From Parasedimentitalea psychrophila (GTDB taxonomy: Bacteria > Pseudomonadota > Alphaproteobacteria > Rhodobacterales > Rhodobacteraceae), in NCBI RefSeq assembly GCF_030285785.1, contig NZ_CP127247.1, positions 2,627,501 to 2,691,500 on the forward strand: DNA of 64,000 bases. Direction: 5' to 3'. Each line of letters starts with the position of its first letter. Position 1 is the first letter of the stretch. A model generated the notes under the pieces. It worked only from the letters and a program-made list of their open reading frames with translations, was not told the origin of the DNA and searched no databases. This document shows positions 1 to 64,000 of the stretch, piece after piece. Made by a program: the position numbers and the translations under genes.

Positions 1-228
1 CAGTCGTGGCGCCGGGAAAAAGTCAGGCGGTCCGGCATCTCCGTTTGACACCTCCAGCGCCCAAACCGGGTCGCCGTCGCCGCCGGTGTGGGCATAACAG
101 GTGACCCTCAGGTCTTCTCCGGTGTCAATCTGATCGGTGGAGACATGCCAGTCGTTGTAATTCCAATAGCCGGCGGTAGCAGGTAGCGCCGGGGCGGTGG
201 CCAGTGCCAAGGCAAAAATTAATCGCAT
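1..228 (-). CDS. Exported protein of unknown function, C-terminus cut off by window edge
   Basis: 76 codons are visible, reading off the left edge. The N-terminus (MRLIFALALATAPALPATAG) is a typical Sec signal peptide with a probable AxA cleavage site near residue 19. The mature part begins with aromatic and polar residues and contains one Cys (VTCYAHTGGDGD). The sequence AAGGACG lies a few bases upstream of the ATG and can serve as a weak ribosome site. I do not recognise the family. It is probably periplasmic. An AT-rich 135-bp gap separates it from the next gene on the same strand. Confidence 0.6.
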   Translation of the reverse strand, partial: MRLIFALALATAPALPATAGYWNYNDWHVSTDQIDTGEDLRVTCYAHTGGDGDPVWALEVSNGDAGPPDFFPAPRL

Positions 229-363
229 CAATTCGTCCTTTTATATCTATACCAAAATTTGGCACAGAGACGCGGAATTGCCCAATCATCTTCATCTAAA
301 ATTAATCAGATTGATCCGTCTTTCATCGCCCATTTTGCGCCTGAACGGATTTGAGGCTTATAT

Positions 364-1302
364 TTATGAGCTGTTGACGTGGGGGGGCAGGATATCGCGC
401 AATAATTCAAATTTGACACGATTTGCGCTGACCTGCCGGTAAAAGGCGATCAGGAAGGCGGTGGGACCCTGCAGGCGGGACAATCCCAGAGTGGCGGCCA
501 CAACGGTGCCGACGTCGGTGCGCCCCTGCAGCACCAGCCAGCCCCCCAGCATCAGCACCGCGACGGTGCCTGCTCCGTTGATTGTGCTCAACAAAAACTT
601 GGTCGACAGTTTCCAGATGAACATCTGTCGGCGGGTTTCAAAAATCCGGTCGAATTCATCCAGAACCGATTGCTCTGCTGCTGCCACTTCGGCGGCACTG
701 ATCTGATCCGTAGCCCGGCGCAGAATGCGCACCCGGTCGGCCACCAGAGCGTTGATCCGGTTTTGGCTGAACAAGACCAATAGAACCTGCGGCGCAATCA
801 TCGCCAGCGCAATGGTGCCCAATTGCGGTTGGGTCGAGGCAATAAAGCCAATCACACTGATCAAGGTGCCGATCTGCACCACGGGCTCGGAAAAGGCGCT
901 GCCGGCGAATTTGCCCAACTCCTCGGCCTCGGCGGAAATGGCGGTGGTCAGGGTGCCGGTCTGAATGCCACCGGTCTGAATGGCTCCCGGCTCAGGCCGG
1001 TTGCGATTGGTGGCACTATATAACCGCTGTCTGAGCAGCCGGATAATGTCCTCACCCAGCACCCCGGACCGCAGTCCCAGCAGCCATTTCAGCACCAGGC
1101 TCAGCACGATGGCCGCCATCATACCCGCGCCCAGCCAAAACAGCGTTTCGGCCGTCGCCGCGCCATTGGTCAGCGTGTTGACAATTTCTTGCTGGAATTT
1201 CAGCGGCAGTGCTGCCAGGGCGGCAATTGATATTGAAAAAGCAATCAGAACAAGCTGGCGGCCCCCGCTGACGCGCCAGATGGCGGTATATAACTGTAGC
1301 AA
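364..1302 (-). CDS. ABC transporter membrane domain protein lacking an ATPase domain
   Basis: 312 aa with the layout of an ABC exporter membrane domain: hydrophobic segments near residues 17-35, 52-72, 140-160, 163-182 and 240-262, and a long cytoplasmic helix (EAEELGKFAGSAFSEPVVQ, then RRATDQISAAEVAAAEQS). It ends at the point where an exporter would continue into its nucleotide-binding domain; no Walker A, LSGGQ or Walker B motif is present. The start is TTG, chosen because a stop codon lies 18 nt upstream and GGAACGAGG sits just before the TTG. It follows ygfZ by 56 nt on the same strand and may be co-transcribed. It could be a stand-alone six-TM ABC family member or need an ATPase encoded elsewhere. 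The substrate is unknown. Confidence 0.75.
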   Translation of the reverse strand: MLQLYTAIWRVSGGRQLVLIAFSISIAALAALPLKFQQEIVNTLTNGAATAETLFWLGAGMMAAIVLSLVLKWLLGLRSGVLGEDIIRLLRQRLYSATNRNRPEPGAIQTGGIQTGTLTTAISAEAEELGKFAGSAFSEPVVQIGTLISVIGFIASTQPQLGTIALAMIAPQVLLVLFSQNRINALVADRVRILRRATDQISAAEVAAAEQSVLDEFDRIFETRRQMFIWKLSTKFLLSTINGAGTVAVLMLGGWLVLQGRTDVGTVVAATLGLSRLQGPTAFLIAFYRQVSANRVKFELLRDILPPHVNSS

Positions 1303-1358
1303 TGGCGGCCTCGTTCCTTACCTGTCGTATTGGATCGTGGACCGGATGGCGGTGCAAC

Positions 1359-2099
1359 TCAACCCGGATTGGTCCAGCGAACAACGGCCGCATCGGCCTG
1401 CATGTCACCGCTGGCACGGTCAAACCGCAGATAGGCCAGGGCGCGGGGCCCGGATTGGGTGAACAGGGTGCCCGCCACTTTGCCATCCGCCATGATCGCG
1501 GTGCCGGGGGCTGCCTGACCGTCGATGTCGACCTGACACAGGCCCTTGCGCAGGGTGGTCTTGTGCTTCATCCGCGCGGTGACTTCCTGACCGACATAAC
1601 AGCCCTTGCGGAAATCGACGCCGTTCAGGGCCTCAAAACCCAATTCCAGAATGAAACTGTCAGGGGTCAGCTCGATGCCGGTTTCCGGGATGATATGGGC
1701 CACCCGGATGGCATCCCAGTCACTGCCGTCATCGCCGCTGGCGCCGCCATAGAGCCGCCAGCCCATGTCGCCGTGCCGGGGATCGCCCAATGCGCTAGCC
1801 GGAGCAGGGCCGGTGCCGCGCGCCACCTGCCGGTCACTGTCGGTTATTTCCACATTGGCACGCAACCGGTACATGGTCAGCCGCTTTGACAGCCCGTCCG
1901 CCAGTTCGGCGGCGACGTCCAGCAACACATCTTCGCCCTCGGCCAGAAGAAAGAAATCGGCCAGATACTTGCCCTGCGGTGTCAGCATCGCAGCATAGAC
2001 CAGGCCCTGGTCGATCCTGGATAGATCATTGGTCACCAGCCCCTGCAAAAAGCTGCGGGTATCCGGGCCGGACAGGCGCAGAATGCGGCGTTGGCTCAT
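1359..2099 (-). CDS. ygfZ: YgfZ/GcvT-like folate-binding protein
   Basis: 246 aa. It belongs to the folate-dependent YgfZ/IBA57 family, which assists assembly or repair of certain Fe-S enzymes in the cytoplasm. The family signature KGCYVGQE is present at about residues 164-171, followed by VTARMKHKTTLRKGL. The N-terminal LSGPDTRSFLQGLVTNDL is also typical. An upstream in-frame extension exists, but the ATG used here has GGAGAC immediately upstream and begins where family members begin. It is divergent from the glycosyltransferase gene and probably leads the ABC permease gene downstream. Confidence 0.92.
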   Translation of the reverse strand: MSQRRILRLSGPDTRSFLQGLVTNDLSRIDQGLVYAAMLTPQGKYLADFFLLAEGEDVLLDVAAELADGLSKRLTMYRLRANVEITDSDRQVARGTGPAPASALGDPRHGDMGWRLYGGASGDDGSDWDAIRVAHIIPETGIELTPDSFILELGFEALNGVDFRKGCYVGQEVTARMKHKTTLRKGLCQVDIDGQAAPGTAIMADGKVAGTLFTQSGPRALAYLRFDRASGDMQADAAVVRWTNPG

Positions 2100-2176
2100 T
2101 TTGGTCTCCATTGGCATGGTCATAATCTGTCTCAGTGATATAGCAACGGCACCGGAAGAAAACAGGAAAACCCCAT

Positions 2177-2857
2177 ATGCCCGCCGAGATAAGCCTTGTG
2201 ATCCCAACCCTGAATGCCGCCGAGGACCTGCCGGGATGTCTGGAGTCGCTGATGGAGGGGCTGGCCGCCGGGCTGATCCGTGAGCTGCTGATCACCGATG
2301 GCGGCTCACTGGATGCCACCGGCCAAATTGCCGAGGCGGCCGGCGCTCGGCTGCATCACGGACCCGCGTCGCGGGGCGGCCAATTGCAACGGGGCTGTGC
2401 GGCGGCCAAGGGCAACTGGCTGCTGGTGCTGCATGCGGACACCCAGCTTGAACAGGGCTGGAGCCAGGTGGTGTCACGGCATCTGCAGGACGGCGGCGGC
2501 AGGCCGGCCTACTTCCGGCTGAGGTTCCGGGCCAGCGGTGTGATGCCCGGTCTGGTGGCAGGTTGGGCCAACTGGCGGTCCCGGCTGTTTGGATTGCCCT
2601 ACGGGGATCAGGCGTTGTTGATCAGGCGCGGAGACTATGAGGCGGCGGGTGGATACCGGGACCAGCCTCTGATGGAAGACGTGGCCCTGGTGCGCTGTCT
2701 CAGCGCACTGGTCGAGCTGCCGGCCTGCGCCCTGACCAGTGCTGCGCGTTATCAGCAGCAGGGCTGGCTGCGCCGCGGCACCCGCAACCTGTTGTTGCAG
2801 CTGCGCTATGCCCTGGGCGCTTTGCCCGAGGTACTGGCCCGATCTTATGACAAGTGA
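2177..2857 (+). CDS. TIGR04283-type family 2 glycosyltransferase
   Basis: 226 aa, GT-A fold family 2 glycosyltransferase: N-terminal ISLVIPTLNAAEDLPGCL, then LLITDGGSLDAT and the HADTQL (DxD-like) metal site near residue 85. The pattern GDQALLIRRGDYEAAGGY and the downstream PLMEDVALVRCL match the TIGR04283 subfamily, which is often described next to arsenosugar biosynthesis genes. The usual partner (DUF2064/TIGR04282) is not next to it. The ATG is preceded by AGGAAAA. It is cytoplasmic or peripheral to the membrane. Real substrate unknown. Confidence 0.85.
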   Translation: MPAEISLVIPTLNAAEDLPGCLESLMEGLAAGLIRELLITDGGSLDATGQIAEAAGARLHHGPASRGGQLQRGCAAAKGNWLLVLHADTQLEQGWSQVVSRHLQDGGGRPAYFRLRFRASGVMPGLVAGWANWRSRLFGLPYGDQALLIRRGDYEAAGGYRDQPLMEDVALVRCLSALVELPACALTSAARYQQQGWLRRGTRNLLLQLRYALGALPEVLARSYDK

Positions 2858-2865
2858 GCTGTTAC

Positions 2866-2889
2866 GGTGCGTGCAAGCACGCACTCTAC
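2866..2889 (-). repeat. 24-bp palindromic intergenic repeat, copy 1
   Basis: Arms GTGCGTGC and GCACGCAC are perfectly complementary around a 2-nt centre, followed by CTCTAC. The same 24-bp unit occurs at 9892-9915 and 13954-13977 in the opposite orientation, with two substitutions relative to this copy. Here it sits between the convergent ends of the glycosyltransferase and the ABC exporter. Confidence 0.8.
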
Positions 2890-2894
2890 ATCGG

Positions 2895-4754
2895 TCAGGC
2901 GCCAAAGACCCTGCGGCCAAGACGCTGCCACCAGCTGGGCTGGATGGTTGACTGCTGCGCCAATGACGGCGCCTGCGCCGCAACCCCCTGCGGCTCGACC
3001 AGGGTTTTACCGTCCTGGAACTGCAGCCGGTACAGATCGCCGTAGATACCGCCACGGGACAACAGCTCATCATGGCTGCCCTGGTCGGCAACCTGACCCC
3101 GTTCCATCACCACGATCTTATCGGCGTTGCGAATGGTCGACAGTCGGTGGGCGATGACCAGCGTGGTGCGCCCGCCGGAGAGCCTGTCCAGCGCCTGTTG
3201 CACCACTTTCTCGGATTTGGCATCCAGCGCCGAGGTGGCCTCGTCCAGCAGCAGGATGGGACTGTCGCGCAGCAGCGCCCGGGCGATCACCACCCGCTGT
3301 CGCTGGCCCCCCGAAAGCGCCGAGCCGCGTGGCCCGACCAGGGTGTCCAGCCCGTCCGGTAGCTTGGGCAGGAAGTCGGCCACATGGGCCGCCTCAAGCA
3401 CTTCTTGCAGCCGGGCATCACTGACATCGGTTCTGCCCAGCAGAATATTCTCGCGCAGGGTCTCGTCGAACAACAGCGCCTCTTGGGTGACCACCGAAAA
3501 CAGATTGCGCAGATCGGCCAGGGCCAGATCGGCAACCGCAATGCCGTCGACGGTCACCGCGCCCTCTTGAGGGTCGATCAACCGGGTCAACAGGTTGAAG
3601 ATGGTCGATTTGCCGGCCCCAGAGGCCCCCACCAGGGCGGTGGTCTTGCCTGCCTCGGCGACCAGAGACAGATTGTGCAGCACCGTCGCCTCGCCATAGC
3701 GCAGGGTCACCGCATCCAGCTGGATGCGTGGCAGCCCGGTGGGCAGCGCCAGTGGCGTGGCGGGCGAGGTCAGCTGGATCGGCTCATCCATCAACTCCTT
3801 GATGCGCTCCAGTGCCGCCGCCGCTGACTGCCAGATGCCGCTGATTGCGGCCAGCCGTCGCATCGGATCAAACGCCAGCCCGATTGCGGTGAAAAAGGTC
3901 ATGAACTGGCCAACGGTTTTCTCGCCGGAAATGATCTCGCCACCGCCGTAGAGCACCACCCCCATCACCCCAATTCCGGCCATCATGTCGATCATTCCGG
4001 TGATCGACGCGGTGCCCAGCGAGGCGCGTATTTCGGCGCGTACAAAGGTGCTGGTCTGACCGGCGAAGCGGTCGGTCTGGTAGCGCTCAAGATTGTTCAG
4101 CTTGATCGGCACCATGCCGTGAAAGATCTCGTCCAGACGCACCGCCAGAGAGGCGCCCAGATCGCGGGCCAGGCTGGACTTTTTGCGCACATAGCGCTGG
4201 ATGCCTGCAATCGGCAGCAGCACCAGGGGCAGCCCGATCAGCATGATCACGGTCCAGATCCAGTCCACGCTGATCGCCACGCCAATGACCGCCACCAATT
4301 GTGCCATGTCGCGTCCGGCGCCGGTGACCACCGCCCGCCAGACCTGGTTGATGGCGCCAACGTCGCTTTGGATCCGCTGGATCAGAAAGCCGGGCGGGTT
4401 GATCTGGTGAAACGAGGCGTCCTGCCGGATCAGACGCGCCAGCATATCCTTGCGCAGATGCGCCGCTGAGGTTTGCGAGATCTTGCTGAGGATGACCTTT
4501 TGGCCAACGCTGGACAGGCCACGCAGGGTGAAGATGACAAAAAACGCCAGCGCCACCCAGAACAGGGCGTCGGTATCCCCTGCCACAAAGACAAGGTCGA
4601 ACATCGGCTGCATCATGTAGCTGAGCCCGCCGACGGTGCCGCCCTCGACCAGCATGAACGCGCCCGCAAGCGCCAGCAGGGGCATGTGGCGGCGCAGATA
4701 TCCCCGCCACAGCCAACCCATCAACTCACGAGAAGACTTCGGTTTGCCGGTCAT
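2895..4754 (-). CDS. MsbA-like ABC exporter (fused membrane and ATPase domains)
   Basis: 619 aa half-transporter. Six membrane helices lie within about residues 20-310. The C-terminal ATPase has Walker A GASGAGKST, signature LSGGQRQRV, Walker B ILLLDEATSALD and H-loop IAHRLSTI. It works as a homodimer or heterodimer in the inner membrane and resembles lipid A/multidrug exporters; the substrate cannot be read from sequence. An ATG 33 nt upstream is in frame, but the chosen ATG has GGAGGA about 10 nt upstream and gives the usual length. The tail after the ATPase is Gln/Trp-rich (QQSTIQPSWWQRLG). Divergent from the aminotransferase gene. Confidence 0.88.
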   Translation of the reverse strand: MTGKPKSSRELMGWLWRGYLRRHMPLLALAGAFMLVEGGTVGGLSYMMQPMFDLVFVAGDTDALFWVALAFFVIFTLRGLSSVGQKVILSKISQTSAAHLRKDMLARLIRQDASFHQINPPGFLIQRIQSDVGAINQVWRAVVTGAGRDMAQLVAVIGVAISVDWIWTVIMLIGLPLVLLPIAGIQRYVRKKSSLARDLGASLAVRLDEIFHGMVPIKLNNLERYQTDRFAGQTSTFVRAEIRASLGTASITGMIDMMAGIGVMGVVLYGGGEIISGEKTVGQFMTFFTAIGLAFDPMRRLAAISGIWQSAAAALERIKELMDEPIQLTSPATPLALPTGLPRIQLDAVTLRYGEATVLHNLSLVAEAGKTTALVGASGAGKSTIFNLLTRLIDPQEGAVTVDGIAVADLALADLRNLFSVVTQEALLFDETLRENILLGRTDVSDARLQEVLEAAHVADFLPKLPDGLDTLVGPRGSALSGGQRQRVVIARALLRDSPILLLDEATSALDAKSEKVVQQALDRLSGGRTTLVIAHRLSTIRNADKIVVMERGQVADQGSHDELLSRGGIYGDLYRLQFQDGKTLVEPQGVAAQAPSLAQQSTIQPSWWQRLGRRVFGA

Positions 4755-4993
4755 AAGGGGGGATTCCTCCAGGACATATGGTGACATTCAGGGGCCTTTA
4801 AATATGCCCCGGGGCCATTTAACCATCTGTACCCAAGGGCGCAAGCTTTGCCGGGCATGGCGACGGCGCCATGCCCTTGGCGGCTCTGATCAATTGGCTG
4901 GATTGACGCGCCGTGTGTTGGCGATAGTGTGGGCCGAAATATAGCGGCAAATGGCACCCCGTCAGGGGGCCACTGACTAGGGGCAATAGACCA

Positions 4994-6208
4994 ATGGCTG
5001 ACACTGTAAATCTGGCGGCAGGGCGCCCCTATCTGGCTATTCCGGGGCCTTCGGTGCTGCCGGATCAGGTGCTGCAGGCGATGCATCGGCCGTCGCCAAA
5101 TATCTATGCGGGTGAACTGGTCGAGATGACCGAGGGCTTGATCCCAGATCTGCAACGGGTGGCGCGGACCCGTCACCATGTGGCGATCTATATTGCCAAT
5201 GGCCATGGGATCTGGGAGGCGGCCCTGGCCAATGTCATCGCACCGGGGGATCGGGTGCTGGTTCCGGGCACTGGCCATTTTGGTCTTGGCTGGGCGCAGG
5301 TGGCGCGGGGGCTGGGGGCCGAGGCCGAATTGCTGGAGCACGGCAAGCATTCCCACTGGGATCTGGCGCAGGTGGCGCAGAGCCTGAAGGCTGATTCCGC
5401 TCACCGGATCAAGGCGGTGCTGGCGGTGCATGTGGATACTTCATCCTCGGTGCGCAATGACATCCCGGCGTTGCGGGCGCTGATGGACGAGCTGAAACAC
5501 CCGGCTCTGCTGATGGCCGACTGCGTTGCCTCGCTGGGCTGTGAACAGTTTGAGATGGACACATGGGGCGTCGATGTGATGGTCACCGCCAGCCAAAAGG
5601 GGCTGATGGTGCCCGCCGGTCTGGGCTTTGTCTTTTTTAATGAAAAGGCCGATGCCATACGCAGTGCGATGCCGCGGGTCAGCTGTTACTGGGATTGGCA
5701 GCCGCGCGCCCGGCCGCAGCAGTATTACCAGTATTTCAATGGCACCGCCCCCAGCCATCATCTCTATGGCCTGCGGGCGGCGCTGGATCTGATCCAAGCC
5801 GAAGGGCTGGAGAATGTCTGGGCCCGGCATCAGCGGCTGGCCCAGGCCATCTGGGCGGCTTGCGAGGTCTGGGGGCAGGATGGCGGACCATTGCGCCTGA
5901 ATGTTTCGGACCCGGCGCTGCGCTCCCACGCGGTCACCTCGCTGCAGATCGGGGCGCCGGACGGCAGCCGCCTGCGCGACTGGCTGGAGCATAATCTGGG
6001 CCTGACCCTGGGTATCGGTCTTGGCATGGCCCCGGCCAATTCGGCGGCGCGGCACGGATATTTCCGGCTGGGTCACATGGGCCATGTCAATGGCCAGATG
6101 GTGATGGGACTGCTGGGCGGGATAGAGACCGGGCTGCAGGCGCTGAAAATTCCACATGGATCGGGTGCGGTCGGTGCCGCCGCCAGCGTCCTGGCTACGG
6201 GCCAATAG
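4994..6208 (+). CDS. Class V PLP-dependent aminotransferase (alanine/serine-glyoxylate type)
   Basis: 404 aa, fold-type I PLP enzyme of aminotransferase class V. Hallmarks are the N-terminal IPGPSVLPDQVLQAM, the cofactor-binding DCVASLG near residue 175, and the Schiff-base lysine in TASQKGLMVPAG near residue 200. Family members move an amino group from alanine or serine to glyoxylate. The C-terminus carries a long domain with GIGLGMAPANSAARHGYFRLGHMGH, the usual small-domain Arg region. It stands alone; the four-gene bhc glyoxylate cluster is not present here, so a role in beta-hydroxyaspartate metabolism is not supported. Exact substrate unknown. Confidence 0.85.
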   Translation: MADTVNLAAGRPYLAIPGPSVLPDQVLQAMHRPSPNIYAGELVEMTEGLIPDLQRVARTRHHVAIYIANGHGIWEAALANVIAPGDRVLVPGTGHFGLGWAQVARGLGAEAELLEHGKHSHWDLAQVAQSLKADSAHRIKAVLAVHVDTSSSVRNDIPALRALMDELKHPALLMADCVASLGCEQFEMDTWGVDVMVTASQKGLMVPAGLGFVFFNEKADAIRSAMPRVSCYWDWQPRARPQQYYQYFNGTAPSHHLYGLRAALDLIQAEGLENVWARHQRLAQAIWAACEVWGQDGGPLRLNVSDPALRSHAVTSLQIGAPDGSRLRDWLEHNLGLTLGIGLGMAPANSAARHGYFRLGHMGHVNGQMVMGLLGGIETGLQALKIPHGSGAVGAAASVLATGQ

Positions 6209-6262
6209 GGGCTGTTCTGCCCGCTCCAAGCGGCAAAGACAGCGTGGACCGGGCGGCGGCGG

Positions 6263-6442
6263 TTAACTCAGGCGTTGCTCCAGCAGGTCAATGACATGGT
6301 TGATCAGCACCGCCAGCACCAGCACCGGGATCAACCCGTAAAGCATCCAGATGACGACAAAGATCCACATCATGTTGATGCCCAGAAAGGTCATTGCCGC
6401 CGCAAGGATGTCGGGCGTCTGAGGGTGTTTTCGATCTTGCAT
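6263..6442 (-). CDS. Small integral membrane protein (59 aa)
   Basis: 59 residues starting MQDRKHPQTPDILAAAMTFL, with one long hydrophobic stretch (about residues 15-51, rich in Met, Trp, Ile and Val) that could form one or two helices, and a short charged tail (DLLEQRLS). The ATG is preceded by GGAGG at ideal spacing, the main reason to accept so short a gene. It lies downstream of the histidinol-phosphate-type aminotransferase on the same strand (106 nt gap). Family not recognised. Confidence 0.65.
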   Translation of the reverse strand: MQDRKHPQTPDILAAAMTFLGINMMWIFVVIWMLYGLIPVLVLAVLINHVIDLLEQRLS

Positions 6443-6548
6443 AGGGGCCTCCGATTTCGGGGGGTAGATGCAATAATCTAGCTCAGGCGCTGGTAATGTC
6501 CGGTAAAAGTGGGGCCAACTTGTCGTGAAAACCCCGTCATTATGCAGA

Positions 6549-7661
6549 TCAAGCGGTGCCACGTGCGGTGGCAAGTGCGGCGGGCAGGGCGGCGGCAAAG
6601 GTGTCAAGATCATCTTGTGGGCCACAACTGATGCGAATGCAGCGGTTCTGCGGCGCGGCAAAGGGCATCCGCACAAAAATCCCCTGGGCAATCAGCGCCT
6701 CCAGTACCCGCTTGGCAAAGGCGCCATCGGAGCCGCAGTCCAGTGCCACAAAATTGGTGGCCGTGGGCAGCGCGGTCAACCCATTGGCGCTGGCGATGTC
6801 TGTGATGCGTTTGCGGGCGGTGGTGATCTGCGCCAGCACATGCTCCAGCCACTGCTGATCGCGCAGCGCCGCCAAGGCCCCGGCCTGGGCGATGCGGCTG
6901 ACGCCAAAATGATTGCGCACTTTGTTGAAGGCGGAAATCAGCTCGGGGGCCGCTAATGCATAGCCGATCCGCGCCCCGGCCATGCCATAGGCCTTGGAAA
7001 ACGTGCGCATTCTGATCAGCCGTGGATCATCCGCCGCAACCGGTGCGGCGGTGCCCTCTGGCGCGCATTCCACATAGGCTTCGTCCAGCAATAACAGGCA
7101 GCCCTCGGGCAGCTGATCCATCGCCGCGACAATGTCCGCGCCCCGGTGGCAGCTGCCCATGGGATTGTCGGGATTGGCCAGATAGACAATCTTGGCACCG
7201 ACCTCAGCCGCTTTGGCAAACAGGCTGGCCGGGTCTTCGTGATCCTCGACATAGGGCACAGTGTGGATCACGCCGCCAAAGCCGCTGACATGGTAGTTAA
7301 AGGTCGGGTAAGCCCCCAGCGAGGTGACAACGCAGTCCCCCGGCGAGATCAGCAGCCGCACCAGATAGCCCAGCAGGCCATCGATGCCTTCGCCCACCAT
7401 GATGTTCTGTGCTGCGATGCCATGATGCGCCGCCAGCGCCTGACGCAGGTCGTGGTTTTCGGGGTCGCCATACATCCAGACGTCCCCGGCGACCGCCTGC
7501 ATCGCGGCAATCGCCTGTGGCGACGGACCAAAGATGTTCTCATTGGCCCCCAACCGGGCCGCAAAACCCGCCCCTCGGGCGCGCTCCTGGGTTTCGGGGC
7601 CGACAAAGGGCACCGTGGCGGGAAGGGATTGGGCAAGCGGGGTGTAGCGTGGATTTGACAT
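6549..7661 (-). CDS. HisC-like PLP-dependent aminotransferase (fold type I)
   Basis: 370 aa. Fold-type I aminotransferase of the HisC/class I-II group: LGANENIFGPSP at the N-terminus, YGDPENHDLRQAL, YLANPDNPMGS, the PLP-phenol contact in LLLDEAYVE and the Schiff-base lysine in FSKAYGMAGARIG near residue 224. A C-terminal Arg (RCIRISCG) would bind the substrate carboxylate or phosphate. HisC proper uses histidinol phosphate or aromatic 2-oxo acids; no other histidine genes are nearby, so this may be a paralogue with another amino acid as substrate. An upstream extension (31 codons) was rejected because it lacks conserved content. Confidence 0.85.
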   Translation of the reverse strand: MSNPRYTPLAQSLPATVPFVGPETQERARGAGFAARLGANENIFGPSPQAIAAMQAVAGDVWMYGDPENHDLRQALAAHHGIAAQNIMVGEGIDGLLGYLVRLLISPGDCVVTSLGAYPTFNYHVSGFGGVIHTVPYVEDHEDPASLFAKAAEVGAKIVYLANPDNPMGSCHRGADIVAAMDQLPEGCLLLLDEAYVECAPEGTAAPVAADDPRLIRMRTFSKAYGMAGARIGYALAAPELISAFNKVRNHFGVSRIAQAGALAALRDQQWLEHVLAQITTARKRITDIASANGLTALPTATNFVALDCGSDGAFAKRVLEALIAQGIFVRMPFAAPQNRCIRISCGPQDDLDTFAAALPAALATARGTA

Positions 7662-7794
7662 ACCCGCAGATAATCGTAACGGCCACGCCGCCGCAAGACC
7701 CAGATGCCCCGACGTTGTACTGGATTGGCGGCGGCTTCCACGGCAGATTGGCACCCAGAATGTAGGATAATATCAACGACTGGAGGCCAGGCTG

Positions 7795-8577
7795 ATGGCG
7801 CGCGTATCAATCGAGTACAAAGACCACATTGCCCATGTGACCCTGACACGCGGCGACAAGATGAACGCGCTGGACAGCGAGATGGTCAAGGCGATCATCG
7901 CCGCCGGACAAGAGGTCGCCGCATCGGATGCGCGGGCGGTGGTTCTGTCCGGCGAAGGCAAAAGTTTCTGCGCCGGGCTGGATCTGATGAGCTTTGCCCA
8001 GATGGGCCAGGTGGATCCGCAGGACTGGCTGATGACGCGCAGTCACCACGACGCCAATGAGATGCAAGAGGTGGCGATGGTTTGGCGGCGGCTGCCCATG
8101 CCGGTGATTGCCGCGATCCAAGGGGTTGCCTATGGCGGCGGGCTGCAACTGGCGCTGGGGGCAGATATACGAATTGCCGCACCCGATGCCAGGCTGTCGG
8201 TGATGGAGATGAAGTGGGGCATTGTGCCTGACATGGGCGCTATGGCGCTGCTGCCGCGGCTGTTGCGATCTGATGTGCTGCGTCGTCTGACCTATACAGC
8301 CGAGGTGGTGCAGGCCGAACAGGCTTTGAACTGGGGTCTGGTGACCGAACTGGCCAAAGATCCACTCGTCCGGGCGCAGGATCTGGCCAGCCAGATCGCC
8401 AACCAGAGCCCCGCAGCCATCCGCGCCGCCAAGCGGTTGATTGAGCAGGCCGAGGCCGAGGATCGGGGCTCCGTGTTGCTGGCGGAATCGACGGAGCAGG
8501 TGGCGTTGATTGGCAAGCCCGAGCAGATGGAAGTGATTGCGGCGCAGATGGGTGGCCGCAAGCCGGTGTTCAAGTAG
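7795..8577 (+). CDS. Crotonase (enoyl-CoA hydratase/isomerase) family protein
   Basis: 260 aa, crotonase superfamily. GEGKSFCAGLDLMSF forms the first half of the CoA-thioester oxyanion hole and IAAIQGVAYGGGLQLALGADIRIA the second. DARLSVMEMKWGIVPDMGAM covers the usual active-site acid region. The reaction (hydration, isomerisation or hydrolysis of an acyl-CoA) cannot be decided from sequence. GGAGG is correctly spaced before the ATG. It is divergent from the aminotransferase and followed by a structured intergenic repeat. Confidence 0.88.
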   Translation: MARVSIEYKDHIAHVTLTRGDKMNALDSEMVKAIIAAGQEVAASDARAVVLSGEGKSFCAGLDLMSFAQMGQVDPQDWLMTRSHHDANEMQEVAMVWRRLPMPVIAAIQGVAYGGGLQLALGADIRIAAPDARLSVMEMKWGIVPDMGAMALLPRLLRSDVLRRLTYTAEVVQAEQALNWGLVTELAKDPLVRAQDLASQIANQSPAAIRAAKRLIEQAEAEDRGSVLLAESTEQVALIGKPEQMEVIAAQMGGRKPVFK

Positions 8578-8590
8578 ACAGAGGAGGAGG

Positions 8591-8649
8591 AGGGGCGCTG
8601 CCCCTCGCGCTTTTGGCGCTCACCCCGGGATATTTTTGGCCAGATGAAG
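8591..8649. repeat. REP-like intergenic element, single copy
   Basis: A hairpin (AGGGGC/GCCCCT, 3-nt loop) and a second short stem (GCGC/GCGC) are followed by CCCCGGGATATTTTTGGCC and AGATGAAG. The end matches the family consensus GAGTATTT...AAGATGAAG, also found at 21891-21953, 37537-37558 and 39902-39919. It sits just after the crotonase stop. A role in mRNA 3'-end protection is possible but not shown. Confidence 0.6.
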
Positions 8650-8762
8650 CAGCGGCGCGGTTTTGCCCGGGACCGGATGTGGGTGGGGTCACGGTGCTGC
8701 CAGAATAAAACCCGCAGCTTTCTATGAAAGGTGCGGATTTTGCAGTCTTGTTGCAGGAGCGC

Positions 8763-9665
8763 TTACAGTGAGGCCTGATAGATCTTGTCGATATTGGCGC
8801 CCAGAGCGGCGTGATACTCGGTGTCGCTCATCGCGACATTAAGTCTTTCGGTGAGTGCCCGCGAGAAAGAGGCGATCATCTTGGTGTTCTGGCTGAGCAG
8901 GGCGCAGGCCTGATCTGTGGAATAGCCGCCCGACAGAGCCACGACGCGCACCACATTGGCGTGGTCGGCCAGCTCGTCAAAGAGACCGGAGACATTTGGC
9001 AGGGTCAGCTTCAGCGACACCTTGATGTCGCTCGGCAGAGCGTTCAGCTGCTTGAGCAATTCCGCCTTGAGCAGGATCTCAGCCTCTCCCTTGGTGGCGG
9101 AATGGATATCGATTTCGGGTTCGATAATCGCCAGCAACCCAGCCGCAGTAATCTGTCTGGCCAGCTCAAACTGCTGGGCGACAATCGCGCGAATACCGTC
9201 CACATTGGCCTTTTTGATGACCGACCGCATTTTGGTGCCAAAAATGCCCGCCTTGGCGGCGCGGGCCAGCAGCGCGTCAAGATCGGCAATGGGCTTCATC
9301 AGCTGAGCCCCGTTGGCAGCATCGACCAGGCCCTTGTCGACCTTCAGAAATGGCACAACACCGCAGCGGTCCCACAGGTAGGCCGCCACCGGAACGCCAT
9401 CGATCTGTGCATCCATGGTCTTTTCAAACAGGATCGCGCCGAGAATTTTCTGGCTATTGAAATCGGGTGTCTGGATGATCCGGGCACGCATCTTGTGGAT
9501 TTCGCCAAACATCTCGTCGTCATTGGAATAGGCATCGTCGGTGACGCCATAGAGCGCCAGCGCCTTAGGAGTGGAGCCACCGCTTTGGTCGAGAGCGGCT
9601 ATGAAACCGGCGCCATTGGCGATGCGGTCAAGTTGCTGCTGCTGAATGGAAACGTCTTGTGTCAT
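8763..9665 (-). CDS. fda: Class I fructose-bisphosphate aldolase
   Basis: 300 aa. Cleaves fructose 1,6-bisphosphate to dihydroxyacetone phosphate and glyceraldehyde 3-phosphate in glycolysis/gluconeogenesis through a lysine Schiff base. N-terminal GAGFIAALDQSGGSTPKALALYG is the class I hallmark; AIIEPEIDIHS and VSLKLTLPN carry the catalytic acid and Schiff-base Lys regions, and VALSGGYSTDQAC the C-terminal phosphate-binding loop. The chosen ATG gives the standard length; the long in-frame extension reaching the intergenic repeat has no family similarity. GGAG lies about 11 nt upstream. Confidence 0.92.
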   Translation of the reverse strand: MTQDVSIQQQQLDRIANGAGFIAALDQSGGSTPKALALYGVTDDAYSNDDEMFGEIHKMRARIIQTPDFNSQKILGAILFEKTMDAQIDGVPVAAYLWDRCGVVPFLKVDKGLVDAANGAQLMKPIADLDALLARAAKAGIFGTKMRSVIKKANVDGIRAIVAQQFELARQITAAGLLAIIEPEIDIHSATKGEAEILLKAELLKQLNALPSDIKVSLKLTLPNVSGLFDELADHANVVRVVALSGGYSTDQACALLSQNTKMIASFSRALTERLNVAMSDTEYHAALGANIDKIYQASL

Positions 9666-9851
9666 AGGCCCAGTTCTCCACAAAGGTACGGTCTCGGACC
9701 ATCTATCATGCTGTTTTGCAAGGCGACACCCATCGCGCCTGAAGGATTGCGCTAACAATGTGCTTGGTGGCGCTAACACCAATAAAAAGCCGGAAACGAG
9801 CGCCACCGCGCGGCGCTGCTTCTGGTGAAACACTTGGGCACAGACAAATTT

Positions 9852-9877
9852 GGGCGCGCCAGAGATCCGGCGCGCCC
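9852..9877. terminator. GC-rich hairpin between pyrG and fda
   Basis: Perfect 9-bp stem GGGCGCGCC/GGCGCGCCC with an 8-nt loop, downstream of pyrG on the minus strand. No good T-tract follows on either strand, so it is a weak terminator or an mRNA-stabilising hairpin. Confidence 0.4.
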
Positions 9878-9891
9878 GTTTGTAATTGGCT

Positions 9892-9915
9892 GTAGGGTGT
9901 GTGCTTGCACGCACC
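9892..9915 (+). repeat. 24-bp palindromic intergenic repeat, copy 2
   Basis: Begins GTAGGGTGTGTGC and ends GCACGCACC, identical to the copy at 13954-13977 and inverted relative to the copy at 2866-2889. It lies 11 bp after the pyrG stop codon. Confidence 0.85.
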
Positions 9916-9925
9916 ACGCTTGGGG

Positions 9926-11569
9926 TCAGACCAGACGTGAGGTCTCGATTGCCGCGCGCACAAAGTCACTGAACAATGGGTGCGGAGAAAACGGCTTGGA
10001 TTTCAGTTCCGGGTGGAACTGCACCCCGATGAACCAGGGGTGATCTGTCCACTCAACAATCTCGGGCAGACGGCCGTCCGGTGACATGCCTGAAAAACGC
10101 AGGCCAGCGGCTTCCAGCTGGTCCCGGTATTTGATGTCGACCTCATAGCGGTGACGGTGACGCTCTTCGATATGGCTGCTGCCATAAATCCTGGCCACGT
10201 TCGAGCCTTCGGCCAAGGTGGCATCATAGGCACCCAGACGCATGGTGCCGCCTTTGTCGTCATCGGCGCTGCGCTGAACCTTGTGGTTGCCCTGCACCCA
10301 TTCCTTCAGGTGATAGACCACCGGCTCAAAGCGCTTTTTGCCCAGCTCGTGATCGAACTCTTCCGAGCCGGCCTCGGAAATGCCAGCCACATTGCGGGCG
10401 GCCTCGATCACCGCCATCTGCATCCCTAAGCAAATGCCCAGATAGGGCACCTTGTGCTCGCGGGCGTATTGCGCCGCCTTGATCTTACCTTCGGTGCCGC
10501 GTTCGCCAAAGCCGCCGGGTACCAGAATCGCATGGAAACCCTGCAGATGCGGGCTGGCATCTTCGGTGTCAAAGGTCTCGGCGTCGACCCATTCGATCTT
10601 GACCTTGACCCGGTTGGCCATGCCGCCGTGGGTCAGCGCCTCGGCGATCGACTTATAGGCATCTTCCAGCTGGGTGTATTTGCCGACAATGGCAACCTTG
10701 ACCTCGCCTTCGGGGTTATAGACCCGGTCGGCGACATCTTCCCAGCGTGCCAGATTGGGCTTGGGGGCAGGGGCGATGCCAAAGGCATCCAGAACCGCCT
10801 GATCCATGCCTTCGCGGTGATAGGCCAGCGGCGCCTCGTAGATTGATTTCAGATCCTGCGCCGCGATCACCGCATCGGGTCGCACGTTGCAGAACAGCGC
10901 CAGCTTATCGCGTTCCTTCTGCGGGATCGGCCCCTCAGAGCGGCATACCAGAATATCTGGCGCCAGACCGATCGAGCGCAGCTCTTTCACCGAGTGCTGG
11001 GTCGGCTTGGTTTTCAACTCGCCGCTGGCTTTCATATACGGCAGCAGCGTCAGGTGCATGAATATACACTGGCCGCGCGGCTTATCCTGGCCGAACTGGC
11101 GGATTGCTTCAAAAAACGGCAACCCTTCGATGTCGCCAACGGTGCCGCCGATCTCGCAGAGCATGAAGTCAACTTCATCCTCGCCTATTTTCAGGAACTC
11201 TTTGATCTCGTTGGTGACATGCGGGATCACCTGAATGGTTTTTCCCAGATAGTCGCCACGGCGTTCTTTTTCCAGCACGTTGGAATAGACCCGGCCGGAT
11301 GAGATCGAGTCGGTCTTGCGGGCCGCAACCCCGGTAAAGCGTTCATAGTGGCCCAGATCCAGATCGGTCTCGGCGCCATCATCGGTGACAAAGACTTCGC
11401 CGTGCTCATAGGGGCTCATGGTGCCCGGATCGACGTTCAGATAGGGATCCAGCTTGCGCAGGCGCACCGAATACCCGCGGGCTTGCAACAGCGACCCCAG
11501 AGCCGCCGAAGCGAGACCTTTGCCAAGGGAGGAAACCACCCCGCCAGTAATAAAGATATAACGCGCCAT
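9926..11569 (-). CDS. pyrG: CTP synthase
   Basis: 547 aa, the usual length. Converts UTP, ATP and glutamine to CTP in the cytoplasm. The N-terminal synthase domain opens with [21 protein letters not shown] (P-loop-like) and carries [12 protein letters not shown]. The C-terminal class I glutamine amidotransferase has the nucleophile in [18 protein letters not shown] and the His/Glu pair in [11 protein letters not shown]. secG lies 173 nt upstream on the same strand, an arrangement familiar in alphaproteobacteria. Confidence 0.97.
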
Positions 11570-11691
11570 AGCTGTTCGGCTACCCCCGTGAGAAGTCGTG
11601 AAGAGATCAGAATTCAGGTGCCCATTAGGTTTCGAAAAACCAAAGCATCACGGGACTTTGCTAATAGAGGATTCTTGCGACCAACACAAGA

Positions 11692-11716
11692 GAGCCGCAA
11701 GATGCGGTTGCGGCTC
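11692..11716 (-). terminator. Possible terminator after secG
   Basis: Perfect 9-bp stem GAGCCGCAA/TTGCGGCTC with a 7-nt loop, followed on the minus strand by TCTTGTGTT. It lies between secG and pyrG, so it could end or attenuate secG transcripts; the T-tract is imperfect. Confidence 0.5.
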
Positions 11717-11742
11717 AATTTCCCCGTCTAGGTATGGTTCGA

Positions 11743-12117
11743 TCAGTCTGCGCTGGGGACCAGCGGCGCATTGTCACCTTCGGCCGGCGGCAAAAGGTCG
11801 CTGCCAAGCGGTGCGGTCGGCGCAGCGGGGGTCTCGTCACCGCTTTCAGTTACCGTCGCCGCATCAGTGCGATCCAGAACCGAGGCGCCAGCAGATTTCT
11901 GCGCGGCCAGAATGGTCAGGGTGATCGAAGTGGTGATAAAGGCAATGGCAAGGATCCAGGTCACTTTGCTCATGGCTGTGGCCGCCGAGCGGCCCGACTG
12001 GGCACCGCCACCACCGCCACTCATGCCCAGACCTCCGCCTTCGGACCGTTGCAGAAGAACGGTGGCGATCAGGCCAAGGGCCAGAAAAAGGTGAATAATA
12101 AGAACAACGTTTTCCAT
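11743..12117 (-). CDS. secG: Preprotein translocase subunit SecG
   Basis: 124 aa. The smallest SecYEG channel subunit: two membrane helices (about residues 2-22 and 52-72) separated by the conserved LLQRSEGGGLGMSGGGG loop. The hydrophilic C-terminal tail of about 50 residues, rich in Ala, Pro and Thr, is longer than in E. coli but usual in alphaproteobacteria. A long upstream extension was rejected because family members begin at MENVVL. Confidence 0.93.
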   Translation of the reverse strand: MENVVLIIHLFLALGLIATVLLQRSEGGGLGMSGGGGGAQSGRSAATAMSKVTWILAIAFITTSITLTILAAQKSAGASVLDRTDAATVTESGDETPAAPTAPLGSDLLPPAEGDNAPLVPSAD

Positions 12118-12279
12118 GGGTCCCTGCGGTATTTGGCTGAGTATCGGCCGGTATGTAGGCAAGTTTGCAGAGCGGGGCAAGAGCCGAGTTTGCGGATCGT
12201 GGAGGAGAATGTTCATTCGCGTTGTTAGCAAGCGGCAATGGGGGTGGACAGAGCATCAACAAATTCGCACTCTGGACCC

Positions 12280-12906
12280 ATGCCCCATGATCACAGCGAC
12301 CACCCACATGCCCTTTTACCGCCTGACCCCGCGCTGCGGGTCAAGGCGCTGGAAACGATTCTCACCCGCAAGGGGCTGGTTGATCCGACGGCGCTGAATG
12401 AGATCATCGATACCTATCAAAACAAGATTGGGCCGCAAAACGGGGCGCAGGTGGTGGCCCGCGCCTGGAGCGACGCAGAGTTCCGCGCGGCTTTGCTGTC
12501 GGATGCCACTGCTGCGGTCAGCGATCTGGGTTATTTTGGCCGCCAGGGCGAACACATGGTGGCGGTGGAGAATACCGAAGCGGTGCATAACATGGTCGTT
12601 TGCACCCTCTGCAGTTGCTACCCTTGGCCGCTGCTGGGAATTCCGCCGGCCTGGTATAAATCGGATGCCTACCGGGCTCGGGTGGTGCGCGAACCGCGCA
12701 AAGTATTGGCCGATTTTGGCGTCACCCTGGCAGCGGACACCGCCGTGCGGGTCTGGGATTCCACCGCCGAGGTCCGCTATCTGGTGATTCCGATGCGCCC
12801 TGCAGGCACCGAGGGGCTGGATCTGGACGCGCTGGCCGCCCTGGTGAGCCGCGACAGCATGATCGGCACCGCCCTGGCCCAGAATCCACCGCAGGATCCC
12901 GTATGA
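12280..12906 (+). CDS. nthA: Nitrile hydratase subunit alpha, cobalt type
   Basis: 208 aa. Hydrates nitriles to amides as an alpha/beta heterodimer with a non-corrin metal. The metal site VCTLCSC is visible (Cys108, Cys111, Cys113); Thr rather than Ser in the second position is the recognised mark of cobalt-type enzymes, against VCSLCSC in iron types. The next residues YPWPLLGIPPAWYKSDAYR are highly conserved. The His-rich N-terminus (MPHDHSDHPH) could bind metal. Its stop overlaps the beta-subunit start (ATGA). Confidence 0.95.
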   Translation: MPHDHSDHPHALLPPDPALRVKALETILTRKGLVDPTALNEIIDTYQNKIGPQNGAQVVARAWSDAEFRAALLSDATAAVSDLGYFGRQGEHMVAVENTEAVHNMVVCTLCSCYPWPLLGIPPAWYKSDAYRARVVREPRKVLADFGVTLAADTAVRVWDSTAEVRYLVIPMRPAGTEGLDLDALAALVSRDSMIGTALAQNPPQDPV

Positions 12907-13604
12907 CCCGTGTTCACGACATGGGCGGGCGATTCGGCGATGGTCCGGTGATCCCGGAATCGCTTGATGCGCCGGTATTTGCCGCTGACTGGCAGGCCCG
13001 CGCCCTTGCGGTGACACTGGCCTGTGGCGCCTTGGGGCAATGGAATATCGATATCTCCCGCCATGCCCGCGAGCGTCTGTCGCCGCAGGATTATACCGGG
13101 TTCTCCTATTACCAGATCTGGATCTCGGCTCTGGCCGACCTGCTGGTCGAACGGGGCGTGTTGACCGAGGCCGATCTGGCCGGCCAGGGGCAGGAACAGG
13201 GGCAGGATCAGGCGGATGACCCCGCGCATCCTCTGGCCGGCAGAATGCTCAAACCCGAGGCGGTGGCGGCGGTTCTGGCGCAGGGCGGCCCAGCCAGTCG
13301 TGACAGCGACCAGCGGCCAAAGTTTTCACTGGGGCAGGCGGTGCGCTGCCGACGTCCCGCTGACAATTGTCTGGTGGACGGCGGTCACAGCCGATTGCCG
13401 GCCTATGCCGCAGGGGCGCGCGGTTACATTTTCCGTCTGCACGGCAGCCATGTGCTGCCCGACAGCAATGCCCATGATCTGGGCGAGGCCCCGGAACCCT
13501 TGTATGCGGTGCGCTTTGCCGCCCGCGAACTCTGGGCCCATCCGGAGCATCGCGACGATCAGGTCATTCTTGATCTGTGGCAAAGCTATCTGGTGGCGCT
13601 ATGA
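12903..13604 (+). CDS. nthB: Nitrile hydratase subunit beta
   Basis: 233 aa. Begins with the family hallmark VHDMGGRFGDGPVIPE. The C-terminal SH3-like barrel is recognisable (FSLGQAVRCR ... LPAYAAGARGYIFRLHGSHVLPD), followed by LYAVRFAARELW. Partner of the preceding alpha subunit, with ATGA overlaps on both sides, so the three genes form one translationally coupled operon. Confidence 0.94.
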   Translation: MTRVHDMGGRFGDGPVIPESLDAPVFAADWQARALAVTLACGALGQWNIDISRHARERLSPQDYTGFSYYQIWISALADLLVERGVLTEADLAGQGQEQGQDQADDPAHPLAGRMLKPEAVAAVLAQGGPASRDSDQRPKFSLGQAVRCRRPADNCLVDGGHSRLPAYAAGARGYIFRLHGSHVLPDSNAHDLGEAPEPLYAVRFAARELWAHPEHRDDQVILDLWQSYLVAL

Positions 13605-13948
13605 GCAACTGCCTTACAGCAATTGCGCCTGAACCGGTGTTCCAGCAGCCCTGGCACGCCCAGGTTTTTGCCCTCACCGTGTCGCTGAACGAAAGTGGCC
13701 GCTTCACATGGTCTGACTGGGTGGCCCGGTTCTCCGCTGTTCTGGCGCAGCATGGCGTGGACAGGGGGCTGGATGGCGATCTGGACGGCGGGGATGACTA
13801 TTTCCACGCTTGGCTGGAAACCCTCGAACTGATTCTCGCCGAAGACGGCGCCGCGCCCGCAGCCGAGGTCGATCACCTACGCGATGACTGGGAGCGCGCC
13901 TATCTGGAAACTCCGCATGGCGCCGTTGTTCACCTCGACGGGGCCTGA
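13601..13948 (+). CDS. Nitrile hydratase activator/accessory protein
   Basis: 115 aa, related to the N-terminal part of the beta subunit, as in the P14K/NhlE-type activators of cobalt nitrile hydratases that deliver the metal and help oxidise the active-site cysteines. Visible marks: FQQPWHAQVFALTVSLNESG, FTWSDWVARFSAVL, DYFHAWLETLELIL and HLRDDWERAYLETPHG. The ATG overlaps the beta stop by 4 nt. No amidase gene follows; the next gene is purA after a palindromic repeat. Confidence 0.88.
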   Translation: MSNCLTAIAPEPVFQQPWHAQVFALTVSLNESGRFTWSDWVARFSAVLAQHGVDRGLDGDLDGGDDYFHAWLETLELILAEDGAAPAAEVDHLRDDWERAYLETPHGAVVHLDGA

Positions 13949-13953
13949 TCTGC

Positions 13954-13977
13954 GTAGGGTGTGTGCTTGCACGCACC
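13954..13977 (+). repeat. 24-bp palindromic intergenic repeat, copy 3
   Basis: Identical over 24 bp to the copy at 9892-9915. It begins 5 bp after the stop of the nitrile hydratase activator, so two of the three copies lie within about 11 bp of a stop codon and the third within 9 bp. Confidence 0.85.
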
Positions 13978-14101
13978 GTTTTTTGCTTCTGTTTTCCGAG
14001 AATGTGGCCTCTGCGGCCCATCGACGTCGGATTTGTGGTTCCACTGGCCTCGCAGCACCGCTATAGGGGGGCCGGTTTCAGACAAATACAAAGGACCAGA
14101 T

Positions 14102-15397
14102 ATGGCCAATGTCGTCGTAGTCGGCGCCCAATGGGGTGACGAGGGAAAAGGCAAGATCGTAGACTGGCTCAGCGAGCGCGCCGATGTCATCGCGCGCTTT
14201 CAGGGTGGTCACAACGCGGGCCATACACTGGTCATCGACGGCGAAGTGTTCAAACTTGCCGCGCTGCCATCCGGTATTGTGCGCGGCGGCAAGCTGAGCG
14301 TGATCGGTAACGGCGTGGTGCTGGACCCCTGGCACCTGCTGAAAGAAATCGAAGGCATCCAGAAACAGGGCGTCACCGTTACCCCTGAAACCCTGATGAT
14401 CGCGGAAAACACCCCGCTGATCCTGCCGATCCACGGTGAACTGGACCGCGCCCGCGAAGAAATTGCCAGCAAGGGCACCAAGATTGGCACCACCGGTCGT
14501 GGCATCGGCCCGGCCTATGAAGACAAAGTCGGTCGCCGCTCGATCCGGGTTGCTGATCTGGCGGATGAAACCACACTTGAGGCCCGCGTCGACCGCGCCC
14601 TGCAGCATCACGACCCGCTGCGCAAAGGCCTGGGGATCGAGCCGATTGACCGCGATGCCCTGATCGCGCAACTCAAAGAAGTTGCACCAAAAATTCTGAA
14701 ATATGCCGCGCCGGTGTGGAAAGTGCTGAACGACAAGCGCAAAGCCGGCAAACGGATCCTGTTTGAGGGTGCCCAGGGCGCGCTGCTGGATATCGACTTT
14801 GGCACCTATCCCTTTGTCACCTCGTCGAACGTGATTGCCGGTCAGGCCGCAACCGGCACCGGCATGGGCCCCGGCGCCATTGATTTTGTGCTGGGCATCG
14901 TCAAAGCCTATACCACCCGGGTTGGCGAAGGCCCGTTCCCGGCCGAGCTGAACGACGCCGACGGTCAACGCTTGGGCGAACGTGGCCATGAATTTGGCAC
15001 CAATACCGGACGTCAGCGGCGCTGCGGCTGGTTTGATGCGGTGCTGGTGCGGCAGACCTGTGCCACCTCAGGCGTCAACGGCATCGCCTTTACCAAACTG
15101 GACGTGTTGGACGGGTTTGAGACCCTGAAGATCTGCACCGGCTATGAGCTGGACGGCAAACCGTTGGACTATCTGCCCACCGCCGCCGACCAACAGGCGC
15201 GCTGCACTCCGGTCTATGAAGAAATGCCGGGCTGGAGCGAATCAACCGAAGGGGCCCGCAGTTGGGCCGAGCTGCCGGCCAATGCGATCAAATATGTGCG
15301 TCGTGTCGAGGAGCTGATCGGCTGCCCGGTTGCGATGCTGTCCACCAGCCCGGAGCGGGAGGATACCATTCTGGTCACCGACCCGTTTGAAGACTGA
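14102..15397 (+). CDS. purA: Adenylosuccinate synthetase
   Basis: 431 aa, standard length. Joins IMP and aspartate using GTP, the first committed step to AMP. The GTP-binding loop [18 protein letters not shown] is at the N-terminus, then [10 protein letters not shown], and [21 protein letters not shown] belongs to the next gene, not this one. The chosen ATG gives the canonical N-terminus; an earlier in-frame start would overlap the repeat. Its stop overlaps the start of the DUF2842 gene. Confidence 0.97.
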
Positions 15398-15636
15398 TGG
15401 CTGGTAAATCAGGTCTCAGCTACAAGGCCCGGCGGCGCTGGTCCCTTGTGGTGCTGCTGGTGGGGCTGCCGCTTTATATTATCGTGGCAACCACTCTGGC
15501 CGGACTTTTGAACCTGCAGTCCGTGCTGCTGGAACTGGTGCTGTATGGTGTTCTGGGCATTGTCTGGATCCTGCCGTTCAAATCGCTGTTTCGCGGTATC
15601 GGGCAGGCGGACCCGGATGCGCCAAAGGACGAATAA
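15397..15636 (+). CDS. DUF2842 small membrane protein
   Basis: 79 aa with two hydrophobic segments (about residues 17-36 and 42-62), a basic N-terminus (YKARRRW) and the motif WILPFKSLFRGIGQ typical of the alphaproteobacterial DUF2842 family. Function unknown. The ATG overlaps the purA stop, so it is translated from the purA message and ends at a strong terminator. Confidence 0.85.
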   Translation: MAGKSGLSYKARRRWSLVVLLVGLPLYIIVATTLAGLLNLQSVLLELVLYGVLGIVWILPFKSLFRGIGQADPDAPKDE

Positions 15637-15661
15637 TCCAGCGCCAAACGCAAATAAAAAA

Positions 15662-15686
15662 GGCAGGTCGAAAGACCTGCCTTTTT
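15662..15686. terminator. Bidirectional rho-independent terminator
   Basis: Perfect 8-bp stem GGCAGGTC/GACCTGCC with a GAAA tetraloop, T5 on the right and an A-run (15656-15661) on the left. It serves the convergent purA-DUF2842 operon and the large acidic-protein gene. Confidence 0.93.
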
Positions 15687-15705
15687 GCGGTGATGGGGGT
15701 AGGGG

Positions 15706-17898
15706 TTAACTTGCGGCGCGCTGACCTGGGCGAAACCCGATCTGACCCGAGGCAGTGAACTGGCCATTGTGGGTTTTTTCGATCTTGCCTTCGCGCAGCA
15801 ACAGACCAAAAGATCGCAATCCGTCTTCGCGGTTGAACTCGGCACTGTCCAGCAGTTTGACTTTGTTCATCAACTGCGGCCGTGAGAAGTGATCGCGACC
15901 TTCGATAAAGCTCATATATGACGCGGCGGCCTCAAGCAGTTCGTTCAGTTCCACCGCACCGCTTTCCACTGCATATTCGGCAAAGCCGCCCTTGCGGCCC
16001 TTATCGGCGAATTCAGCCTCATCGGCCTGTGCCGAGGCAATCCGGCGTGGCCGCACGGGACCCCTTTTTTGCTTTGGCGCCTCATCAATGCGCTGTTCGG
16101 CCACCAGCTTCAGGGGGGCCGGACGCTGCACCGTTTCCGGGCGCCGCGATACAGTCTTGGCGGCAGCAGGGCGGCGTGGGCGCACCACGCTGGCCAGATC
16201 CTCACGGTATTCGTCATCGCGAAGCTCCGATCCAGCGCTACCGCCGGCCGCCCGTTCCGCCTGAGCTGAAGCCATGGCGGCGCGCAGGTGACCATAGGTC
16301 TCGCGAGAGGAGGCGGCGGCAGGATCTTCCAGCTTTTCATCGGCAGCGGCCATCAGGCGCGACACATCGCGGTCCGGGGTCTCTGCCGCTGTCCGTGTCA
16401 CTGCCGCAGGTGCGGCCTCGGTCTCAAGTTCGATCTCGGTCTCAGCGGCCTCTGGTGCTTGCGGGTCTTCGGTCTTATCCGTCGCCAGCAACTCCGCCTC
16501 GACCGCCGCAAGTTCGCGCAACAGGTCGGCCTCGTCAGCGTCTGACAGCGAGGAATCAAGCCCCGCCTGAGGCTCGTCCTCTTCAATCTCTTCCAGAGCA
16601 CCGGAGGCAACGGCACGTTCGATGTCAGCCCGTTTCACCCGAACGATTCGGGCGCGTCTGGCTGGCGTGGGGGGCGCGGATTCGGGTTCGGAGGTTGAAA
16701 TCTCCGCTTGCTTGGCCACTTGGGCCAGAATGTTCGCCTCCTGGTCCCGAATGTCAGCCTCACCCGTGCCGGATGGGTCTTCCAACCCGTCAAAGAGGCT
16801 GCTGTCATCCGCAAGTGGTTCGACCGGTTCGGAGATGGCTTCATCCCCGGCTTCGACCTCAGCTTCGACCTCGATCTCTTCTGTCACCTCTGGTTCTGTG
16901 AGAGTCTCAACCTCAACCTCAACTTCGGCCTCAACCTCAACCTCAACCTCAACCTCGGCCTCAACTTCGGCTTCAGCTTCGGGCTCAGCCGCGGCTTCAC
17001 TTTCCGCCTCACCCTCTGGCTGGTCGGCAACCGACCCGGTCAGTCGCTGATCAATGCGCTCCAGCGCCTCGGCAATTTCGACCTGTTCCTGATTGTCCTC
17101 ATCCTCGACAAGCTGGGCCTCTTCATCGACGCGCATGGCGGCGGCAATATCCACGGCGGATTCGGTGATGAAAATCTCGGCGTGCTCGTCTTCCGAGAAC
17201 TCTTCTTCACGGGGCGCCTGAGCCACCACGGCACGGATGCGCTGAAGCTTTGCAGCAATGCTGTCTGCCGCAGGGATGGTGTCGTCGCCGATCTCGGTCC
17301 GGGGGGCGTCCACTTCGGTGGCAACGAGATCCTCAACAGGCGGCAATTCAGCCGTTTCGGGCGCTGCAACTGCGGCGGCAATGGCCGCCAGATCCACCGG
17401 CGCCTCGATGACGGCCGCAGCCGTTGCCGTGACCGGAGCTGTTTCAATCGGGGTCTGCGGCGCTACGTCCACGACCTCGGATTTTGCCACTTCGGCAATT
17501 GGTTCAACAACGGGCTGTTCAACAACGGGCTGTTCAACAACGGGCTGTTCAACAACGGGCTGCGCGGCGGTTTCGGTGGCTGTTGCAGGTGGCGCAACCG
17601 GAGCGGGGATCACAGCTGCGTCGGGGACTGGCGCCGGGGTTGGTCCGGTGGCGCGCAGATGCACCGCACCGTCACTGGTGCGGGCTTCGACCTGACGGGC
17701 AATGTCGCGCTGGGCAATGCGCGTCAGCATCTCGGCATCCGGCTGCGGCGGCTCGGCGCCAAAATACCGGTCATCCGATGCCAGGTCGCGGAAATACTCG
17801 GCAATCGCCTTCATGGTATCGAAGGAATCTTCGAATCCTTCCAACGTGCAGGAGAACGTTCCATAAGAAACGGTTAAAACTTTGTTATTTTGTACCAT
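15706..17898 (-). CDS. Large acidic low-complexity protein, conserved ends, unknown function
   Basis: 730 aa. A conserved N-terminal block (LTVSYGTFSCTLEGFEDSF, then MKAIAEYFRDLASDDRYFGA) and a conserved C-terminal block (LNELLEAAASYMSFIEGRDHFSRP and VKLLDSAEFNREDGLRSFGL) flank about 500 residues of Glu/Ala/Val-rich low complexity. The middle contains four VVEQP units and runs of EVEVE/EAEVE. Such an acidic linker is expected to be disordered. The C-terminal block may be a winged-helix-like fold (inference). No signal peptide or membrane helix. I know similar N-termini only as hypothetical proteins of roseobacters. The ATG is preceded by GAGGACAAG; a further in-frame start lies upstream. Divergent from thiN. 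Confidence 0.8.
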   Translation of the reverse strand: MVQNNKVLTVSYGTFSCTLEGFEDSFDTMKAIAEYFRDLASDDRYFGAEPPQPDAEMLTRIAQRDIARQVEARTSDGAVHLRATGPTPAPVPDAAVIPAPVAPPATATETAAQPVVEQPVVEQPVVEQPVVEPIAEVAKSEVVDVAPQTPIETAPVTATAAAVIEAPVDLAAIAAAVAAPETAELPPVEDLVATEVDAPRTEIGDDTIPAADSIAAKLQRIRAVVAQAPREEEFSEDEHAEIFITESAVDIAAAMRVDEEAQLVEDEDNQEQVEIAEALERIDQRLTGSVADQPEGEAESEAAAEPEAEAEVEAEVEVEVEVEAEVEVEVETLTEPEVTEEIEVEAEVEAGDEAISEPVEPLADDSSLFDGLEDPSGTGEADIRDQEANILAQVAKQAEISTSEPESAPPTPARRARIVRVKRADIERAVASGALEEIEEDEPQAGLDSSLSDADEADLLRELAAVEAELLATDKTEDPQAPEAAETEIELETEAAPAAVTRTAAETPDRDVSRLMAAADEKLEDPAAASSRETYGHLRAAMASAQAERAAGGSAGSELRDDEYREDLASVVRPRRPAAAKTVSRRPETVQRPAPLKLVAEQRIDEAPKQKRGPVRPRRIASAQADEAEFADKGRKGGFAEYAVESGAVELNELLEAAASYMSFIEGRDHFSRPQLMNKVKLLDSAEFNREDGLRSFGLLLREGKIEKTHNGQFTASGQIGFRPGQRAAS
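16900..16990. repeat. 6-bp-period low-complexity DNA inside acidic-protein gene
   Basis: The plus strand reads as near-perfect alternation of CTCAAC and CTCGGC-like hexamers, coding on the minus strand for repeated Glu-Val/Glu-Ala. It is prone to slippage, so length variation between strains is likely. Confidence 0.75.
17503..17562. repeat. Four tandem 15-bp units inside acidic-protein gene
   Basis: TTCAACAACGGGCTG occurs four times head to tail without change. In the minus-strand gene it encodes repeated Gln-Pro-Val-Val-Glu. Perfect identity implies recent expansion. Confidence 0.95.
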
Positions 17899-18044
17899 AG
17901 GAATCTTGTCCTCGCCAAAGCTATTGCCGTTTACATAATGGGCGCAGAGCGTCAAATTCTGTCCGAATCCGTGCAATTGATCGTATCTTTTTGTGACCAG
18001 ATTATGGCTTGTTTCGAAAACTGCAGAAATACCGGGGTGGAGCG

Positions 18045-18707
18045 ATGATTGTTGAACGAAACGAACCGGTAACGCTGGTGGGCGGTGGCACAGTTGCGCC
18101 GGGGGATTTGGCCTATGCGTTGTCTCTGGCGCCCTTTCTGGTTGCTGCCGATAGTGGTGCCGACCGGGCCTTTGCGGCCGGCTATCAGCCGCAGCTGGTG
18201 ATCGGCGATCTGGATTCCCTATCGAATGTAGTGCGCAACCAGTTGGCGCCAAATATGATTTTTGAAATTGCCGAGCAGGACAGCACCGATTTCCACAAGG
18301 CTCTGCGCCATATCAAGGCGCCTGTGGTGGTGGCGGTTGGGTTTCTGGGCGCGCGGGTGGACCATCAGCTGGCCGCCTTCAATACCCTGGTTCAGGCCCT
18401 GGCTAGCCCCTGCATACTGCTGGGTGAGCACGAAGTGATTTTTCATGTGCCGCGCCAGATCAGCCTGCCGACCCTCGCCGGTGACATCGTGTCCCTGTTT
18501 CCCATGGGCGCTGTCAGCGGTGGCTCGACCGGGCTGAAATGGCCGCTAGAGGGGGTGCAGATGTCGCCGATGGGGCTGATCGGCACCTCGAATGAGGCAT
18601 TGGGCCCGGTCTGCCTGAGCCCGGATGGGCCCGGGCTGCTGGGCCTTATACCGCGGCACCATCTGCCGCAGCTGATGCCGCTGATTTCGCGGGCCCGGTC
18701 CTGGTAA
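18045..18707 (+). CDS. thiN: Thiamine pyrophosphokinase
   Basis: 220 aa. Transfers pyrophosphate from ATP to thiamine, making the cofactor thiamine diphosphate. Recognised by VAADSGADRAFAAGY, VIGDLDSLS and the QDSTDFHKAL catalytic segment, then VGFLGARVDHQLAAFNTL. The C-terminal beta-sandwich carries STGLKWPLEG and GTSNEALG for thiamine binding. The ATG was chosen because GGTGGAG precedes it; in-frame TTG codons lie upstream. Its 3' end overlaps the convergent DMT transporter gene by 62 bp. Confidence 0.9.
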   Translation: MIVERNEPVTLVGGGTVAPGDLAYALSLAPFLVAADSGADRAFAAGYQPQLVIGDLDSLSNVVRNQLAPNMIFEIAEQDSTDFHKALRHIKAPVVVAVGFLGARVDHQLAAFNTLVQALASPCILLGEHEVIFHVPRQISLPTLAGDIVSLFPMGAVSGGSTGLKWPLEGVQMSPMGLIGTSNEALGPVCLSPDGPGLLGLIPRHHLPQLMPLISRARSW

Positions 18708-19605
18708 CCTGCAGTTGCCGGGCGGCACTCTGTTCGCGCAGGATAACATAGAGTCCGGCAGCAATGGTCACCGCAATCCCGACTGAGGCCAGGGTGTTGG
18801 GCAATTGGTCAAAGATCAGCCAGCCCAGCAGGGTTGCCACCGGGATTTCAAGATATTGCATAGAGGCCAGCGTTGAGGCCGGCGCATAGCGCAGGCTCCA
18901 GGTCATCAGCAGATGGGTGACGGTGCCCAAAACGCCGATAGCCATCAGCAAAAGCCAATCCTGGCTGTCCGGGGTCAGCAGCGTTAACGGCGCGATCTCC
19001 AGCTGTGTCCCGATCAGCAGCAGCGGCGCCAGCAACAGGCAGGCCATCAGGCCCGACACCGCCTGAAGGCCAATCGGGTCGGTCTTTTTGGCGATCTGGC
19101 GGGTCACCAACATGAAGAAGGCAAAGATCACCGCCATCAGCAGGGGCCACAGGGCGGGCCAGCCGACCTGGATGAAACTGGGCTGGATCACCAGCAGAGT
19201 GCCGCCAAAGCCAACAATGCAGGCCCCCAGACGGCGCAGTCCAATCTCTTCGCCAAGCACGTATTTGCCCAGCAACAGCATAAGGAATGGCATCACAAAA
19301 GCGATTGCAACAGCATCCGCCAGCGGCAGGTATTTCAGCGCGGTGAACATGGCGCCGATGCCGCTGATATGCAGCAGCGTGCGCAGAAAGGTCAACTGCA
19401 ACACCCGGCCCCGCATGCGCCATTGGCGGCGGGTGGCCCAGATCAATGGGGCCAGCAGCAAGAACTGCACCGCAAAGCGGACAAACAGCAATTCGCCCAG
19501 CGGAATGGTGCCGCCCAGCAGCTTGGCCACCGCGTCGCCCATGGGGGCAACGATACAAAACCCCAGCATCAACAGGATACCAAGAGTGGGATGATCTTTT
19601 GCCAT
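18646..19605 (-). CDS. DMT/EamA-family transporter
   Basis: 319 aa with ten predicted hydrophobic helices in two EamA repeats. The first opens GILLMLGFCIVAPMGDAVAKLL and includes the YLPLADAVAIAFVMPFLMLLLG motif; the second includes YAPASTLASMQYLEIPVATLLGWL. Inner-membrane metabolite or drug exporter of unknown substrate. Overlaps the end of thiN on the other strand, which has no clear terminator, so transcripts may collide. Confidence 0.87.
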   Translation of the reverse strand: MAKDHPTLGILLMLGFCIVAPMGDAVAKLLGGTIPLGELLFVRFAVQFLLLAPLIWATRRQWRMRGRVLQLTFLRTLLHISGIGAMFTALKYLPLADAVAIAFVMPFLMLLLGKYVLGEEIGLRRLGACIVGFGGTLLVIQPSFIQVGWPALWPLLMAVIFAFFMLVTRQIAKKTDPIGLQAVSGLMACLLLAPLLLIGTQLEIAPLTLLTPDSQDWLLLMAIGVLGTVTHLLMTWSLRYAPASTLASMQYLEIPVATLLGWLIFDQLPNTLASVGIAVTIAAGLYVILREQSAARQLQVTRTGPAKSAASAAADGAAV

Positions 19606-19666
19606 TCCTAAACGCTAGCCTAGATTTTCAGAATTGCAAGCCATGGTTGAGGCTGGCGGTGTGAAT

Positions 19667-21040
19667 TCAACAATTGGGGACATTAACCGCCAATCCACCC
19701 AGCGATGTTTCCTTGTATTTCTGATGCATGTCCTCGCCGGTCTGGCGCATGGTTTCGATCACCGCGTCCAGCGGAACAAGGTGCTGCCCGTCACCGCGCA
19801 GGGCCAGAGATGCGGCTGACACCGCTTTGATCGTGCCCAGCCCGTTGCGTTCGATGCAGGGCACCTGCACCAAGCCCTTGACCGGGTCGCAGGTCATGCC
19901 CAAATGGTGCTCCAGGGCAATTTCAGCGGCGTTTTCGACCTGTTCAGGGCTGCCGCCCATGACCGCACAGAGACCAGCCGCGGCCATGGCCGCAGCTGAG
20001 CCGACTTCGGCCTGACAGCCAGCCTCGGCGCCGGATATCGAGGCGTTGTATTTCACCAACCCGCCGATCGCCGCTGCCGTCAGCAGGAAATCCTCGACAT
20101 GGCTGGGCGCGGCTCCGGGCACGTGGTCTAGATAATAGCGCAGGGTGGCCGGCAGCACCCCGGCGGCGCCATTGGTGGGGGCGGTGACCACCTGCCCACC
20201 GGCGGCGTTTTCCTCGTTCACCGCCATCGCATAGACGATCATCCAGTCGTTGATGGTATGGGGTGCGGTCAGGTTCATGCCGCGTTCGGCCAGCAAGGCA
20301 TCATGAATGCCCTTGGCGCGGCGGCGCACGTTGAGGCCGCCGGGCAGGATGCCATCGCGCACCAGCCCGCGTTCGATGCAATCATTCATCACCTGCCAGA
20401 GCCGCGCGGTGCCCTTGGCCAGGCTTTGCGCGCAACCCCGCGACACCTCATTGGCGCGTTTCATGCCGGCAATGGTCTTGCCGCTGGATTTTGCCATCTG
20501 CAGCATCTCGACGGCAGATTTGAATGGGAAGGGAACCGGAGCCCCTTCGTCGGTGTCCTTGCCGCTCGCCAGCTCTTCCTCGGTCAGCACAAAGCCACCG
20601 CCGACGGAATAATAGACCTGCTGCAGCGACACATCGCCCTGCGCATCGGTGGCCATCAGTATCATGCCATTGGCATGGCCGGGCAGCGTATGATCATAGT
20701 CAAAGACCATATCAGTGTCCGGATCAAAACGCAGATCCCCCAGCCCCTCGGGCTGCACCAGCTTCTGGGCCCGGATCGCCGTCAGCGCCGCCTCGGCCTT
20801 GGCATCGTCATAGGTCTCGGGCAGAAAACCGGCCAGCCCCAGAATGGTGGCGCGGTCGGTGGCATGGCCGGCGCCGGTAAAGGCCAGCGAGCCATGCAGC
20901 GAGGCTCTGACCCCGTGGAATTCAAACGGCGAGGCGCGCATCAGGTCGAGAAAACGCGCGGCCGCCACCATTGGCCCCATGGTATGTGACGACGATGGGC
21001 CGATGCCGACTTTGAACATGTCAAAAACAGAGAGGAACAT
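19667..21040 (-). CDS. sdaA: L-serine ammonia-lyase (Fe-S serine dehydratase)
   Basis: 457 aa single-chain enzyme. Deaminates L-serine to pyruvate using an oxygen-sensitive [4Fe-4S] cluster. N-terminal beta domain: [20 protein letters not shown]. Alpha domain: cluster cysteines in [13 protein letters not shown] and in [18 protein letters not shown], and the conserved [12 protein letters not shown]. Its ATG shares one base with the stop of the upstream GST gene (TAATG), so the two are translationally coupled. Confidence 0.95.
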
Positions 21041-21747
21041 TATGTGGGGGACCCTTCGGGAGGTTTGGCTAGAAACGGGCTGGTGAACGGGGTCGCCCCA
21101 AGGCCTTCGGCACAACGGGCGGCTGAAACGGAGGCGCGCAGCTCAAGCTTGGTGCAGATGGCCTGCAGGTTCGGATACTGCGCCAGCACCATCCAGCTGC
21201 GGTCGCTCCCCTGCGGATAAAGCGCCATCCAGCGCAGCTGACAGGCCAGGTAAAGATCCAGAACCGACGGCTCATCACCGCCAAGCCAGCTGGGTCTTTG
21301 CGCGGCGGCAGCGTCAATATGGCTCAGGTGGCTGTGCAGGCGCTGACGCTGGACGCGGCGCAACTGATGCTGCTGTGTCAGGTCGGTGCCAATATAGTGC
21401 TCTGGGTAAAACAGAATGCGCAGGTCCGCATGCAGGGTGTTCGAGGTGAAGAACAGCCATTTCAGAAACCCCGCCCGCTGGTCACTGTCCACAGCTGGCG
21501 CCAATGCGCCATGGCGGTCGGAGAGCCACAGCAGAATGGCCGCCGTTTCAAACATCGGCCCGTCCGGGGTTTCCAGCACCGGAATCAGCCCGCTGGGATT
21601 GAGCGCCCGGTAGGCGGCACTGCGCTGCGCCTGCGCCTGCCTGTCGACAAGCACAGTCTCATAGTCTTGTCCCAGTTCTTCCAATGCCAGCCGGATCACC
21701 AGCGAGGCATTGTCGGGGGCGTAGTGTAGGCGATAGCGCTTTATCAT
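21040..21747 (-). CDS. Glutathione S-transferase family protein
   Basis: 235 aa. N-terminal thioredoxin-like domain (YRLHYAPDNASLVIRLALEELG; NPSGLIPVLETPDGPMFETAAILLWLSD with the glutathione-binding Pro and Glu-Thr) and an all-helical C-terminal domain containing WLGGDEPSVLDLYLACQLRW. No catalytic Cys or Ser at the usual position is obvious. First gene of a coupled pair with sdaA; any link to serine breakdown is unproven. Confidence 0.87.
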   Translation of the reverse strand: MIKRYRLHYAPDNASLVIRLALEELGQDYETVLVDRQAQAQRSAAYRALNPSGLIPVLETPDGPMFETAAILLWLSDRHGALAPAVDSDQRAGFLKWLFFTSNTLHADLRILFYPEHYIGTDLTQQHQLRRVQRQRLHSHLSHIDAAAAQRPSWLGGDEPSVLDLYLACQLRWMALYPQGSDRSWMVLAQYPNLQAICTKLELRASVSAARCAEGLGATPFTSPFLAKPPEGSPT

Positions 21748-21890
21748 GGCGCTAGTCCTAAACCAGGGGCCGGTAAACCCGATGTCCAATTGCGTCGTTT
21801 CCCATCGGAAACACGAAATTTGCGCCGCCTGTCGGATGCCTCGGCAGCCGTCGAGGGCCTGATTGGCGGCGCGGCCTGTCTGACCGCGAC

Positions 21891-21953
21891 ATTGAGTATT
21901 TGTACAAAGATGAAGGTCTGGGGGAGTGTTTCATCTTTTTGTAAATACTCAAT
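21891..21953. repeat. Double REP-like palindrome upstream of rpiA
   Basis: Two 24-nt arms, 21891-21914 (ATTGAGTATTTGTACAAAGA then TGAA) and 21930-21953, face each other across 15 nt. They pair with two G-T wobbles and one mismatch. Each arm matches the dispersed consensus GAGTATTT...AAGATGAA, so this is two head-to-head copies. It lies about 110 bp before rpiA, in a 313-bp divergent intergenic region in which I see no other feature. Confidence 0.8.
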
Positions 21954-22060
21954 TGCAACCTGGCCAAAATCGAGACCAGAGTCAGGGGCGTGAATTGTTC
22001 CTCGCAACCTTGGCGCGCTTTGCCTATAACCCGGTGAAACATCCCTACGGAGTCACTGCC

Positions 22061-22849
22061 ATGACCGGAGAACTGTCCCCCATCGACAAGGCCAAATTTG
22101 TGGCCGCCAAACGGGCCGCCGATTTTGTCGAAGATGGTATGCGCGTTGGACTGGGCACCGGATCAACCGCCGCCTGGCTGGTGCGCTGTCTGGGGGAAAT
22201 GGTGCGCGATGAAGGGCTGAAGTTCAAAGGTGTCCCCACCTCGACCCGCACCGCCGAGTTGGCGCGCGAAGTTGGCATTGAGGTGATCTCGCTGGATGAG
22301 GCCAGGTGGCTGGACCTGACCATTGACGGGGCCGACGAATTCGACGGTGATCTGAACCTGATCAAGGGTGGCGGCGGTGCGTTGTTGCAGGAAAAGATTG
22401 TTGCGACGGCAAGCGATCAAATGGTGGTGATCACCGACATCAGTAAAGAGGTCGGAACACTGGGGGCCTTTCCACTGCCCGTCGAGGTGATCCCGTTCGG
22501 CTGGCAGACCACCCATGCTTTGATCGAGGAAACCCTTATTTCCATGGATGTCATGGGGCGGTCCGCCACCCTGCGCATGAACGGTGACCGGCCCTTTATC
22601 ACCGACGAGGGCAACCATATTCTGGATCTGCATCTGCAGCGTATTGGCAATCCGCGCCAGCTGGCCCTGGTGATGAACCAAATGCCGGGGGTGGTTGAAA
22701 ACGGCTTGTTCATTGATATCTGTGACACCGTCGTGATCGGCTATGGCGATGGCAAGGTCGAGGTGCGCGACATCAATGAAGGCACAGTGACACATGACCG
22801 GTTGGATTTTGTCGAAAGCGACAACCTGTTCACCGACCTGACGGACTAA
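22061..22849 (+). CDS. rpiA: Ribose-5-phosphate isomerase A
   Basis: 262 aa. Interconverts ribose 5-phosphate and ribulose 5-phosphate in the pentose phosphate pathway. Marks: VGLGTGSTAAWLVRCLGE (phosphate loop), LTIDGADEFDGDLNLIKGGG with the catalytic acid and Lys, and ITDEGNHILDLH. GGAG lies 11-14 nt before the ATG. Glutathione reductase follows after 12 nt, so the pair form an operon that couples carbon flow to redox upkeep. Confidence 0.96.
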   Translation: MTGELSPIDKAKFVAAKRAADFVEDGMRVGLGTGSTAAWLVRCLGEMVRDEGLKFKGVPTSTRTAELAREVGIEVISLDEARWLDLTIDGADEFDGDLNLIKGGGGALLQEKIVATASDQMVVITDISKEVGTLGAFPLPVEVIPFGWQTTHALIEETLISMDVMGRSATLRMNGDRPFITDEGNHILDLHLQRIGNPRQLALVMNQMPGVVENGLFIDICDTVVIGYGDGKVEVRDINEGTVTHDRLDFVESDNLFTDLTD

Positions 22850-22861
22850 GGAAAGACGACC

Positions 22862-24220
22862 ATGGGTTTTGATTATGATCTTTTTGTCATCGGCGGCGGC
22901 TCGGGCGGCGTGCGGGCGGCGCGGGTGGCGGCGGGGGAGACCGGTGCCAAGGTGGCGCTGGCCGAAGAGGACCGTTACGGCGGCACCTGTGTGATCCGCG
23001 GCTGTGTGCCCAAGAAGCTGATGGTGTTTGCAAGCGAATACGCCAGCATGGTCGAAGATGCGCAGGCCTATGGCTGGGACATCAAACCCGGCGCGTTCAA
23101 CTGGGATCATTTTCGCGGTAAGATGCACGCCGAGCTGGACCGGCTGGAAGGCATCTATCGCAACATCCTGAAAAACAACGGCGTGGAGACATTCGACGCC
23201 CGTGCCAAGCTGGTGGATGCCCATACTGTGGAGCTGTCCGACGGCACCCGTAAAACCGCCAAGCACATCCTGATCGCCACCGGCGGTCATCCGGTGAAAC
23301 CCGACATTCCCGGTGCCGAACTGGCGATCACCTCAAATGAGATTTTTCATCTGGAGAAGCTGCCCAAGACGATGCTGATTGTTGGCGGTGGCTATATTGC
23401 CAGTGAATTTGCCGGCATCATGAACGGCCTGGGCGTCAACACCACGCAGTTCTATCGGGGCGCGCAGATCCTGCGGGGCTTTGACGACGAGGCGCGCGGG
23501 CTGGTCTGTGAAGAGATGTGCCAGGCGGGCATCGACGTGCATCTGGGCACCAATGTGCTGGAGATGCGCCGTGAGGGCGATCAGGTCTGGGTCAAGGCGA
23601 CCAACGGTGAGGAGCGGTTGTTTGATCAGGTGATGTTTGCCACCGGTCGGACGCCCAATGCAGATGATCTGGGGCTCGAGGCGCTGGGCATCGCACGGGG
23701 CCGCAAAGGTGAGATCGTGGTGGATGACTACAGCCAGACTGCGGTGCCATCGGTCTATGCCATTGGCGATGTGACCGACCGGGTGAACCTTACTCCGGTG
23801 GCGATCCGCGAGGGCATGGCCTTTGTTGAGACCGTGTTCAAGGGCAACCCCACCAAGCCGGATCACGCGCTGATCCCTACGGCCATCTTTACCCAGCCGG
23901 AAATGGGCACCGTGGGGCTGAGCGAGGAAGAGGCGGCCGAGCAGGAGCCGATCGAAGTCTACTCGACCAGCTTCAAGCCGATGCAACAGGCCTTTGCGGG
24001 ACGCGCCCAACGTGTTTTGATGAAACTGGTGGTCAGCAAGGCCAGCCGCAAGGTTCTGGGCTGTCACATCGTCGCACCGGGCGCCGGTGAGATGATCCAG
24101 CTGGCGGGCATCGCGGTCAAGATGGGCGCGACTAAGGAAGATTTCGACCGGACAGTGGCGGTTCACCCGACCATGTCCGAAGAACTGGTAACACTGAAAA
24201 CACCTGTGCGCAGCGCTTGA
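22862..24220 (+). CDS. gor: Glutathione-disulfide reductase
   Basis: 452 aa pyridine nucleotide-disulfide oxidoreductase. FAD loop VIGGGSGGVRAARVAA; redox-active disulfide GGTCVIRGCVPKKL (CxxxxC); NAD(P)-binding GGGYIASEFAGIMNGLG; second FAD segment VYAIGDVTDRVNLTPVA; C-terminal active-site HPTMSEELVT. Reduces GSSG in the cytoplasm. The preceding AAGGAAAG is a good ribosome site. Adjacent to rpiA as in many roseobacters. Confidence 0.95.
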   Translation: MGFDYDLFVIGGGSGGVRAARVAAGETGAKVALAEEDRYGGTCVIRGCVPKKLMVFASEYASMVEDAQAYGWDIKPGAFNWDHFRGKMHAELDRLEGIYRNILKNNGVETFDARAKLVDAHTVELSDGTRKTAKHILIATGGHPVKPDIPGAELAITSNEIFHLEKLPKTMLIVGGGYIASEFAGIMNGLGVNTTQFYRGAQILRGFDDEARGLVCEEMCQAGIDVHLGTNVLEMRREGDQVWVKATNGEERLFDQVMFATGRTPNADDLGLEALGIARGRKGEIVVDDYSQTAVPSVYAIGDVTDRVNLTPVAIREGMAFVETVFKGNPTKPDHALIPTAIFTQPEMGTVGLSEEEAAEQEPIEVYSTSFKPMQQAFAGRAQRVLMKLVVSKASRKVLGCHIVAPGAGEMIQLAGIAVKMGATKEDFDRTVAVHPTMSEELVTLKTPVRSA

Positions 24221-24287
24221 ATTTCGGCGTTTAGACCACAGGTTAGCACAAATGCCGCAACTCGCGGCGAGATAGGGATAGGATAAT

Positions 24288-25436
24288 ATGTCGGGCAACA
24301 GTGGTGGTCCCTGGGGGGGCGGAGGCTCTTCCGGTGGCGGAGGCAACAAGGGCAACGGCGACAACAACAACGGTGGCGGTAAACGTCCCGGTGATGACGG
24401 TCCGCAGATCCCTGAGATCGACGAGCTGGTGAAAAAAGGCCAGGAACAGTTGCGGGTGCTGATGGGCGGACGTGGCGGCGGTGGTCAGGGCGGCGGCAAT
24501 CGCGGCTCTGGCGCTTCGGGCCCCTTGTTCACCAAAGGCACCGTCGGGCTGGGCCTGCTTGGCGCTGCGGTTCTGTGGGGCATGGCCAGCTTTTACACGG
24601 TCAAACCCGAAGAACAGTCGGTTGAACTGTTTCTGGGCAAATATTCTGCCACCGGCGAGCCGGGCCTGAACTTTGCCCCATGGCCACTGGTCACCGCCGA
24701 GGTGATCCCGGTCAAGGTGGAACAGACCGAGACAATCGGGGCGGGCTCGCGCGGCAATGATGCCGGGCTAATGCTGACCGGTGATGAGAACATCATCGAC
24801 ATTGATTTCCAGGTGGTCTGGAACATCAACGATCCGGCCAAATTTCTGTTCAATTTGCGCGATCCACAGCAGTCCATTCAGGCGGTGTCTGAATCGGCGA
24901 TGCGTGAAATCATCGCCCAGTCGGAACTGGCACCGATCCTCAACCGGGACCGGGGTATTATTTCGGACAGTCTGCAAGAGCTGATCCAGTCAACGCTGGA
25001 CAGCTATAACAGTGGCGTCAACATCATCCGGGTCAACTTTGACGGTGCCGATCCGCCAGAGCCCGTCAAAGATGCCTTCCGCGCCGTGCAATCGGCAGGT
25101 CAGGAACGTGACCGGCTGGAAAAGCAGGCTGATGCCTATGCCAACCAGATCTTGGCTGGCGCTCGTGGTTCATCTGCCCAGACGCTGGAAGAGGCCGAAG
25201 GCTATCGTGCCCAGGTGGTGAACGAAGCTGAAGGTGAAGCAAGCCGTTTCACTGCGGTTTTGGAGGAATACCTCAAGGCACCAGAAGTGACGCGCAAGCG
25301 CCTGTATCTGGAAACCATGGAAGTGGTTCTGAGCCGGGTCGACAAGGTCATCCTGGATGACACTGCTGGTGGTAACGGTCAGGGTGTCGTGCCCTATCTG
25401 CCGCTGAACGAATTACGCCGGACGGAGGGCAACTAA
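24288..25436 (+). CDS. hflK: Membrane protease modulator HflK
   Basis: 382 aa SPFH/band 7 protein. The N-terminal about 80 residues are cytoplasmic and extremely Gly/Asn-rich. One membrane helix (about 85-103, GTVGLGLLGAAVLWGMASFY) precedes the periplasmic band-7 domain (VKPEEQSVELFLGKY ...). A coiled coil follows (AGQERDRLEKQADAYANQ). With HflC it forms the cage around FtsH and modulates membrane protein turnover. The stop overlaps the HflC start (TAATG). Confidence 0.94.
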   Translation: MSGNSGGPWGGGGSSGGGGNKGNGDNNNGGGKRPGDDGPQIPEIDELVKKGQEQLRVLMGGRGGGGQGGGNRGSGASGPLFTKGTVGLGLLGAAVLWGMASFYTVKPEEQSVELFLGKYSATGEPGLNFAPWPLVTAEVIPVKVEQTETIGAGSRGNDAGLMLTGDENIIDIDFQVVWNINDPAKFLFNLRDPQQSIQAVSESAMREIIAQSELAPILNRDRGIISDSLQELIQSTLDSYNSGVNIIRVNFDGADPPEPVKDAFRAVQSAGQERDRLEKQADAYANQILAGARGSSAQTLEEAEGYRAQVVNEAEGEASRFTAVLEEYLKAPEVTRKRLYLETMEVVLSRVDKVILDDTAGGNGQGVVPYLPLNELRRTEGN

Positions 25437-26314
25437 TGCGGAAAACTACATTTCTCTTGCCCCTGCTGGTGCTTGCCATCGTGGCGGGCCTGTCGGCAGT
25501 GTTCATCGTGGACGAGCGTGAAAAGGCGCTGGTGCTGCAATTTGGTCGGGTTGTTGCGGTCAAGGAAGAGCCCGGATTGGCGTTCAAGATCCCGCTGATC
25601 CAGGAGGTCGTGACCTATGACGACCGCATCCTGAGCCGCGAAGTTGGCCCATTGGAGATTACTCCGCTGGATGATCGCCGCCTGGTGGTTGACGCCTTTG
25701 CCCGCTACCGCATCGCCAATATCCGTCAGTTCCGCCAAGCGGTGGGTGCCGGTGGCATCGCCGTGGCTGAAAACCGGCTCGATTCGATCCTGCGGGCGGA
25801 AATCCGTGAGGTTCTGGGTTCGGTCAGCTCCAATGACATCCTGTCATCCGACCGGGCGGCGCTGATGCTGCGCATTCGCAACGGTGCCATTCTTCAGGCC
25901 CGCTCTCTGGGACTTGAGGTGATCGACGTGCGGTTGAAACGCACCGATCTGCCACAGGCCAACCTGGAAGCGACATTCGCCCGGATGCGCGCCGAGCGGG
26001 AACGTGAAGCCGCAGACGAGATCGCCCGTGGTAAGGAAGCCGCGCAGCGGGTTCGCGCCCAAGCCGACCGTACTCAGGTCGAACTGGTGTCTGAGGCCGA
26101 GCGTGAAGCCGAGATCATCCGTGGTCAGGCCGATGCCCGACGCAACGCGATCTTTGCCGAAGCTTACGGTAAGGATATCGCGTTCTTTGAGTTCTACCGG
26201 ACACTGGCCGCCTATCGCGCGTCGATGCTGGAGGGCAATTCCTCGATGGTGCTGTCACCCGATTCAGAGTTCTTCAACTATCTGAAGTCCTCGACTGGGC
26301 CCGCAGCCAACTGA
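25436..26314 (+). CDS. hflC: Membrane protease modulator HflC
   Basis: 292 aa. N-terminal membrane anchor (TTFLLPLLVLAIVAGLSAVF), then band-7 domain FIVDEREKALVLQFGRVV, and a long coiled coil (ERAEREREAADEIARGK region). The end FFEFYRTLAAYRASM matches the HflC C-terminus. Partner of HflK. Both ends overlap neighbours by one base (TAATG and TGATG), which shows tight translational coupling. Confidence 0.94.
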   Translation: MRKTTFLLPLLVLAIVAGLSAVFIVDEREKALVLQFGRVVAVKEEPGLAFKIPLIQEVVTYDDRILSREVGPLEITPLDDRRLVVDAFARYRIANIRQFRQAVGAGGIAVAENRLDSILRAEIREVLGSVSSNDILSSDRAALMLRIRNGAILQARSLGLEVIDVRLKRTDLPQANLEATFARMRAEREREAADEIARGKEAAQRVRAQADRTQVELVSEAEREAEIIRGQADARRNAIFAEAYGKDIAFFEFYRTLAAYRASMLEGNSSMVLSPDSEFFNYLKSSTGPAAN

Positions 26315-26508
26315 TGGCGATGATCTTTCTGGCCCTTGGGCTGGTGTTTATAGTAGAGGGGCTGGCCTATGTGCTGGCCCCTTCTCTTGTTGAACGACTG
26401 TTGCAGATGATGCGGCAGTTGGGCCTGAATGAGCGGCGTCAGATTGGCGCCATGGCGATGGGTCTGGGGTTGGTCCTGCTGTGGATTGCACATCTTTTGG
26501 GCGCGTAG
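26314..26508 (+). CDS. DUF2065 family small membrane protein
   Basis: 64 aa with two hydrophobic helices (about 2-22 and 45-63) and a short basic loop (RQLGLNERRQIG). It matches the DUF2065 family, which regularly follows hflC. Function unknown; a helper of the HflKC/FtsH complex is only an inference from gene order. The start overlaps the hflC stop by one base. Confidence 0.85.
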   Translation: MAMIFLALGLVFIVEGLAYVLAPSLVERLLQMMRQLGLNERRQIGAMAMGLGLVLLWIAHLLGA

Positions 26509-26680
26509 GCCGGCCCTTGGCGGCTGCACTGTAATCTGGGGCAGTCGATGGGCGGATTTTAGCGCATCCAGTGGCCGGATTGCGCGGCTTTGACTGTAAC
26601 CTCGCTCACTTCAAATTGAATATGTGCAACATTTATTGCGGCAAGCGCGGAAGTGACTACATTGTCTTTCAGGCCTCCCA

Positions 26681-26713
26681 GGGACCAGGCCGGGGACCAG
26701 ACCAGAGACCAGG
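26681..26713. repeat. 12-bp tandem repeat in degP leader
   Basis: Nearly three units of GGGACCAGGCCG (GGGACCAGACCA, GAGACCAGGTTT) stand 41-73 bp before the degP ATG. It may mark a regulator site or simple slippage; nothing else is seen in the 245-bp gap between DUF2065 and degP. Confidence 0.6.
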
Positions 26714-26753
26714 TTTTGGACCCGCCGTTTGGTTCAAAAGGAGGAGCGCAACA

Positions 26754-28292
26754 ATGATAAGGAGTAGATCCGTGCAGGCTCAGGCAAAAGCAGTTTCAAT
26801 CAGCCAAGACCGACCGGCCAATGGCCGTCGGCTGATGTGGCTGACGTTGGTGACCACCATGTTGATTTTGGCCCAGGCAATGGTGGCCCAGGCACGCCCT
26901 GAAAGCCTTGCGCCGCTGGCTCAGAAAATCAGCCCGTCCGTGGTCAATATTACCACCACAACGGTTATCGAGGGCCGGACCGGACCACAGGGCATCGTGC
27001 CCGAAGGATCTCCGTTTGAGGATTTCTTTCGCGAGTTTCAGGACCGCAATGGCGACGGCAACGACAACGGCAATGGCAATGGCGAAAGCCGCAGACCGCG
27101 CCGCTCGTCGGCGCTGGGATCGGGATTTGTGATCTCTGAGGACGGCTATATCGTCACCAACAACCATGTGATCGCCGGTGCCGATGAAATCGAGATTGAG
27201 TTCTTCCCCGGCGCTGGGCAGCCCAAGGAATTGCTGCCGGCCAGATTGATCGGCACCGATGAGAAGACCGATATTGCGCTGCTCAAGGTCGACGCGGAAA
27301 TCCCGCTGTCCTTTGTGACTTTTGGCGACAGTGACACCGCGCTGGTTGGCGACTGGGTTGTGGCGATGGGCAATCCACTGGGGCAGGGGTTCTCGGTGTC
27401 CGCCGGGATCGTGTCGGCCCGCAATCGTGAACTCAGCGGCTCATACGATGATTACATCCAGACCGATGCGGCGATCAACCGGGGCAACTCGGGCGGGCCG
27501 CTGTTCAATATGGACGGTGACGTTGTCGGCGTGAACACCGCGATCCTGTCGCCCAATGGGGGCTCGATTGGGATTGGCTTTTCAATGGCGTCGAATGTGG
27601 TCAGCAAGGTTGTCGACCAGCTAAAAGAATTTGGTGAAACCCGCCGGGGCTGGCTGGGCGTTCGCATTCAGGATGTGGATGACGATCTGGCCGAGGCCAT
27701 TGGTCTGGCCAATGCCGCCGGGGCGCTGGTCACAGATGTGCCCGAGGGCCCGTCCAAAGAGGCCGGCCTGTTGGCGGGTGACGTGATCCTGACTTTTGAC
27801 GGTGTCGAAGTGAAGGATACCCGCGCGCTGGTGAGGCAGGTTGGCGCCACCGAAGTCGGCAAGGCTGTACGGGTTGTGGTGCACCGGGATGGCGGCACTG
27901 AAACCCTGTTGGTCACCCTGGGGCGGCGCGAAGACGCCGAACGCAATGCCGGCACCGCCCCTGTTGACGATGACGCAATGCCTGAAGTCGCCGAGAAGGA
28001 GTTGCTGGGGCTGACAATCGGCATGCTGACCGAGGAGATGCGCGGCGAGCTGAATGCGCCTGAAGGCACCGATGGTGTGGTTATCTTGTCGGTAGACGAA
28101 AGCTCGGAGGCCTGGGAAAAAGGTCTGCGTGGAGGTGACATCATCACCGAAGCCGGTCAGCAGAAAGTCATGGTGATTGCTGATTTTGAAGACCGCATCG
28201 CCGAGGCCAGAGAAGCCGGGCGCAAGTCGCTGTTGCTGCTGGTACGCCGCAATGGACAACCCCGGTTTGTTGCGCTGAACCTGGGCAAGTAA
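26754..28292 (+). CDS. degP: DegP/HtrA (Do family) periplasmic serine endoprotease
   Basis: 512 aa. A hydrophobic signal segment (LTLVTTMLILAQAMVAQA) ends near residue 54 after an unusually long hydrophilic n-region. Trypsin-like triad: His in TNNHVIAGADEIE, Asp in EKTDIALLKV and Ser in INRGNSGGPLFNM. Two PDZ domains follow (GWLGVRIQDVDDDLAEAIGL and LGLTIGMLTEEM). Between signal and protease is an Asn/Gly-rich NGDGNDNGNGNGE loop. AAGGAGGAG before the ATG decides the start. Degrades or refolds damaged periplasmic proteins; the position after hflKC suggests joint envelope quality control. Confidence 0.94.
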   Translation: MIRSRSVQAQAKAVSISQDRPANGRRLMWLTLVTTMLILAQAMVAQARPESLAPLAQKISPSVVNITTTTVIEGRTGPQGIVPEGSPFEDFFREFQDRNGDGNDNGNGNGESRRPRRSSALGSGFVISEDGYIVTNNHVIAGADEIEIEFFPGAGQPKELLPARLIGTDEKTDIALLKVDAEIPLSFVTFGDSDTALVGDWVVAMGNPLGQGFSVSAGIVSARNRELSGSYDDYIQTDAAINRGNSGGPLFNMDGDVVGVNTAILSPNGGSIGIGFSMASNVVSKVVDQLKEFGETRRGWLGVRIQDVDDDLAEAIGLANAAGALVTDVPEGPSKEAGLLAGDVILTFDGVEVKDTRALVRQVGATEVGKAVRVVVHRDGGTETLLVTLGRREDAERNAGTAPVDDDAMPEVAEKELLGLTIGMLTEEMRGELNAPEGTDGVVILSVDESSEAWEKGLRGGDIITEAGQQKVMVIADFEDRIAEAREAGRKSLLLLVRRNGQPRFVALNLGK

Positions 28293-28315
28293 CCGCGTCA
28301 CAGGGTTAGATTTTA

Positions 28316-28344
28316 AAGGCCGGGCATAACGCCTGGCCTTTTTT
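28316..28344 (+). terminator. Rho-independent terminator after degP
   Basis: Stem AAGGCCGGGC/GCCTGGCCTT (one G-T wobble), 5-nt loop, then a T-run, 24 nt after the degP stop. Confidence 0.92.
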
Positions 28345-28380
28345 CGTCTTACGGGGCAGGGGAAATTTTAGGGGAAATAC

Positions 28381-28415
28381 AGAAAAAGAGCCATGTGCGA
28401 GGGGCACATGGCTCT
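28381..28415 (-). terminator. Strong minus-strand terminator with no adjacent gene
   Basis: Perfect 12-bp stem AGAGCCATGTGC/GCACATGGCTCT with a 5-nt loop. Read on the minus strand it is followed by TTTTTCTG. The nearest accepted minus-strand gene upstream is the Crp/Fnr regulator, ending 595 bp away. Confidence 0.85.
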
Positions 28416-28742
28416 AATTGGGAGGGACGAGGCAACGGGATGGAACAGGCGTGCCCCGCCTTGGTGTGACTGTGCATTGATATTGCGTTGCGGTCTGTGA
28501 CCCAGTTCACAGGAGTTTGAAAAAAGGAAAAATAATCGAGGTCGCCATAGCGCTGGGGCAATTTCATCAATGGCCTTGATTGGACGGGGTCGTCCATATA
28601 TCAATTTTGAATTTTTTATTATGAAGCCGTGAATTTGACCAAAGAGAATTTGACCGCAGAAATTATTTTTTGACCGTTTTCAAACACGCCGCGATGCTTG
28701 CGGCAACTCAAAAAGCGCCCCGGACGGAAGCGGGGAGGGGCA
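28416..28742 (-). ncRNA. Candidate small RNA region ending at the 28381-28415 terminator
   Basis: No convincing protein is encoded here. On the minus strand an AT-rich segment around 28600-28625 (TTCAAAATTGATATATGG) could be a promoter, and a hairpin CTGTGA/TCACAG occurs near 28495-28512. Together with the terminator this would give a transcript of about 200 nt. GAATTTGACC is repeated at 28631-28640 and 28646-28655, with a third TTTGACC near 28669, possibly a regulator site. It could instead be the long 3' end of the crp message. Confidence 0.35.
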
Positions 28743-28994
28743 ATGGTGGAGAAAATGGACAGCTGGTCCGAATGGTATAACAATCCACTGGGATACGTTC
28801 GCAATGATACTGGAACCGTCGTCAAATACTGGATCAGGCAGGAGGCCGAGGCCGTGTTTAGTTCTGTAGGGGGCGTTAATATTCTTGAGAGTTTCCGCCT
28901 GGATCGAGAGCAAAAGACCGTTAGCGAAGCTCTGCCGGAAGGTCTGCCAAAAGCCTGGTTCTGGGGCTGGGTGTTACAACGATCCGCCGTTTGA
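28743..28994 (+). CDS. Small Trp-rich ORF of unknown function (83 aa)
   Basis: 83 codons starting MVEKMDSWSEWYNNPLGYV, with six Trp residues, no signal peptide and no membrane helix. GGGGAGGGG lies 2-10 nt before the ATG. The gene stands between the candidate small RNA and the convergent Crp/Fnr gene, and ends 15 bp from the latter. Family not recognised; it could be a chance ORF. Confidence 0.42.
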   Translation: MVEKMDSWSEWYNNPLGYVRNDTGTVVKYWIRQEAEAVFSSVGGVNILESFRLDREQKTVSEALPEGLPKAWFWGWVLQRSAV

Positions 28995-29009
28995 TGGTGC
29001 TGGGCGCGG

Positions 29010-29678
29010 TCAGATCAGTTCGGGTTCAGCCAAGCCGCCCAGGGCGGCGCGATCCAGGATAACCACGCCACCGCGAGAGATCTCGATGACGCCGGCGCGT
29101 TTCCACGCCGCCAGGGTTTTGGACACTGCCTCGCGGGTGGCTCCGATGAACTCGGCGAGGTCCGATTGCGACAGCGCCAATCTGCTGCTTCCGGTTTCAG
29201 AGGTCAGGTGCAACAGCTTGCGGGCCAGCCGCACCGGCATCGCCAGAAAGACCTGTTCGTTGTACTGATTGCCCATCCAGCGCATGCGCTGACCGGCCAG
29301 CCGCAACAGATCGCCTGCCAGTTCAGGGTGGCGCAGAATCTGCGACAGCACATCCCGGTTGCGCAGTCGCAGAACCCGGCTGGGCTCCAATGCGGTGGCG
29401 GTGGCGGTGCGATCACCGGGGTCAAACAGGGCAATTTCACCAAACACCGCACCGGGTCGCATGATGTCGAGGGACAGTTTGCGCCCGGCTGCCGACAGGA
29501 TCGAAAACTCCAGTGCCCCGTCAGTGATGGCAAACAGCGCATCTCCCGGATCGCCCTGCTCAAACAGTACTTCGCCGGACTTTAGCCGGACCTCACTGGC
29601 CTGGCTTTCCAACATCTGCCTCAGCTCGGCAGAAATGCCCGACAGGAAACCGGTTTGAGGCAGGTGATCGGCTGGCAT
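29010..29678 (-). CDS. Crp/Fnr family transcriptional regulator
   Basis: 222 aa. N-terminal cyclic nucleotide-binding fold (VLFEQGDPGDALFAITDGALEFSIL; PGAVFGEIALFDPGDRTATATAL) and C-terminal Crp-type winged helix (LALSQSDLAEFIGATREAVSKTL as recognition region, then RAGVIEISRGGVVILD). It lacks the N-terminal cysteine cluster of FNR, so it does not sense oxygen through an Fe-S cluster. Effector unknown. The ATG follows GGAGACC; an upstream in-frame ATG was rejected. Confidence 0.9.
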   Translation of the reverse strand: MPADHLPQTGFLSGISAELRQMLESQASEVRLKSGEVLFEQGDPGDALFAITDGALEFSILSAAGRKLSLDIMRPGAVFGEIALFDPGDRTATATALEPSRVLRLRNRDVLSQILRHPELAGDLLRLAGQRMRWMGNQYNEQVFLAMPVRLARKLLHLTSETGSSRLALSQSDLAEFIGATREAVSKTLAAWKRAGVIEISRGGVVILDRAALGGLAEPELI

Positions 29679-29749
29679 TGGAGGTCTCCATTCCATATGC
29701 GGCGCCATGTCTGCGCCGGCAGTGATGTTTTACAGTGGTTGAGGGGTGA

Positions 29750-30262
29750 TCAGCCTGCAATGGCAACAAGTCCCAATTGGCGGGCCGCTGCAAGCGACAA
29801 CAGGTTGCTGTTCAGCCCCTGGGGCTTTTGATAGCGGCGCACTGCGGCCCGGGTGGCCCGGTCCATCTGGCCATGGATGGCGCCGTGATACAGCTTACGG
29901 GCGGTCAGTGCGCGTTGCACCGAGGCGATGAGCGCAGGTGTCAGATCGGCGGCGCAGAGGATTTGGTACCAGCTTTCGCGACGCGGGCGGACAATATCCT
30001 GCCGGGTTTCGGTTTTGAACACCGCCGGCCGGATCACGCTGCCATCTGCCAGCAGCTCGGCCGGTTGCAGCATCACCTGATGGGTGACTGTTTCAATGAT
30101 CGCCGGCCTGGTCTGCTTGCCCCAGCAACTGTCCGGCGCCGCCCCCGGAGGGGCGTTCAGGCCGCCCCGGGTGACGGTTGCGGTATTGGCGTCTGGCGGG
30201 GCGCAGGCGCTTAGGCTGGCCAGCAGGATGGCCGCCACAAAAAAGGGTCGGATCGGGGTCAT
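29750..30262 (-). CDS. Lipoprotein with peptidoglycan-binding-like C-terminus
   Basis: 170 aa. Signal with lipobox LSAC (PFFVAAILLASLSACAPP), so probably lipid-anchored at Cys20. The middle contains PDSCWGKQTRPAIIETVT. The C-terminal about 55 residues (PALIASVQRALTARKLYHG, then MDRATRAAVRRYQKPQG) match the three-helix peptidoglycan-binding domain 1. Likely sits in the periplasm or at the outer membrane. GAGG lies 11 nt before the ATG. Shares orientation with the Crp gene downstream (71-nt gap). Confidence 0.8.
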   Translation of the reverse strand: MTPIRPFFVAAILLASLSACAPPDANTATVTRGGLNAPPGAAPDSCWGKQTRPAIIETVTHQVMLQPAELLADGSVIRPAVFKTETRQDIVRPRRESWYQILCAADLTPALIASVQRALTARKLYHGAIHGQMDRATRAAVRRYQKPQGLNSNLLSLAAARQLGLVAIAG

Positions 30263-30308
30263 GCTCGAAGGCCTCTGGTGGCTGCTCAGCCGGGCGGTTT
30301 GGCGCAGA

Positions 30309-31210
<902 letters not shown>

Positions 31211-31211
<1 letters not shown>

Positions 31212-32014
31212 TGTTTATCCCGGGTGAGGTGGCGCGGCGTCTTTTGCCCCGCCCCTGGCCCGGTCCTACCCGCCACGCGCTGCGGCTTTTGCGCCTGTGG
31301 CTTGGCGGGCTGGTGCTGATGGCTGCCAGCATGGCCCAGGCGACACCGCCGGATGTGATCGTCTCGGCCCGATTTATTGAGCCCACCACACGCTATGATC
31401 ACGCTATTCTGGGCGATGATGTGGAGTGGGGCGCGTTAGAGCTGCTGGTTGACGCCTGTTCTGGCTGTGATGGTAGCGTGGCGTACCGATTGATCATCCG
31501 GCTGCCGGAAACCCATGTCTTTGAAGATCTGGAACCGCGTATCATTGAGGGCGATGACGGCCCGACGCTGGTGATGGTGGTTGAGAGCAGCCTGACCCAA
31601 GGCGCCCGGCTGTCGCTGTATGACGAGCGTGGGCTATATGCGGCGACACCGTTCATTGGCCGCCCACATCGCTGGCTGGCGCCGATCGGATCCGCTGATC
31701 TGGATGGCGACGGCTGGCCCGAGGTGGCTTATATCGACCGTCCACATCTGGCCAAGACGTTGCGGATCTGGAGCCTGCGGGATGGGGAGTTGGTGGAAGT
31801 GGCCAGCAAGACCGGGCTGACCAATCACCGGATTGGCGAGGATTTCATTACCTCGGGTATTCGCGATTGTGGCGATGGGCCGGAGGTGGTGACGGTGGAT
31901 AGTGGCTGGTCACGGATTGTGGCGTCGACACTGGGCGCCGGGGAGATCAGTAGCCGGGATATTGGGGCGTTTGAGGGGCGGGGAAGTATGGATCGGGCGT
32001 TGGACTGTCGGTAG
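31211..32014 (+). CDS. Exported FG-GAP/VCBS-like repeat protein
   Basis: 267 aa. A basic N-terminus is followed by a hydrophobic segment (about residues 26-44, LRLWLGGLVLMAASMAQATP) that looks like a signal peptide. A calcium-type motif SADLDGDGWPEVAYID (near residue 160) is a hallmark of FG-GAP beta-propeller blades, with other blades suggested by IIEGDDGPTLVMVVES and GIRDCGDGPEVVTVDS. Probably periplasmic. Coupled to the ferredoxin gene by a TGATG overlap, a pairing without obvious functional sense. It marks the edge of the conserved region before the AT-richer island. Confidence 0.75.
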
Positions 32015-32111
32015 ATCTTTAGGGGAAGGCTATTGGCCCTTAGCTAATACGTTGTCCCAATTTCTATACGAGTGGCCTCAGTATTTTTGAAAATATTAGA
32101 AAGAACCTCAT

Positions 32112-32378
32112 ATGTCCAAGGTGAATAAGTACTTAAGAAGGCTACTTGTTTCGGTTTCTTTGTTGGGGCTATCCGCTGCATAACTCTACGCCAATTTTTC
32201 GACAGGAAGCAACCTAGTCAAAATATTTGTGTTGGCCATGGTCCTATTTGCTTTTCTAATATTGGTGTTTAGGATCTTATTTCCTATTTGCGGCGGATGG
32301 GCTTTGCGGAATATTATAGACGACAGGGATAAAGATATTTTTGAAAAGGTCGCAGTATTAAGGTGGTTGTTGTCATGA
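32112..32378 (+). pseudogene. Small membrane-protein gene interrupted by an in-frame stop
   Basis: Eighty-nine codons share one frame from ATG 32112 to TGA 32376-32378, broken only by TAA at codon 24 (32181-32183). The first part, MSKVNKYLRRLLVSVSLLGL then SAA, looks like a signal peptide or anchor. The second reads LYANFSTGSNLVKIFVLAMV and continues with a strongly hydrophobic helix and a charged tail (NIIDDRDKDIFEKV). The simplest reading is a nonsense mutation in a one- or two-helix membrane protein. Base composition is AT-rich compared with the rest of the window. The remainder of 32015-32481 holds nothing I can assign. Confidence 0.5.
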
Positions 32379-32553
32379 CTGACATTCCCAAGTGGACTGC
32401 AGGAGCCTATCATAATCCTAAATGAAATACACTGAAGGCGGGAAGCCTCAGCTTGCGTTTATTCCAATCGGCCGATACCTAGGCTCAGGAGCCATTAATC
32501 TGCTTGAGGCTATCTGTTCTGCATGATTCAAGGCCCCAAATTACGGGGGTTTT

Positions 32554-32901
32554 ATGAGTAATCTTTTCTGGCTGAGCGAAGATCAGATGGCTCGGCTTCG
32601 GCCCTATTTTCCGAAGAGTCATGGCGTGCCACGGGTCGATGATTGTCGAGTGTTAAGTGGTATTATTTTCATCAATCGCAATGGGTTGCGTTGGTGTGAT
32701 GCGCCCAAGGAGTATGGTCCACACAAGACGCTCTACAACCGCTGGAAACGGTGGAGCGACATGGGGGTGTTCGCGCGGATTATGATGGGGCTGGCAGCCG
32801 AGGTTCCTGACAACAAGACGATCTCAATTGACGCAACTTACCTCAAGGCACATCGCACGGCCTCCAGCCTGCGGGTAAAAAAAGGGGGCGTGGACGTCTG
32901 A
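32554..32901 (+). CDS. IS5-family transposase, N-terminal reading frame (OrfA)
   Basis: 115 aa. Begins MSNLFWLSEDQMARLRPYFP, the usual start of IS427-group transposases, and carries the DNA-binding region (DDCRVLSGIIFINRNGLRW) and the first catalytic Asp in ISIDATYLKAHRTASSLRV. It reads into A7G5 at 32877-32888 and stops at 32899-32901. A -1 shift on the A-run joins it to the next frame, where GRGRLI matches the expected family sequence; this may be programmed frameshifting. Confidence 0.88.
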   Translation: MSNLFWLSEDQMARLRPYFPKSHGVPRVDDCRVLSGIIFINRNGLRWCDAPKEYGPHKTLYNRWKRWSDMGVFARIMMGLAAEVPDNKTISIDATYLKAHRTASSLRVKKGGVDV

Positions 32902-33389
32902 TCCCCTGCCCGGCAGGGCATTGCGCATCAATGTCCCGAGAGGGGACGTACCAAGGGCGGTATGAACACGAAGTTGCATGCCGTGCCCCCTCTCATGGTT
33001 TGCAGGCAAACCACTGCCGGGCAGTGGACGCGATTGGGCGGCCGATCCAGTTCTTCCTGACCGCCGGTCAGGTTAGCGATTACACTGGGGCAAGAGCTCT
33101 GGTGAATAGTCTGCCAGCGGCCGACTGGCTATTGGGAGATCGCGGATATGACGCGGATTGGTTCCGAGAGGCCCTTGTAGATATGGGAATAACGCCCTGC
33201 ATCCCTGGACGAAAGTCGCGAGACAAAACCATCAAGTACGACAAGCGTCGTTACAAAAGACGTAACCGGATTGAGATCATGTTTGGTCGCCTGAAAGACT
33301 GGCGGCGCGTGGCTACCCGTTATGACCGATGCCCGAAGGTCTTCCTGTCCGCCATCGCTCTCGCAGCAACCGTGATCTTCTGGTTATGA
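32880..33389 (+). CDS. IS5-family transposase, C-terminal reading frame (OrfB), with two inserts
   Basis: 170 codons open from the A-run to TGA 33387-33389. The C-terminal half is intact: LTAGQVSDYTGARAL, the second catalytic Asp in WLLGDRGYDADWFREAL, and the Glu in RNRIEIMFGRLKDWRRVATR. The family sequence between LIG and DAxGRP is displaced. RTKGGMNTKLHAV is encoded in another frame (32944-32985) between two inserts of 40 and about 41 nt. Because these sum to 81 nt the frame recovers, so a product with 27 extra codons and 14 altered residues could still be made. An ATG start at 32931 would miss the first catalytic Asp. Confidence 0.72.
   Translation, partial: KRGRGRLIPCPAGHCASMSREGTYQGRYEHEVACRAPSHGLQANHCRAVDAIGRPIQFFLTAGQVSDYTGARALVNSLPAADWLLGDRGYDADWFREALVDMGITPCIPGRKSRDKTIKYDKRRYKRRNRIEIMFGRLKDWRRVATRYDRCPKVFLSAIALAATVIFWL
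32904..32943 (+). repeat. Palindromic mini-insert A inside the transposase gene
   Basis: 40 nt interrupting the family sequence after GRLI. It comprises palindrome CCCTGCC/GGCAGGG (32904-32918), stem-loop CATTG/CAATG (32919-32933) and the tail GAGAGGGG (32938-32945, running into the coding sequence). Inverted relative to insert B. Confidence 0.65.
32986..33026 (-). repeat. Palindromic mini-insert B inside the transposase gene
   Basis: About 41 nt interrupting the family sequence after KLHAV. Read on the minus strand it has palindrome CCACTGC/GCAGTGG (33011-33027), stem TGGTTTGC/GCAAACCA (32996-33013) and tail GAGAGGGG (32987-32994), the same order as insert A. GTG flanks both sides and may be a target duplication. 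Confidence 0.65.
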
Positions 33390-33432
33390 GTCCTGAGCCT
33401 AGGGCGAATTCTAATATGATTGGTTCCAAGAA

Positions 33433-33825
33433 GTGACCCTCAAAATTCAAAAACTCTGGTTTTGGCTGTGGGGCTGGACGTGGAGTGAAGTTCCCTTGCC
33501 GTCAGGTATAGTCGTTGGGCTGATGAAGAATAAGAGGGCAGAGCTGAAGGCCATCTACCTGCGGCAAGATCCATCGGTCTACACGATGATTTCGTGGGCG
33601 GACGTAAGGCGGTCAATGTGGATTGCACTATCGCATGGAATATGGCCAATTATTTGCAAATTCTACAGTAGTGAAAAACAATCGAAGCTACCGGTTGATT
33701 GCTTTTATGACGCTAATTGCAACGTGATCTATTATTCGTTAGACGGTGCGATATTTTCTTTCCCATTCAACGATGTGCCTGAGATTGACAGGCTCATAAC
33801 TGAATTCCCCAAACCTATAGTCTGA
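33433..33825 (+). CDS. Hypothetical protein in AT-richer island (130 aa)
   Basis: 130 aa from a GTG start (ATG at 33523 would give 100 aa). The N-terminus is Trp-rich (KLWFWLWGWTWSEV). The rest is soluble-looking with aromatic strands (VDCFYDANCNVIYYSLDGAI) and ends DRLITEFPKPIV. No family recognised. Base composition resembles the neighbouring broken gene rather than the core genome. It starts 34 bp after the IS, so its upstream region has been altered by the insertion. Confidence 0.5.
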   Translation: MTLKIQKLWFWLWGWTWSEVPLPSGIVVGLMKNKRAELKAIYLRQDPSVYTMISWADVRRSMWIALSHGIWPIICKFYSSEKQSKLPVDCFYDANCNVIYYSLDGAIFSFPFNDVPEIDRLITEFPKPIV

Positions 33826-33843
33826 AGCGGTGTTTTGCGTCCC

Positions 33844-33938
33844 GCCGCGCAGCGGCGCTGGGCCCAACGGGAGGCGGCATCGCAAGATGCCAGCTGACGG
33901 GCGGGAGTGTTCGGGGAGCGGGTAACCCATGGGTTACC
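33844..33938. other. Structured intergenic segment with three hairpins/palindromes
   Basis: Within the 233-bp gap before the end of purD: stem GCCGC/GCGGC (33844-33856), stem GGCATC/GATGCC closed by a GNRA-type GCAA tetraloop (33876-33891), and the perfect 18-bp palindrome GGTAACCCATGGGTTACC (33921-33938). Density of structure suggests a mobile palindromic element or an RNA domain. No ORF is credible here. Confidence 0.55.
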
Positions 33939-34058
33939 GGGGTATGCATGTTCATGAGACCTGCCTGAGAAACACGGTTCCGAGCAGATAATCACACCCA
34001 GCTTGCCAGCTGGTAAAGTCACCGCCCGCCAGATGGGGCAGGCGGCAACGCTTTACAC

Positions 34059-35324
34059 TTACTTCAGCGCGCGCCAACCGATGTCGCGACGCATAAAGCC
34101 GCCGGGCCAGATGATGGCATCCGCTGCCGCATAGGCGCGGTCGCGGGCCTCTTGCAGGGTTTCACCACGGGCGGTGACGTTCAGCACCCGCCCACCGGTG
34201 GCCAGTATCTTGCCGTCCAGAGCCTTGGTGCCAGCGTGGAACACCATATTGCTGGCATCCTCGGGCAGCGCGTCCAGGCCTTTGATCTCGGTGCCTTTTT
34301 CATAAGCGCCGGGATAGCCATTGGCGGCCATGACCACGGTGATGGCGTGATCATCGGCCCAGTTGACCTGCGCGCGGTCCAACCGGCCCTCGGCGGCGGC
34401 GTGCATCAGGTCCAGCGCCTGCGCGCCGAGACGCATCATCAGCACCTGACATTCCGGGTCACCAAAGCGCACGTTGTATTCCACCAGACGCGGCTGGCCG
34501 TCCTTGATCATCAGACCGGCATAGAGAATGCCCTGATAGGGCGCGCCACGACGGGCCATTTCCAACATCGTTGGCTTGACGATTTCTTCCATGGCGCGGG
34601 CCTCAACCTCGGCCGTTAGCACCGGAGCCGGGGAGTAAGCCCCCATGCCGCCGGTGTTTGGGCCGCTGTCGCCCTCGCCAACCCGCTTGTGATCCTGCGC
34701 GGATCCCATCGACAGCACCTCGGTGCCATCAACCAGCACAAACAACGAGGCCTCTTCGCCCTCCATGAACTCCTCGATCACCACCTCGGCGCCGGCCGCG
34801 CCAAAGGCACCGCCAAACATGTCGTCGATGGCCTCCAGCGCGGTGGCCTCGTCAAACGCCATGATCACGCCCTTGCCGGCCGCCAGACCATCGGCCTTGA
34901 CCACAATCGGCGCGCCCTGCTGGCGGATGTAATCCTTGGCGGCCTCAGCATCAGTGAAATGGCCATAGCCTGCGGTGGGCGCATCCACGGCGGCGCAGAC
35001 TTCCTTGGTAAAGGCTTTGGAGGCCTCTAGCTTGGCCGCAGCCTCGGAGGGGCCGAACACCAGCAGGCCGGCATCGCGCAGCCGGTCGGACACGCCAGCG
35101 GCCAGCGGCGCCTCGGGGCCGACAATGACAAAGTCGATGGCGTTTTCTTCGGCAAAACTGACCACCGCGCCACCATTGTTGATGTCCAGATCGGCGCAGC
35201 TGGCGATCTGCGCGATACCGGCATTGCCCGGCGCGACGATCAGCTTGTCACATTTGGGGTTCTGCATCACTGCCCAGGCCAGCGCATGTTCGCGCCCACC
35301 GCCGCCGAGGATAAGGATATTCAT
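34059..35324 (-). CDS. purD: Phosphoribosylamine-glycine ligase
   Basis: 421 aa ATP-grasp enzyme of purine synthesis making glycinamide ribonucleotide. N-terminal ILILGGGGREHALAWAV; ATP-grasp region IVVKADGLAAGKGVIMAF; LFVLVDGTEVLSMGSAQDHK; EYNVRFGDPECQVLMMRL near the metal site. Full length. Divergent from the TIGR04222-like gene, 74 nt apart. Confidence 0.97.
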   Translation of the reverse strand: MNILILGGGGREHALAWAVMQNPKCDKLIVAPGNAGIAQIASCADLDINNGGAVVSFAEENAIDFVIVGPEAPLAAGVSDRLRDAGLLVFGPSEAAAKLEASKAFTKEVCAAVDAPTAGYGHFTDAEAAKDYIRQQGAPIVVKADGLAAGKGVIMAFDEATALEAIDDMFGGAFGAAGAEVVIEEFMEGEEASLFVLVDGTEVLSMGSAQDHKRVGEGDSGPNTGGMGAYSPAPVLTAEVEARAMEEIVKPTMLEMARRGAPYQGILYAGLMIKDGQPRLVEYNVRFGDPECQVLMMRLGAQALDLMHAAAEGRLDRAQVNWADDHAITVVMAANGYPGAYEKGTEIKGLDALPEDASNMVFHAGTKALDGKILATGGRVLNVTARGETLQEARDRAYAAADAIIWPGGFMRRDIGWRALK

Positions 35325-35398
35325 CGTGCTCTCCCAATGCTAAGCTTTGCGCGCGGTCTAGAGGCTGACGGCGAAACAGGCAAGAGTGGCATTATTTT

Positions 35399-36010
35399 AT
35401 GACGCATTTGAGCAGGCCCGAATTATGGGCAAAGATTGAGGCATATGAGTTCCCGAATTTTGCGGGCGGGCTGTCGTTCAGGGATTTGGTCCGGAAAGAA
35501 ACGAAATTTTCTGCCAGTAAGATCGAGCAGGCCATTCTGGAGTACCGGCGATTTGCCTATTTGTCGCAGGTCAGTGACGTGTCCGTTGTGCCGTCCTCAG
35601 AAGTGGATGCCATATGGCACGTGCATTTGACGTTGACGCGGGATTATTGGCAGCGGTTCTGTGACGGGGTGTTGGGGCAAAAGCTGCATCACACGCCCGA
35701 GAGCGGAGCGGTTCAGAGCAACAATGGATATTCCAAGACCCTGGATTTGTATGAGCTGGAATTTGGCGAACCAACCCCACGTAACATATGGCCGAGAAAG
35801 CGGCAGGATGTTTCGGGACTGGTCTGGTTCGCGGGTGCGGTTGTTTCCCTGATGATATCTTGGGCGACCCGTGACCCGATTTTCTTTTTTCTAGCCTTGG
35901 TACTTGGGGCCATGTTTGTATTGGCCATACTGCCTTCACAAGGGCTGTCCAAAGGAGCGGAGTGTAGCGGGGGGACTTGCCATAGCTGTTCCAGTTGCGG
36001 CGGCGACTGA
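35399..36010 (+). CDS. TIGR04222-like membrane protein with Cys-rich tail
   Basis: 203 aa. The first 130 residues match the N-terminal domain of TIGR04222/glycine-rich-domain proteins: helical start (ELWAKIEAYEF), EYRRFAYLSQ, the invariant IWHVHLTLTRDYWQRFC, then GQKLHHTPESG and PTPRNIWP. Two adjacent hydrophobic segments lie at about residues 142-180. The tail is Cys-rich (CSGGTCHSCSSCGGD), six Cys-Gly-Ser-spaced residues that might bind metal. Family function unknown; the His pairs could form a metal site. No ribosome site is obvious. Between purD and xseA. Confidence 0.72.
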   Translation: MTHLSRPELWAKIEAYEFPNFAGGLSFRDLVRKETKFSASKIEQAILEYRRFAYLSQVSDVSVVPSSEVDAIWHVHLTLTRDYWQRFCDGVLGQKLHHTPESGAVQSNNGYSKTLDLYELEFGEPTPRNIWPRKRQDVSGLVWFAGAVVSLMISWATRDPIFFFLALVLGAMFVLAILPSQGLSKGAECSGGTCHSCSSCGGD

Positions 36011-36088
36011 ATTTTCCGGGATTGGCCTTGCCCCGGCCTGCCTCTATGCTGCGCGACAGACCAAGCCTAACCCCAGGAAAACAGCCCA

Positions 36089-37522
36089 GTGTCAGATCTG
36101 TTTGATGACCCAACCCCGGGTCAGAACACCCCCGAATTCACCGTCTCGGAACTGTCCGGCGAGGTAAAGCGCACGCTCGAGGGCACCTTTGGCCGCATCC
36201 GGGTGCGCGGCGAGGTGGGCCGGGTGTTCACGGCACGCTCGGGCCATCTGTATTATGACGTCAAAGATGACCGCTCGGTGCTGGCCTGCACCACCTGGAA
36301 AGGTCAGGTGTCAAAACTGGCCGTGGTGCCCGAGGAAGGCCTGGAGGTCATTGTCACCGGACGGCTCACCGCCTTTGGCGCCCAGTCGAAATACAACATG
36401 AACGTCGAAGAAGTCTCGGTGGCGGGGCAGGGCGCGCTGATGGCGCTGCTGGAGAAACGCAAGAAGCAGCTCGAATCTGAGGGCCTGTTTGCCGCCGAGC
36501 GCAAACAGCCACTGCCCTATCTGCCACGCTTCATCGGCGTGGTGACCTCGCCCTCGGGGGCGGTGATCCGCGACATCCTGCACCGGTTGCGCGATCGGTT
36601 CCCGCGCAAGGTGCTGGTCTGGCCGGTGGCGGTGCAGGGCAAAAACTGTGCGGCTGAGGTCGCCAACGCCATCAATGGCTTCAACGCATTCACCCCCGGC
36701 GGTGCGCTGCCGCGCCCGGATCTGATCATCGTCGCCCGTGGCGGCGGCTCGGTCGAGGATCTCTGGGGCTTCAACGAGGAAATTGTCGCCCGTGCGGTGG
36801 CGGCCTCACAAATTCCGCTGATTTCAGCCGTCGGCCACGAAACCGACACCACCCTGATCGACTTTGTCTCCGATCAACGCGCCCCAACCCCCACCGCAGC
36901 GGCGGAACTGGCAGTGCCGGTGCGGCTGGAGCTGCTGGCCTGGACCGGCGAACAGGGGGCGCGGATGACTCATGCCACCGGTCAATCGGTGCAGCAACGC
37001 AAACAACGGCTCAAGGATCTGTCGCGGGCCCTGCCCAAACCCGAACGGCTGCTGGACGAGCCGCGCCAAAAGCTGGATATCCTGTCCGATAAATTGCCCA
37101 ACGCGCTGATCCGGGGGGTGCAGAACCGCCGGGTTCTGCTGAGCCAAACATCGGCCGGCCTGCGGCCAAAAACACTGGAAAATCACGTTGCTCGCCGTCG
37201 CAGCGAAATGGAAAAAACCGCTGCCAAACTGTCTCTTTTGCCTTTGAAACGCGAAGTGTCATCGCAAATGGACAAGCTCAAGTCTCTCAGCCAACGGCTC
37301 AGACAGGCGCAGGGTATTCGGTGGGATCGCTTGCGACAAAACCTTGACAGCAGCAGCCGCCAGTTGGAAATCCTCAGCTACCGGGCGACGCTCCAGCGCG
37401 GCTATGCGGTGGTGCGCAGCGAAGGGCAATTGATTACCAATACACTCGATGCGCAGGCGGCAGTGGCGCTGGAAATCGAATTTTCCGACGGCAAAGTCCA
37501 GTTTGGGGGGGGCGCGGATTAA
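36089..37522 (+). CDS. xseA: Exodeoxyribonuclease VII large subunit
   Basis: 477 aa. N-terminal OB-fold (FTVSELSGEVKRTLEG, IRVRGEVG, LYYDVKDDRSVLACTTWKG), catalytic domain (IGVVTSPSGAVIRDIL; IIVARGGGSVEDLWGFNEE; SAVGHETDTTLIDFVSDQRAPTPTAAAE) and a long coiled coil C-terminus ending RGYAVVRSEG. Degrades single-stranded DNA with XseB, which is not in the window. GTG start, with AGGAAA upstream and a typical DLFDD N-terminus. Confidence 0.95.
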   Translation: MSDLFDDPTPGQNTPEFTVSELSGEVKRTLEGTFGRIRVRGEVGRVFTARSGHLYYDVKDDRSVLACTTWKGQVSKLAVVPEEGLEVIVTGRLTAFGAQSKYNMNVEEVSVAGQGALMALLEKRKKQLESEGLFAAERKQPLPYLPRFIGVVTSPSGAVIRDILHRLRDRFPRKVLVWPVAVQGKNCAAEVANAINGFNAFTPGGALPRPDLIIVARGGGSVEDLWGFNEEIVARAVAASQIPLISAVGHETDTTLIDFVSDQRAPTPTAAAELAVPVRLELLAWTGEQGARMTHATGQSVQQRKQRLKDLSRALPKPERLLDEPRQKLDILSDKLPNALIRGVQNRRVLLSQTSAGLRPKTLENHVARRRSEMEKTAAKLSLLPLKREVSSQMDKLKSLSQRLRQAQGIRWDRLRQNLDSSSRQLEILSYRATLQRGYAVVRSEGQLITNTLDAQAAVALEIEFSDGKVQFGGGAD

Positions 37523-37536
37523 GCACCGCCGTCCGG

Positions 37537-37558
37537 TTTCTTTTTGCCGAAAATACTC
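37537..37558 (-). repeat. REP-like element, single arm
   Basis: On the minus strand GAGTATTTTCGGCAAAAAGA followed by AA, a match to the family arm GAGTATTT...AAGATGAA seen at 21891-21953. It lies 15 nt after the xseA stop. Confidence 0.5.
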
Positions 37559-37575
37559 AAATCCCGGAGGTTGCC

Positions 37576-37980
37576 TCAGACACCGACGTCTGGGCCATAG
37601 CACAGCATCTCTTCATCCAGATCCTCGACCTCATACAGTTCGGTGGCCTCCGGGTTGCTCTCGAACCTGGCCACCAATCCCTGTTGTTCCAGTGAAAAGC
37701 GCCAGCATTGGGGATCACTGCGATGCTGGTAGATAAAGCAGATCTGGCCGGCGTCTTCGTACCAGTGCCCTTCCTCGCAGCGCCCGTCCAGAAAAGACCA
37801 CAACACCCGGCGGCCTGGCAAATACCGCTCAACCCCATAGGTGCTGCCATCAATGCCATAATACAGGGTGCGCCCCAGAGTGTAGCGGTCAAACGCTTCG
37901 CCTGTCATCGCTTCACCGGCGCTCAGCGCGGCGGGCAACAGAGGCAACAGGACCAGGGGAATCATCAAACAGGCACGCAT
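37576..37980 (-). CDS. Exported protein of unknown function (134 aa)
   Basis: 134 aa with a clear signal peptide (MIPLVLLPLLPAALSAGEA) and a mature domain rich in aromatic and acidic residues: FDRYTLGRTLYYGIDGSTYG, GRRVLWSFLDGRCEEGHWY, then DPQCWRF and a Glu/Asp-rich end. Four Cys in the mature part could form disulfides. I have seen this signature only in uncharacterised Rhodobacteraceae proteins. Start uncertain: no good ribosome site precedes the chosen ATG. Confidence 0.7.
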   Translation of the reverse strand: MRACLMIPLVLLPLLPAALSAGEAMTGEAFDRYTLGRTLYYGIDGSTYGVERYLPGRRVLWSFLDGRCEEGHWYEDAGQICFIYQHRSDPQCWRFSLEQQGLVARFESNPEATELYEVEDLDEEMLCYGPDVGV

Positions 37981-38110
37981 GGGGCAACTGTGCCAGATTA
38001 ACCGGCATCGGGCTATGGGCATGGCAAGGTTGCAGGGGGGTGTAGCGTCACCTTTGACCCGCGCCGGTTGACAGGGCAGGCTACGACGCAAAACCGCAAG
38101 GAGACGCCCG

Positions 38111-38761
38111 GTGGCATTGGAAAACATCTTATTGGCAGCCGCATTGCTCTGTGCGGTGGCCTTTCTTTGGCAGGTTCGCCTAGCCCAGTCGGCTCTGCGC
38201 AGCGCAACCAAAACCGCGGCGGTGGCGCTGCTGGCACTGGCCGCAAGCCAAAGCGCAGCGCCGCCGCTGCTGATCCTGGCGCTACTGGCCTGCGCGGTCG
38301 GAGATTTCTGCCTGTCGCGCGACGGAGAGGGCTATTTCATGGCTGGCATCGGCGCCTTCGCGCTGGGGCATCTGGGCTATATCGCTCTGTTTCTGGGCCA
38401 GGCTGACAGCGCCTGGGCCCGCCTGACAGAGGCGCCGCAACTGGCACTGATGCTGGCAATGATTTGTATCGGTTTTGTGATGGCCTGGCTGCTGGCGCCC
38501 CGCGCAGGCGCACTAAAGGGGCCAGTGCTGTGTTACATTCCGATTATTCTGGGCATGGGCGTGGCAGCGCTCAGCTTGCCAGCACAGGGCGCCTTGATCT
38601 GGCTACTGCCGGCAGCCCTGAGCTTCATTCTGTCGGATCTGCTGCTGGCCAGCGAGATTTTCCTGCTGCCCAAGAATCACCCGGCGCTGCGGGTCACGCC
38701 CTATATTGTCTGGGTGACCTATTGGGGCGCCCAGCTTGGGTTTTTTGTCGCATTTGCCTGA
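38111..38761 (+). CDS. YhhN/TMEM86-family membrane protein (lysoplasmalogenase family)
   Basis: 216 aa, about seven hydrophobic helices. Family marks: KTAAVALLALAA, ALLACAVGDFCLS (conserved Gly-Asp), GIGAFALGHLGYIALF, and AALSFILSDLLLA with the second conserved Asp. The animal members hydrolyse vinyl ethers of lysoplasmalogens; the bacterial substrate is unsettled. GTG start with AAGGAG 8 nt upstream. Precedes ftsY. Confidence 0.85.
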   Translation: MALENILLAAALLCAVAFLWQVRLAQSALRSATKTAAVALLALAASQSAAPPLLILALLACAVGDFCLSRDGEGYFMAGIGAFALGHLGYIALFLGQADSAWARLTEAPQLALMLAMICIGFVMAWLLAPRAGALKGPVLCYIPIILGMGVAALSLPAQGALIWLLPAALSFILSDLLLASEIFLLPKNHPALRVTPYIVWVTYWGAQLGFFVAFA

Positions 38762-38823
38762 GGCGCTTTGCATGTGCCTGCAATCCGCATTAAGTGGGAA
38801 CGAAACCCTTTGCGGAGACCATG

Positions 38824-39894
38824 ATGGCGTTTTTCTCCAAATTAAAAGACCGGCTGTTCAAATCCTCATCGAAACTGGACCAGGGGCTGGACGCAATTGT
38901 CGACGAGACGGGTGCCGTTGCCGCTGCAAGCCCGGCGACTGGCCCGGCCGTTCAGACTGCACCAGAAACCCCGTCCCAGCCCGCCTCCCAGACCACCTCC
39001 CAGTCTGCTTCTCCGGGCGTGTTAGGCCGTCTGCTGGGGCGCCAGGCGGACGAACCCCGCCGGGTGTTGGACGACGACATGCTGGAACAGCTCGAAGAGC
39101 TGCTGATCGCGTCCGATATGGGGGTGGACACCGCGCTGCGGGTCACTGCCAATATGGCCGAGGGACGCTTTGGCAAACGGTTGTCTACGGTTGAGATCAA
39201 ACAGCTGCTGGCGGCAGAAATCGCCCGCATTATGGAAAACGTCGCCAAACCGATGCCGATCTATTCCAATCGGCCGCAGGTGGTGCTGGTGGTTGGCGTC
39301 AATGGATCCGGCAAAACCACCACCATCGGAAAATTGGCCAGCCAGTTCAAGGCGGCCGGAAAATCGGTGGTGATCGCCGCCGGTGACACCTTTCGCGCCG
39401 CCGCGGTGGAACAGCTGCAGGTCTGGGGCGACCGGGCCGGGGTGCCGGTGCTCACCGCCCCCGAGGGATCAGACCCGGCCTCGCTGGTGTTTGATGCGCT
39501 GACCAAAGCCCAGGCAGACGGCGCCGACCTGCTGATGATCGACACGGCCGGCCGGTTGCAGAACCGCGCCGATCTGATGGAGGAACTGGCCAAGATCGTC
39601 CGGGTGATCCGCAAGGTCGATTCCACCGCGCCGCATAACACTCTGCTGGTGCTGGATGCCACCACCGGCCAGAATGCGCTGAACCAGGTCGAAGTGTTCC
39701 AGAAGATCTCGGATGTGTCGGGTCTGGTGATGACCAAACTGGACGGCACCGCCCGGGGCGGTGTGCTGGTGGCGCTGGCCGACAAATTCGGCCTGCCCAT
39801 CCACGCGATTGGTGTTGGCGAACAGATCGACGATCTGGCCCCTTTTGATCCGCAGGAGTTTGCCGCAGCCCTTACCGGGGTGGATCTTTCCTAA
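38824..39894 (+). CDS. ftsY: Signal recognition particle receptor FtsY
   Basis: 356 aa. GTPase that docks SRP-ribosome complexes at the membrane. Short N-terminal region with amphipathic FFSKLKDRLFKSS and a Ser/Thr/Gln-rich linker, then the N domain (LEELLIASDMGVDTALRV) and G domain: GVNGSGKTTTIGKLA, GDTFRAAAVEQLQVWGDR, DTAGRLQNRADLMEEL, TKLDGTARGG and GVGEQIDDLAPFDP. Two adjacent ATGs (38821, 38824) follow GGAG; the second has the better spacing. Confidence 0.95.
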   Translation: MAFFSKLKDRLFKSSSKLDQGLDAIVDETGAVAAASPATGPAVQTAPETPSQPASQTTSQSASPGVLGRLLGRQADEPRRVLDDDMLEQLEELLIASDMGVDTALRVTANMAEGRFGKRLSTVEIKQLLAAEIARIMENVAKPMPIYSNRPQVVLVVGVNGSGKTTTIGKLASQFKAAGKSVVIAAGDTFRAAAVEQLQVWGDRAGVPVLTAPEGSDPASLVFDALTKAQADGADLLMIDTAGRLQNRADLMEELAKIVRVIRKVDSTAPHNTLLVLDATTGQNALNQVEVFQKISDVSGLVMTKLDGTARGGVLVALADKFGLPIHAIGVGEQIDDLAPFDPQEFAAALTGVDLS

Positions 39895-39901
39895 ACCCTT
39901 T

Positions 39902-39950
39902 CTTCTTGTTGAAAATACCTTCCGGGGGTCCGGGGGTGGAAAACCCCCGG
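39902..39950 (-). repeat. REP-like element with hairpin
   Basis: CTTCTTGTTGAAAATACC (39902-39919; on the minus strand GGTATTTTCAACAAGAAG) is followed by the hairpin CCGGGGG/CCCCCGG (39930-39950). It is the same layout as 8591-8649 in the opposite orientation, 7 nt after the ftsY stop. The hairpin may also terminate ftsY. Confidence 0.6.
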
Positions 39951-39979
39951 CGCGACCGGCCTGACGTAAGGCGAATAGC

Positions 39980-40882
39980 ATGAGCGACTGGCTTATTTCT
40001 CTGGAAGGCACCGAAGCAGGTCACCAAGCGGCGCTGATTTTGGCGCTGATGGCGGCGGTGCTGCATGCGATATTTGGCGCCTTGCAAAAAGGCCGCCATG
40101 ATCCCTGGCTGTCGCGCGGCGCCATCGATTTCTCCTATGGCCTGATGGCGGCTCCGTTTGCGCTACTGGTGGTGCCCTGGCCAGAGCCGCATATGTGGGT
40201 GATCTTTGCCGCGGTCTGGGTCATTCACACTCTATACAAAATCCTGCAGGCGCTGGCCTATACCAAGGGGTCCTACACCGTGGTCTATCCGGTGGTGCGC
40301 GGCACCGGGCCGCTGTTTACGGTGATTGGTGCCTATTTCCTGTTCGGCGAAAGCTTTAGCCTGATCCAGTGGTCCGGGGTACTGGTGCTGCTGGCGGGCA
40401 TATTTGGTCTTGCGGCTTATAACCTGCGCTATCTGGAAACCAACCGCGATACCCTGGTGATTGCCCTTGTGCTGGCCGGGATCACCGGGCTGTTTGTGGC
40501 GCTCTACACCACCTATGACGCCTATGGCATCCGCGCCACGGCGGATCCATTCACCTTTCTGGCCTGGTTTTTCATGATCGACGGGGTGGCGATGCCTCTC
40601 TATGCCGCTCTGCGCTACCGCGCGATGAGTAACTCTCCGACAATGGGCCCACTGATGCTGCGCGGCTTCTTTGGCGGCGTGGTGGCGGTTTTGTCTTTCG
40701 GATCGATCATGCTGGCGACCCGGCTGGATAAGGTCGGCGAGGCGGCAGTGCTGCGCGAGACCTCAACGGTGTTTGCGGCGCTGATCGGTTGGCTGGTGCT
40801 GAAAGAGACCGTCGGCCCGCGGCGCATTGCCTTGATGGCTTTGATCGCGCTGGGCGCCGTGATAGTGGAGATGGGCGGATAA
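39980..40882 (+). CDS. DMT/EamA-family transporter
   Basis: 300 aa with about ten helices in two repeats. First repeat: LIWALMAAVLHAIFGALQK-like opening, YTKGSYTVVYPVVRGTGPLFTV; second: FLAWFFMIDGVAMPLYAAL and LDKVGEAAVLRETSTVFAALIG with the typical LKETVGPRR loop. Inner-membrane exporter or importer of unknown substrate. Placed between ftsY and yciB. It is a different subgroup from the DMT protein at 18646-19605. Confidence 0.85.
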   Translation: MSDWLISLEGTEAGHQAALILALMAAVLHAIFGALQKGRHDPWLSRGAIDFSYGLMAAPFALLVVPWPEPHMWVIFAAVWVIHTLYKILQALAYTKGSYTVVYPVVRGTGPLFTVIGAYFLFGESFSLIQWSGVLVLLAGIFGLAAYNLRYLETNRDTLVIALVLAGITGLFVALYTTYDAYGIRATADPFTFLAWFFMIDGVAMPLYAALRYRAMSNSPTMGPLMLRGFFGGVVAVLSFGSIMLATRLDKVGEAAVLRETSTVFAALIGWLVLKETVGPRRIALMALIALGAVIVEMGG

Positions 40883-40931
40883 GGCGGCGCTTGCACGGCG
40901 CGTCCGGAAAGATGCAACAAAAGGACAGGCA

Positions 40932-41549
40932 ATGGCCAAGACCAAGATCAACCCGATGCTGAAGATGGCGCTGGAAATGGGCCCCATCGTGGCGTTCTTT
41001 ATCGGCTACCTGAAACTGAAAGACATTAGTTTTCTGATTGCGGGCACAGAGTACCAGGGGTTTATCATTGTGACCGCGGCTTTCATCCCATTGATGGTGC
41101 TGTCCTCGGCCATTCTGTGGAAGTTGACCGGCCACCTGTCGAAGATGCAGATTGTGACGCTGGTGCTGGTCATTGTCATGGGCAGCCTGTCTGTCTGGCT
41201 CAATGACGACCGCTTTTTCAAGATGAAGCCGACGATGATCTACCTGCTGTTTGGCGGCGTGCTGGGCTTTGGCCTGCTGCGTGGCAAAAGCTATCTGAAG
41301 GTAGTGATGGAGGAGGTGCTGCCGATGCGCCAGGAGGGCTGGATGATCCTGACCAAACGGCTGTGCTTCTTCTTTCTGGGGCTGGCGCTGCTGAACGAGG
41401 CCATCTGGCGGAGTCAGAGCACCGAAAACTGGGTCTATTTCAAGACCTTCGGGCTGACGGCGGGCGTTTTCATTTTCTTCATCTCGCAAAGTGGCCTGTT
41501 CCAGAAATACGGCGAAGAGAGTAAAGACAGCCCGGACGCGGCTGAATAG
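40932..41549 (+). CDS. yciB: YciB/IspZ-family inner membrane protein (septation/envelope)
   Basis: 205 aa, six helices. Family marks: LKMALEMGPIVAFFIGYL, MVLSSAILWKLTGHLSKMQ, LVIVMGSLSVWLNDDRFFKMKPT, and LALLNEAIWRSQSTENWVYFK. YciB affects cell-envelope synthesis and division-site placement in E. coli. AAAGGACAGGCA precedes the ATG. Its last codons are part of a 17-bp tandem duplication. Confidence 0.92.
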   Translation: MAKTKINPMLKMALEMGPIVAFFIGYLKLKDISFLIAGTEYQGFIIVTAAFIPLMVLSSAILWKLTGHLSKMQIVTLVLVIVMGSLSVWLNDDRFFKMKPTMIYLLFGGVLGFGLLRGKSYLKVVMEEVLPMRQEGWMILTKRLCFFFLGLALLNEAIWRSQSTENWVYFKTFGLTAGVFIFFISQSGLFQKYGEESKDSPDAAE

Positions 41550-41574
41550 GTAGACCAGCTGAATAGGTAGACCA
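41541..41574. repeat. 17-bp tandem duplication at the end of yciB
   Basis: GCTGAATAGGTAGACCA occurs twice in direct succession (41541-41557, 41558-41574). The first copy contains the yciB stop TAG; the second provides a backup in-frame context only beyond it. A recent slippage event is the simple cause. Confidence 0.9.
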
Positions 41575-41587
41575 ATGGCTCCCGCGT

Positions 41588-41653
41588 CTTGGTCATCACA
41601 TCACAGATGTGACACCAAGCCTTGGGCGTGGCAGCGCGCCGGGGGCGCGCTGC
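41588..41653. terminator. Two consecutive hairpins between convergent yciB and GST genes
   Basis: First, CTTGGT and TCACATC pair with GATGTGA and ACCAAG across a 3-nt loop (41588-41619, 13 bp with a small bulge). Second, a perfect 10-bp stem GCAGCGCGCC/GGCGCGCTGC with a GGG loop (41631-41653). Neither has a T-tract, so they may be Rho-dependent or processing hairpins. Confidence 0.5.
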
Positions 41654-41663
41654 GGGCTGGTTG

Positions 41664-42362
41664 CTAGCGTTTGAACAACAGATCCTGCACCGCTTTGCTT
41701 TGCGGGGCGCCGCGCAGTTCCAGCGCCAACGCCTGACCGGCAATCACCCCGGGGCGGTTGCCGGTCAGGTCCAACCAGCGCGCCAGATGTGGTTTGTCTT
41801 CAAGCGTTTGCTGTTGCCCCTGCCAGAGCGAGGCCCAGGGCCAGATAGCCATATCGGCGATGGTGAAATGCGCACCGGCGACATAGGTGTTCTGCGCCAG
41901 CTGCCGGTCCAACACGCCATAAAGCCGCGCCACCTCGGCCCGGTAGCGGTCTTTGGCATAGGGGAGATCCTGCGGGGGGTCCATTTTTGGGGCGTATTTG
42001 AGGAAATGATGCGCCTGACCGGCCATTGGGCCGAGCCCGCCCATTTGCCACATCAGCCATTGATCGACCTGTAGGCGGGCCCGCTCATCAGCGCCATAGA
42101 ACCGCCCGGTCTTGCGCGCCAGATACATCAGGATCGCGCCGCTCTCGAACAGCGACAGGGGGGCGCCGTCTGGCCCATCCGGGTCGGTGATGGCCGGCAT
42201 CCGGTTGTTGGGGGCGATCTTCAGGAAATCGACGCCAAACTGATCACCCTTGGAGATATCAATCAGGTTCAGCCGGTAGGGCAGGCCCATTTCCTCCAGC
42301 GCGATGGAGATTTTCCATCCGTTTGGGGTTGGCCAGTAATAGAGCTGAATGGGCTGCTGCAT
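41664..42362 (-). CDS. Glutathione S-transferase, YghU/Ure2-like (Nu class)
   Basis: 232 aa. LYYWPTPNGWKISIALEEMGLPY is the start of the Nu-class/Ure2-type thioredoxin domain with the catalytic Thr/Asn pair; NNRMPAITDPDGPDGAPLSLFESGAILMYLA holds the cis-Pro and glutathione-binding Glu-Ser. The helical domain includes QVDQWLMWQMGGLGPMAGQ and HFTIADMAIWPW. Such enzymes reduce disulfides and peroxides with glutathione. GGGAGGT before the ATG fixes the start. Confidence 0.9.
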   Translation of the reverse strand: MQQPIQLYYWPTPNGWKISIALEEMGLPYRLNLIDISKGDQFGVDFLKIAPNNRMPAITDPDGPDGAPLSLFESGAILMYLARKTGRFYGADERARLQVDQWLMWQMGGLGPMAGQAHHFLKYAPKMDPPQDLPYAKDRYRAEVARLYGVLDRQLAQNTYVAGAHFTIADMAIWPWASLWQGQQQTLEDKPHLARWLDLTGNRPGVIAGQALALELRGAPQSKAVQDLLFKR

Positions 42363-42605
42363 GAATACCTCCCGCAAGGACAGGCTGTGATTAAATCTGT
42401 TTCAGCCCAGGCGATAAGAGCGCGGCAGGGAGCCGGGGTCAATAGCGGCTGATTTGCCGTCAGGCGGCGACCGGCGGGCTGCTCACGGGGATTACACAAA
42501 CCTGTGAAACACGGGCTTGTGTGCGCTGGTTCACTGTTTATGTCGCATGGCTTTAGTATGGTCGGCGCAGTATCAGACCGCCAAACAACCCCCTTCGGAG
42601 GCAAA

Positions 42606-43205
42606 ATGTCAAACACCCCTGTGACCCGCCGTTACGCGCTGATGGGCGCTGCCGCTACGCTAATGACGCCGTCGATCCTGCGGGCGCAATCGGTGGATGC
42701 GTTTCCGGCTGATGAGAGCCCCATCGAACAGGTGGTGCCGGTCAAGCGCAACATTTCGGCGTTTCAAAAGCAGCAGTGGCAAGATCACTTTGAGACGCTG
42801 GGGGTTGGCTGCCTGCTGGCGGATATCAGCAGCCGGGCGGTGCATTACTGGGGCGGTGACGAGGTGACCTATCGGCTGTTCCCATCCTCGGTGCCGATAA
42901 CCGAAGAGCTGACCCGGCGCGGTTACAGCAAGGTGGTCCGCAAGGCGCAGAACCCCAGCTGGACCCCGACGGCATCGATGCGCGAGAGGGATCCGTCGCT
43001 GCCATTGCGGATGGAGGGCGGTGCCGGCAACCCGCTGGGCACCCGCGCCATGTATCTGGATTGGCCGGCTTATCTGGTTCACGGCACCCATGATACCCGC
43101 AAGATTGGTCGGCAAAGCTCGTCCGGCTGCATCGGCCTATACAACCAGCATGTGGAAGACCTGTATGAGCTGGTACAGGTGGGCACGCAGGTCAGATTGC
43201 TCTGA
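42606..43205 (+). CDS. Exported L,D-transpeptidase (YkuD) family protein with variant active site
   Basis: 199 aa. Signal of Tat type (TRRYALMGAAATLMTPS, ending AQS). YkuD domain: YLVHGTHDTRKIGRQSSSGC with His159 and catalytic Cys175, then IGLYNQHVEDLYELVQVGTQV. The usual motif is SHGCxR; here it is SSGCIG, so both the His beside the Gly and the Arg after Cys are replaced (Ser, Gly). It may cross-link peptidoglycan or attach lipoproteins with altered chemistry, or be a non-canonical subfamily. GGAGG lies 6-10 nt before the ATG. Confidence 0.85.
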   Translation: MSNTPVTRRYALMGAAATLMTPSILRAQSVDAFPADESPIEQVVPVKRNISAFQKQQWQDHFETLGVGCLLADISSRAVHYWGGDEVTYRLFPSSVPITEELTRRGYSKVVRKAQNPSWTPTASMRERDPSLPLRMEGGAGNPLGTRAMYLDWPAYLVHGTHDTRKIGRQSSSGCIGLYNQHVEDLYELVQVGTQVRLL

Positions 43206-43215
43206 GCGCAATGAA

Positions 43216-43247
43216 AATGGCCGCAGAGCAATCTGCGGCCATTCTTT
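43216..43247 (+). terminator. Hairpin terminator after the L,D-transpeptidase gene
   Basis: Perfect 12-bp stem AATGGCCGCAGA/TCTGCGGCCATT with a GCAA tetraloop, followed by CTTT. It also lies just beyond the end of mmsA on the other strand, so it may act for both. Confidence 0.82.
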
Positions 43248-43268
43248 AAGTCAGTCTAGAGGCGGAGC

Positions 43269-44768
43269 TTATTCCATCACTGGGATAGAGAACTCGCCGC
43301 CTTCTTTGATGCCCGAGGGCCAGCGTGCAGTCACGGTTTTGGTGCGGGTGTAGAACTTGAACGCATCCGGGCCGTGCTGGTTGAGATCACCAAACACCGA
43401 CTTCTTCCAACCGCCAAAGGTGTGATAGGCCAATGGAACCGGGATTGGCACGTTGATGCCGACCATGCCAACATTGATCCGGTTGGCAAAGTTGCGGGCG
43501 GTGTCACCATCGCGGGTATAGATCGCGATGCCGTTGCCGTACTCGTGGTCCATCGCCAGCTGGATGGCCTCCTCATAGGATTCTGCACGCACAGTTGTCA
43601 GCACCGGGCCAAAGATCTCTTTGGTGTAGATATCCATCTCGGGTGTGACGTTGTCGAACAGGTGCGGGCCAACAAAGAAGCCGTCCTCGTAGCCCTGCAG
43701 CGAGAAATCGCGTCCGTCGACCACCAGTGTGGCGCCTTGCTCGACACCCGTTTCAACCAGACGCAGGATGTTTTCTTTGGCTGCACCGGTAACAACCGGA
43801 CCGTAATCGACGTCATTGCCCGAGGTGTAAGGGCCGACCTTGAGGCTCTCAATCCGCGGGATCAGCTTTTCGATCAGCTTGTCGGCGGTTTCTTTGCCAA
43901 CAGGCACCGCAACCGAGATCGCCATGCAGCGTTCGCCAGCCGCGCCGTAACCGGCACCGATCAGCGCGTCGGCGGCCTGGTCCAGGTCGGCGTCGGGCAT
44001 GATGATCATGTGGTTCTTGGCGCCACCAAAGCACTGAACGCGCTTACCCTGGGAACAACCGGTTCCATAGATATATTCGGCAATCGGGGTTGAACCCACA
44101 AAGCCAACCGACTGCACGGTGTCATTGTAGAGGATCGCATCGACGGCTTCTTTGTCACCGTTGACCACCTGAATGATGCCTTTTGGCAGGCCTGCTTCTT
44201 CCAGCAGTTCAGCCAGCATCAAAGGCACTGTTGGTGCGCGCTCGGATGATTTCAGGATGAAGGCGTTGCCGCAAACGATGGCTGGCGCAAACATCCACAT
44301 GGGGATCATTGCTGGGAAGTTGAACGGAGTGATACCCGCCGACACACCCAGCGCCTGGCGCATGGAGTACATGTCGATGCCGGGGCCGGCGCTGTCGGTG
44401 AAGTCACCCTTCAGCATCTGTGGCGCGCCGATGCAATATTCGACAACTTCCAGGCCGCGCTGTACGTCGCCCTTGGCATCGGGGATGGTTTTACCGTGCT
44501 CGCGGCTCAGGGCCTCGGCCAGTTTGTCCATGTCGCGGTTCAGCAGTGTCACGTATTTCATCATGACACGGGCACGACGCTGGGGGTTTACCGCTTCCCA
44601 GGCTGGTTGCGCCGCCTTGGCGATGGCAATAGCGGCGTCCATCTCTTCTTTGGAGGCCAAAGGCACCCGGGCCTGTACTTCGCCGGTGGCTGGGTTGAAT
44701 ACATCAGCAAATCGTCCGGACGTACCTTTGACGTGTTCGCCGTTGATGTAGTGGGTCAACTCTTGCAT
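43269..44768 (-). CDS. mmsA: CoA-acylating methylmalonate-semialdehyde dehydrogenase
   Basis: 499 aa aldehyde dehydrogenase. Converts methylmalonate semialdehyde (valine, thymine, inositol breakdown) to propionyl-CoA with NAD and CoA. Family marks: PFNFPAMIPMWMFAPAIVCGN, FVGSTPIAEYIYGTG, the catalytic Cys in GAAGERCMAISVAVPVG, and EIFGPVLTTVRAES. AAGGAG precedes the ATG. Divergent from a LysR gene that probably regulates it. Confidence 0.94.
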   Translation of the reverse strand: MQELTHYINGEHVKGTSGRFADVFNPATGEVQARVPLASKEEMDAAIAIAKAAQPAWEAVNPQRRARVMMKYVTLLNRDMDKLAEALSREHGKTIPDAKGDVQRGLEVVEYCIGAPQMLKGDFTDSAGPGIDMYSMRQALGVSAGITPFNFPAMIPMWMFAPAIVCGNAFILKSSERAPTVPLMLAELLEEAGLPKGIIQVVNGDKEAVDAILYNDTVQSVGFVGSTPIAEYIYGTGCSQGKRVQCFGGAKNHMIIMPDADLDQAADALIGAGYGAAGERCMAISVAVPVGKETADKLIEKLIPRIESLKVGPYTSGNDVDYGPVVTGAAKENILRLVETGVEQGATLVVDGRDFSLQGYEDGFFVGPHLFDNVTPEMDIYTKEIFGPVLTTVRAESYEEAIQLAMDHEYGNGIAIYTRDGDTARNFANRINVGMVGINVPIPVPLAYHTFGGWKKSVFGDLNQHGPDAFKFYTRTKTVTARWPSGIKEGGEFSIPVME

Positions 44769-44886
44769 TGGAGGCTCCTTTTTTCGGTTGGGGGCACCAT
44801 AGGCTTGCAAAAATCAATGGAAAAGAGGAAATATTCCAAACAGGTTTTGCAGGAACGCAAAACGTCAGCAGAAGTTGAACGGGGCA
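44769..44886. promoter_or_regulatory. Divergent mmsA/LysR control region
   Basis: 118 bp between the two starts. TGCAAAA (44806-44812) and TTTTGCA (44845-44851) form a spaced inverted repeat that could be the LysR site, and GGAAATATTCC lies between them. Assignment is inference from position and symmetry only. Confidence 0.4.
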
Positions 44887-45798
44887 ATGACAATGATGAG
44901 TTCAGATCCGCAGTGGGACGACATGAAAGTTTTTCTGGCAGTGGCGCGCGAGGCCAGCCTGTCCGGCGCTGGGCGGATTTTGAACATGGACCCGGCCACA
45001 GTCGGGCGCCGGGTGGCCAGATTCGAAATCGCACTGGACACCCAGTTGTTTGTGAAGTCGCCGCAGGGCTATGCGCTCAGCTCGGCGGGGGATCGTTTGC
45101 TGGTCCATGCGGAAGAGGCAGAGCAGGCGATGCGGGCGGCCAAGGAAACCCTGAACGGCCCCAGCGAGACCCTGTCCGGGCAAATTCGCATTGGCGCCCC
45201 GGACGGCAGTGCAAATTACCTGTTGCCGCAGGTTTGTGCGCAGATCGCGGAAGACAACCCGGACCTGGATATTCAGATCGTCGCGTTGCCGCGGGTCATT
45301 AATCTGGGACGCCGGGAAGCGGATATGGCTGTGACCGTGAGTGCGCCAACTGCGGGCCAGCTATTGGTGCAAAAAATCAGTGACTATAAACTGCACATGG
45401 TGGCCTCGCGTCATTACCTGAAACAGCACCCAAAAATTCAGACACTCGACGATTTGAAGGCGCATAAAATGATCGGGTATATTCCCGATATGATATTCGA
45501 CCGAGAGCTGGATTATCTGCGTGATATCGGCATTGAGCGTGTCGCGCTTGCCTCAAACTCTGTTTCGGTTCAGTTGAAGATGGCGGCGCAGGGGACTGCC
45601 TTATGTGTTGCGCATGATTTCACGCTGCCGTTTTATCGGCCGCTGCGCAAAGTTCTTGCGGACAAAATCAGCCTGACCCGCAGCTTTTATCTTGTTCGTC
45701 ATCAGGCGGATCAGCGCAGCGAACGTTTGAACCGTTTTGCCGAGGCGCTGAGCAAAGGTATCCGCGACGAAGTGGTGCGTTTGGAAGGGTTGACTTGA
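44887..45798 (+). CDS. LysR-type transcriptional regulator
   Basis: 303 aa. N-terminal winged helix WDDMKVFLAVAREASLSGAG, RILNMDPATVGRRVARFEIAL (recognition helix), then the effector domain starting SGQIRIGAPDGSANYLLP with a periplasmic-binding fold. Several starts (44887, 44893, 44896) are possible. Divergent orientation next to mmsA makes it the likely regulator of valine or inositol breakdown; inducer unknown. Confidence 0.92.
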   Translation: MTMMSSDPQWDDMKVFLAVAREASLSGAGRILNMDPATVGRRVARFEIALDTQLFVKSPQGYALSSAGDRLLVHAEEAEQAMRAAKETLNGPSETLSGQIRIGAPDGSANYLLPQVCAQIAEDNPDLDIQIVALPRVINLGRREADMAVTVSAPTAGQLLVQKISDYKLHMVASRHYLKQHPKIQTLDDLKAHKMIGYIPDMIFDRELDYLRDIGIERVALASNSVSVQLKMAAQGTALCVAHDFTLPFYRPLRKVLADKISLTRSFYLVRHQADQRSERLNRFAEALSKGIRDEVVRLEGLT

Positions 45799-45858
45799 CA
45801 CTGCGGTCTATTGCGGCAACCCTTGGAAATACGAAGTAAAATTTCAGAGGGAGCGCCC

Positions 45859-46293
45859 ATGCTAGTTCACTTAATTCTGAAATCCAAGGCGAGCGAAGGG
45901 GTTGTCACCATCTCCCCGGACGCCAGCATTTCCGAAGCCGCAAAATTGTTATCAGATCGCCGGATCGGTACCGTCGTTGTGTCCTCCGATGGGGAACATG
46001 CCGATGGGATCTTGTCCGAGCGCGATATCGTCCGTGAATTGGGTAAATCCGGTGGCGGCTGTCTGGACAAAAAAGTGAGCGGCTATATGACCCGCAAACT
46101 GATCACCTGCACCAGCCACGACAATGTCGGCCAGATCCTGCAGCAGATGACAAACGGACGATTCCGCCACATGCCGGTGATCGAAGACGATAAACTGATC
46201 GGGCTGATCAGTTTGGGAGACGTGGTCAAAGCGCAGCTGTCGCAGGTCGCGATGGAGAAGAGTGCTTTGGAAGGCATGATCATGGGGCATTAG
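45859..46293 (+). CDS. Two-CBS-domain protein
   Basis: 144 aa, essentially two CBS motifs: VVTISPDASISEAAKLLSDR ... GTVVVSSDGEHADGILSERD and KLITCTSHDNVGQILQQMT ... HMPVIEDDKLIGLISLGDVV. CBS pairs bind adenosine nucleotides or S-adenosylmethionine as energy sensors. Partner unknown. Good AGAGGGAG ribosome site before the ATG. Upstream of coaD, separated by a hairpin. Confidence 0.92.
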   Translation: MLVHLILKSKASEGVVTISPDASISEAAKLLSDRRIGTVVVSSDGEHADGILSERDIVRELGKSGGGCLDKKVSGYMTRKLITCTSHDNVGQILQQMTNGRFRHMPVIEDDKLIGLISLGDVVKAQLSQVAMEKSALEGMIMGH

Positions 46294-46328
46294 GTCTCAG
46301 GCGGGGTCTCAGTATTTTCCCCCTCTTG

Positions 46329-46363
46329 TGCTGCACGGCGCAAATGTGTTTGCGTGTGCAGCA
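46329..46363 (+). other. Long hairpin in the coaD leader
   Basis: TGCTGCAC/GTGCAGCA (8 bp) and CGCAAA/TTTGCG (6 bp) are separated by a small internal loop and closed by TGTG, ending 24 nt before the coaD ATG. There is no T-tract. It could be a terminator of the CBS gene or a translational control element for coaD. Confidence 0.45.
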
Positions 46364-46387
46364 TAATTGACTCAGCAGGAGGCCGCC

Positions 46388-46882
46388 ATGCGCGTTGCTT
46401 TGTACCCAGGTACCTTTGATCCCATTACCATTGGCCATGTCGATATCATCCGTCGTGCGACCGCATTGGTGGACAAACTGGTCATTGGGGTGGCGATCAA
46501 TCGCGACAAGGGGCCGATGTTTTCCCTCGAAGAACGCGTCGCGATGATCGAGGCGGAATGTGTCGCGCTGAGCGATGAGACCGGCACTGAAATTGTGGCC
46601 CACCCGTTTGAAAACCTGCTGATTGACTGTGCCCGCGACGTCGGCGCCCAGATCATTGTCCGGGGACTGCGGGCGGTCGCTGATTTCGAGTATGAATATC
46701 AGATGGTTGGAATGAACCGGGCGCTGGACAGCTCGGTTGAGACGGTGTTTCTGATGGCCGAGGCCCGGCATCAGGCGATTGCCAGCAAGCTGGTCAAGGA
46801 AATCGCCCGGCTGGGGGGTGATGTGTCCAAATTTGTCACGCCCAGAGTAAATGAGGCTCTGCTGCAGCGATTGAGCGAATAG
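46388..46882 (+). CDS. coaD: Phosphopantetheine adenylyltransferase
   Basis: 164 aa, usual length. Penultimate step of coenzyme A synthesis: 4'-phosphopantetheine + ATP to dephospho-CoA. Nucleotidyltransferase motif in YPGTFDPITIGHVDIIRRA (HxGH variant TIGH), and VRGLRAVADFEYEYQM near the active site. AGGAGG is at ideal spacing before the ATG. Confidence 0.96.
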   Translation: MRVALYPGTFDPITIGHVDIIRRATALVDKLVIGVAINRDKGPMFSLEERVAMIEAECVALSDETGTEIVAHPFENLLIDCARDVGAQIIVRGLRAVADFEYEYQMVGMNRALDSSVETVFLMAEARHQAIASKLVKEIARLGGDVSKFVTPRVNEALLQRLSE

Positions 46883-46933
46883 CCCTGCCAGCCCCTGCTC
46901 GTCCCCAAGCCATAGCTTTGCTTGTGTGCTCTG

Positions 46934-46955
46934 CAAGCCCGTGTTCACGGGCTTG
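46934..46955. terminator. Hairpin downstream of coaD
   Basis: Perfect 10-bp stem CAAGCCCGTG/CACGGGCTTG with a TT loop, 52 nt after the coaD stop. No T-tract, so termination is uncertain. The remaining gap to 47147 holds nothing else I can identify. Confidence 0.5.
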
Positions 46956-47147
46956 TGCTGCTTTGCCATAGGCCGCCATTGCCCAAAAGCAAGATCCGCA
47001 ATACATACGAGCGAATTTTACAGGCCGGAGGTGGTCTTGCACGATTGGCGCCGGGGGCAACAAGACGTGTTTTGACCCCCTCTGCCGAGGCTGATAGATT
47101 GGCTCAACTCAGCGGGAGGGACACCCCCGCAGATGGAAGGGAATACA

Positions 47148-48914
47148 ATGGCGGGAACAGCCGGAAGCGGAGGGCTGGGTGGCCTGGCAATTGGCGGCAT
47201 CGCGGCTGCGGCGGTGGTGATTGGCGGTGTGGTGCTGGTGCAATTCGGGGTTTTCAACTCCGAACCGCCCGTTGTTGATCCGGTTGTGACCGCGCAACAG
47301 GTGGCGCCTGACGCCGGAACGCCGGATGTTGCCGCTGTATCAGAGCCTGCCAATACAAATGCGCCGACGGTTACAATCGAACAGGCTGATGTGGTTGCAG
47401 ATATTGCCGAAACAGAGCTAAGCGCCGAAGGATCTGTGGTGGGTACCGCCCCGCCGGTTGCAAGCAGCGTCACCGAGACTGTGGTGGAAATCCCGGATGC
47501 GCCGACAGAGGCAAGCGATCCTGTCAAGCTGGAGCCCCCGCAGGAGAACCCTGAGGAGATGGTGACCACAGCGCTTGCCCAACCTGAAATCACACCTCCT
47601 GAAGACGCCAGGGAAGAGACCTTTGTTCTGACCGCCCCAGAGCTGGATCTGGTGCGCTTTGATGCCGACGGTGCTGGCCTGATTGCCGGACGGGCGCAGG
47701 TGGGCGTGTTGGTCTCGGTTTTGCTGGACGGCAAGGTTCTGGACCAGTTCGAGGTGCCGAATGGCGGCGAATTCGTGTCGTTCTCGTCGATTGACCCCAG
47801 TGCCGAGGCCCGGGTTGTGTCTTTGCAGGCGGCTTTCAATGGTCAGTTGGTGATGTCGGATGCCACCTTTATTCTGGCCCCCAGCGCCGCCGTTTCGGTG
47901 GTGGCGACAGCCAGTGAACCACCATCGAAGCAGGATGTTGCCCAGGCTGATGTGACGCCAGAGGTGCAAGGCGGCAGTGTTGCTCCCGATGCGGTCACCG
48001 AGGCCGCCGCGCCAGCCGTTGCAGCACCGGATGTGACCGCCAAGGCAAGCACCGCTGTCGCCGTAGCCGAGGCCAGCTCGCTATCCGAAGATCCAACGGC
48101 AGAGCCACCCGCCGCGGTCACAGACCAGCCGGTCGAGGTTGCGCAGGCCGAAGACAAACCGGTAAGCGCTGTCGCAACAGCAGCGGTGATACCGCAACCG
48201 GTGTCCCCGCCTGTGACAGAAGCTGTGACAGAAGCTGTGACTGAGGCCGTAGCCGAGACTGTAGCCGAGCCCGTGACAGAGACCGTAGCAGAGACTGTGG
48301 CCGAGCCCGTGGTTGAGACTGTGCCGCAGCCAAGGCCGCAGCCAAAGTCTTCGCCGGTCTTGATGGCCATTCTCAAGGCGGATGCCGATGGGGTTGAGCT
48401 TGTTCAGCCGGCAACTCCGATCGCGCCCGAATTGTTGGGCAAAGTGTCCCTCGATATCATCAGTTATAGCGACGAGGGCGATGTGCAGCTTGCCGGCCGC
48501 GCTGGTCGGCTCTCCCGGGTGCGTGTCTATCTGGACAATAGCCCGGTGGGTGATATCCAGACCGCCGAAGACGGCCGTTGGAAAGGCCAGCTGCAGGATG
48601 TGGAGCCGGGGATCTATACCTTGCGTCTGGATGAGCTGGATGGCGCGGGCAAAGTCCTGAGCCGTCTGGAAACTCCGTTCAAGCGAGAATCTCCCGAGGC
48701 CCTGATGCCCGCTGCTGTGGCAGGGGACAGTCCGGCCCGGGCGGCGCCGCCAATCCGCGCTGTGACGGTGCAAAAGGGCGATACGCTCTGGGCGATCTCG
48801 CGCGAAAGATATGGCGATGGGCTGCTCTATGTCCGGGTGTTTGAAGCCAATCAGGACGCGATCCGGGATCCTGACCTGATTTATCCGGGACAGATATTCT
48901 CTATCCCAGAGTAA
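47148..48914 (+). CDS. Membrane-anchored LysM protein with long Ala/Val/Glu-rich linker
   Basis: 588 aa. One N-terminal membrane helix (about residues 8-33, GGLGGLAIGGIAAAAVVIGG) faces a long periplasmic stretch. Two similar beta-sandwich-like blocks occur (VRFDADGAGLIAGRAQVGVLV and SYSDEGDVQLAGRAGRLSRV) around an Ala/Val/Glu-rich linker with repeated VTEAVTEAVAETVAEP. The C-terminal LysM domain (VQKGDTLWAISRERYGDGLL, ending IYPGQIFSIPE) binds peptidoglycan. It may organise the envelope. AAGGGAATACA precedes this ATG; one 15 nt upstream is possible. Confidence 0.88.
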   Translation: MAGTAGSGGLGGLAIGGIAAAAVVIGGVVLVQFGVFNSEPPVVDPVVTAQQVAPDAGTPDVAAVSEPANTNAPTVTIEQADVVADIAETELSAEGSVVGTAPPVASSVTETVVEIPDAPTEASDPVKLEPPQENPEEMVTTALAQPEITPPEDAREETFVLTAPELDLVRFDADGAGLIAGRAQVGVLVSVLLDGKVLDQFEVPNGGEFVSFSSIDPSAEARVVSLQAAFNGQLVMSDATFILAPSAAVSVVATASEPPSKQDVAQADVTPEVQGGSVAPDAVTEAAAPAVAAPDVTAKASTAVAVAEASSLSEDPTAEPPAAVTDQPVEVAQAEDKPVSAVATAAVIPQPVSPPVTEAVTEAVTEAVAETVAEPVTETVAETVAEPVVETVPQPRPQPKSSPVLMAILKADADGVELVQPATPIAPELLGKVSLDIISYSDEGDVQLAGRAGRLSRVRVYLDNSPVGDIQTAEDGRWKGQLQDVEPGIYTLRLDELDGAGKVLSRLETPFKRESPEALMPAAVAGDSPARAAPPIRAVTVQKGDTLWAISRERYGDGLLYVRVFEANQDAIRDPDLIYPGQIFSIPE

Positions 48915-48932
48915 GGTTTTGAAAACACAATG

Positions 48933-48960
48933 AAACGCGCCTGCTCTGGGCGCGTTTTTT
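48933..48960 (+). terminator. Rho-independent terminator after the LysM gene
   Basis: Stem AAACGCGCC/GGCGCGTTT with a 7-nt loop and T6, 19 nt after the stop. Confidence 0.92.
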
Positions 48961-49024
48961 GTGGCTTGCGTCTGGCCTGCTTCGGGCACAACACTAAGCC
49001 CGAGATGTCTAGCAAGGAAAAGCC

Positions 49025-50833
49025 ATGACCCAGAGCGATGATGTGACAGCCCGCGATGAACGCCGCTCAAGTCTGCGCACCCTGCGCCGTGTGGGCCCCT
49101 ATCTTTGGCCCGCAGGTCAGGCCTGGGTCAAGCGCCGGGTGGTGCTGGCGTTGTCGGTGCTGGTGCTGGCCAAACTGATCGCGGTCTATACGCCGATCCT
49201 CTACAAGGGGGCGGTCGACAATCTGGCAGGCGAGGGGGTGCCGGACCTGGCGCTGGGCGCCATTGGGCTGACGGTGGCTTACGGTGTGGCGCGGATCATG
49301 ACCATTGGCTTTCAGCAATTGCGCGATGCGGTCTTTGCGCCGGTGGGCCAACGGGCGCTGCGCCGTCTGGCGCTAGAGACCTTTACCCATATTCACCGGC
49401 TGTCGATGCGCTATCATATCACCCGCAAGACCGGCGGGCTAAGCCGGATCATCGAGCGCGGTGTTAAGGGCGTCGAGTTCCTGCTGCGGTTCATGTTGTT
49501 CTCGGTCGGGCCCTTGATACTGGAGCTGACCATGGTGGCGGTGATCCTGGCGGTGCTGTTTGATGTGCGCTACCTGCTGATTGTTGCCGTGACCATCGGG
49601 TTGTATGTCTGGTTCACCTTTGCCGTCACCGAATGGCGGGTGAAGCTGCGCCGCGAGATGAACAAGCAAGACACCGACGCCAACCAAAAGGCGATCGACA
49701 GTCTGCTGAACTATGAAACCGTCAAATACTTCAACGCCGAGGCGCGCGAGGCAGACCGTTATGACAGCTCTATGCGGGCCTATGCCGCGGCGGCGCTAAA
49801 GACCGCCTATTCCCTGGCGTTCCTGAACTTTGGCCAGAGCGTGCTGATTACCCTGGGGCTGATCGGAGTGATGGTTCTGGCGGCGATTGGGGTGCAGGAG
49901 GGCACCTTGACGGTGGGCGATTTTGTCATGGTCAACGCCTATATGATCCAGATCACCGTGCCGCTGAACTTCCTGGGCACGGTTTACCGCGAGATCCGTC
50001 AGAGTCTGGTGGATATGGGCGAGATGTTTGATCTGCTGGAGCAACCCGCCGAGGTCTCGGACCGCGACGGAGCGAGTGCCCTGACGGTCAATGGCGGGCG
50101 GATAACCCTGCGGGATGTGCGCTTTGGCTATGACGCTGAGCGTGAGATCCTGAAGGGTGTGTCGTTACAGGCCGAGGCCGGTCAGACGGTGGCGATTGTT
50201 GGATCCACCGGATCGGGGAAATCGACCATCGGGCGGCTGCTGTTCCGGTTCTACGATGTCACCGATGGGGCGCTGTTGATTGATGGACAGGATATACGCG
50301 ACGTGACCCAGTCCAGCCTGCATGACGCCATTGGTGTGGTGCCGCAGGACACCGTGCTGTTCAATGACACCATTGGCTATAACATTGGCTATGGTCTGGA
50401 AGGCGCCACCCAGGAGCAGATCGAACAGGCGGCTCGGGATGCGCAGATCCATGATTTCATCGAAAGTCTGCCGGACGGCTATCAGACCACGGTGGGGGAA
50501 CGGGGGCTGAAGCTTTCAGGCGGTGAAAAGCAGCGGGTTGGCATTGCCCGTACCCTGCTCAAGGACCCGCCGATCCTGCTGCTGGACGAGGCGACATCGG
50601 CGTTGGACAGCGACACCGAACAAGAGATCAAAGAGGCTTTGGCGCGGGCTGGCAGGGGACGCACGGTGATCACCATTGCGCACCGATTGTCGACCATTGC
50701 CGAGGCGGATCAGATTGTGGTGCTGGAGCGCGGTGAGATCTGCGAAGTGGGCAGCCATGACGCGCTACTGGCCCTTGAGGGTCGCTATGCCCATCTATGG
50801 CAGCGCCAGCAGGCGGATCAAGAGGTGGCCTAA
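49025..50833 (+). CDS. Atm1/HMT1-type ABC exporter
   Basis: 602 aa half-transporter of the Atm1 group. Six helices within residues 30-330, with the group hallmark LLNYETVKYFNAEAREADRYD near residue 230. ATPase: GSTGSGKSTIGRLLFRFYD, VPQDTVLFNDTI, LSGGEKQRVGIARTLL, ILLLDEATSALD, IAHRLSTIAEADQ. Atm1 proteins export glutathione-linked compounds for Fe-S assembly outside the compartment or metal tolerance. Homodimer in the inner membrane. Fits a genome with gor and several GSTs. Confidence 0.92.
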   Translation: MTQSDDVTARDERRSSLRTLRRVGPYLWPAGQAWVKRRVVLALSVLVLAKLIAVYTPILYKGAVDNLAGEGVPDLALGAIGLTVAYGVARIMTIGFQQLRDAVFAPVGQRALRRLALETFTHIHRLSMRYHITRKTGGLSRIIERGVKGVEFLLRFMLFSVGPLILELTMVAVILAVLFDVRYLLIVAVTIGLYVWFTFAVTEWRVKLRREMNKQDTDANQKAIDSLLNYETVKYFNAEAREADRYDSSMRAYAAAALKTAYSLAFLNFGQSVLITLGLIGVMVLAAIGVQEGTLTVGDFVMVNAYMIQITVPLNFLGTVYREIRQSLVDMGEMFDLLEQPAEVSDRDGASALTVNGGRITLRDVRFGYDAEREILKGVSLQAEAGQTVAIVGSTGSGKSTIGRLLFRFYDVTDGALLIDGQDIRDVTQSSLHDAIGVVPQDTVLFNDTIGYNIGYGLEGATQEQIEQAARDAQIHDFIESLPDGYQTTVGERGLKLSGGEKQRVGIARTLLKDPPILLLDEATSALDSDTEQEIKEALARAGRGRTVITIAHRLSTIAEADQIVVLERGEICEVGSHDALLALEGRYAHLWQRQQADQEVA

Positions 50834-50897
50834 CGGCTGTGTGTATCCCGGCCTAAGGGTCGGGCGACAGTATTTCTGATATGTACCCGTACAAATG

Positions 50898-50938
50898 AAA
50901 AGCGGCCCCTGACGTTTGACTGTCAGGGGCCGCTTTTT
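50898..50938. terminator. Strong bidirectional terminator
   Basis: Perfect 16-bp stem AAAAGCGGCCCCTGAC (50898-50913) with its complement (50922-50937), 8-nt loop, T5 on the right and an A-run on the left. It separates the convergent Atm1-type and RND genes. Confidence 0.95.
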
Positions 50939-50947
50939 GGTTTTGGC

Positions 50948-53900
50948 CTATTCGGCGAGTTGGAGCGCCGGGTCGTCAGGCTCTATCGTCTTGGCAACCT
51001 TGGGTATGGGCTTGGGCTGAGACTGGGGCTTGGGCGGGCCATCGACCACCGAATCCCACTGGATTTCGGTGGTGGGCATTTTGCGCGCCCTGCGGGCCAG
51101 TCGCATGTCCTGGGCGATAAGGCTGGAGCGACCGCCAGTCAGTCGGGCCAACAGGCGGCCCATCCAGGACAAATAGGTGCCTAGCCAGATGCGGATTGCC
51201 AACATCGAGGGTGTCACAATCAGCGTCAGAACGGTGGCAATGCCCAGACCAAACACCACCGCCGTTGCCAGCTGTTTCCACCACAGCGAGGTCGGGCTGT
51301 TGATGGAATAGCCGCCGTCGATGAAATCAAGGCTGAGGCCAAACATCATCGGGGCCAGACCGGCCATGGTGGTGATTGTGGTCAGCAGCACCGGACGGAT
51401 ACGGGCCTCGGCGGTGCGAATGATCGCCTCGATCCGCGGCATCTGCTGGCTGAACTCCTGATAGGTGTCGATCAACACGATGTTGTTGTTCACCACAATC
51501 CCCGCCAGCGCCACGATACCAGTGCCGGTCATGATGATCGAAAAGGACTGCCCCATCACCATCATGCCAATCAGCACGCCAGTGGTGGATAGAACCACCG
51601 CCAACAATACCAGAAGGGAATTGTAGAGCGAGTTGAACTGGGCCAGCAGGATCACGAACATCAGCCCCAGCGCCCCGGCAAAGGCGTTCATCAGGAAGGC
51701 ACCGGATTCAGCCTGTTCCTCTTGGTCGCCGGTCCATTCGGGGGTCACTGCCGCAGGCAGGGGATTGGTGTCCAGCCATTCGGTCAGCACCTCGATCCGC
51801 TCGGTTGCGTTGATTGGAGAGAACCGTGCACCGTCTTTCAGCGCCTGACGTAACTGTTCATTCGAAGCGGCGCCGGTGAGTTGAACCAGTTCTAGCTGAG
51901 TGCCACCCGGACCCTCAAACACCTCGCCATTGGCGCTCGCGCCATCACCCACCGCCGTGAACAAGGCCAGACGCATGTCTTCGCCCGTCTCTGGATCAGC
52001 GCCAACCAGCTTTTGCAGCCCCGGTGCGACGTCCGCTTTGACGTCAAAATACCGTTGCTGGCCGACGCGGTTGATTTCGGCCAGTTTGGGCACTGGCTGG
52101 CGGCTGATAAAGTTGGACAATGGCACCAGCCCGTCTGCGGTGCGCAGTTTCAGGTTGTCCAGCGTTGACAGCACCCGGTCCTTTTCCGGCAGGCGCACCC
52201 GGATCTCGATTTCCTCGTCCGAACTGTCGACCCGCATGGTGTCCAGCAGGATACCGCGGGTGACCAGCTGCACCATCGCGCCCACGGTGGCGACGTCAGC
52301 GCCATAGCGGCCGGCCTTTTCCACGTCGACGTTGATCTGCCAGTCAATGCCGGGCAGCGGCAGGCTGTCTTCGATCAGGATCAGACCGGGGGTTTGCTCA
52401 AATTGGGCCCGCGCCGCCACAGCAGCCGTGGTCAACTCGTCCCATCCGTCGCCTTTCAGGCGCAAATGGATCGGTTTGCCCTGACCGGGCCCCTGTTCCA
52501 GCACCGCCATCTCGGCAATGAAGCCAGGCAGCTTGGCCAGCTCGGTCTCCAGCTCTGCGATCACGGTTTTGCCGTCGAATTCAGTGGCGGTAACGCGGCG
52601 GGTTAGCAGGCCAAAGAACCAGCTTTCAGATTGCGTTGGGCGATCCTCCCAGGCGATGATCTCGAACTGGACCTGACCGACAGTATCGGCTGGCGACTGG
52701 CCGCCACCGGGACCGCCGGTATCCAGACCACCTTCGCCGGCAAAGGCAAAGACGTTGATCACCGCAGGGTGGGCCGAAATGACCGCCTCGACCTGTTGCA
52801 CCAGCGCGTCGTTCTCATACAGCGAAGTATTGCCGCGCGCCCGGACATAGACGGTGGCCTGTTCCGGCTCGGTCTCAACAAAGAAATCAACGCCGTTGTT
52901 GTTTTCGCTGAAGGTGGCGAACACCGTCATAATGGCAAAGCCAACGGCACCGATGGCGACAATTGGCATCACCGGGTTGCCAACGATAAACTTGATGAAA
53001 TGGCCAAACGGCGTGTGGTGATAACCCGGCTCAACCGTTTTTTCACGCCGTTGAATGCCAGCGGCGCCCAGAATGACCGAGGCAGCAAAGGCCGACAAGA
53101 TCAGCACCAGCGCGCCCACCAAAAGCGGTACAGCGCCACTGCTGCCCTCTGCCATGATATAGTCCGGGTTCAGCGTCTGCATGGCACCCACAAACATGCC
53201 GTACATCGGCAGTGGCACCAGTGGGATGCGGACCCACCACGGCAGAGCAGCGCGCAGCCCGTCGGACAGATGTTCAAAAATCCGGCTCATGCGGCCAGAG
53301 ACACCGCCGACGACAGGCAGATAGATCAAAGCCACCAGCAGTGAGGCCGACAGCACAAAGATCAATGTGATCGGCAGCATGCTCATGAACTCACCCGGCA
53401 CCCCGGGCCAGAACAGCATCGGCAGGAAGGCACAAAGGGTGGTTGCCGTCGAGGACACGACCGGCCAGAACATCCGCTGTGCCGCCTCGACATAGGCGTG
53501 CATCGGGCCGATGCCCTGTTTGATGCGCTTGTCGGCGTATTCCACCACCACGATGGCGCCGTCCACCAGCATCCCCACGGCCAGGATCAGACCAAACATC
53601 ACCATGTTGGAAATGGTGATGCCCATCAGGGCGAGGAAGGCAAAGCACAGCAGGAACGAGGTCGGGATGGCAAAGCCAACCAGAAACGCGGCGCGGCTGC
53701 CCAGAGAGGCAAGGATCACGATCATCACCAGCGCCACCGCCGTCAGCACCGAGCCCTCGAGCTGGCGCACCATGGATCCCACAACCCGGCTTTGGTCGTT
53801 TGAGGTGCCCACGGTCACCGCTGCTTGCAGTTCCTTGGGCCATTTAGCCTGGGCCGCGGCCAGTGTGGCCTTTACCTGATCCACAGTGTCGATCAGGTTG

Positions 53901-54766
53901 AAGCCTTTGCGTTTTACCACTTGCAGCGCCACCGTGTTGTCGCCGTCAAACCGGGCGGTGCCCCTGCGGTCCTCAAAGGTGAAATTGATCTCGGCCAGCT
54001 CACCCAGTGTCACCACGCGGTCGCCGTTGATCTTGACCGGCAGGGTGTAGATGTCGCTGACGTCGTGAAAGGACGATGGAATAGTGACCGAGAAGGTGCC
54101 CTGATTGGTCTCCACCTCGCCGGCTGCGATCAGCTGGTTGTTGTTGCGCACCACATTGATCAGTTCCAGCGCGGTGACGTTATAGGCCTCCAGCCGCAGC
54201 GGGTCGATCAGCACCTCGACCATTTCATCGCGGTTGCCGGCAATGCCGGCCTCCAGCACCGAATCAATGGCTTCAAAATCGTCCTGCAGATCCTTGGCAA
54301 TGCGCGCCATGGTGCGTTCCGGCACGTCGCCGGTCAGGTTGACGATAACAATCGGGAATTCCGAGAAGTTGATTTCGTTGATGGTATAGGATTCGGCGCC
54401 ATCGGGGAAATCGGCGGCGGCCGAGTTCATCGCATCGCGCACGTCGGCAATAACGGCGGTTTTATCCCAGCCGAAATCAAACTCCAGTGCGATACCGGCA
54501 TAGCCTTCGGCGGCGGTGGCGCTCATCTTGTCCAACCCGTCCAGGTCGGCCAATTCGGTTTCCATCACCTTGACCAGCAGGCTTTCGGAATCGACGGCGG
54601 AAATGCCGGGGAAGGGCACCGAAATGAACAGAGCTGGAATTTCAATGTCCGGCTCACCTTCCTTGGGAAGGCTGGAATAGGCGAAACCGCCAACCAGAAT
54701 AGAGATAATAATAAAGGCAATGACCATTCGGGCCCGGTCGGCGGCCCAGCTGACAATTCCGATCAT
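50948..54766 (-). CDS. RND-family efflux permease with non-canonical proton relay
   Basis: 1272 aa, the size and twelve-helix layout of AcrB-like pumps, with two large periplasmic loops. Recognised by SLPKEGEPDIEIPALFISVPFPG at the first loop, RGTARFDGDNTVALQVVKRKG, and MNAFAGALGLMFVILLAQFNSLY. The helix-4 position equal to AcrB Asp407-Asp408 reads Asp402-Gly403 (GMLVDGAIVVVEYADK), and the helix-10 Lys940 site reads Asn (GIVVNNNIVLIDT). The C-terminal cytoplasmic tail is long (QDMRLARRARKMPTTEIQWD, Pro-rich). Start overlaps the adaptor gene end by ATGA. Substrate unknown. Confidence 0.9.
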   Translation of the reverse strand: MIGIVSWAADRARMVIAFIIISILVGGFAYSSLPKEGEPDIEIPALFISVPFPGISAVDSESLLVKVMETELADLDGLDKMSATAAEGYAGIALEFDFGWDKTAVIADVRDAMNSAAADFPDGAESYTINEINFSEFPIVIVNLTGDVPERTMARIAKDLQDDFEAIDSVLEAGIAGNRDEMVEVLIDPLRLEAYNVTALELINVVRNNNQLIAAGEVETNQGTFSVTIPSSFHDVSDIYTLPVKINGDRVVTLGELAEINFTFEDRRGTARFDGDNTVALQVVKRKGFNLIDTVDQVKATLAAAQAKWPKELQAAVTVGTSNDQSRVVGSMVRQLEGSVLTAVALVMIVILASLGSRAAFLVGFAIPTSFLLCFAFLALMGITISNMVMFGLILAVGMLVDGAIVVVEYADKRIKQGIGPMHAYVEAAQRMFWPVVSSTATTLCAFLPMLFWPGVPGEFMSMLPITLIFVLSASLLVALIYLPVVGGVSGRMSRIFEHLSDGLRAALPWWVRIPLVPLPMYGMFVGAMQTLNPDYIMAEGSSGAVPLLVGALVLILSAFAASVILGAAGIQRREKTVEPGYHHTPFGHFIKFIVGNPVMPIVAIGAVGFAIMTVFATFSENNNGVDFFVETEPEQATVYVRARGNTSLYENDALVQQVEAVISAHPAVINVFAFAGEGGLDTGGPGGGQSPADTVGQVQFEIIAWEDRPTQSESWFFGLLTRRVTATEFDGKTVIAELETELAKLPGFIAEMAVLEQGPGQGKPIHLRLKGDGWDELTTAAVAARAQFEQTPGLILIEDSLPLPGIDWQINVDVEKAGRYGADVATVGAMVQLVTRGILLDTMRVDSSDEEIEIRVRLPEKDRVLSTLDNLKLRTADGLVPLSNFISRQPVPKLAEINRVGQQRYFDVKADVAPGLQKLVGADPETGEDMRLALFTAVGDGASANGEVFEGPGGTQLELVQLTGAASNEQLRQALKDGARFSPINATERIEVLTEWLDTNPLPAAVTPEWTGDQEEQAESGAFLMNAFAGALGLMFVILLAQFNSLYNSLLVLLAVVLSTTGVLIGMMVMGQSFSIIMTGTGIVALAGIVVNNNIVLIDTYQEFSQQMPRIEAIIRTAEARIRPVLLTTITTMAGLAPMMFGLSLDFIDGGYSINSPTSLWWKQLATAVVFGLGIATVLTLIVTPSMLAIRIWLGTYLSWMGRLLARLTGGRSSLIAQDMRLARRARKMPTTEIQWDSVVDGPPKPQSQPKPIPKVAKTIEPDDPALQLAE

Positions 54767-56013
54767 TGCGAGACCTCACGGTAGGTCGGAACCACGGGAA
54801 CGCCTGCAATAACAAAGTCCTGACCAACAACGATGACATCGGCCTTTTCGGGCAGACCCGTCACCCAGACACCGTCAACCTCGTCGCGCAACAGGCGCAC
54901 CGGATAAAAGGCAACGATCTGGCTTTGGTTGACCACCCGGACCCCCAATTGACCTTCGTTGTTCAGGGTCAGTGAGGATTGCGGCAGTTTATGGGCGCGC
55001 TCGCCCGGTGCAGAGATGAAGATATTTGCGGTTTGGCCGTCACGGATCGACAGGTCGGCATTGTCGACGGTGATCTGCACCTCAAACGTCCGGGTGGTTG
55101 GATCAGCCGAGCGGCTGAGGAAGGTTACATTGCCCTGCACCTGCTGACCTGCGGCCAGTTCCGCTCCCGCCAGAGCGCCGACCTGGATCCGGTTGACCTC
55201 GGTCTCGGGCACAAAGCCAACAACTTTGATGGTGTCGAGCTGGATGACAGTGGCGCAGAGACTGCCGGTCTGCATCAGGCTGCCCAGCTCGGCGGAATCG
55301 CTTTCCAGCAATCCGTCAAACGGCGCTGTGATGCTCAACCGGTCGATTTCATTCTGGGCCGCTGCCACGGCGGCGACCGCGGATTCGATGCCGGCGCTGG
55401 TGGTCTGCAAACCGGTTTCGGCTGATGCGATACCTGCAACAGCGGCGCGTTCCGAGGCCTGTGTAGACGCCAGGCGGGTGTCCGACACATAGCCCCCTTC
55501 GGACAATTTGCGCGAGGCGTTGTTGTTGATCTGGGCTTCCTTCAACCGGGCGCGGGCCTCGTCCAGACGGGCTTCGGCCTCGGGAACGCGTGAGCGGGCC
55601 TCGGATAGGCGCGCCCGCGCCTCCAACATCGCGGCCTGGCGGGTGCCCGGTTCCAACTTGCACAGCAGGTCGCCGGTTTTAACATGGGCGCCTTTGCGCA
55701 GCGGTTCGGAAATGACGGTGGCTGAGGTCTCGGCGCGCACCTCAACCTGACGGGCGGCCTGGGTCTGGCCGCGCAGGATCACGCCGCTGTCGATGGCGCG
55801 GGATTCGCTGCGCAGCACAACAACGCCGATCCGGTTCTCGGCCAGCTCTGCGCCGCTGCCAGCCGAAGCTGCCGCAGCGTCATCCGTAATTTCGAGAGGC
55901 GCCTGCGGATTGTCACCGCGCGCAAAGGCCATCAGCGCGTCGCGTTCAATCACCAGCATATAAAGACTGGCGGTCACCACGATGGCGGTCAGCAATGGAA
56001 TCAAGCGCATCAT
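54763..56013 (-). CDS. RND efflux periplasmic adaptor (membrane fusion protein)
   Basis: 416 aa. N-terminal hydrophobic anchor (LIPLLTAIVVTASLYMLVI), lipoyl/barrel-sandwich halves around a coiled-coil hairpin (ARLSEARSRVPEAEARLDEA, RARLKEAQINNNASRKL), then ITAPFDGLLESDSAELGSLM and beta-barrel VGFVPETEVNRIQVGALAGA. It links the inner-membrane RND pump to an outer-membrane channel, which is not in the window. AAGGG precedes the ATG. Cotranscribed with the pump gene (4-bp overlap). Confidence 0.92.
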   Translation of the reverse strand: MMRLIPLLTAIVVTASLYMLVIERDALMAFARGDNPQAPLEITDDAAAASAGSGAELAENRIGVVVLRSESRAIDSGVILRGQTQAARQVEVRAETSATVISEPLRKGAHVKTGDLLCKLEPGTRQAAMLEARARLSEARSRVPEAEARLDEARARLKEAQINNNASRKLSEGGYVSDTRLASTQASERAAVAGIASAETGLQTTSAGIESAVAAVAAAQNEIDRLSITAPFDGLLESDSAELGSLMQTGSLCATVIQLDTIKVVGFVPETEVNRIQVGALAGAELAAGQQVQGNVTFLSRSADPTTRTFEVQITVDNADLSIRDGQTANIFISAPGERAHKLPQSSLTLNNEGQLGVRVVNQSQIVAFYPVRLLRDEVDGVWVTGLPEKADVIVVGQDFVIAGVPVVPTYREVSQ

Positions 56014-56135
56014 AGGCCCTTTTCAAATATTGGCGGTCCGGTCGGACCCTTAGATAATCCCGCAAAGGGTAATTAGATCCCACAGGGGAGGGGTTGGCAG
56101 CATAGACATAGGAACGAAAATTTCTTTGTCCATAC

Positions 56136-56152
56136 TAAACCAATCGGTTCAG
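56136..56152. promoter_or_regulatory. Possible TetR-type operator upstream of the RND operon
   Basis: TAAACCAATCGGTTCAG has AACC/GGTT arms around AATC, a pattern common for TetR-family sites, about 125 bp before the adaptor start. No regulator gene is adjacent. Positional inference only; the rest of the 281-bp divergent gap shows nothing further. Confidence 0.3.
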
Positions 56153-56294
56153 AACACAATTTATTGCATTTCCGTGCAAGTCTCTGCGGGGCGACAGGTC
56201 AACGCGCCACTTGGCTTGAACCCTCAGGCACGGTAAGAGAGGAAAAAGAGAGAGAATTCCTCGGTGCAAGCCGGGCTTACCAGGGGCAATTTTG

Positions 56295-56966
56295 ATGAGC
56301 GATACTGACAGTTTTATCGACGAGGTGACCGAAGAGGTGCGCCGCGATCGAATGTTCCTGATGATGAAGCGATATGGCTGGATTGGCGCTGTTGTCGTCG
56401 TCGCGATTGTTGGCGGCGCTGCGTACCGTGAATATGAACAGTCCAGAACCTCGGCTGCGGCCGAGTCCCTGGGCGATGCGGTGATTGCGGCGCTGGCTGA
56501 AAATGAGCCGGACCAACGGTCCGCAGCTCTGGCGACGATTGCGGCCAAGACTCCGGGCGGCGATGCTATTCTGAAGATGTTGCAGGCCGGAGCGCTGGCC
56601 AATTCGGAACAGGCTGACGCGGCGGTGACGCTGCTGGGTGAGATTTCCACCAATGGGGATCTGCCGCTGATCTATCGTCATATTGCCACCTTCAAGGCGC
56701 TGGGCCTGCAGCAGGACAGCCTGTCGGCTCAGGATCGCCGGATGCAATATGAAACGCTGGCCCAACCTGGCGCGCCGCTCCGGCTGCTGGCGCAGGAACA
56801 AATGGCCTTGATCGATATCGCGGACGGCGATACCGATGCGGCTATCGCACGTTTGCGGGCCATTATCGAAGACGCCGAGGTCAGTGCAGACTTGCAAGAT
56901 CGCGCCCGTCAAGTGATTGTGGCACTGGGTGGGACGCTGGATTTGCCAGCCGCCACGCAGGGCTAA
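56295..56966 (+). CDS. YfgM-like single-pass periplasmic TPR protein
   Basis: 223 aa. N-terminal cytoplasmic stub (DSFIDEVTEEVRRDRMFLMM), one helix (about 30-47, WIGAVVVVAIVGGAAY), then a helical TPR-like periplasmic domain (GDAILKMLQAGALANSEQAD; ALIDIADGDTDAAIARLRA). Equivalent in position and layout to E. coli YfgM, which works with the Sec translocon and chaperones and lies upstream of bamB-der. No strong ribosome site. Confidence 0.8.
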   Translation: MSDTDSFIDEVTEEVRRDRMFLMMKRYGWIGAVVVVAIVGGAAYREYEQSRTSAAAESLGDAVIAALAENEPDQRSAALATIAAKTPGGDAILKMLQAGALANSEQADAAVTLLGEISTNGDLPLIYRHIATFKALGLQQDSLSAQDRRMQYETLAQPGAPLRLLAQEQMALIDIADGDTDAAIARLRAIIEDAEVSADLQDRARQVIVALGGTLDLPAATQG

Positions 56967-57023
56967 CGAAACTTCGCGCAAATTAATGACGCGGGTATAT
57001 GATTTGGAAGACGGGGCAGGGCA

Positions 57024-58340
57024 ATGATGTCAGCAATAACCACCTCTAGGGCAGGGTTGATCCTGCTTGGCGGCGCTTTGCTGCTGACCCTGGCCGCCTG
57101 TAAAGAGCCCGAGGTGATCTTGCGCGGAGAACGCGAAGACATCCGCGAAGGCAGCTCGACCCGGGTGCAGAACCAGTCGCGGGCCATCTCGCTGCCACAG
57201 CAAACTGCCAACTCCGGCTGGCAGCAAAGCCACGGGATCGAGGCCTATCGGACGGCGCATCCGGCGCTGAGCAGCGCACCGCAGCAGGTCTGGTCGGTGT
57301 CGATCGGGGCCGGGGATGAGCGCCGCAACCGCATCACCGCCACTCCGGTAGTTGGCGACGGACGCATCTATACGCTGGACAGTGGCGTGCAGGTTTCGGC
57401 GGTCTCTGCCGCGGGGCAGATTCTGTGGACTGCGGATCTGATCCCTTCGGCTGACGGTGGCGGCACCGGCGGTGGTCTGGCGTTTCATGAGGGCGTTGTC
57501 TACGTGTCGTCCGGCTACGGCGTGTTGACGGCGCTGGAGGCCAAGAGCGGCAAGCAAATCTGGCGTCAGAAACTGGAAGCGACCGGCTCGGGCCAGCCAA
57601 GTGTTGGCGGTGGGCTGGTCTATGTGGTGGCCGGTGATGATACCGGATGGGCGGTCAATGCCAAGGACGGTCGCATCGCCTGGCAGATTTCTGCAACACC
57701 CAGCCCGTCGAACGTATTGGGAGGGCCGGCGCCGGCCCTGACCTCGGATCTGGCTATTTTTGCCTTTGGCGCGGGCGATCTGACGGCCACATTCCGCAAT
57801 GGCGGGCTGCGCCGCTGGAGTGCCTCGGTCGCGGGCAAGCGGGTAGGGCATAGCACCGCACGCATTGGTGATGTCACCGGCGGCCCCGTTGTCGTGGGCA
57901 ACCGCGCCTATGTGGGCAATCATTCGGGGCGCACAGTGGCCTTTGATCTGGAAGACGGCAGCCGCATCTGGACCGCCCGAGAGGGCGCCCTGGGACCGGT
58001 GTGGCCTGCTGGCGGCAGTCTGTTCCAGGTCAGTGACCTGGGCCGGCTCTTGCGGCTGGACGCCAGCACGGGCGAGGTTATCTGGGCCATCACGTTACCC
58101 GGCTATCTGAAAGATAAACCCGGTAAGCGCAGTGCCATTGTGGCGCATTATGGCCCGGTCCTGGCCGGCGGCACTGTGATTGTGGCTTCAAATGACGGGC
58201 TGTTGCGGCTGTTTAAACCAGAAGATGGCAGCCTGGTTCGCACCATCGAAGTGCCCGGCGGAGCCACCACCGCACCGATCGTTGTGGGTAAAACACTGTA
58301 TGTGGTCTCGACAAAAGGCGAATTGCACGCTTTCCGTTGA
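57024..58340 (+). CDS. bamB: Outer-membrane assembly lipoprotein BamB (PQQ-like beta-propeller)
   Basis: 438 aa. Lipoprotein signal GGALLLTLAACKEPE (lipobox LAAC). Eight-bladed propeller repeats are visible: TPVVGDGRIYTLDSGVQVSAV, GVVYVSSGYGVLTALEAKSG, GGLVYVVAGDDTGWAVNAKD, VVGNRAYVGNHSGRTVAFDL, GTVIVASNDGLLRLFKPEDG. BamB supports BamA in folding outer-membrane proteins from the periplasmic side. Longer than the E. coli protein by about 45 residues. Order with the YfgM-like gene and der matches E. coli. Confidence 0.9.
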   Translation: MMSAITTSRAGLILLGGALLLTLAACKEPEVILRGEREDIREGSSTRVQNQSRAISLPQQTANSGWQQSHGIEAYRTAHPALSSAPQQVWSVSIGAGDERRNRITATPVVGDGRIYTLDSGVQVSAVSAAGQILWTADLIPSADGGGTGGGLAFHEGVVYVSSGYGVLTALEAKSGKQIWRQKLEATGSGQPSVGGGLVYVVAGDDTGWAVNAKDGRIAWQISATPSPSNVLGGPAPALTSDLAIFAFGAGDLTATFRNGGLRRWSASVAGKRVGHSTARIGDVTGGPVVVGNRAYVGNHSGRTVAFDLEDGSRIWTAREGALGPVWPAGGSLFQVSDLGRLLRLDASTGEVIWAITLPGYLKDKPGKRSAIVAHYGPVLAGGTVIVASNDGLLRLFKPEDGSLVRTIEVPGGATTAPIVVGKTLYVVSTKGELHAFR

Positions 58341-58389
58341 CGCCAGAATGCGCTATGGGGCGCATCTGACTCGCTGAAAGTTTTATCTG

Positions 58390-59856
58390 ATGTCCTTCAC
58401 CCTCGCCATCGTGGGCCGCCCGAACGTGGGCAAATCCACCCTGTTTAACCGTCTTGTCGGCAAAAAGCTTGCGCTGGTCGATGATCAGCCGGGTGTGACC
58501 CGCGATTTGCGCGAGGGAGAGGCACGACTGGCCGATTTACGGTTCACCGTGATCGACACTGCCGGTCTGGAAGATGCCACCGACGATTCGCTGCAGGGGC
58601 GGATGCGCCGGCTGACCGAACGCGCCGTCGAGATGGCCGATATCTGCCTGTTCATGATCGACGCCCGTGCCGGGGTGACGCCGATTGACGAAATGTTCGC
58701 CGAGATCCTGCGCAAGAAATCCGCAAATGTGATCCTGGCCGCCAACAAGGGCGAAGGCTCGGCTGCGGATGCTGGTGTGATCGAGGCCTATAATCTGGGT
58801 TTGGGCGAGCCGATCCGACTGTCAGCCGAGCACGGCGAAGGTCTGAACGACCTCTACACCCATCTGATGCCACTGGCAGACCAGTTTTCGGCGCAGGCGG
58901 AGCAGGACGCTCCGGACGTTGATGTCGACCTGAGTGAAGACGACGACGAAGACGAAGAAAACTATACTGTCCCGGTGCCGACCACCGCCAAGCCGTTGCA
59001 AGTGGCGGTGGTTGGCCGCCCCAATGCGGGCAAGTCGACGCTGATCAACCAGATCCTTGGCGAAGAACGCCTGCTGACCGGCCCCGAGCCGGGCATCACC
59101 CGTGACGCCATCAGCCTGCGCATGGAATGGGGCGGAGTGCCGATGCGGGTCTTTGATACCGCTGGTATGCGCAAAAAGGCCAAGGTGCAGGAGAAGCTGG
59201 AGAAGCTGTCGGTTTCAGACGGCCTGCGAGCGGTGAAATTCGCCGAAGTGGTTGTGGTTCTGCTGGACGCCGAAATCCCGTTTGAGCAACAGGATCTGCG
59301 CATCGCCGATCTGGCCGAGCGCGAAGGCCGCGCCGTGGTGATCGCTGTCAACAAATGGGACATCGAGGAAGAAAAGCAGGACAAGCTGCGCAACCTGAAG
59401 GAATCCTTCACCCGGTTGCTGCCACAGCTAAAGGGTGCGCCACTGGTCACAGTGTCGGCCAAGACGGGCCGTGGGCTGGACCGCCTGCAAGAGGCGATCA
59501 TGCGGGCGCATGACATCTGGAACCGCCGGATAACAACCGCGGCACTGAACCGTTGGCTGGTTGGTATGCTGGAGCAGCACCCGCCGCCCGCACCGCAGGG
59601 CAAGCGCATCAAGCTACGGTACATGACACAGGTCAAAACCCGCCCACCTGGGTTTGTGGTGATGTGTTCGCATCCGGACAAGATGCCAGAGAGCTATAAG
59701 CGCTATCTGGTCAACGGGCTGCGTCAGGACTTTGATATGCCGGGCACGCCAATCCGTCTGACGTTGCGGTCGCAGAATGACAAGAACCCCTTCAAGGGGC
59801 GGAAGAAAGCGCCACCAAGCAAGCTGCGCAAACACCTAAAGGGCCCACGCGGCTAG
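58390..59856 (+). CDS. der: Ribosome biogenesis GTPase Der (EngA)
   Basis: 488 aa with two tandem GTPase domains: [14 protein letters not shown] with DTAGLED, and [15 protein letters not shown] with [11 protein letters not shown], joined by an acidic linker ([18 protein letters not shown]). NKWD of the second domain is present; the first has NKGE in place of NKxD-type specificity. KH-like C-terminal domain ([20 protein letters not shown]) binds rRNA. Acts late in 50S assembly. Confidence 0.96.
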
Positions 59857-59884
59857 AGTTTCCCGTTAAAGTGGCATATATAAC

Positions 59885-59915
59885 AACAGGCGGTCCAGAT
59901 TGGGCCGCCTGTTTG
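59885..59915 (+). terminator. Terminator-like hairpin after der
   Basis: 12-bp stem AACAGGCGGTCC/GGGCCGCCTGTT with one wobble, 5-nt loop, followed by a short T-run (TTTG). It is 28 nt after the stop. Confidence 0.65.
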
Positions 59916-60053
59916 CCGTTTGGTGGCCTCGCAGGACGGCGCGACGCGGCGCTCTTTTACCTGGCTTGCCTCTTGCTCTCATGCAGGCGAATATTAGATT
60001 TTTAGGTGAAGCCCCTGCGGCTTTTTTTCAGTCAGGCGTTGCCGAACATATTT

Positions 60054-61019
60054 ATGGATTTGAACATGGATCTCAGAGCACATACGCGCAACTATTGCGA
60101 CAGGGACAACCGACTGGCATCGCTCAACTATTTTGGAACGTTTGCGGTCTATTTCCTATCGCTCGGACTGGCCATCCAGTTTTCCGGGCACTGGTACCTG
60201 ATGGTGCCCGCCGGTGTGGTCCATGCTTTTGCTGCGGTGCGTCTTTACGTTTTGCAGCATGATGCCGGCCATAATTCCCTGTTTGAAACGCGCCGCCAAA
60301 ACAAAATTGCCGGTCATCTGCTGTCGCCGTTCACCTTTGCGCCGTTTGAAGTGATGAAGCAGAACCACAATCTGCATCACGCCGGTGTCGGCAATCTAGA
60401 GCAGCGCGAAACCGGAGAGATCCACACCCTGACCCTGGCCGAATGGCAGCAGGCAGGGTTTTGGCAGCGGCTGGTCTATCGACTGTACCGCCATCCCCTG
60501 CTGCTGGTGCCCCTGGGGGCGGCGTTCACCTATTTTATTCGCTATCGCTGGCCCAAGAATACCGTGCGATTTGGCGCCGCCGGGGTGCTGCTGCATAATC
60601 TGGTGATCGTGGGCTATCTGTATGCATTATATCTGCTGGGCGGTTTCACGGCGGTATGGGTCTGGCTGGGGTTTTCATTCCTGGGCGGCATGATCGGCGT
60701 GTTTCTGGTCTATCTGCAACATAATTTTGAGGACACCTATTGGGACAGCCGCCCTGATCATGACCCGCAAATGGCGGCCATTCAGGGGGCCTCCTGTCTT
60801 GATTTTGGATGGCTGTTTGATCTGGTGGTGGCCGGCATCAACCTGCATGATATTCACCACCTGAATTCACGTATACCGTCATATCGGTTGCGCGACTGCC
60901 ACTATAGTCTGCCGCCTGAGCTGGCACCGCGACGGATCAAATTCCCCGAGGCGCTACGGGCCCTGAGGTTAAAGCTGTGGGACGAAGAGCAACGACGTCT
61001 GGTGCCGTTTCCAAAGTGA
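60054..61019 (+). CDS. Membrane fatty acid desaturase
   Basis: 321 aa di-iron desaturase. Three His boxes: HDAGHNS (about residue 71), HNLHHAG (about 106) and HDIHHLNSRIPSYRL (about 268), with helices around them (YFGTFAVYFLSLGLAI; LLVPLGAAFTYFI; LYALYLLGGFTAVWVWLGF). Introduces a double bond into acyl lipids or a related substrate with oxygen. Start uncertain: 60054 or 60066, with no clear ribosome site; homologues begin near the RAHTRNYC motif. Confidence 0.85.
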   Translation: MDLNMDLRAHTRNYCDRDNRLASLNYFGTFAVYFLSLGLAIQFSGHWYLMVPAGVVHAFAAVRLYVLQHDAGHNSLFETRRQNKIAGHLLSPFTFAPFEVMKQNHNLHHAGVGNLEQRETGEIHTLTLAEWQQAGFWQRLVYRLYRHPLLLVPLGAAFTYFIRYRWPKNTVRFGAAGVLLHNLVIVGYLYALYLLGGFTAVWVWLGFSFLGGMIGVFLVYLQHNFEDTYWDSRPDHDPQMAAIQGASCLDFGWLFDLVVAGINLHDIHHLNSRIPSYRLRDCHYSLPPELAPRRIKFPEALRALRLKLWDEEQRRLVPFPK

Positions 61020-61029
61020 CAGTCGGTGA

Positions 61030-61054
61030 CACTGCCCGGTGCTGCCGGGCAGTG
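61030..61054. terminator. Hairpin between convergent desaturase and serS
   Basis: Perfect 10-bp stem CACTGCCCGG/CCGGGCAGTG with a TGCTG loop, 10 nt after the desaturase stop. T-tract poor on both strands. Confidence 0.6.
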
Positions 61055-61068
61055 AAATTGGCTTTTGC

Positions 61069-62361
61069 TTAGGCCAATGTGCCCTCGGCGGTGAGGCTCA
61101 GCTTGCCGCCCAGATAGGGCGCCAGAACGGCGGGCAGGGTGACAGAGCCGTCCTCTTGCTGGCCATTTTCCAGCACCGCGATCAGACAGCGGCCCACCGC
61201 CAGACCGGAGCCATTCAGCGTATGCACAAACTCGGGCTTGCCACCATCGGCGGGCTTGAAGCGGGCGGACATCCGGCGGGCCTGAAACGCGCCGGTAGTC
61301 GACACCGAGGAAATCTCGCGATAAGCATCCTGCCCCGGTAGCCAGGCCTCGATGTCAAAGGTGCGGCGCGCACCAAAGCCCATGTCGCCAGTACAGAGCT
61401 GCACGGTGCGATAGGGCACGCCCAGCTGTTCCAGCAGGTCCTCAGCGCAGCGCAGCATGCGTTTCTGCTCCTCGTCTGAGGCGTCCGGATGGGTGACCGA
61501 GACCATCTCGACCTTTTCAAACTGGTGCTGACGCAACATGCCGGAGGTATCGCGCCCGGCTGATCCAGCCTCGGAACGGAAGCACAGCGAATGGGCGGTC
61601 ATGCGGATGGGCAGGGCGGATTCGTCCAGCGCGCCCTCGGCGACGGAATAGGTCAGCGGCACCTCGGAGGTGGGGATCAGCCACCAGCCATTGGTGGTCT
61701 GATAGCTGTCCTCGCCGAATTTCGGCAGCTTATCAGTGCCATACATTGCCTCGTCGCGCACCAGCACCGGAGTGTTGACCTCGGTCAACCCGTTTTTGTC
61801 CACATGGGTGTCGATCATGAACTGACCCAGTGCGCGGTGGATACGGGCGACAGCGCCGCGCAGCACCACAAAGCGGCTGCCGGACAGTTTGGCGCCGGTG
61901 TCGAAATCCATCGAGGCGGCAACTCCACCGATTTCAAAGTGTTCCTTGGCCTTGAAATCAAGCGCGACCGGGGTGCCCCAGCGGCTGACCTCGACATTGT
62001 CACCCTCATCGGCGCCGTCCGGCACATCTGCGGCCGGCAGGTTGGGGATGCGGGCCAGCATATCGGTCAGCTTCGCGTCGAGCTCTTTGGCCTCGGTCTG
62101 CATGGCAGCGACTTCGGCCTTTTTCTCGGACACCAGCGCGCGCAGGCGCTCAAACTCGACGTCATCACCGCGACCCTTGGCGGCGCCGACCTCCTTGGAG
62201 GCCTTTTTCTGATCGGCCTGGGCGGATTCAGCGGACTGGATCTTGCCGCGGCGGGCGGTGTCGAGCGCCAGGATTTCGGATGACATGCCCGCATCCCCAC
62301 GTCGCGCCAGTGCGGCGTCGAAATCGGCAGGGTTTTCACGGATCGCGCGGATGTCATGCAT
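61069..62361 (-). CDS. serS: Seryl-tRNA synthetase
   Basis: 430 aa class II synthetase. N-terminal tRNA-binding coiled coil ([36 protein letters not shown]). Catalytic core: [52 protein letters not shown] (motif 2) and [20 protein letters not shown] (motif 3). AAGGAG precedes the ATG at 62361; the 13-residue upstream extension is not conserved. Confidence 0.97.
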
Positions 62362-62492
62362 GGGGTCGTCTCCTTGGACGGTTTTTGAATCACTGCGCAA
62401 TCATATGCCGCAGCAAGGGGCAAAGGGGAAGGGCAGGTGAGGGCTTGGCGGGGCTGTGAGGGAATTTGGCACTGCCGGGTTAAGATCGGGTG

Positions 62493-63983
62493 TTATTCGG
62501 CTGCCTCGGCGGTTTGGTCGTCTTGTTGCACTGGAGGTTCATAATTGTCCGGATCATCGCGCCATTTTTTCCATTCAATTTCGAACTCACTATAGCCGAG
62601 TTCGTGCTTTGGCCAATGCGCGGGCCAAGCCGTATCCGGAGGCAGCGTAACGCTGCCATCACCAAAAATGCCGTCGATAAAATCGCGCATTTGTGGTAGC
62701 GTAGTATAATCCACCTCCCTCACAGCGGCAGCTTGGAGAGTAGCTGTTGTGAGGGAGGTGCGTTCATCCATCTCTGCACCGCTGAGGTTAGCCCTCTGCA
62801 TCTCTGCGCGGCTGAGGTCAGCCCCCTTCAATGTTGCTTCGCTGAGGTCAGCTCCCTGCATCTCTGCGCGGCGGAGGTTAGCCCCCTGCATCTCTGCGTT
62901 GCTGAGGTCAGCTCCCTGCATCTCTGCGCCGCGGAGGTTAGCCCCCTGCATCTTTGCCCAGCTGAGGTCAGCCCCCTGCATCTCTGCGTTGCTGAGGTTA
63001 GCCCCCGGCATCTCTGCCCAGCTGAGGTCAGCCCCCTGCATCTTTGCGTGGCTGAAATTACTTTCACTTAGTTCAAGTCTCTTAAGATCAAAACCCTGCA
63101 AATTGGCCCCGCGCAGGTCAATGGTAATCGCGCTGGGGTCAACGTGTTTGATGCCCTGCAACCGGCCCAGTACCTGAACGGCATTTTCCATGTCTGACCG
63201 CTGGACTTTCAGGGTGCTAGCCCAGTCTTTTAGCCCGTCTGGTGTTGCACCTTCAGGTGTTTCAACGGGTGGGTATTCGCGCGACAGTTCCCGCACATAG
63301 ACACTCAACAGCCGGGAAATGCGCGGGGCGGTGTCGGGGCGTTCATTGGCCAGTCCTTCGAGCCGGTCAATGGCAGCGTTGCGGCGGGTTATGTCGTCTT
63401 GCCACAGGGTCTGGGTGGTCTTTTTGCCGTCGACACCTTCCATGGTTTTGGAAATCTGCCGCATGGCGTGCAGGTCGTCGGTGGCGGCGTTGATCTTGTC
63501 GTTGAATAGGGATTCGATTGCGGTTCGTGCCTGTTCGGCAGCGGTTTGTGCCTGTTCGGCTGCGGTTTCGTTCTGTTCACCGGTCAGTTTCAGCCGGATT
63601 ACAGTGAACGGCAGCGCAATCACCGCGCCCAGGGTGGCGGTAAAGGCGGTCAGCCGGACCAGAGCAATGCGCAGCTCCATTTTTTGTTCATTGGGATCCG
63701 GCGCTATGCCGTCGCCTGCGATTGGGGCCGCATACCAGATCAGCTCCCATATCATCGTAAGCAGACCGCCGGTCAGCGACAGCGCGATAGCAGCCCAGAG
63801 CAGGATGGCGCAGAGGAAAAGCCCATCGTTGACCGAGGTGGCGCCGAATTTGGATTTTAACTGACCCAGTCCATCGCGTTTGAAGACGGAGGCCAGAGTA
63901 ACATAAATGCCCACAAACGCGACCGAGGCCAGAAAGATGGACGCACCCCAGAACAGTTTGGGATCAATTGGAATAGTGGTCAT
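62493..63983 (-). CDS. Membrane-anchored pentapeptide-repeat protein
   Basis: 496 aa. Three hydrophobic segments (about residues 10-33, 52-80 and 108-126) are followed by an Ala/Gln/Glu-rich helix (NETAAEQAQTAAEQARTAI) and a linker domain to about residue 285. About 25 pentapeptide units follow (AxLxx pattern; ADLSWAEMPGANLSNAEMQG), expected to fold as a right-handed beta-helix. The C-terminus is Trp/Pro-rich (DTAWPAHWPKHELGY) and acidic. Membrane plus pentapeptide architecture suggests a scaffold or sensor; function unknown. Only a weak ribosome site is seen. Confidence 0.88.
   Translation of the reverse strand: MTTIPIDPKLFWGASIFLASVAFVGIYVTLASVFKRDGLGQLKSKFGATSVNDGLFLCAILLWAAIALSLTGGLLTMIWELIWYAAPIAGDGIAPDPNEQKMELRIALVRLTAFTATLGAVIALPFTVIRLKLTGEQNETAAEQAQTAAEQARTAIESLFNDKINAATDDLHAMRQISKTMEGVDGKKTTQTLWQDDITRRNAAIDRLEGLANERPDTAPRISRLLSVYVRELSREYPPVETPEGATPDGLKDWASTLKVQRSDMENAVQVLGRLQGIKHVDPSAITIDLRGANLQGFDLKRLELSESNFSHAKMQGADLSWAEMPGANLSNAEMQGADLSWAKMQGANLRGAEMQGADLSNAEMQGANLRRAEMQGADLSEATLKGADLSRAEMQRANLSGAEMDERTSLTTATLQAAAVREVDYTTLPQMRDFIDGIFGDGSVTLPPDTAWPAHWPKHELGYSEFEIEWKKWRDDPDNYEPPVQQDDQTAEAAE
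62769..63068. repeat. Ten near-identical 30-bp tandem DNA repeats
   Basis: The plus strand reads as 30-bp units with consensus GCATCTCTGCG, then GCTGAGGTCAGCCCCCT, and encodes two pentapeptides per unit on the minus strand. Identity between adjacent units is far above what protein selection needs, so recent unequal crossing-over or slippage is likely. Confidence 0.92.
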
Positions 63984-64000
63984 GGCTGCAATCTATCAAG

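Follow-up and report, generated by a model that had tools for sequence, protein, structure and literature searches.

Transposons of the IS200/IS605 (HUH Y1) group insert 3′ of a fixed short target word, leave no target duplication, and carry terminal hairpins. REP and REPIN sequences are described, in the available parts of two reports (PMC3116915, PMC3733652), as palindromic units of 20–40 nucleotides (nt) that occur in high copy, form hairpins in single strands, and are thought to move in trans. A CGTC-tagged class of REPs is mostly alphaproteobacterial and, as far as the available text of PMC3733652 extends, has no known dedicated transposase; its members possess a single 8–9-bp stem ending in CCA, and the CGTC is part of the repeat. 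The pneumococcal element RUP comprises 107 bp, bounded by 9-bp inverted repeats with TA at the termini; it duplicates its target and contains stops in every one of the six frames. It was found in insertion sequences (ISs) of more than six families, where it inactivates transposase genes (PMC2229807). The same report describes the Rickettsia palindromic elements of 105–146 bp, which form in-frame fusions within protein genes, and many of these genes are conserved (PMC2229807).

The window analyzed here is a 64,000-nt stretch of the Parasedimentitalea psychrophila genome (contig NZ_CP127247.1, positions 2,627,501–2,691,500), in which the transposase gene of an IS is interrupted by two small palindromic inserts. 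Among the loci listed, the purD of this genome comes nearest to that of Zongyanglinia huanghaiensis (93%), and the accompanying hits point to a roseobacter. We read these inserts as members of a single roseobacter family of mobile mini-elements, high in copy number and non-autonomous, that are moved in trans and insert precisely, without duplication, at YCRTC/GG (the slash marks the point of insertion), mostly in or beside IS DNA. We put the probability of this reading at about 0.7. The literature searched, with most subscription journals outside its coverage, held no description of the family, in agreement with the original prediction, which had called the element previously undescribed. With about 40 nt, all of it structure, the element would rank with the smallest known to be mobile and to have a defined target.

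The host IS occupies positions 32479–33402 (plus strand) and was assigned, presumably correctly, to the IS5/IS427-like group. It has the ends CTAGGCTCAGG... and ...CCTGAGCCTAG, with an outer CTAG that is possibly target. A search of the genome (5.0 Mb, four contigs) with the last 373 bases of the IS, in which 28 of 28 candidates were scored, gave eight copies including that of the window, two of them forming a head-to-tail pair, and no uninterrupted copy. Comparison of the eight copies defines the ends, as the common sequence stops at the same points and the flanks are different. The next relatives in the genome are 68–79% identical to the window IS, over part of its length only. The first transposase frame, orfA (32554–32901, plus strand), ends after an A7G run that would be the frameshift window of this IS group, and both inserts lie downstream of it, within orfB. 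Between the inserts is a transposase segment (32944–32988, plus strand; the GRTKGGMNTKLHAV region) whose frame is shifted in the presence of insert 1, and the remainder of orfB (DAIGRP ... FWL) follows at 33027–33389 on the same strand.

Element 1 (E1; 32904–32943, plus strand) is 40 nt long and consists of the CCCTGCCCGGCAGGG hairpin, the CATTGCGCATCAATG hairpin, and the tail TCCCGAGAGG, inserted at CTGATC/GGACG. Its borders are exact to the base, because four of the eight IS copies lack precisely 32904–32943 and are otherwise >99% identical. When the genome was searched with bases 32880–33060, four copies were identical over the entire query, whereas in the four others bases 1–24 and 65–181 of the query adjoin each other. 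In this empty site, query base 24 is joined to base 65 and the junction reads GATC/GGAC, with no base lost and none duplicated.

Element 2 (E2; 32989–33026, minus strand) belongs to a different subfamily, of which more dispersed copies are present. It is composed of CACTGCCCGGCAG, a hairpin TGGTTTGC-CT-GCAAACCA, and the tail TGAGAGG, and is inserted at GCGTC/GGTCAC in the minus-strand reading. Its length of 38 nt follows from diverged relatives that are empty at the E2 site (Loktanella, strain SC52, Sagittula, and others; about 72–79% identical). These relatives have one codon more at this position than had been assumed, and GTGACC beside E2 is kept in two of the genome's own IS copies, indicating that three of the bases previously counted in an insert of about 41 nt are the IS's own codon. 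Neither E1 nor E2 is accompanied by a target duplication. Folded alone, both are mildly more stable than shuffled sequences, with unexceptional DNA z-scores of −1.2 to −2.1.

The original prediction thus described the sequence, coordinates, and symmetry of the inserts correctly and gave the right length for the first. It had regarded the two as inverted copies of one plan, whereas E1 and E2 are two divergent members of one family and not inverted copies of each other. Comparison with IS copies and relatives empty at the respective site, a check of the kind that it proposed, gave the insert borders and showed that no target was duplicated. It had also allowed that all intact relatives might carry the segments as normal coding sequence; four of the eight same-genome copies are without segment 1, and diverged relatives are without both.

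E2 is found in all eight IS copies of the genome and E1 together with E2 in four of them. The two add 78 nt, a multiple of three, and so restore the frame. Restoration had been foreseen with a sum of 81 nt, which included the IS codon. Because the eight copies have different flanks, the IS transposed after E2 had arrived, and because four copies carry both inserts, it transposed further after E1. This continued transposition can be due to trans-complementation by a copy since lost, to a tolerated enlarged protein, or to skipping of the insert, and the second, frame-restoring insert may help the host IS to stay active. In one copy (G000:C1:4796231-4797092, L009), a single extra base fuses orfA and orfB into one 278-amino acid frame that runs through both inserts. 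Translational bypassing, with its byp elements, is a known process. It is conceivable, if quite improbable, that the element is a hyperparasite adapted to life in transposase genes, tolerated as transposase would still be made via frame-restoring insert pairs or via ribosomes skipping the hairpin block by such bypassing, so that the IS would transpose on and carry the element with it. The interruption of all eight IS copies, the paired inserts in half of them, and the fused frame are compatible with this idea.

The family to which E1 and E2 belong follows a common plan of CAYTGCCCGGCAG, a second hairpin that is variable in sequence, and GAGAGG. A covariance model built from 14 copies, a search likewise suggested with the original prediction, found 142 matches in this genome (E up to 0.1), so the inserts have many further copies where the prediction had considered that there might be no second one. 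The genome contains CAYTGCCCGGCAG, the first hairpin of 13 nt, 76 times and the backward reading of this sequence, used as a control, 0 times. Sixteen first-hairpin matches outside the model list were inspected, nine with the GAGAGG tail and seven without it. A 17th match of this kind lies in the window itself, where a separate inverted repeat at 61030–61054 (CACTGCCCGG..CCGGGCAGTG) has the same start as hairpin 1 and neither second hairpin nor tail. The elements carry no gene of their own; 135 of the 142 matches are 36–41 nt long, and the family as a whole spans about 36–42 nt. The 40-nt consensus is open in all six frames, and E1 and E2 each have a stop in one frame. Only 33 of the 142 lengths are divisible by three and there is, therefore, no sign of general selection for in-frame insertion. 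A longer parent element was also considered on the basis of two left-end-like sequences (at 197132 and 2741691) that lie about 440–650 nt from a full copy, and was rejected, as the DNA around them is a shared repeat and no right end matches them.

Changes in the stems had been predicted to be compensatory, and this is borne out by the covariation among 47 distinct 40-nt sequences, which represent 68 of the 142 copies. Taken as a whole, the structure scores 0.402 for covariation, compared with 0.139 for shuffled alignments (0 of 500 shuffles as high) and at most 0.128 for slid controls. Across these 47 sequences, 95.0% of cells conform to the pairing of the named structure, and 8 of the 12 pairs change on both sides. 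Such two-sided changes affect seven of the eight pairs of hairpin 2 versus one of the four pairs of hairpin 1. We infer that hairpin 1 and the tail are recognized by sequence and hairpin 2 by shape. RNAalifold offers an alternative fold in which the loop of hairpin 1 pairs with the tail, replacing hairpin 1. At the gathering score, the window contains no Rfam match.

For the target site, the 142 model hits were collapsed by flank to 70 distinct sites, a set that excludes E2-like copies found only by BLAST and the nine extra pattern copies. The resulting consensus is YCRTC/GG. On the 5′ side of the junction, 52 of the 70 sites have C at −1, 50 have T at −2, and 44 have C at −4; on the 3′ side, 60 have G at +1 and 42 have G at +2. 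Flanks beyond about 7 bases hold little information. Twenty-nine of the 70 site clusters are multi-copy, and 41 are single in the set, with unrelated flanks. Diverged relatives locate the empty sites of E2 and of two insertions in an IS110 element with an uncertainty of about one base. The same holds for an IS3 element, which adds a graded series, with four elements in a Roseobacter litoralis plasmid copy, one in a Sulfitobacter pontiacus copy, and an uninterrupted homologue in Sulfitobacter dubius. The R. litoralis plasmid is pROLI127, on which a single IS3-like transposase gene holds its four elements at four sites (L334 101-1349). On the S. pontiacus plasmid (L331 1501-1540), some 27 nt separate the element from the A6G run that precedes it in the IS3 transposase, and the record gives one coding sequence with a protein accession across it, in a table that has no pseudogene flags. 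We rejected this gene as proof of tolerance, as the 41-nt difference from S. dubius moves orfB to another frame.

The same nucleotide is filled in distant relatives of the IS. Four of the eight window-type copies have the E1 site occupied, and so does G006; it is also occupied in G009 and Leisingera, whose copies share about 72% identity with these. For E2, the site is occupied both in the clade of the window and G006 and in G007. On the IS tree, the filled lineages are separated by unfilled ones, which argues for independent insertions at the same nucleotide. Same-site filling is best read in this way, and repeated precise loss would be the alternative. Three versions of the element occupy one and the same site in a set of five IS110 copies of about 99% identity; 7 of 40 columns vary within the element, and 13 of about 1,040 beyond it. 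This means either repeated insertion at one spot or exchange between copies. A homologue of the window IS in G006 (L157) has a further, different insert of about 43 nt as well as, by eye, a third family element at a truncation.

The original prediction held that the element targets mobile elements, and as a statement on residence this stands. Translated homology to IS open reading frames (ORFs) from other places was found near 52 of the 70 element sites (30 of the 41 single-copy sites) versus 6 of 200 random points, although the query ORFs were taken from element loci, which favors element sites and inflates the contrast. In a Pfam scan of 70 chosen ORFs, most of them from 326 listed, 21 of the 70 sites fell within ORFs whose match to a transposase-associated family reached the cut-off, and the window IS contains 2 more. 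Another 10 sites have an ORF of this kind or an IS copy at a distance of up to 300 bp and 10 have a below-cut-off match at that distance, so that of the 43 sites with hits, 10 rest on below-cut-off matches; the remaining 27 of 70 have no IS family hit within 300 bp among the 70 ORFs scanned. Some of the strong hits are helix-turn-helix domains typical of transposases rather than catalytic domains. By their Pfam families, we take the hosts to be probably of the types IS110, IS3/IS481, IS5, IS6, IS21, IS30, and IS256. A CDtoxinA hit on one ORF (18 bits, cut-off 22) was taken as chance. The density of the target word does not account for the preference, as YCRTCGG is less frequent in the IS ORFs (0.40 per kb) than in a 400-kb sample of the genome (0.84 per kb). 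The claim of targeting as such is left with two explanations that both fit, aiming at ISs on the one hand and survival plus hitchhiking on the other; the simplest explanation of the residence in ISs is that the elements survive where DNA is dispensable and are amplified by the IS that hosts them. The family also shows that ISs can carry a parasite smaller than themselves, as was seen before, in an unrelated case, with pneumococcal RUP.

The family is patchy in its distribution, with matches in 25 of the 61 genomes searched and a single match in one of 24 genomes of other families. Counts in eight genomes of the same genus are 106, 1, 19, 14, 1, 0, 62, and 92, where 106 is this genome (142 matches in the covariance search, the cross-genome count using stricter filters) and 0 a congener. 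Plasmid records with a match number 97 of 72,556, and the organism names among those shown are roseobacters and their kin, such as Sulfitobacter, Leisingera, and Phaeobacter. Phage records gave one weak partial match only.

Compared with the systems described above, the element is closest in habit to RUP, another short non-autonomous element lodged in several IS families (PMC2229807, in excerpt). At 36–42 nt it is shorter than RUP, and it differs from RUP and MITEs in the lack of a target duplication (base-exact for E1 and consistent for the others), and in its ends CA.../...GG, which are not inverted repeats. With the Rickettsia elements, as the excerpt portrays them, it shares the presence of palindromic repeats inside genes that are readable as protein, but divisibility by three is confined to 33 of 142 lengths and the hosts are mostly IS genes (PMC2229807). 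In form it is closest to REPs and REPINs, yet in contrast to these, as characterized in the available parts of PMC3116915 and PMC3733652, it has no GTAG tag, running instead CAYTGCC...GAGAGG with the flank YCRTC, and no RAYT match in the genome. Its two hairpins are dissimilar and do not constitute an inverted REP pair, and it resides mostly in or beside IS genes. CGTC-tagged REPs resemble it in having no known enzyme and in that the word CRTC adjoins the element, whereas here CRTC stays in the empty target and there are two stems and a GAGAGG tail, a comparison made with that paper's wording only (PMC3733652, in part). As in IS200/IS605 transposons, target duplication is absent, a fixed short target word is located 5′, and hairpins are present; unlike in these, there is no Y1 match in this genome, no replication-strand bias was seen, and the hairpins abut the ends. 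The element may therefore work like a REP mobilized by a HUH enzyme, but by the features tested it is not a member of the REPs. Empty sites, target word, and repeated filling of the same site are all visible in sequence, which makes it testable how REP-like repeats without a known transposase move.

HUH-type transposases depend on a fixed word 5′ of the insertion point and do not duplicate the target; both features are present here. In the mechanism we propose, an enzyme supplied in trans would recognize hairpin 1 and the tail and would excise or copy the element as folded DNA, most simply as a single strand in the manner of HUH-type transposases. The element would then be joined 3′ of YCRTC, with hairpin 2 needed mainly as a stem that holds the ends together. 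Searches for Y1, Y2, and reverse transcriptase families did not single out such an enzyme. Toward neither replication strand was a bias seen in the orientation of the single-copy insertions (22 of 41, p 0.76, with origin and terminus guessed from the GC skew of 20 samples and many sites in mobile ISs), which lends no support to single-strand transposition. One way to supply the enzyme, which we consider possible though unlikely, is that the family is a member of the REPs/REPINs mobilized by a RAYT (Y1 transposase) since lost here or provided by relatives. Small palindromic elements in high copy without duplication would suit such an origin, and Y1_Tnp matches are present in four of the eight high-copy family genomes (G002, G006, G007, and G014). 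Most of these matches are fragments or contain a stop, however, and two of the 15 low-copy genomes have matches as well (Fisher p 0.13). Y1_Tnp (PF01797) has no match in the present genome, the one with most copies, whereas the same search finds matches in 5 of 14 control genomes, and the missing GTAG tag and the two hairpins that are not inverted copies of one REP also speak against a RAYT.

Retro-insertion, in which a conserved RNA-like fold would be copied by a reverse transcriptase, would suit the strong structural conservation and a hairpin 2 nearly free in sequence. We regard it as extremely unlikely, since the present genome, with the highest count of all, is without an RVT_1 match and RVT_1 shows no association with copy number in the 23 family genomes (3 of 8 high-copy versus 7 of 15 low-copy). 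It is very improbable, too, that the elements have no dedicated mobility and spread only inside ISs, with changes by gene conversion between copies. Such a process would be in keeping with the 29 multi-copy site clusters, and conversion could explain the three versions at one IS110 site, but it leaves the 41 single sites with unrelated flanks and the empty sites in IS5, IS110, and IS3 hosts unaccounted for. That the element is moved by another recombinase of the host ISs, such as an IS91/Y2 enzyme or one of the RNA-guided IS110 type, appears distinctly unlikely to us. IS110 copies are indeed among the hosts, and Y2_Tnp is present in five of the eight high-copy family genomes and in 0 of the 15 low-copy ones (uncorrected p 0.0017), which leaves three high-copy genomes without a Y2_Tnp match. 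Two-strand recombinases that use a core would leave a core dinucleotide common to the two junctions, and we see none here. Y2 (IS91) is present in this genome, but against it as the mover, IS91 ends do not resemble the element and IS load confounds the association, with a Spearman coefficient of 0.81 between element copies and matches to the window IS across 23 genomes.

Three nearly identical IS91-like elements of about 2.6 kb are located in this genome (G000) near 2.25, 2.83, and 2.84 Mb (L260–L262), each comprising a Y2 transposase and an ORF that, by eye, resembles a tyrosine recombinase.
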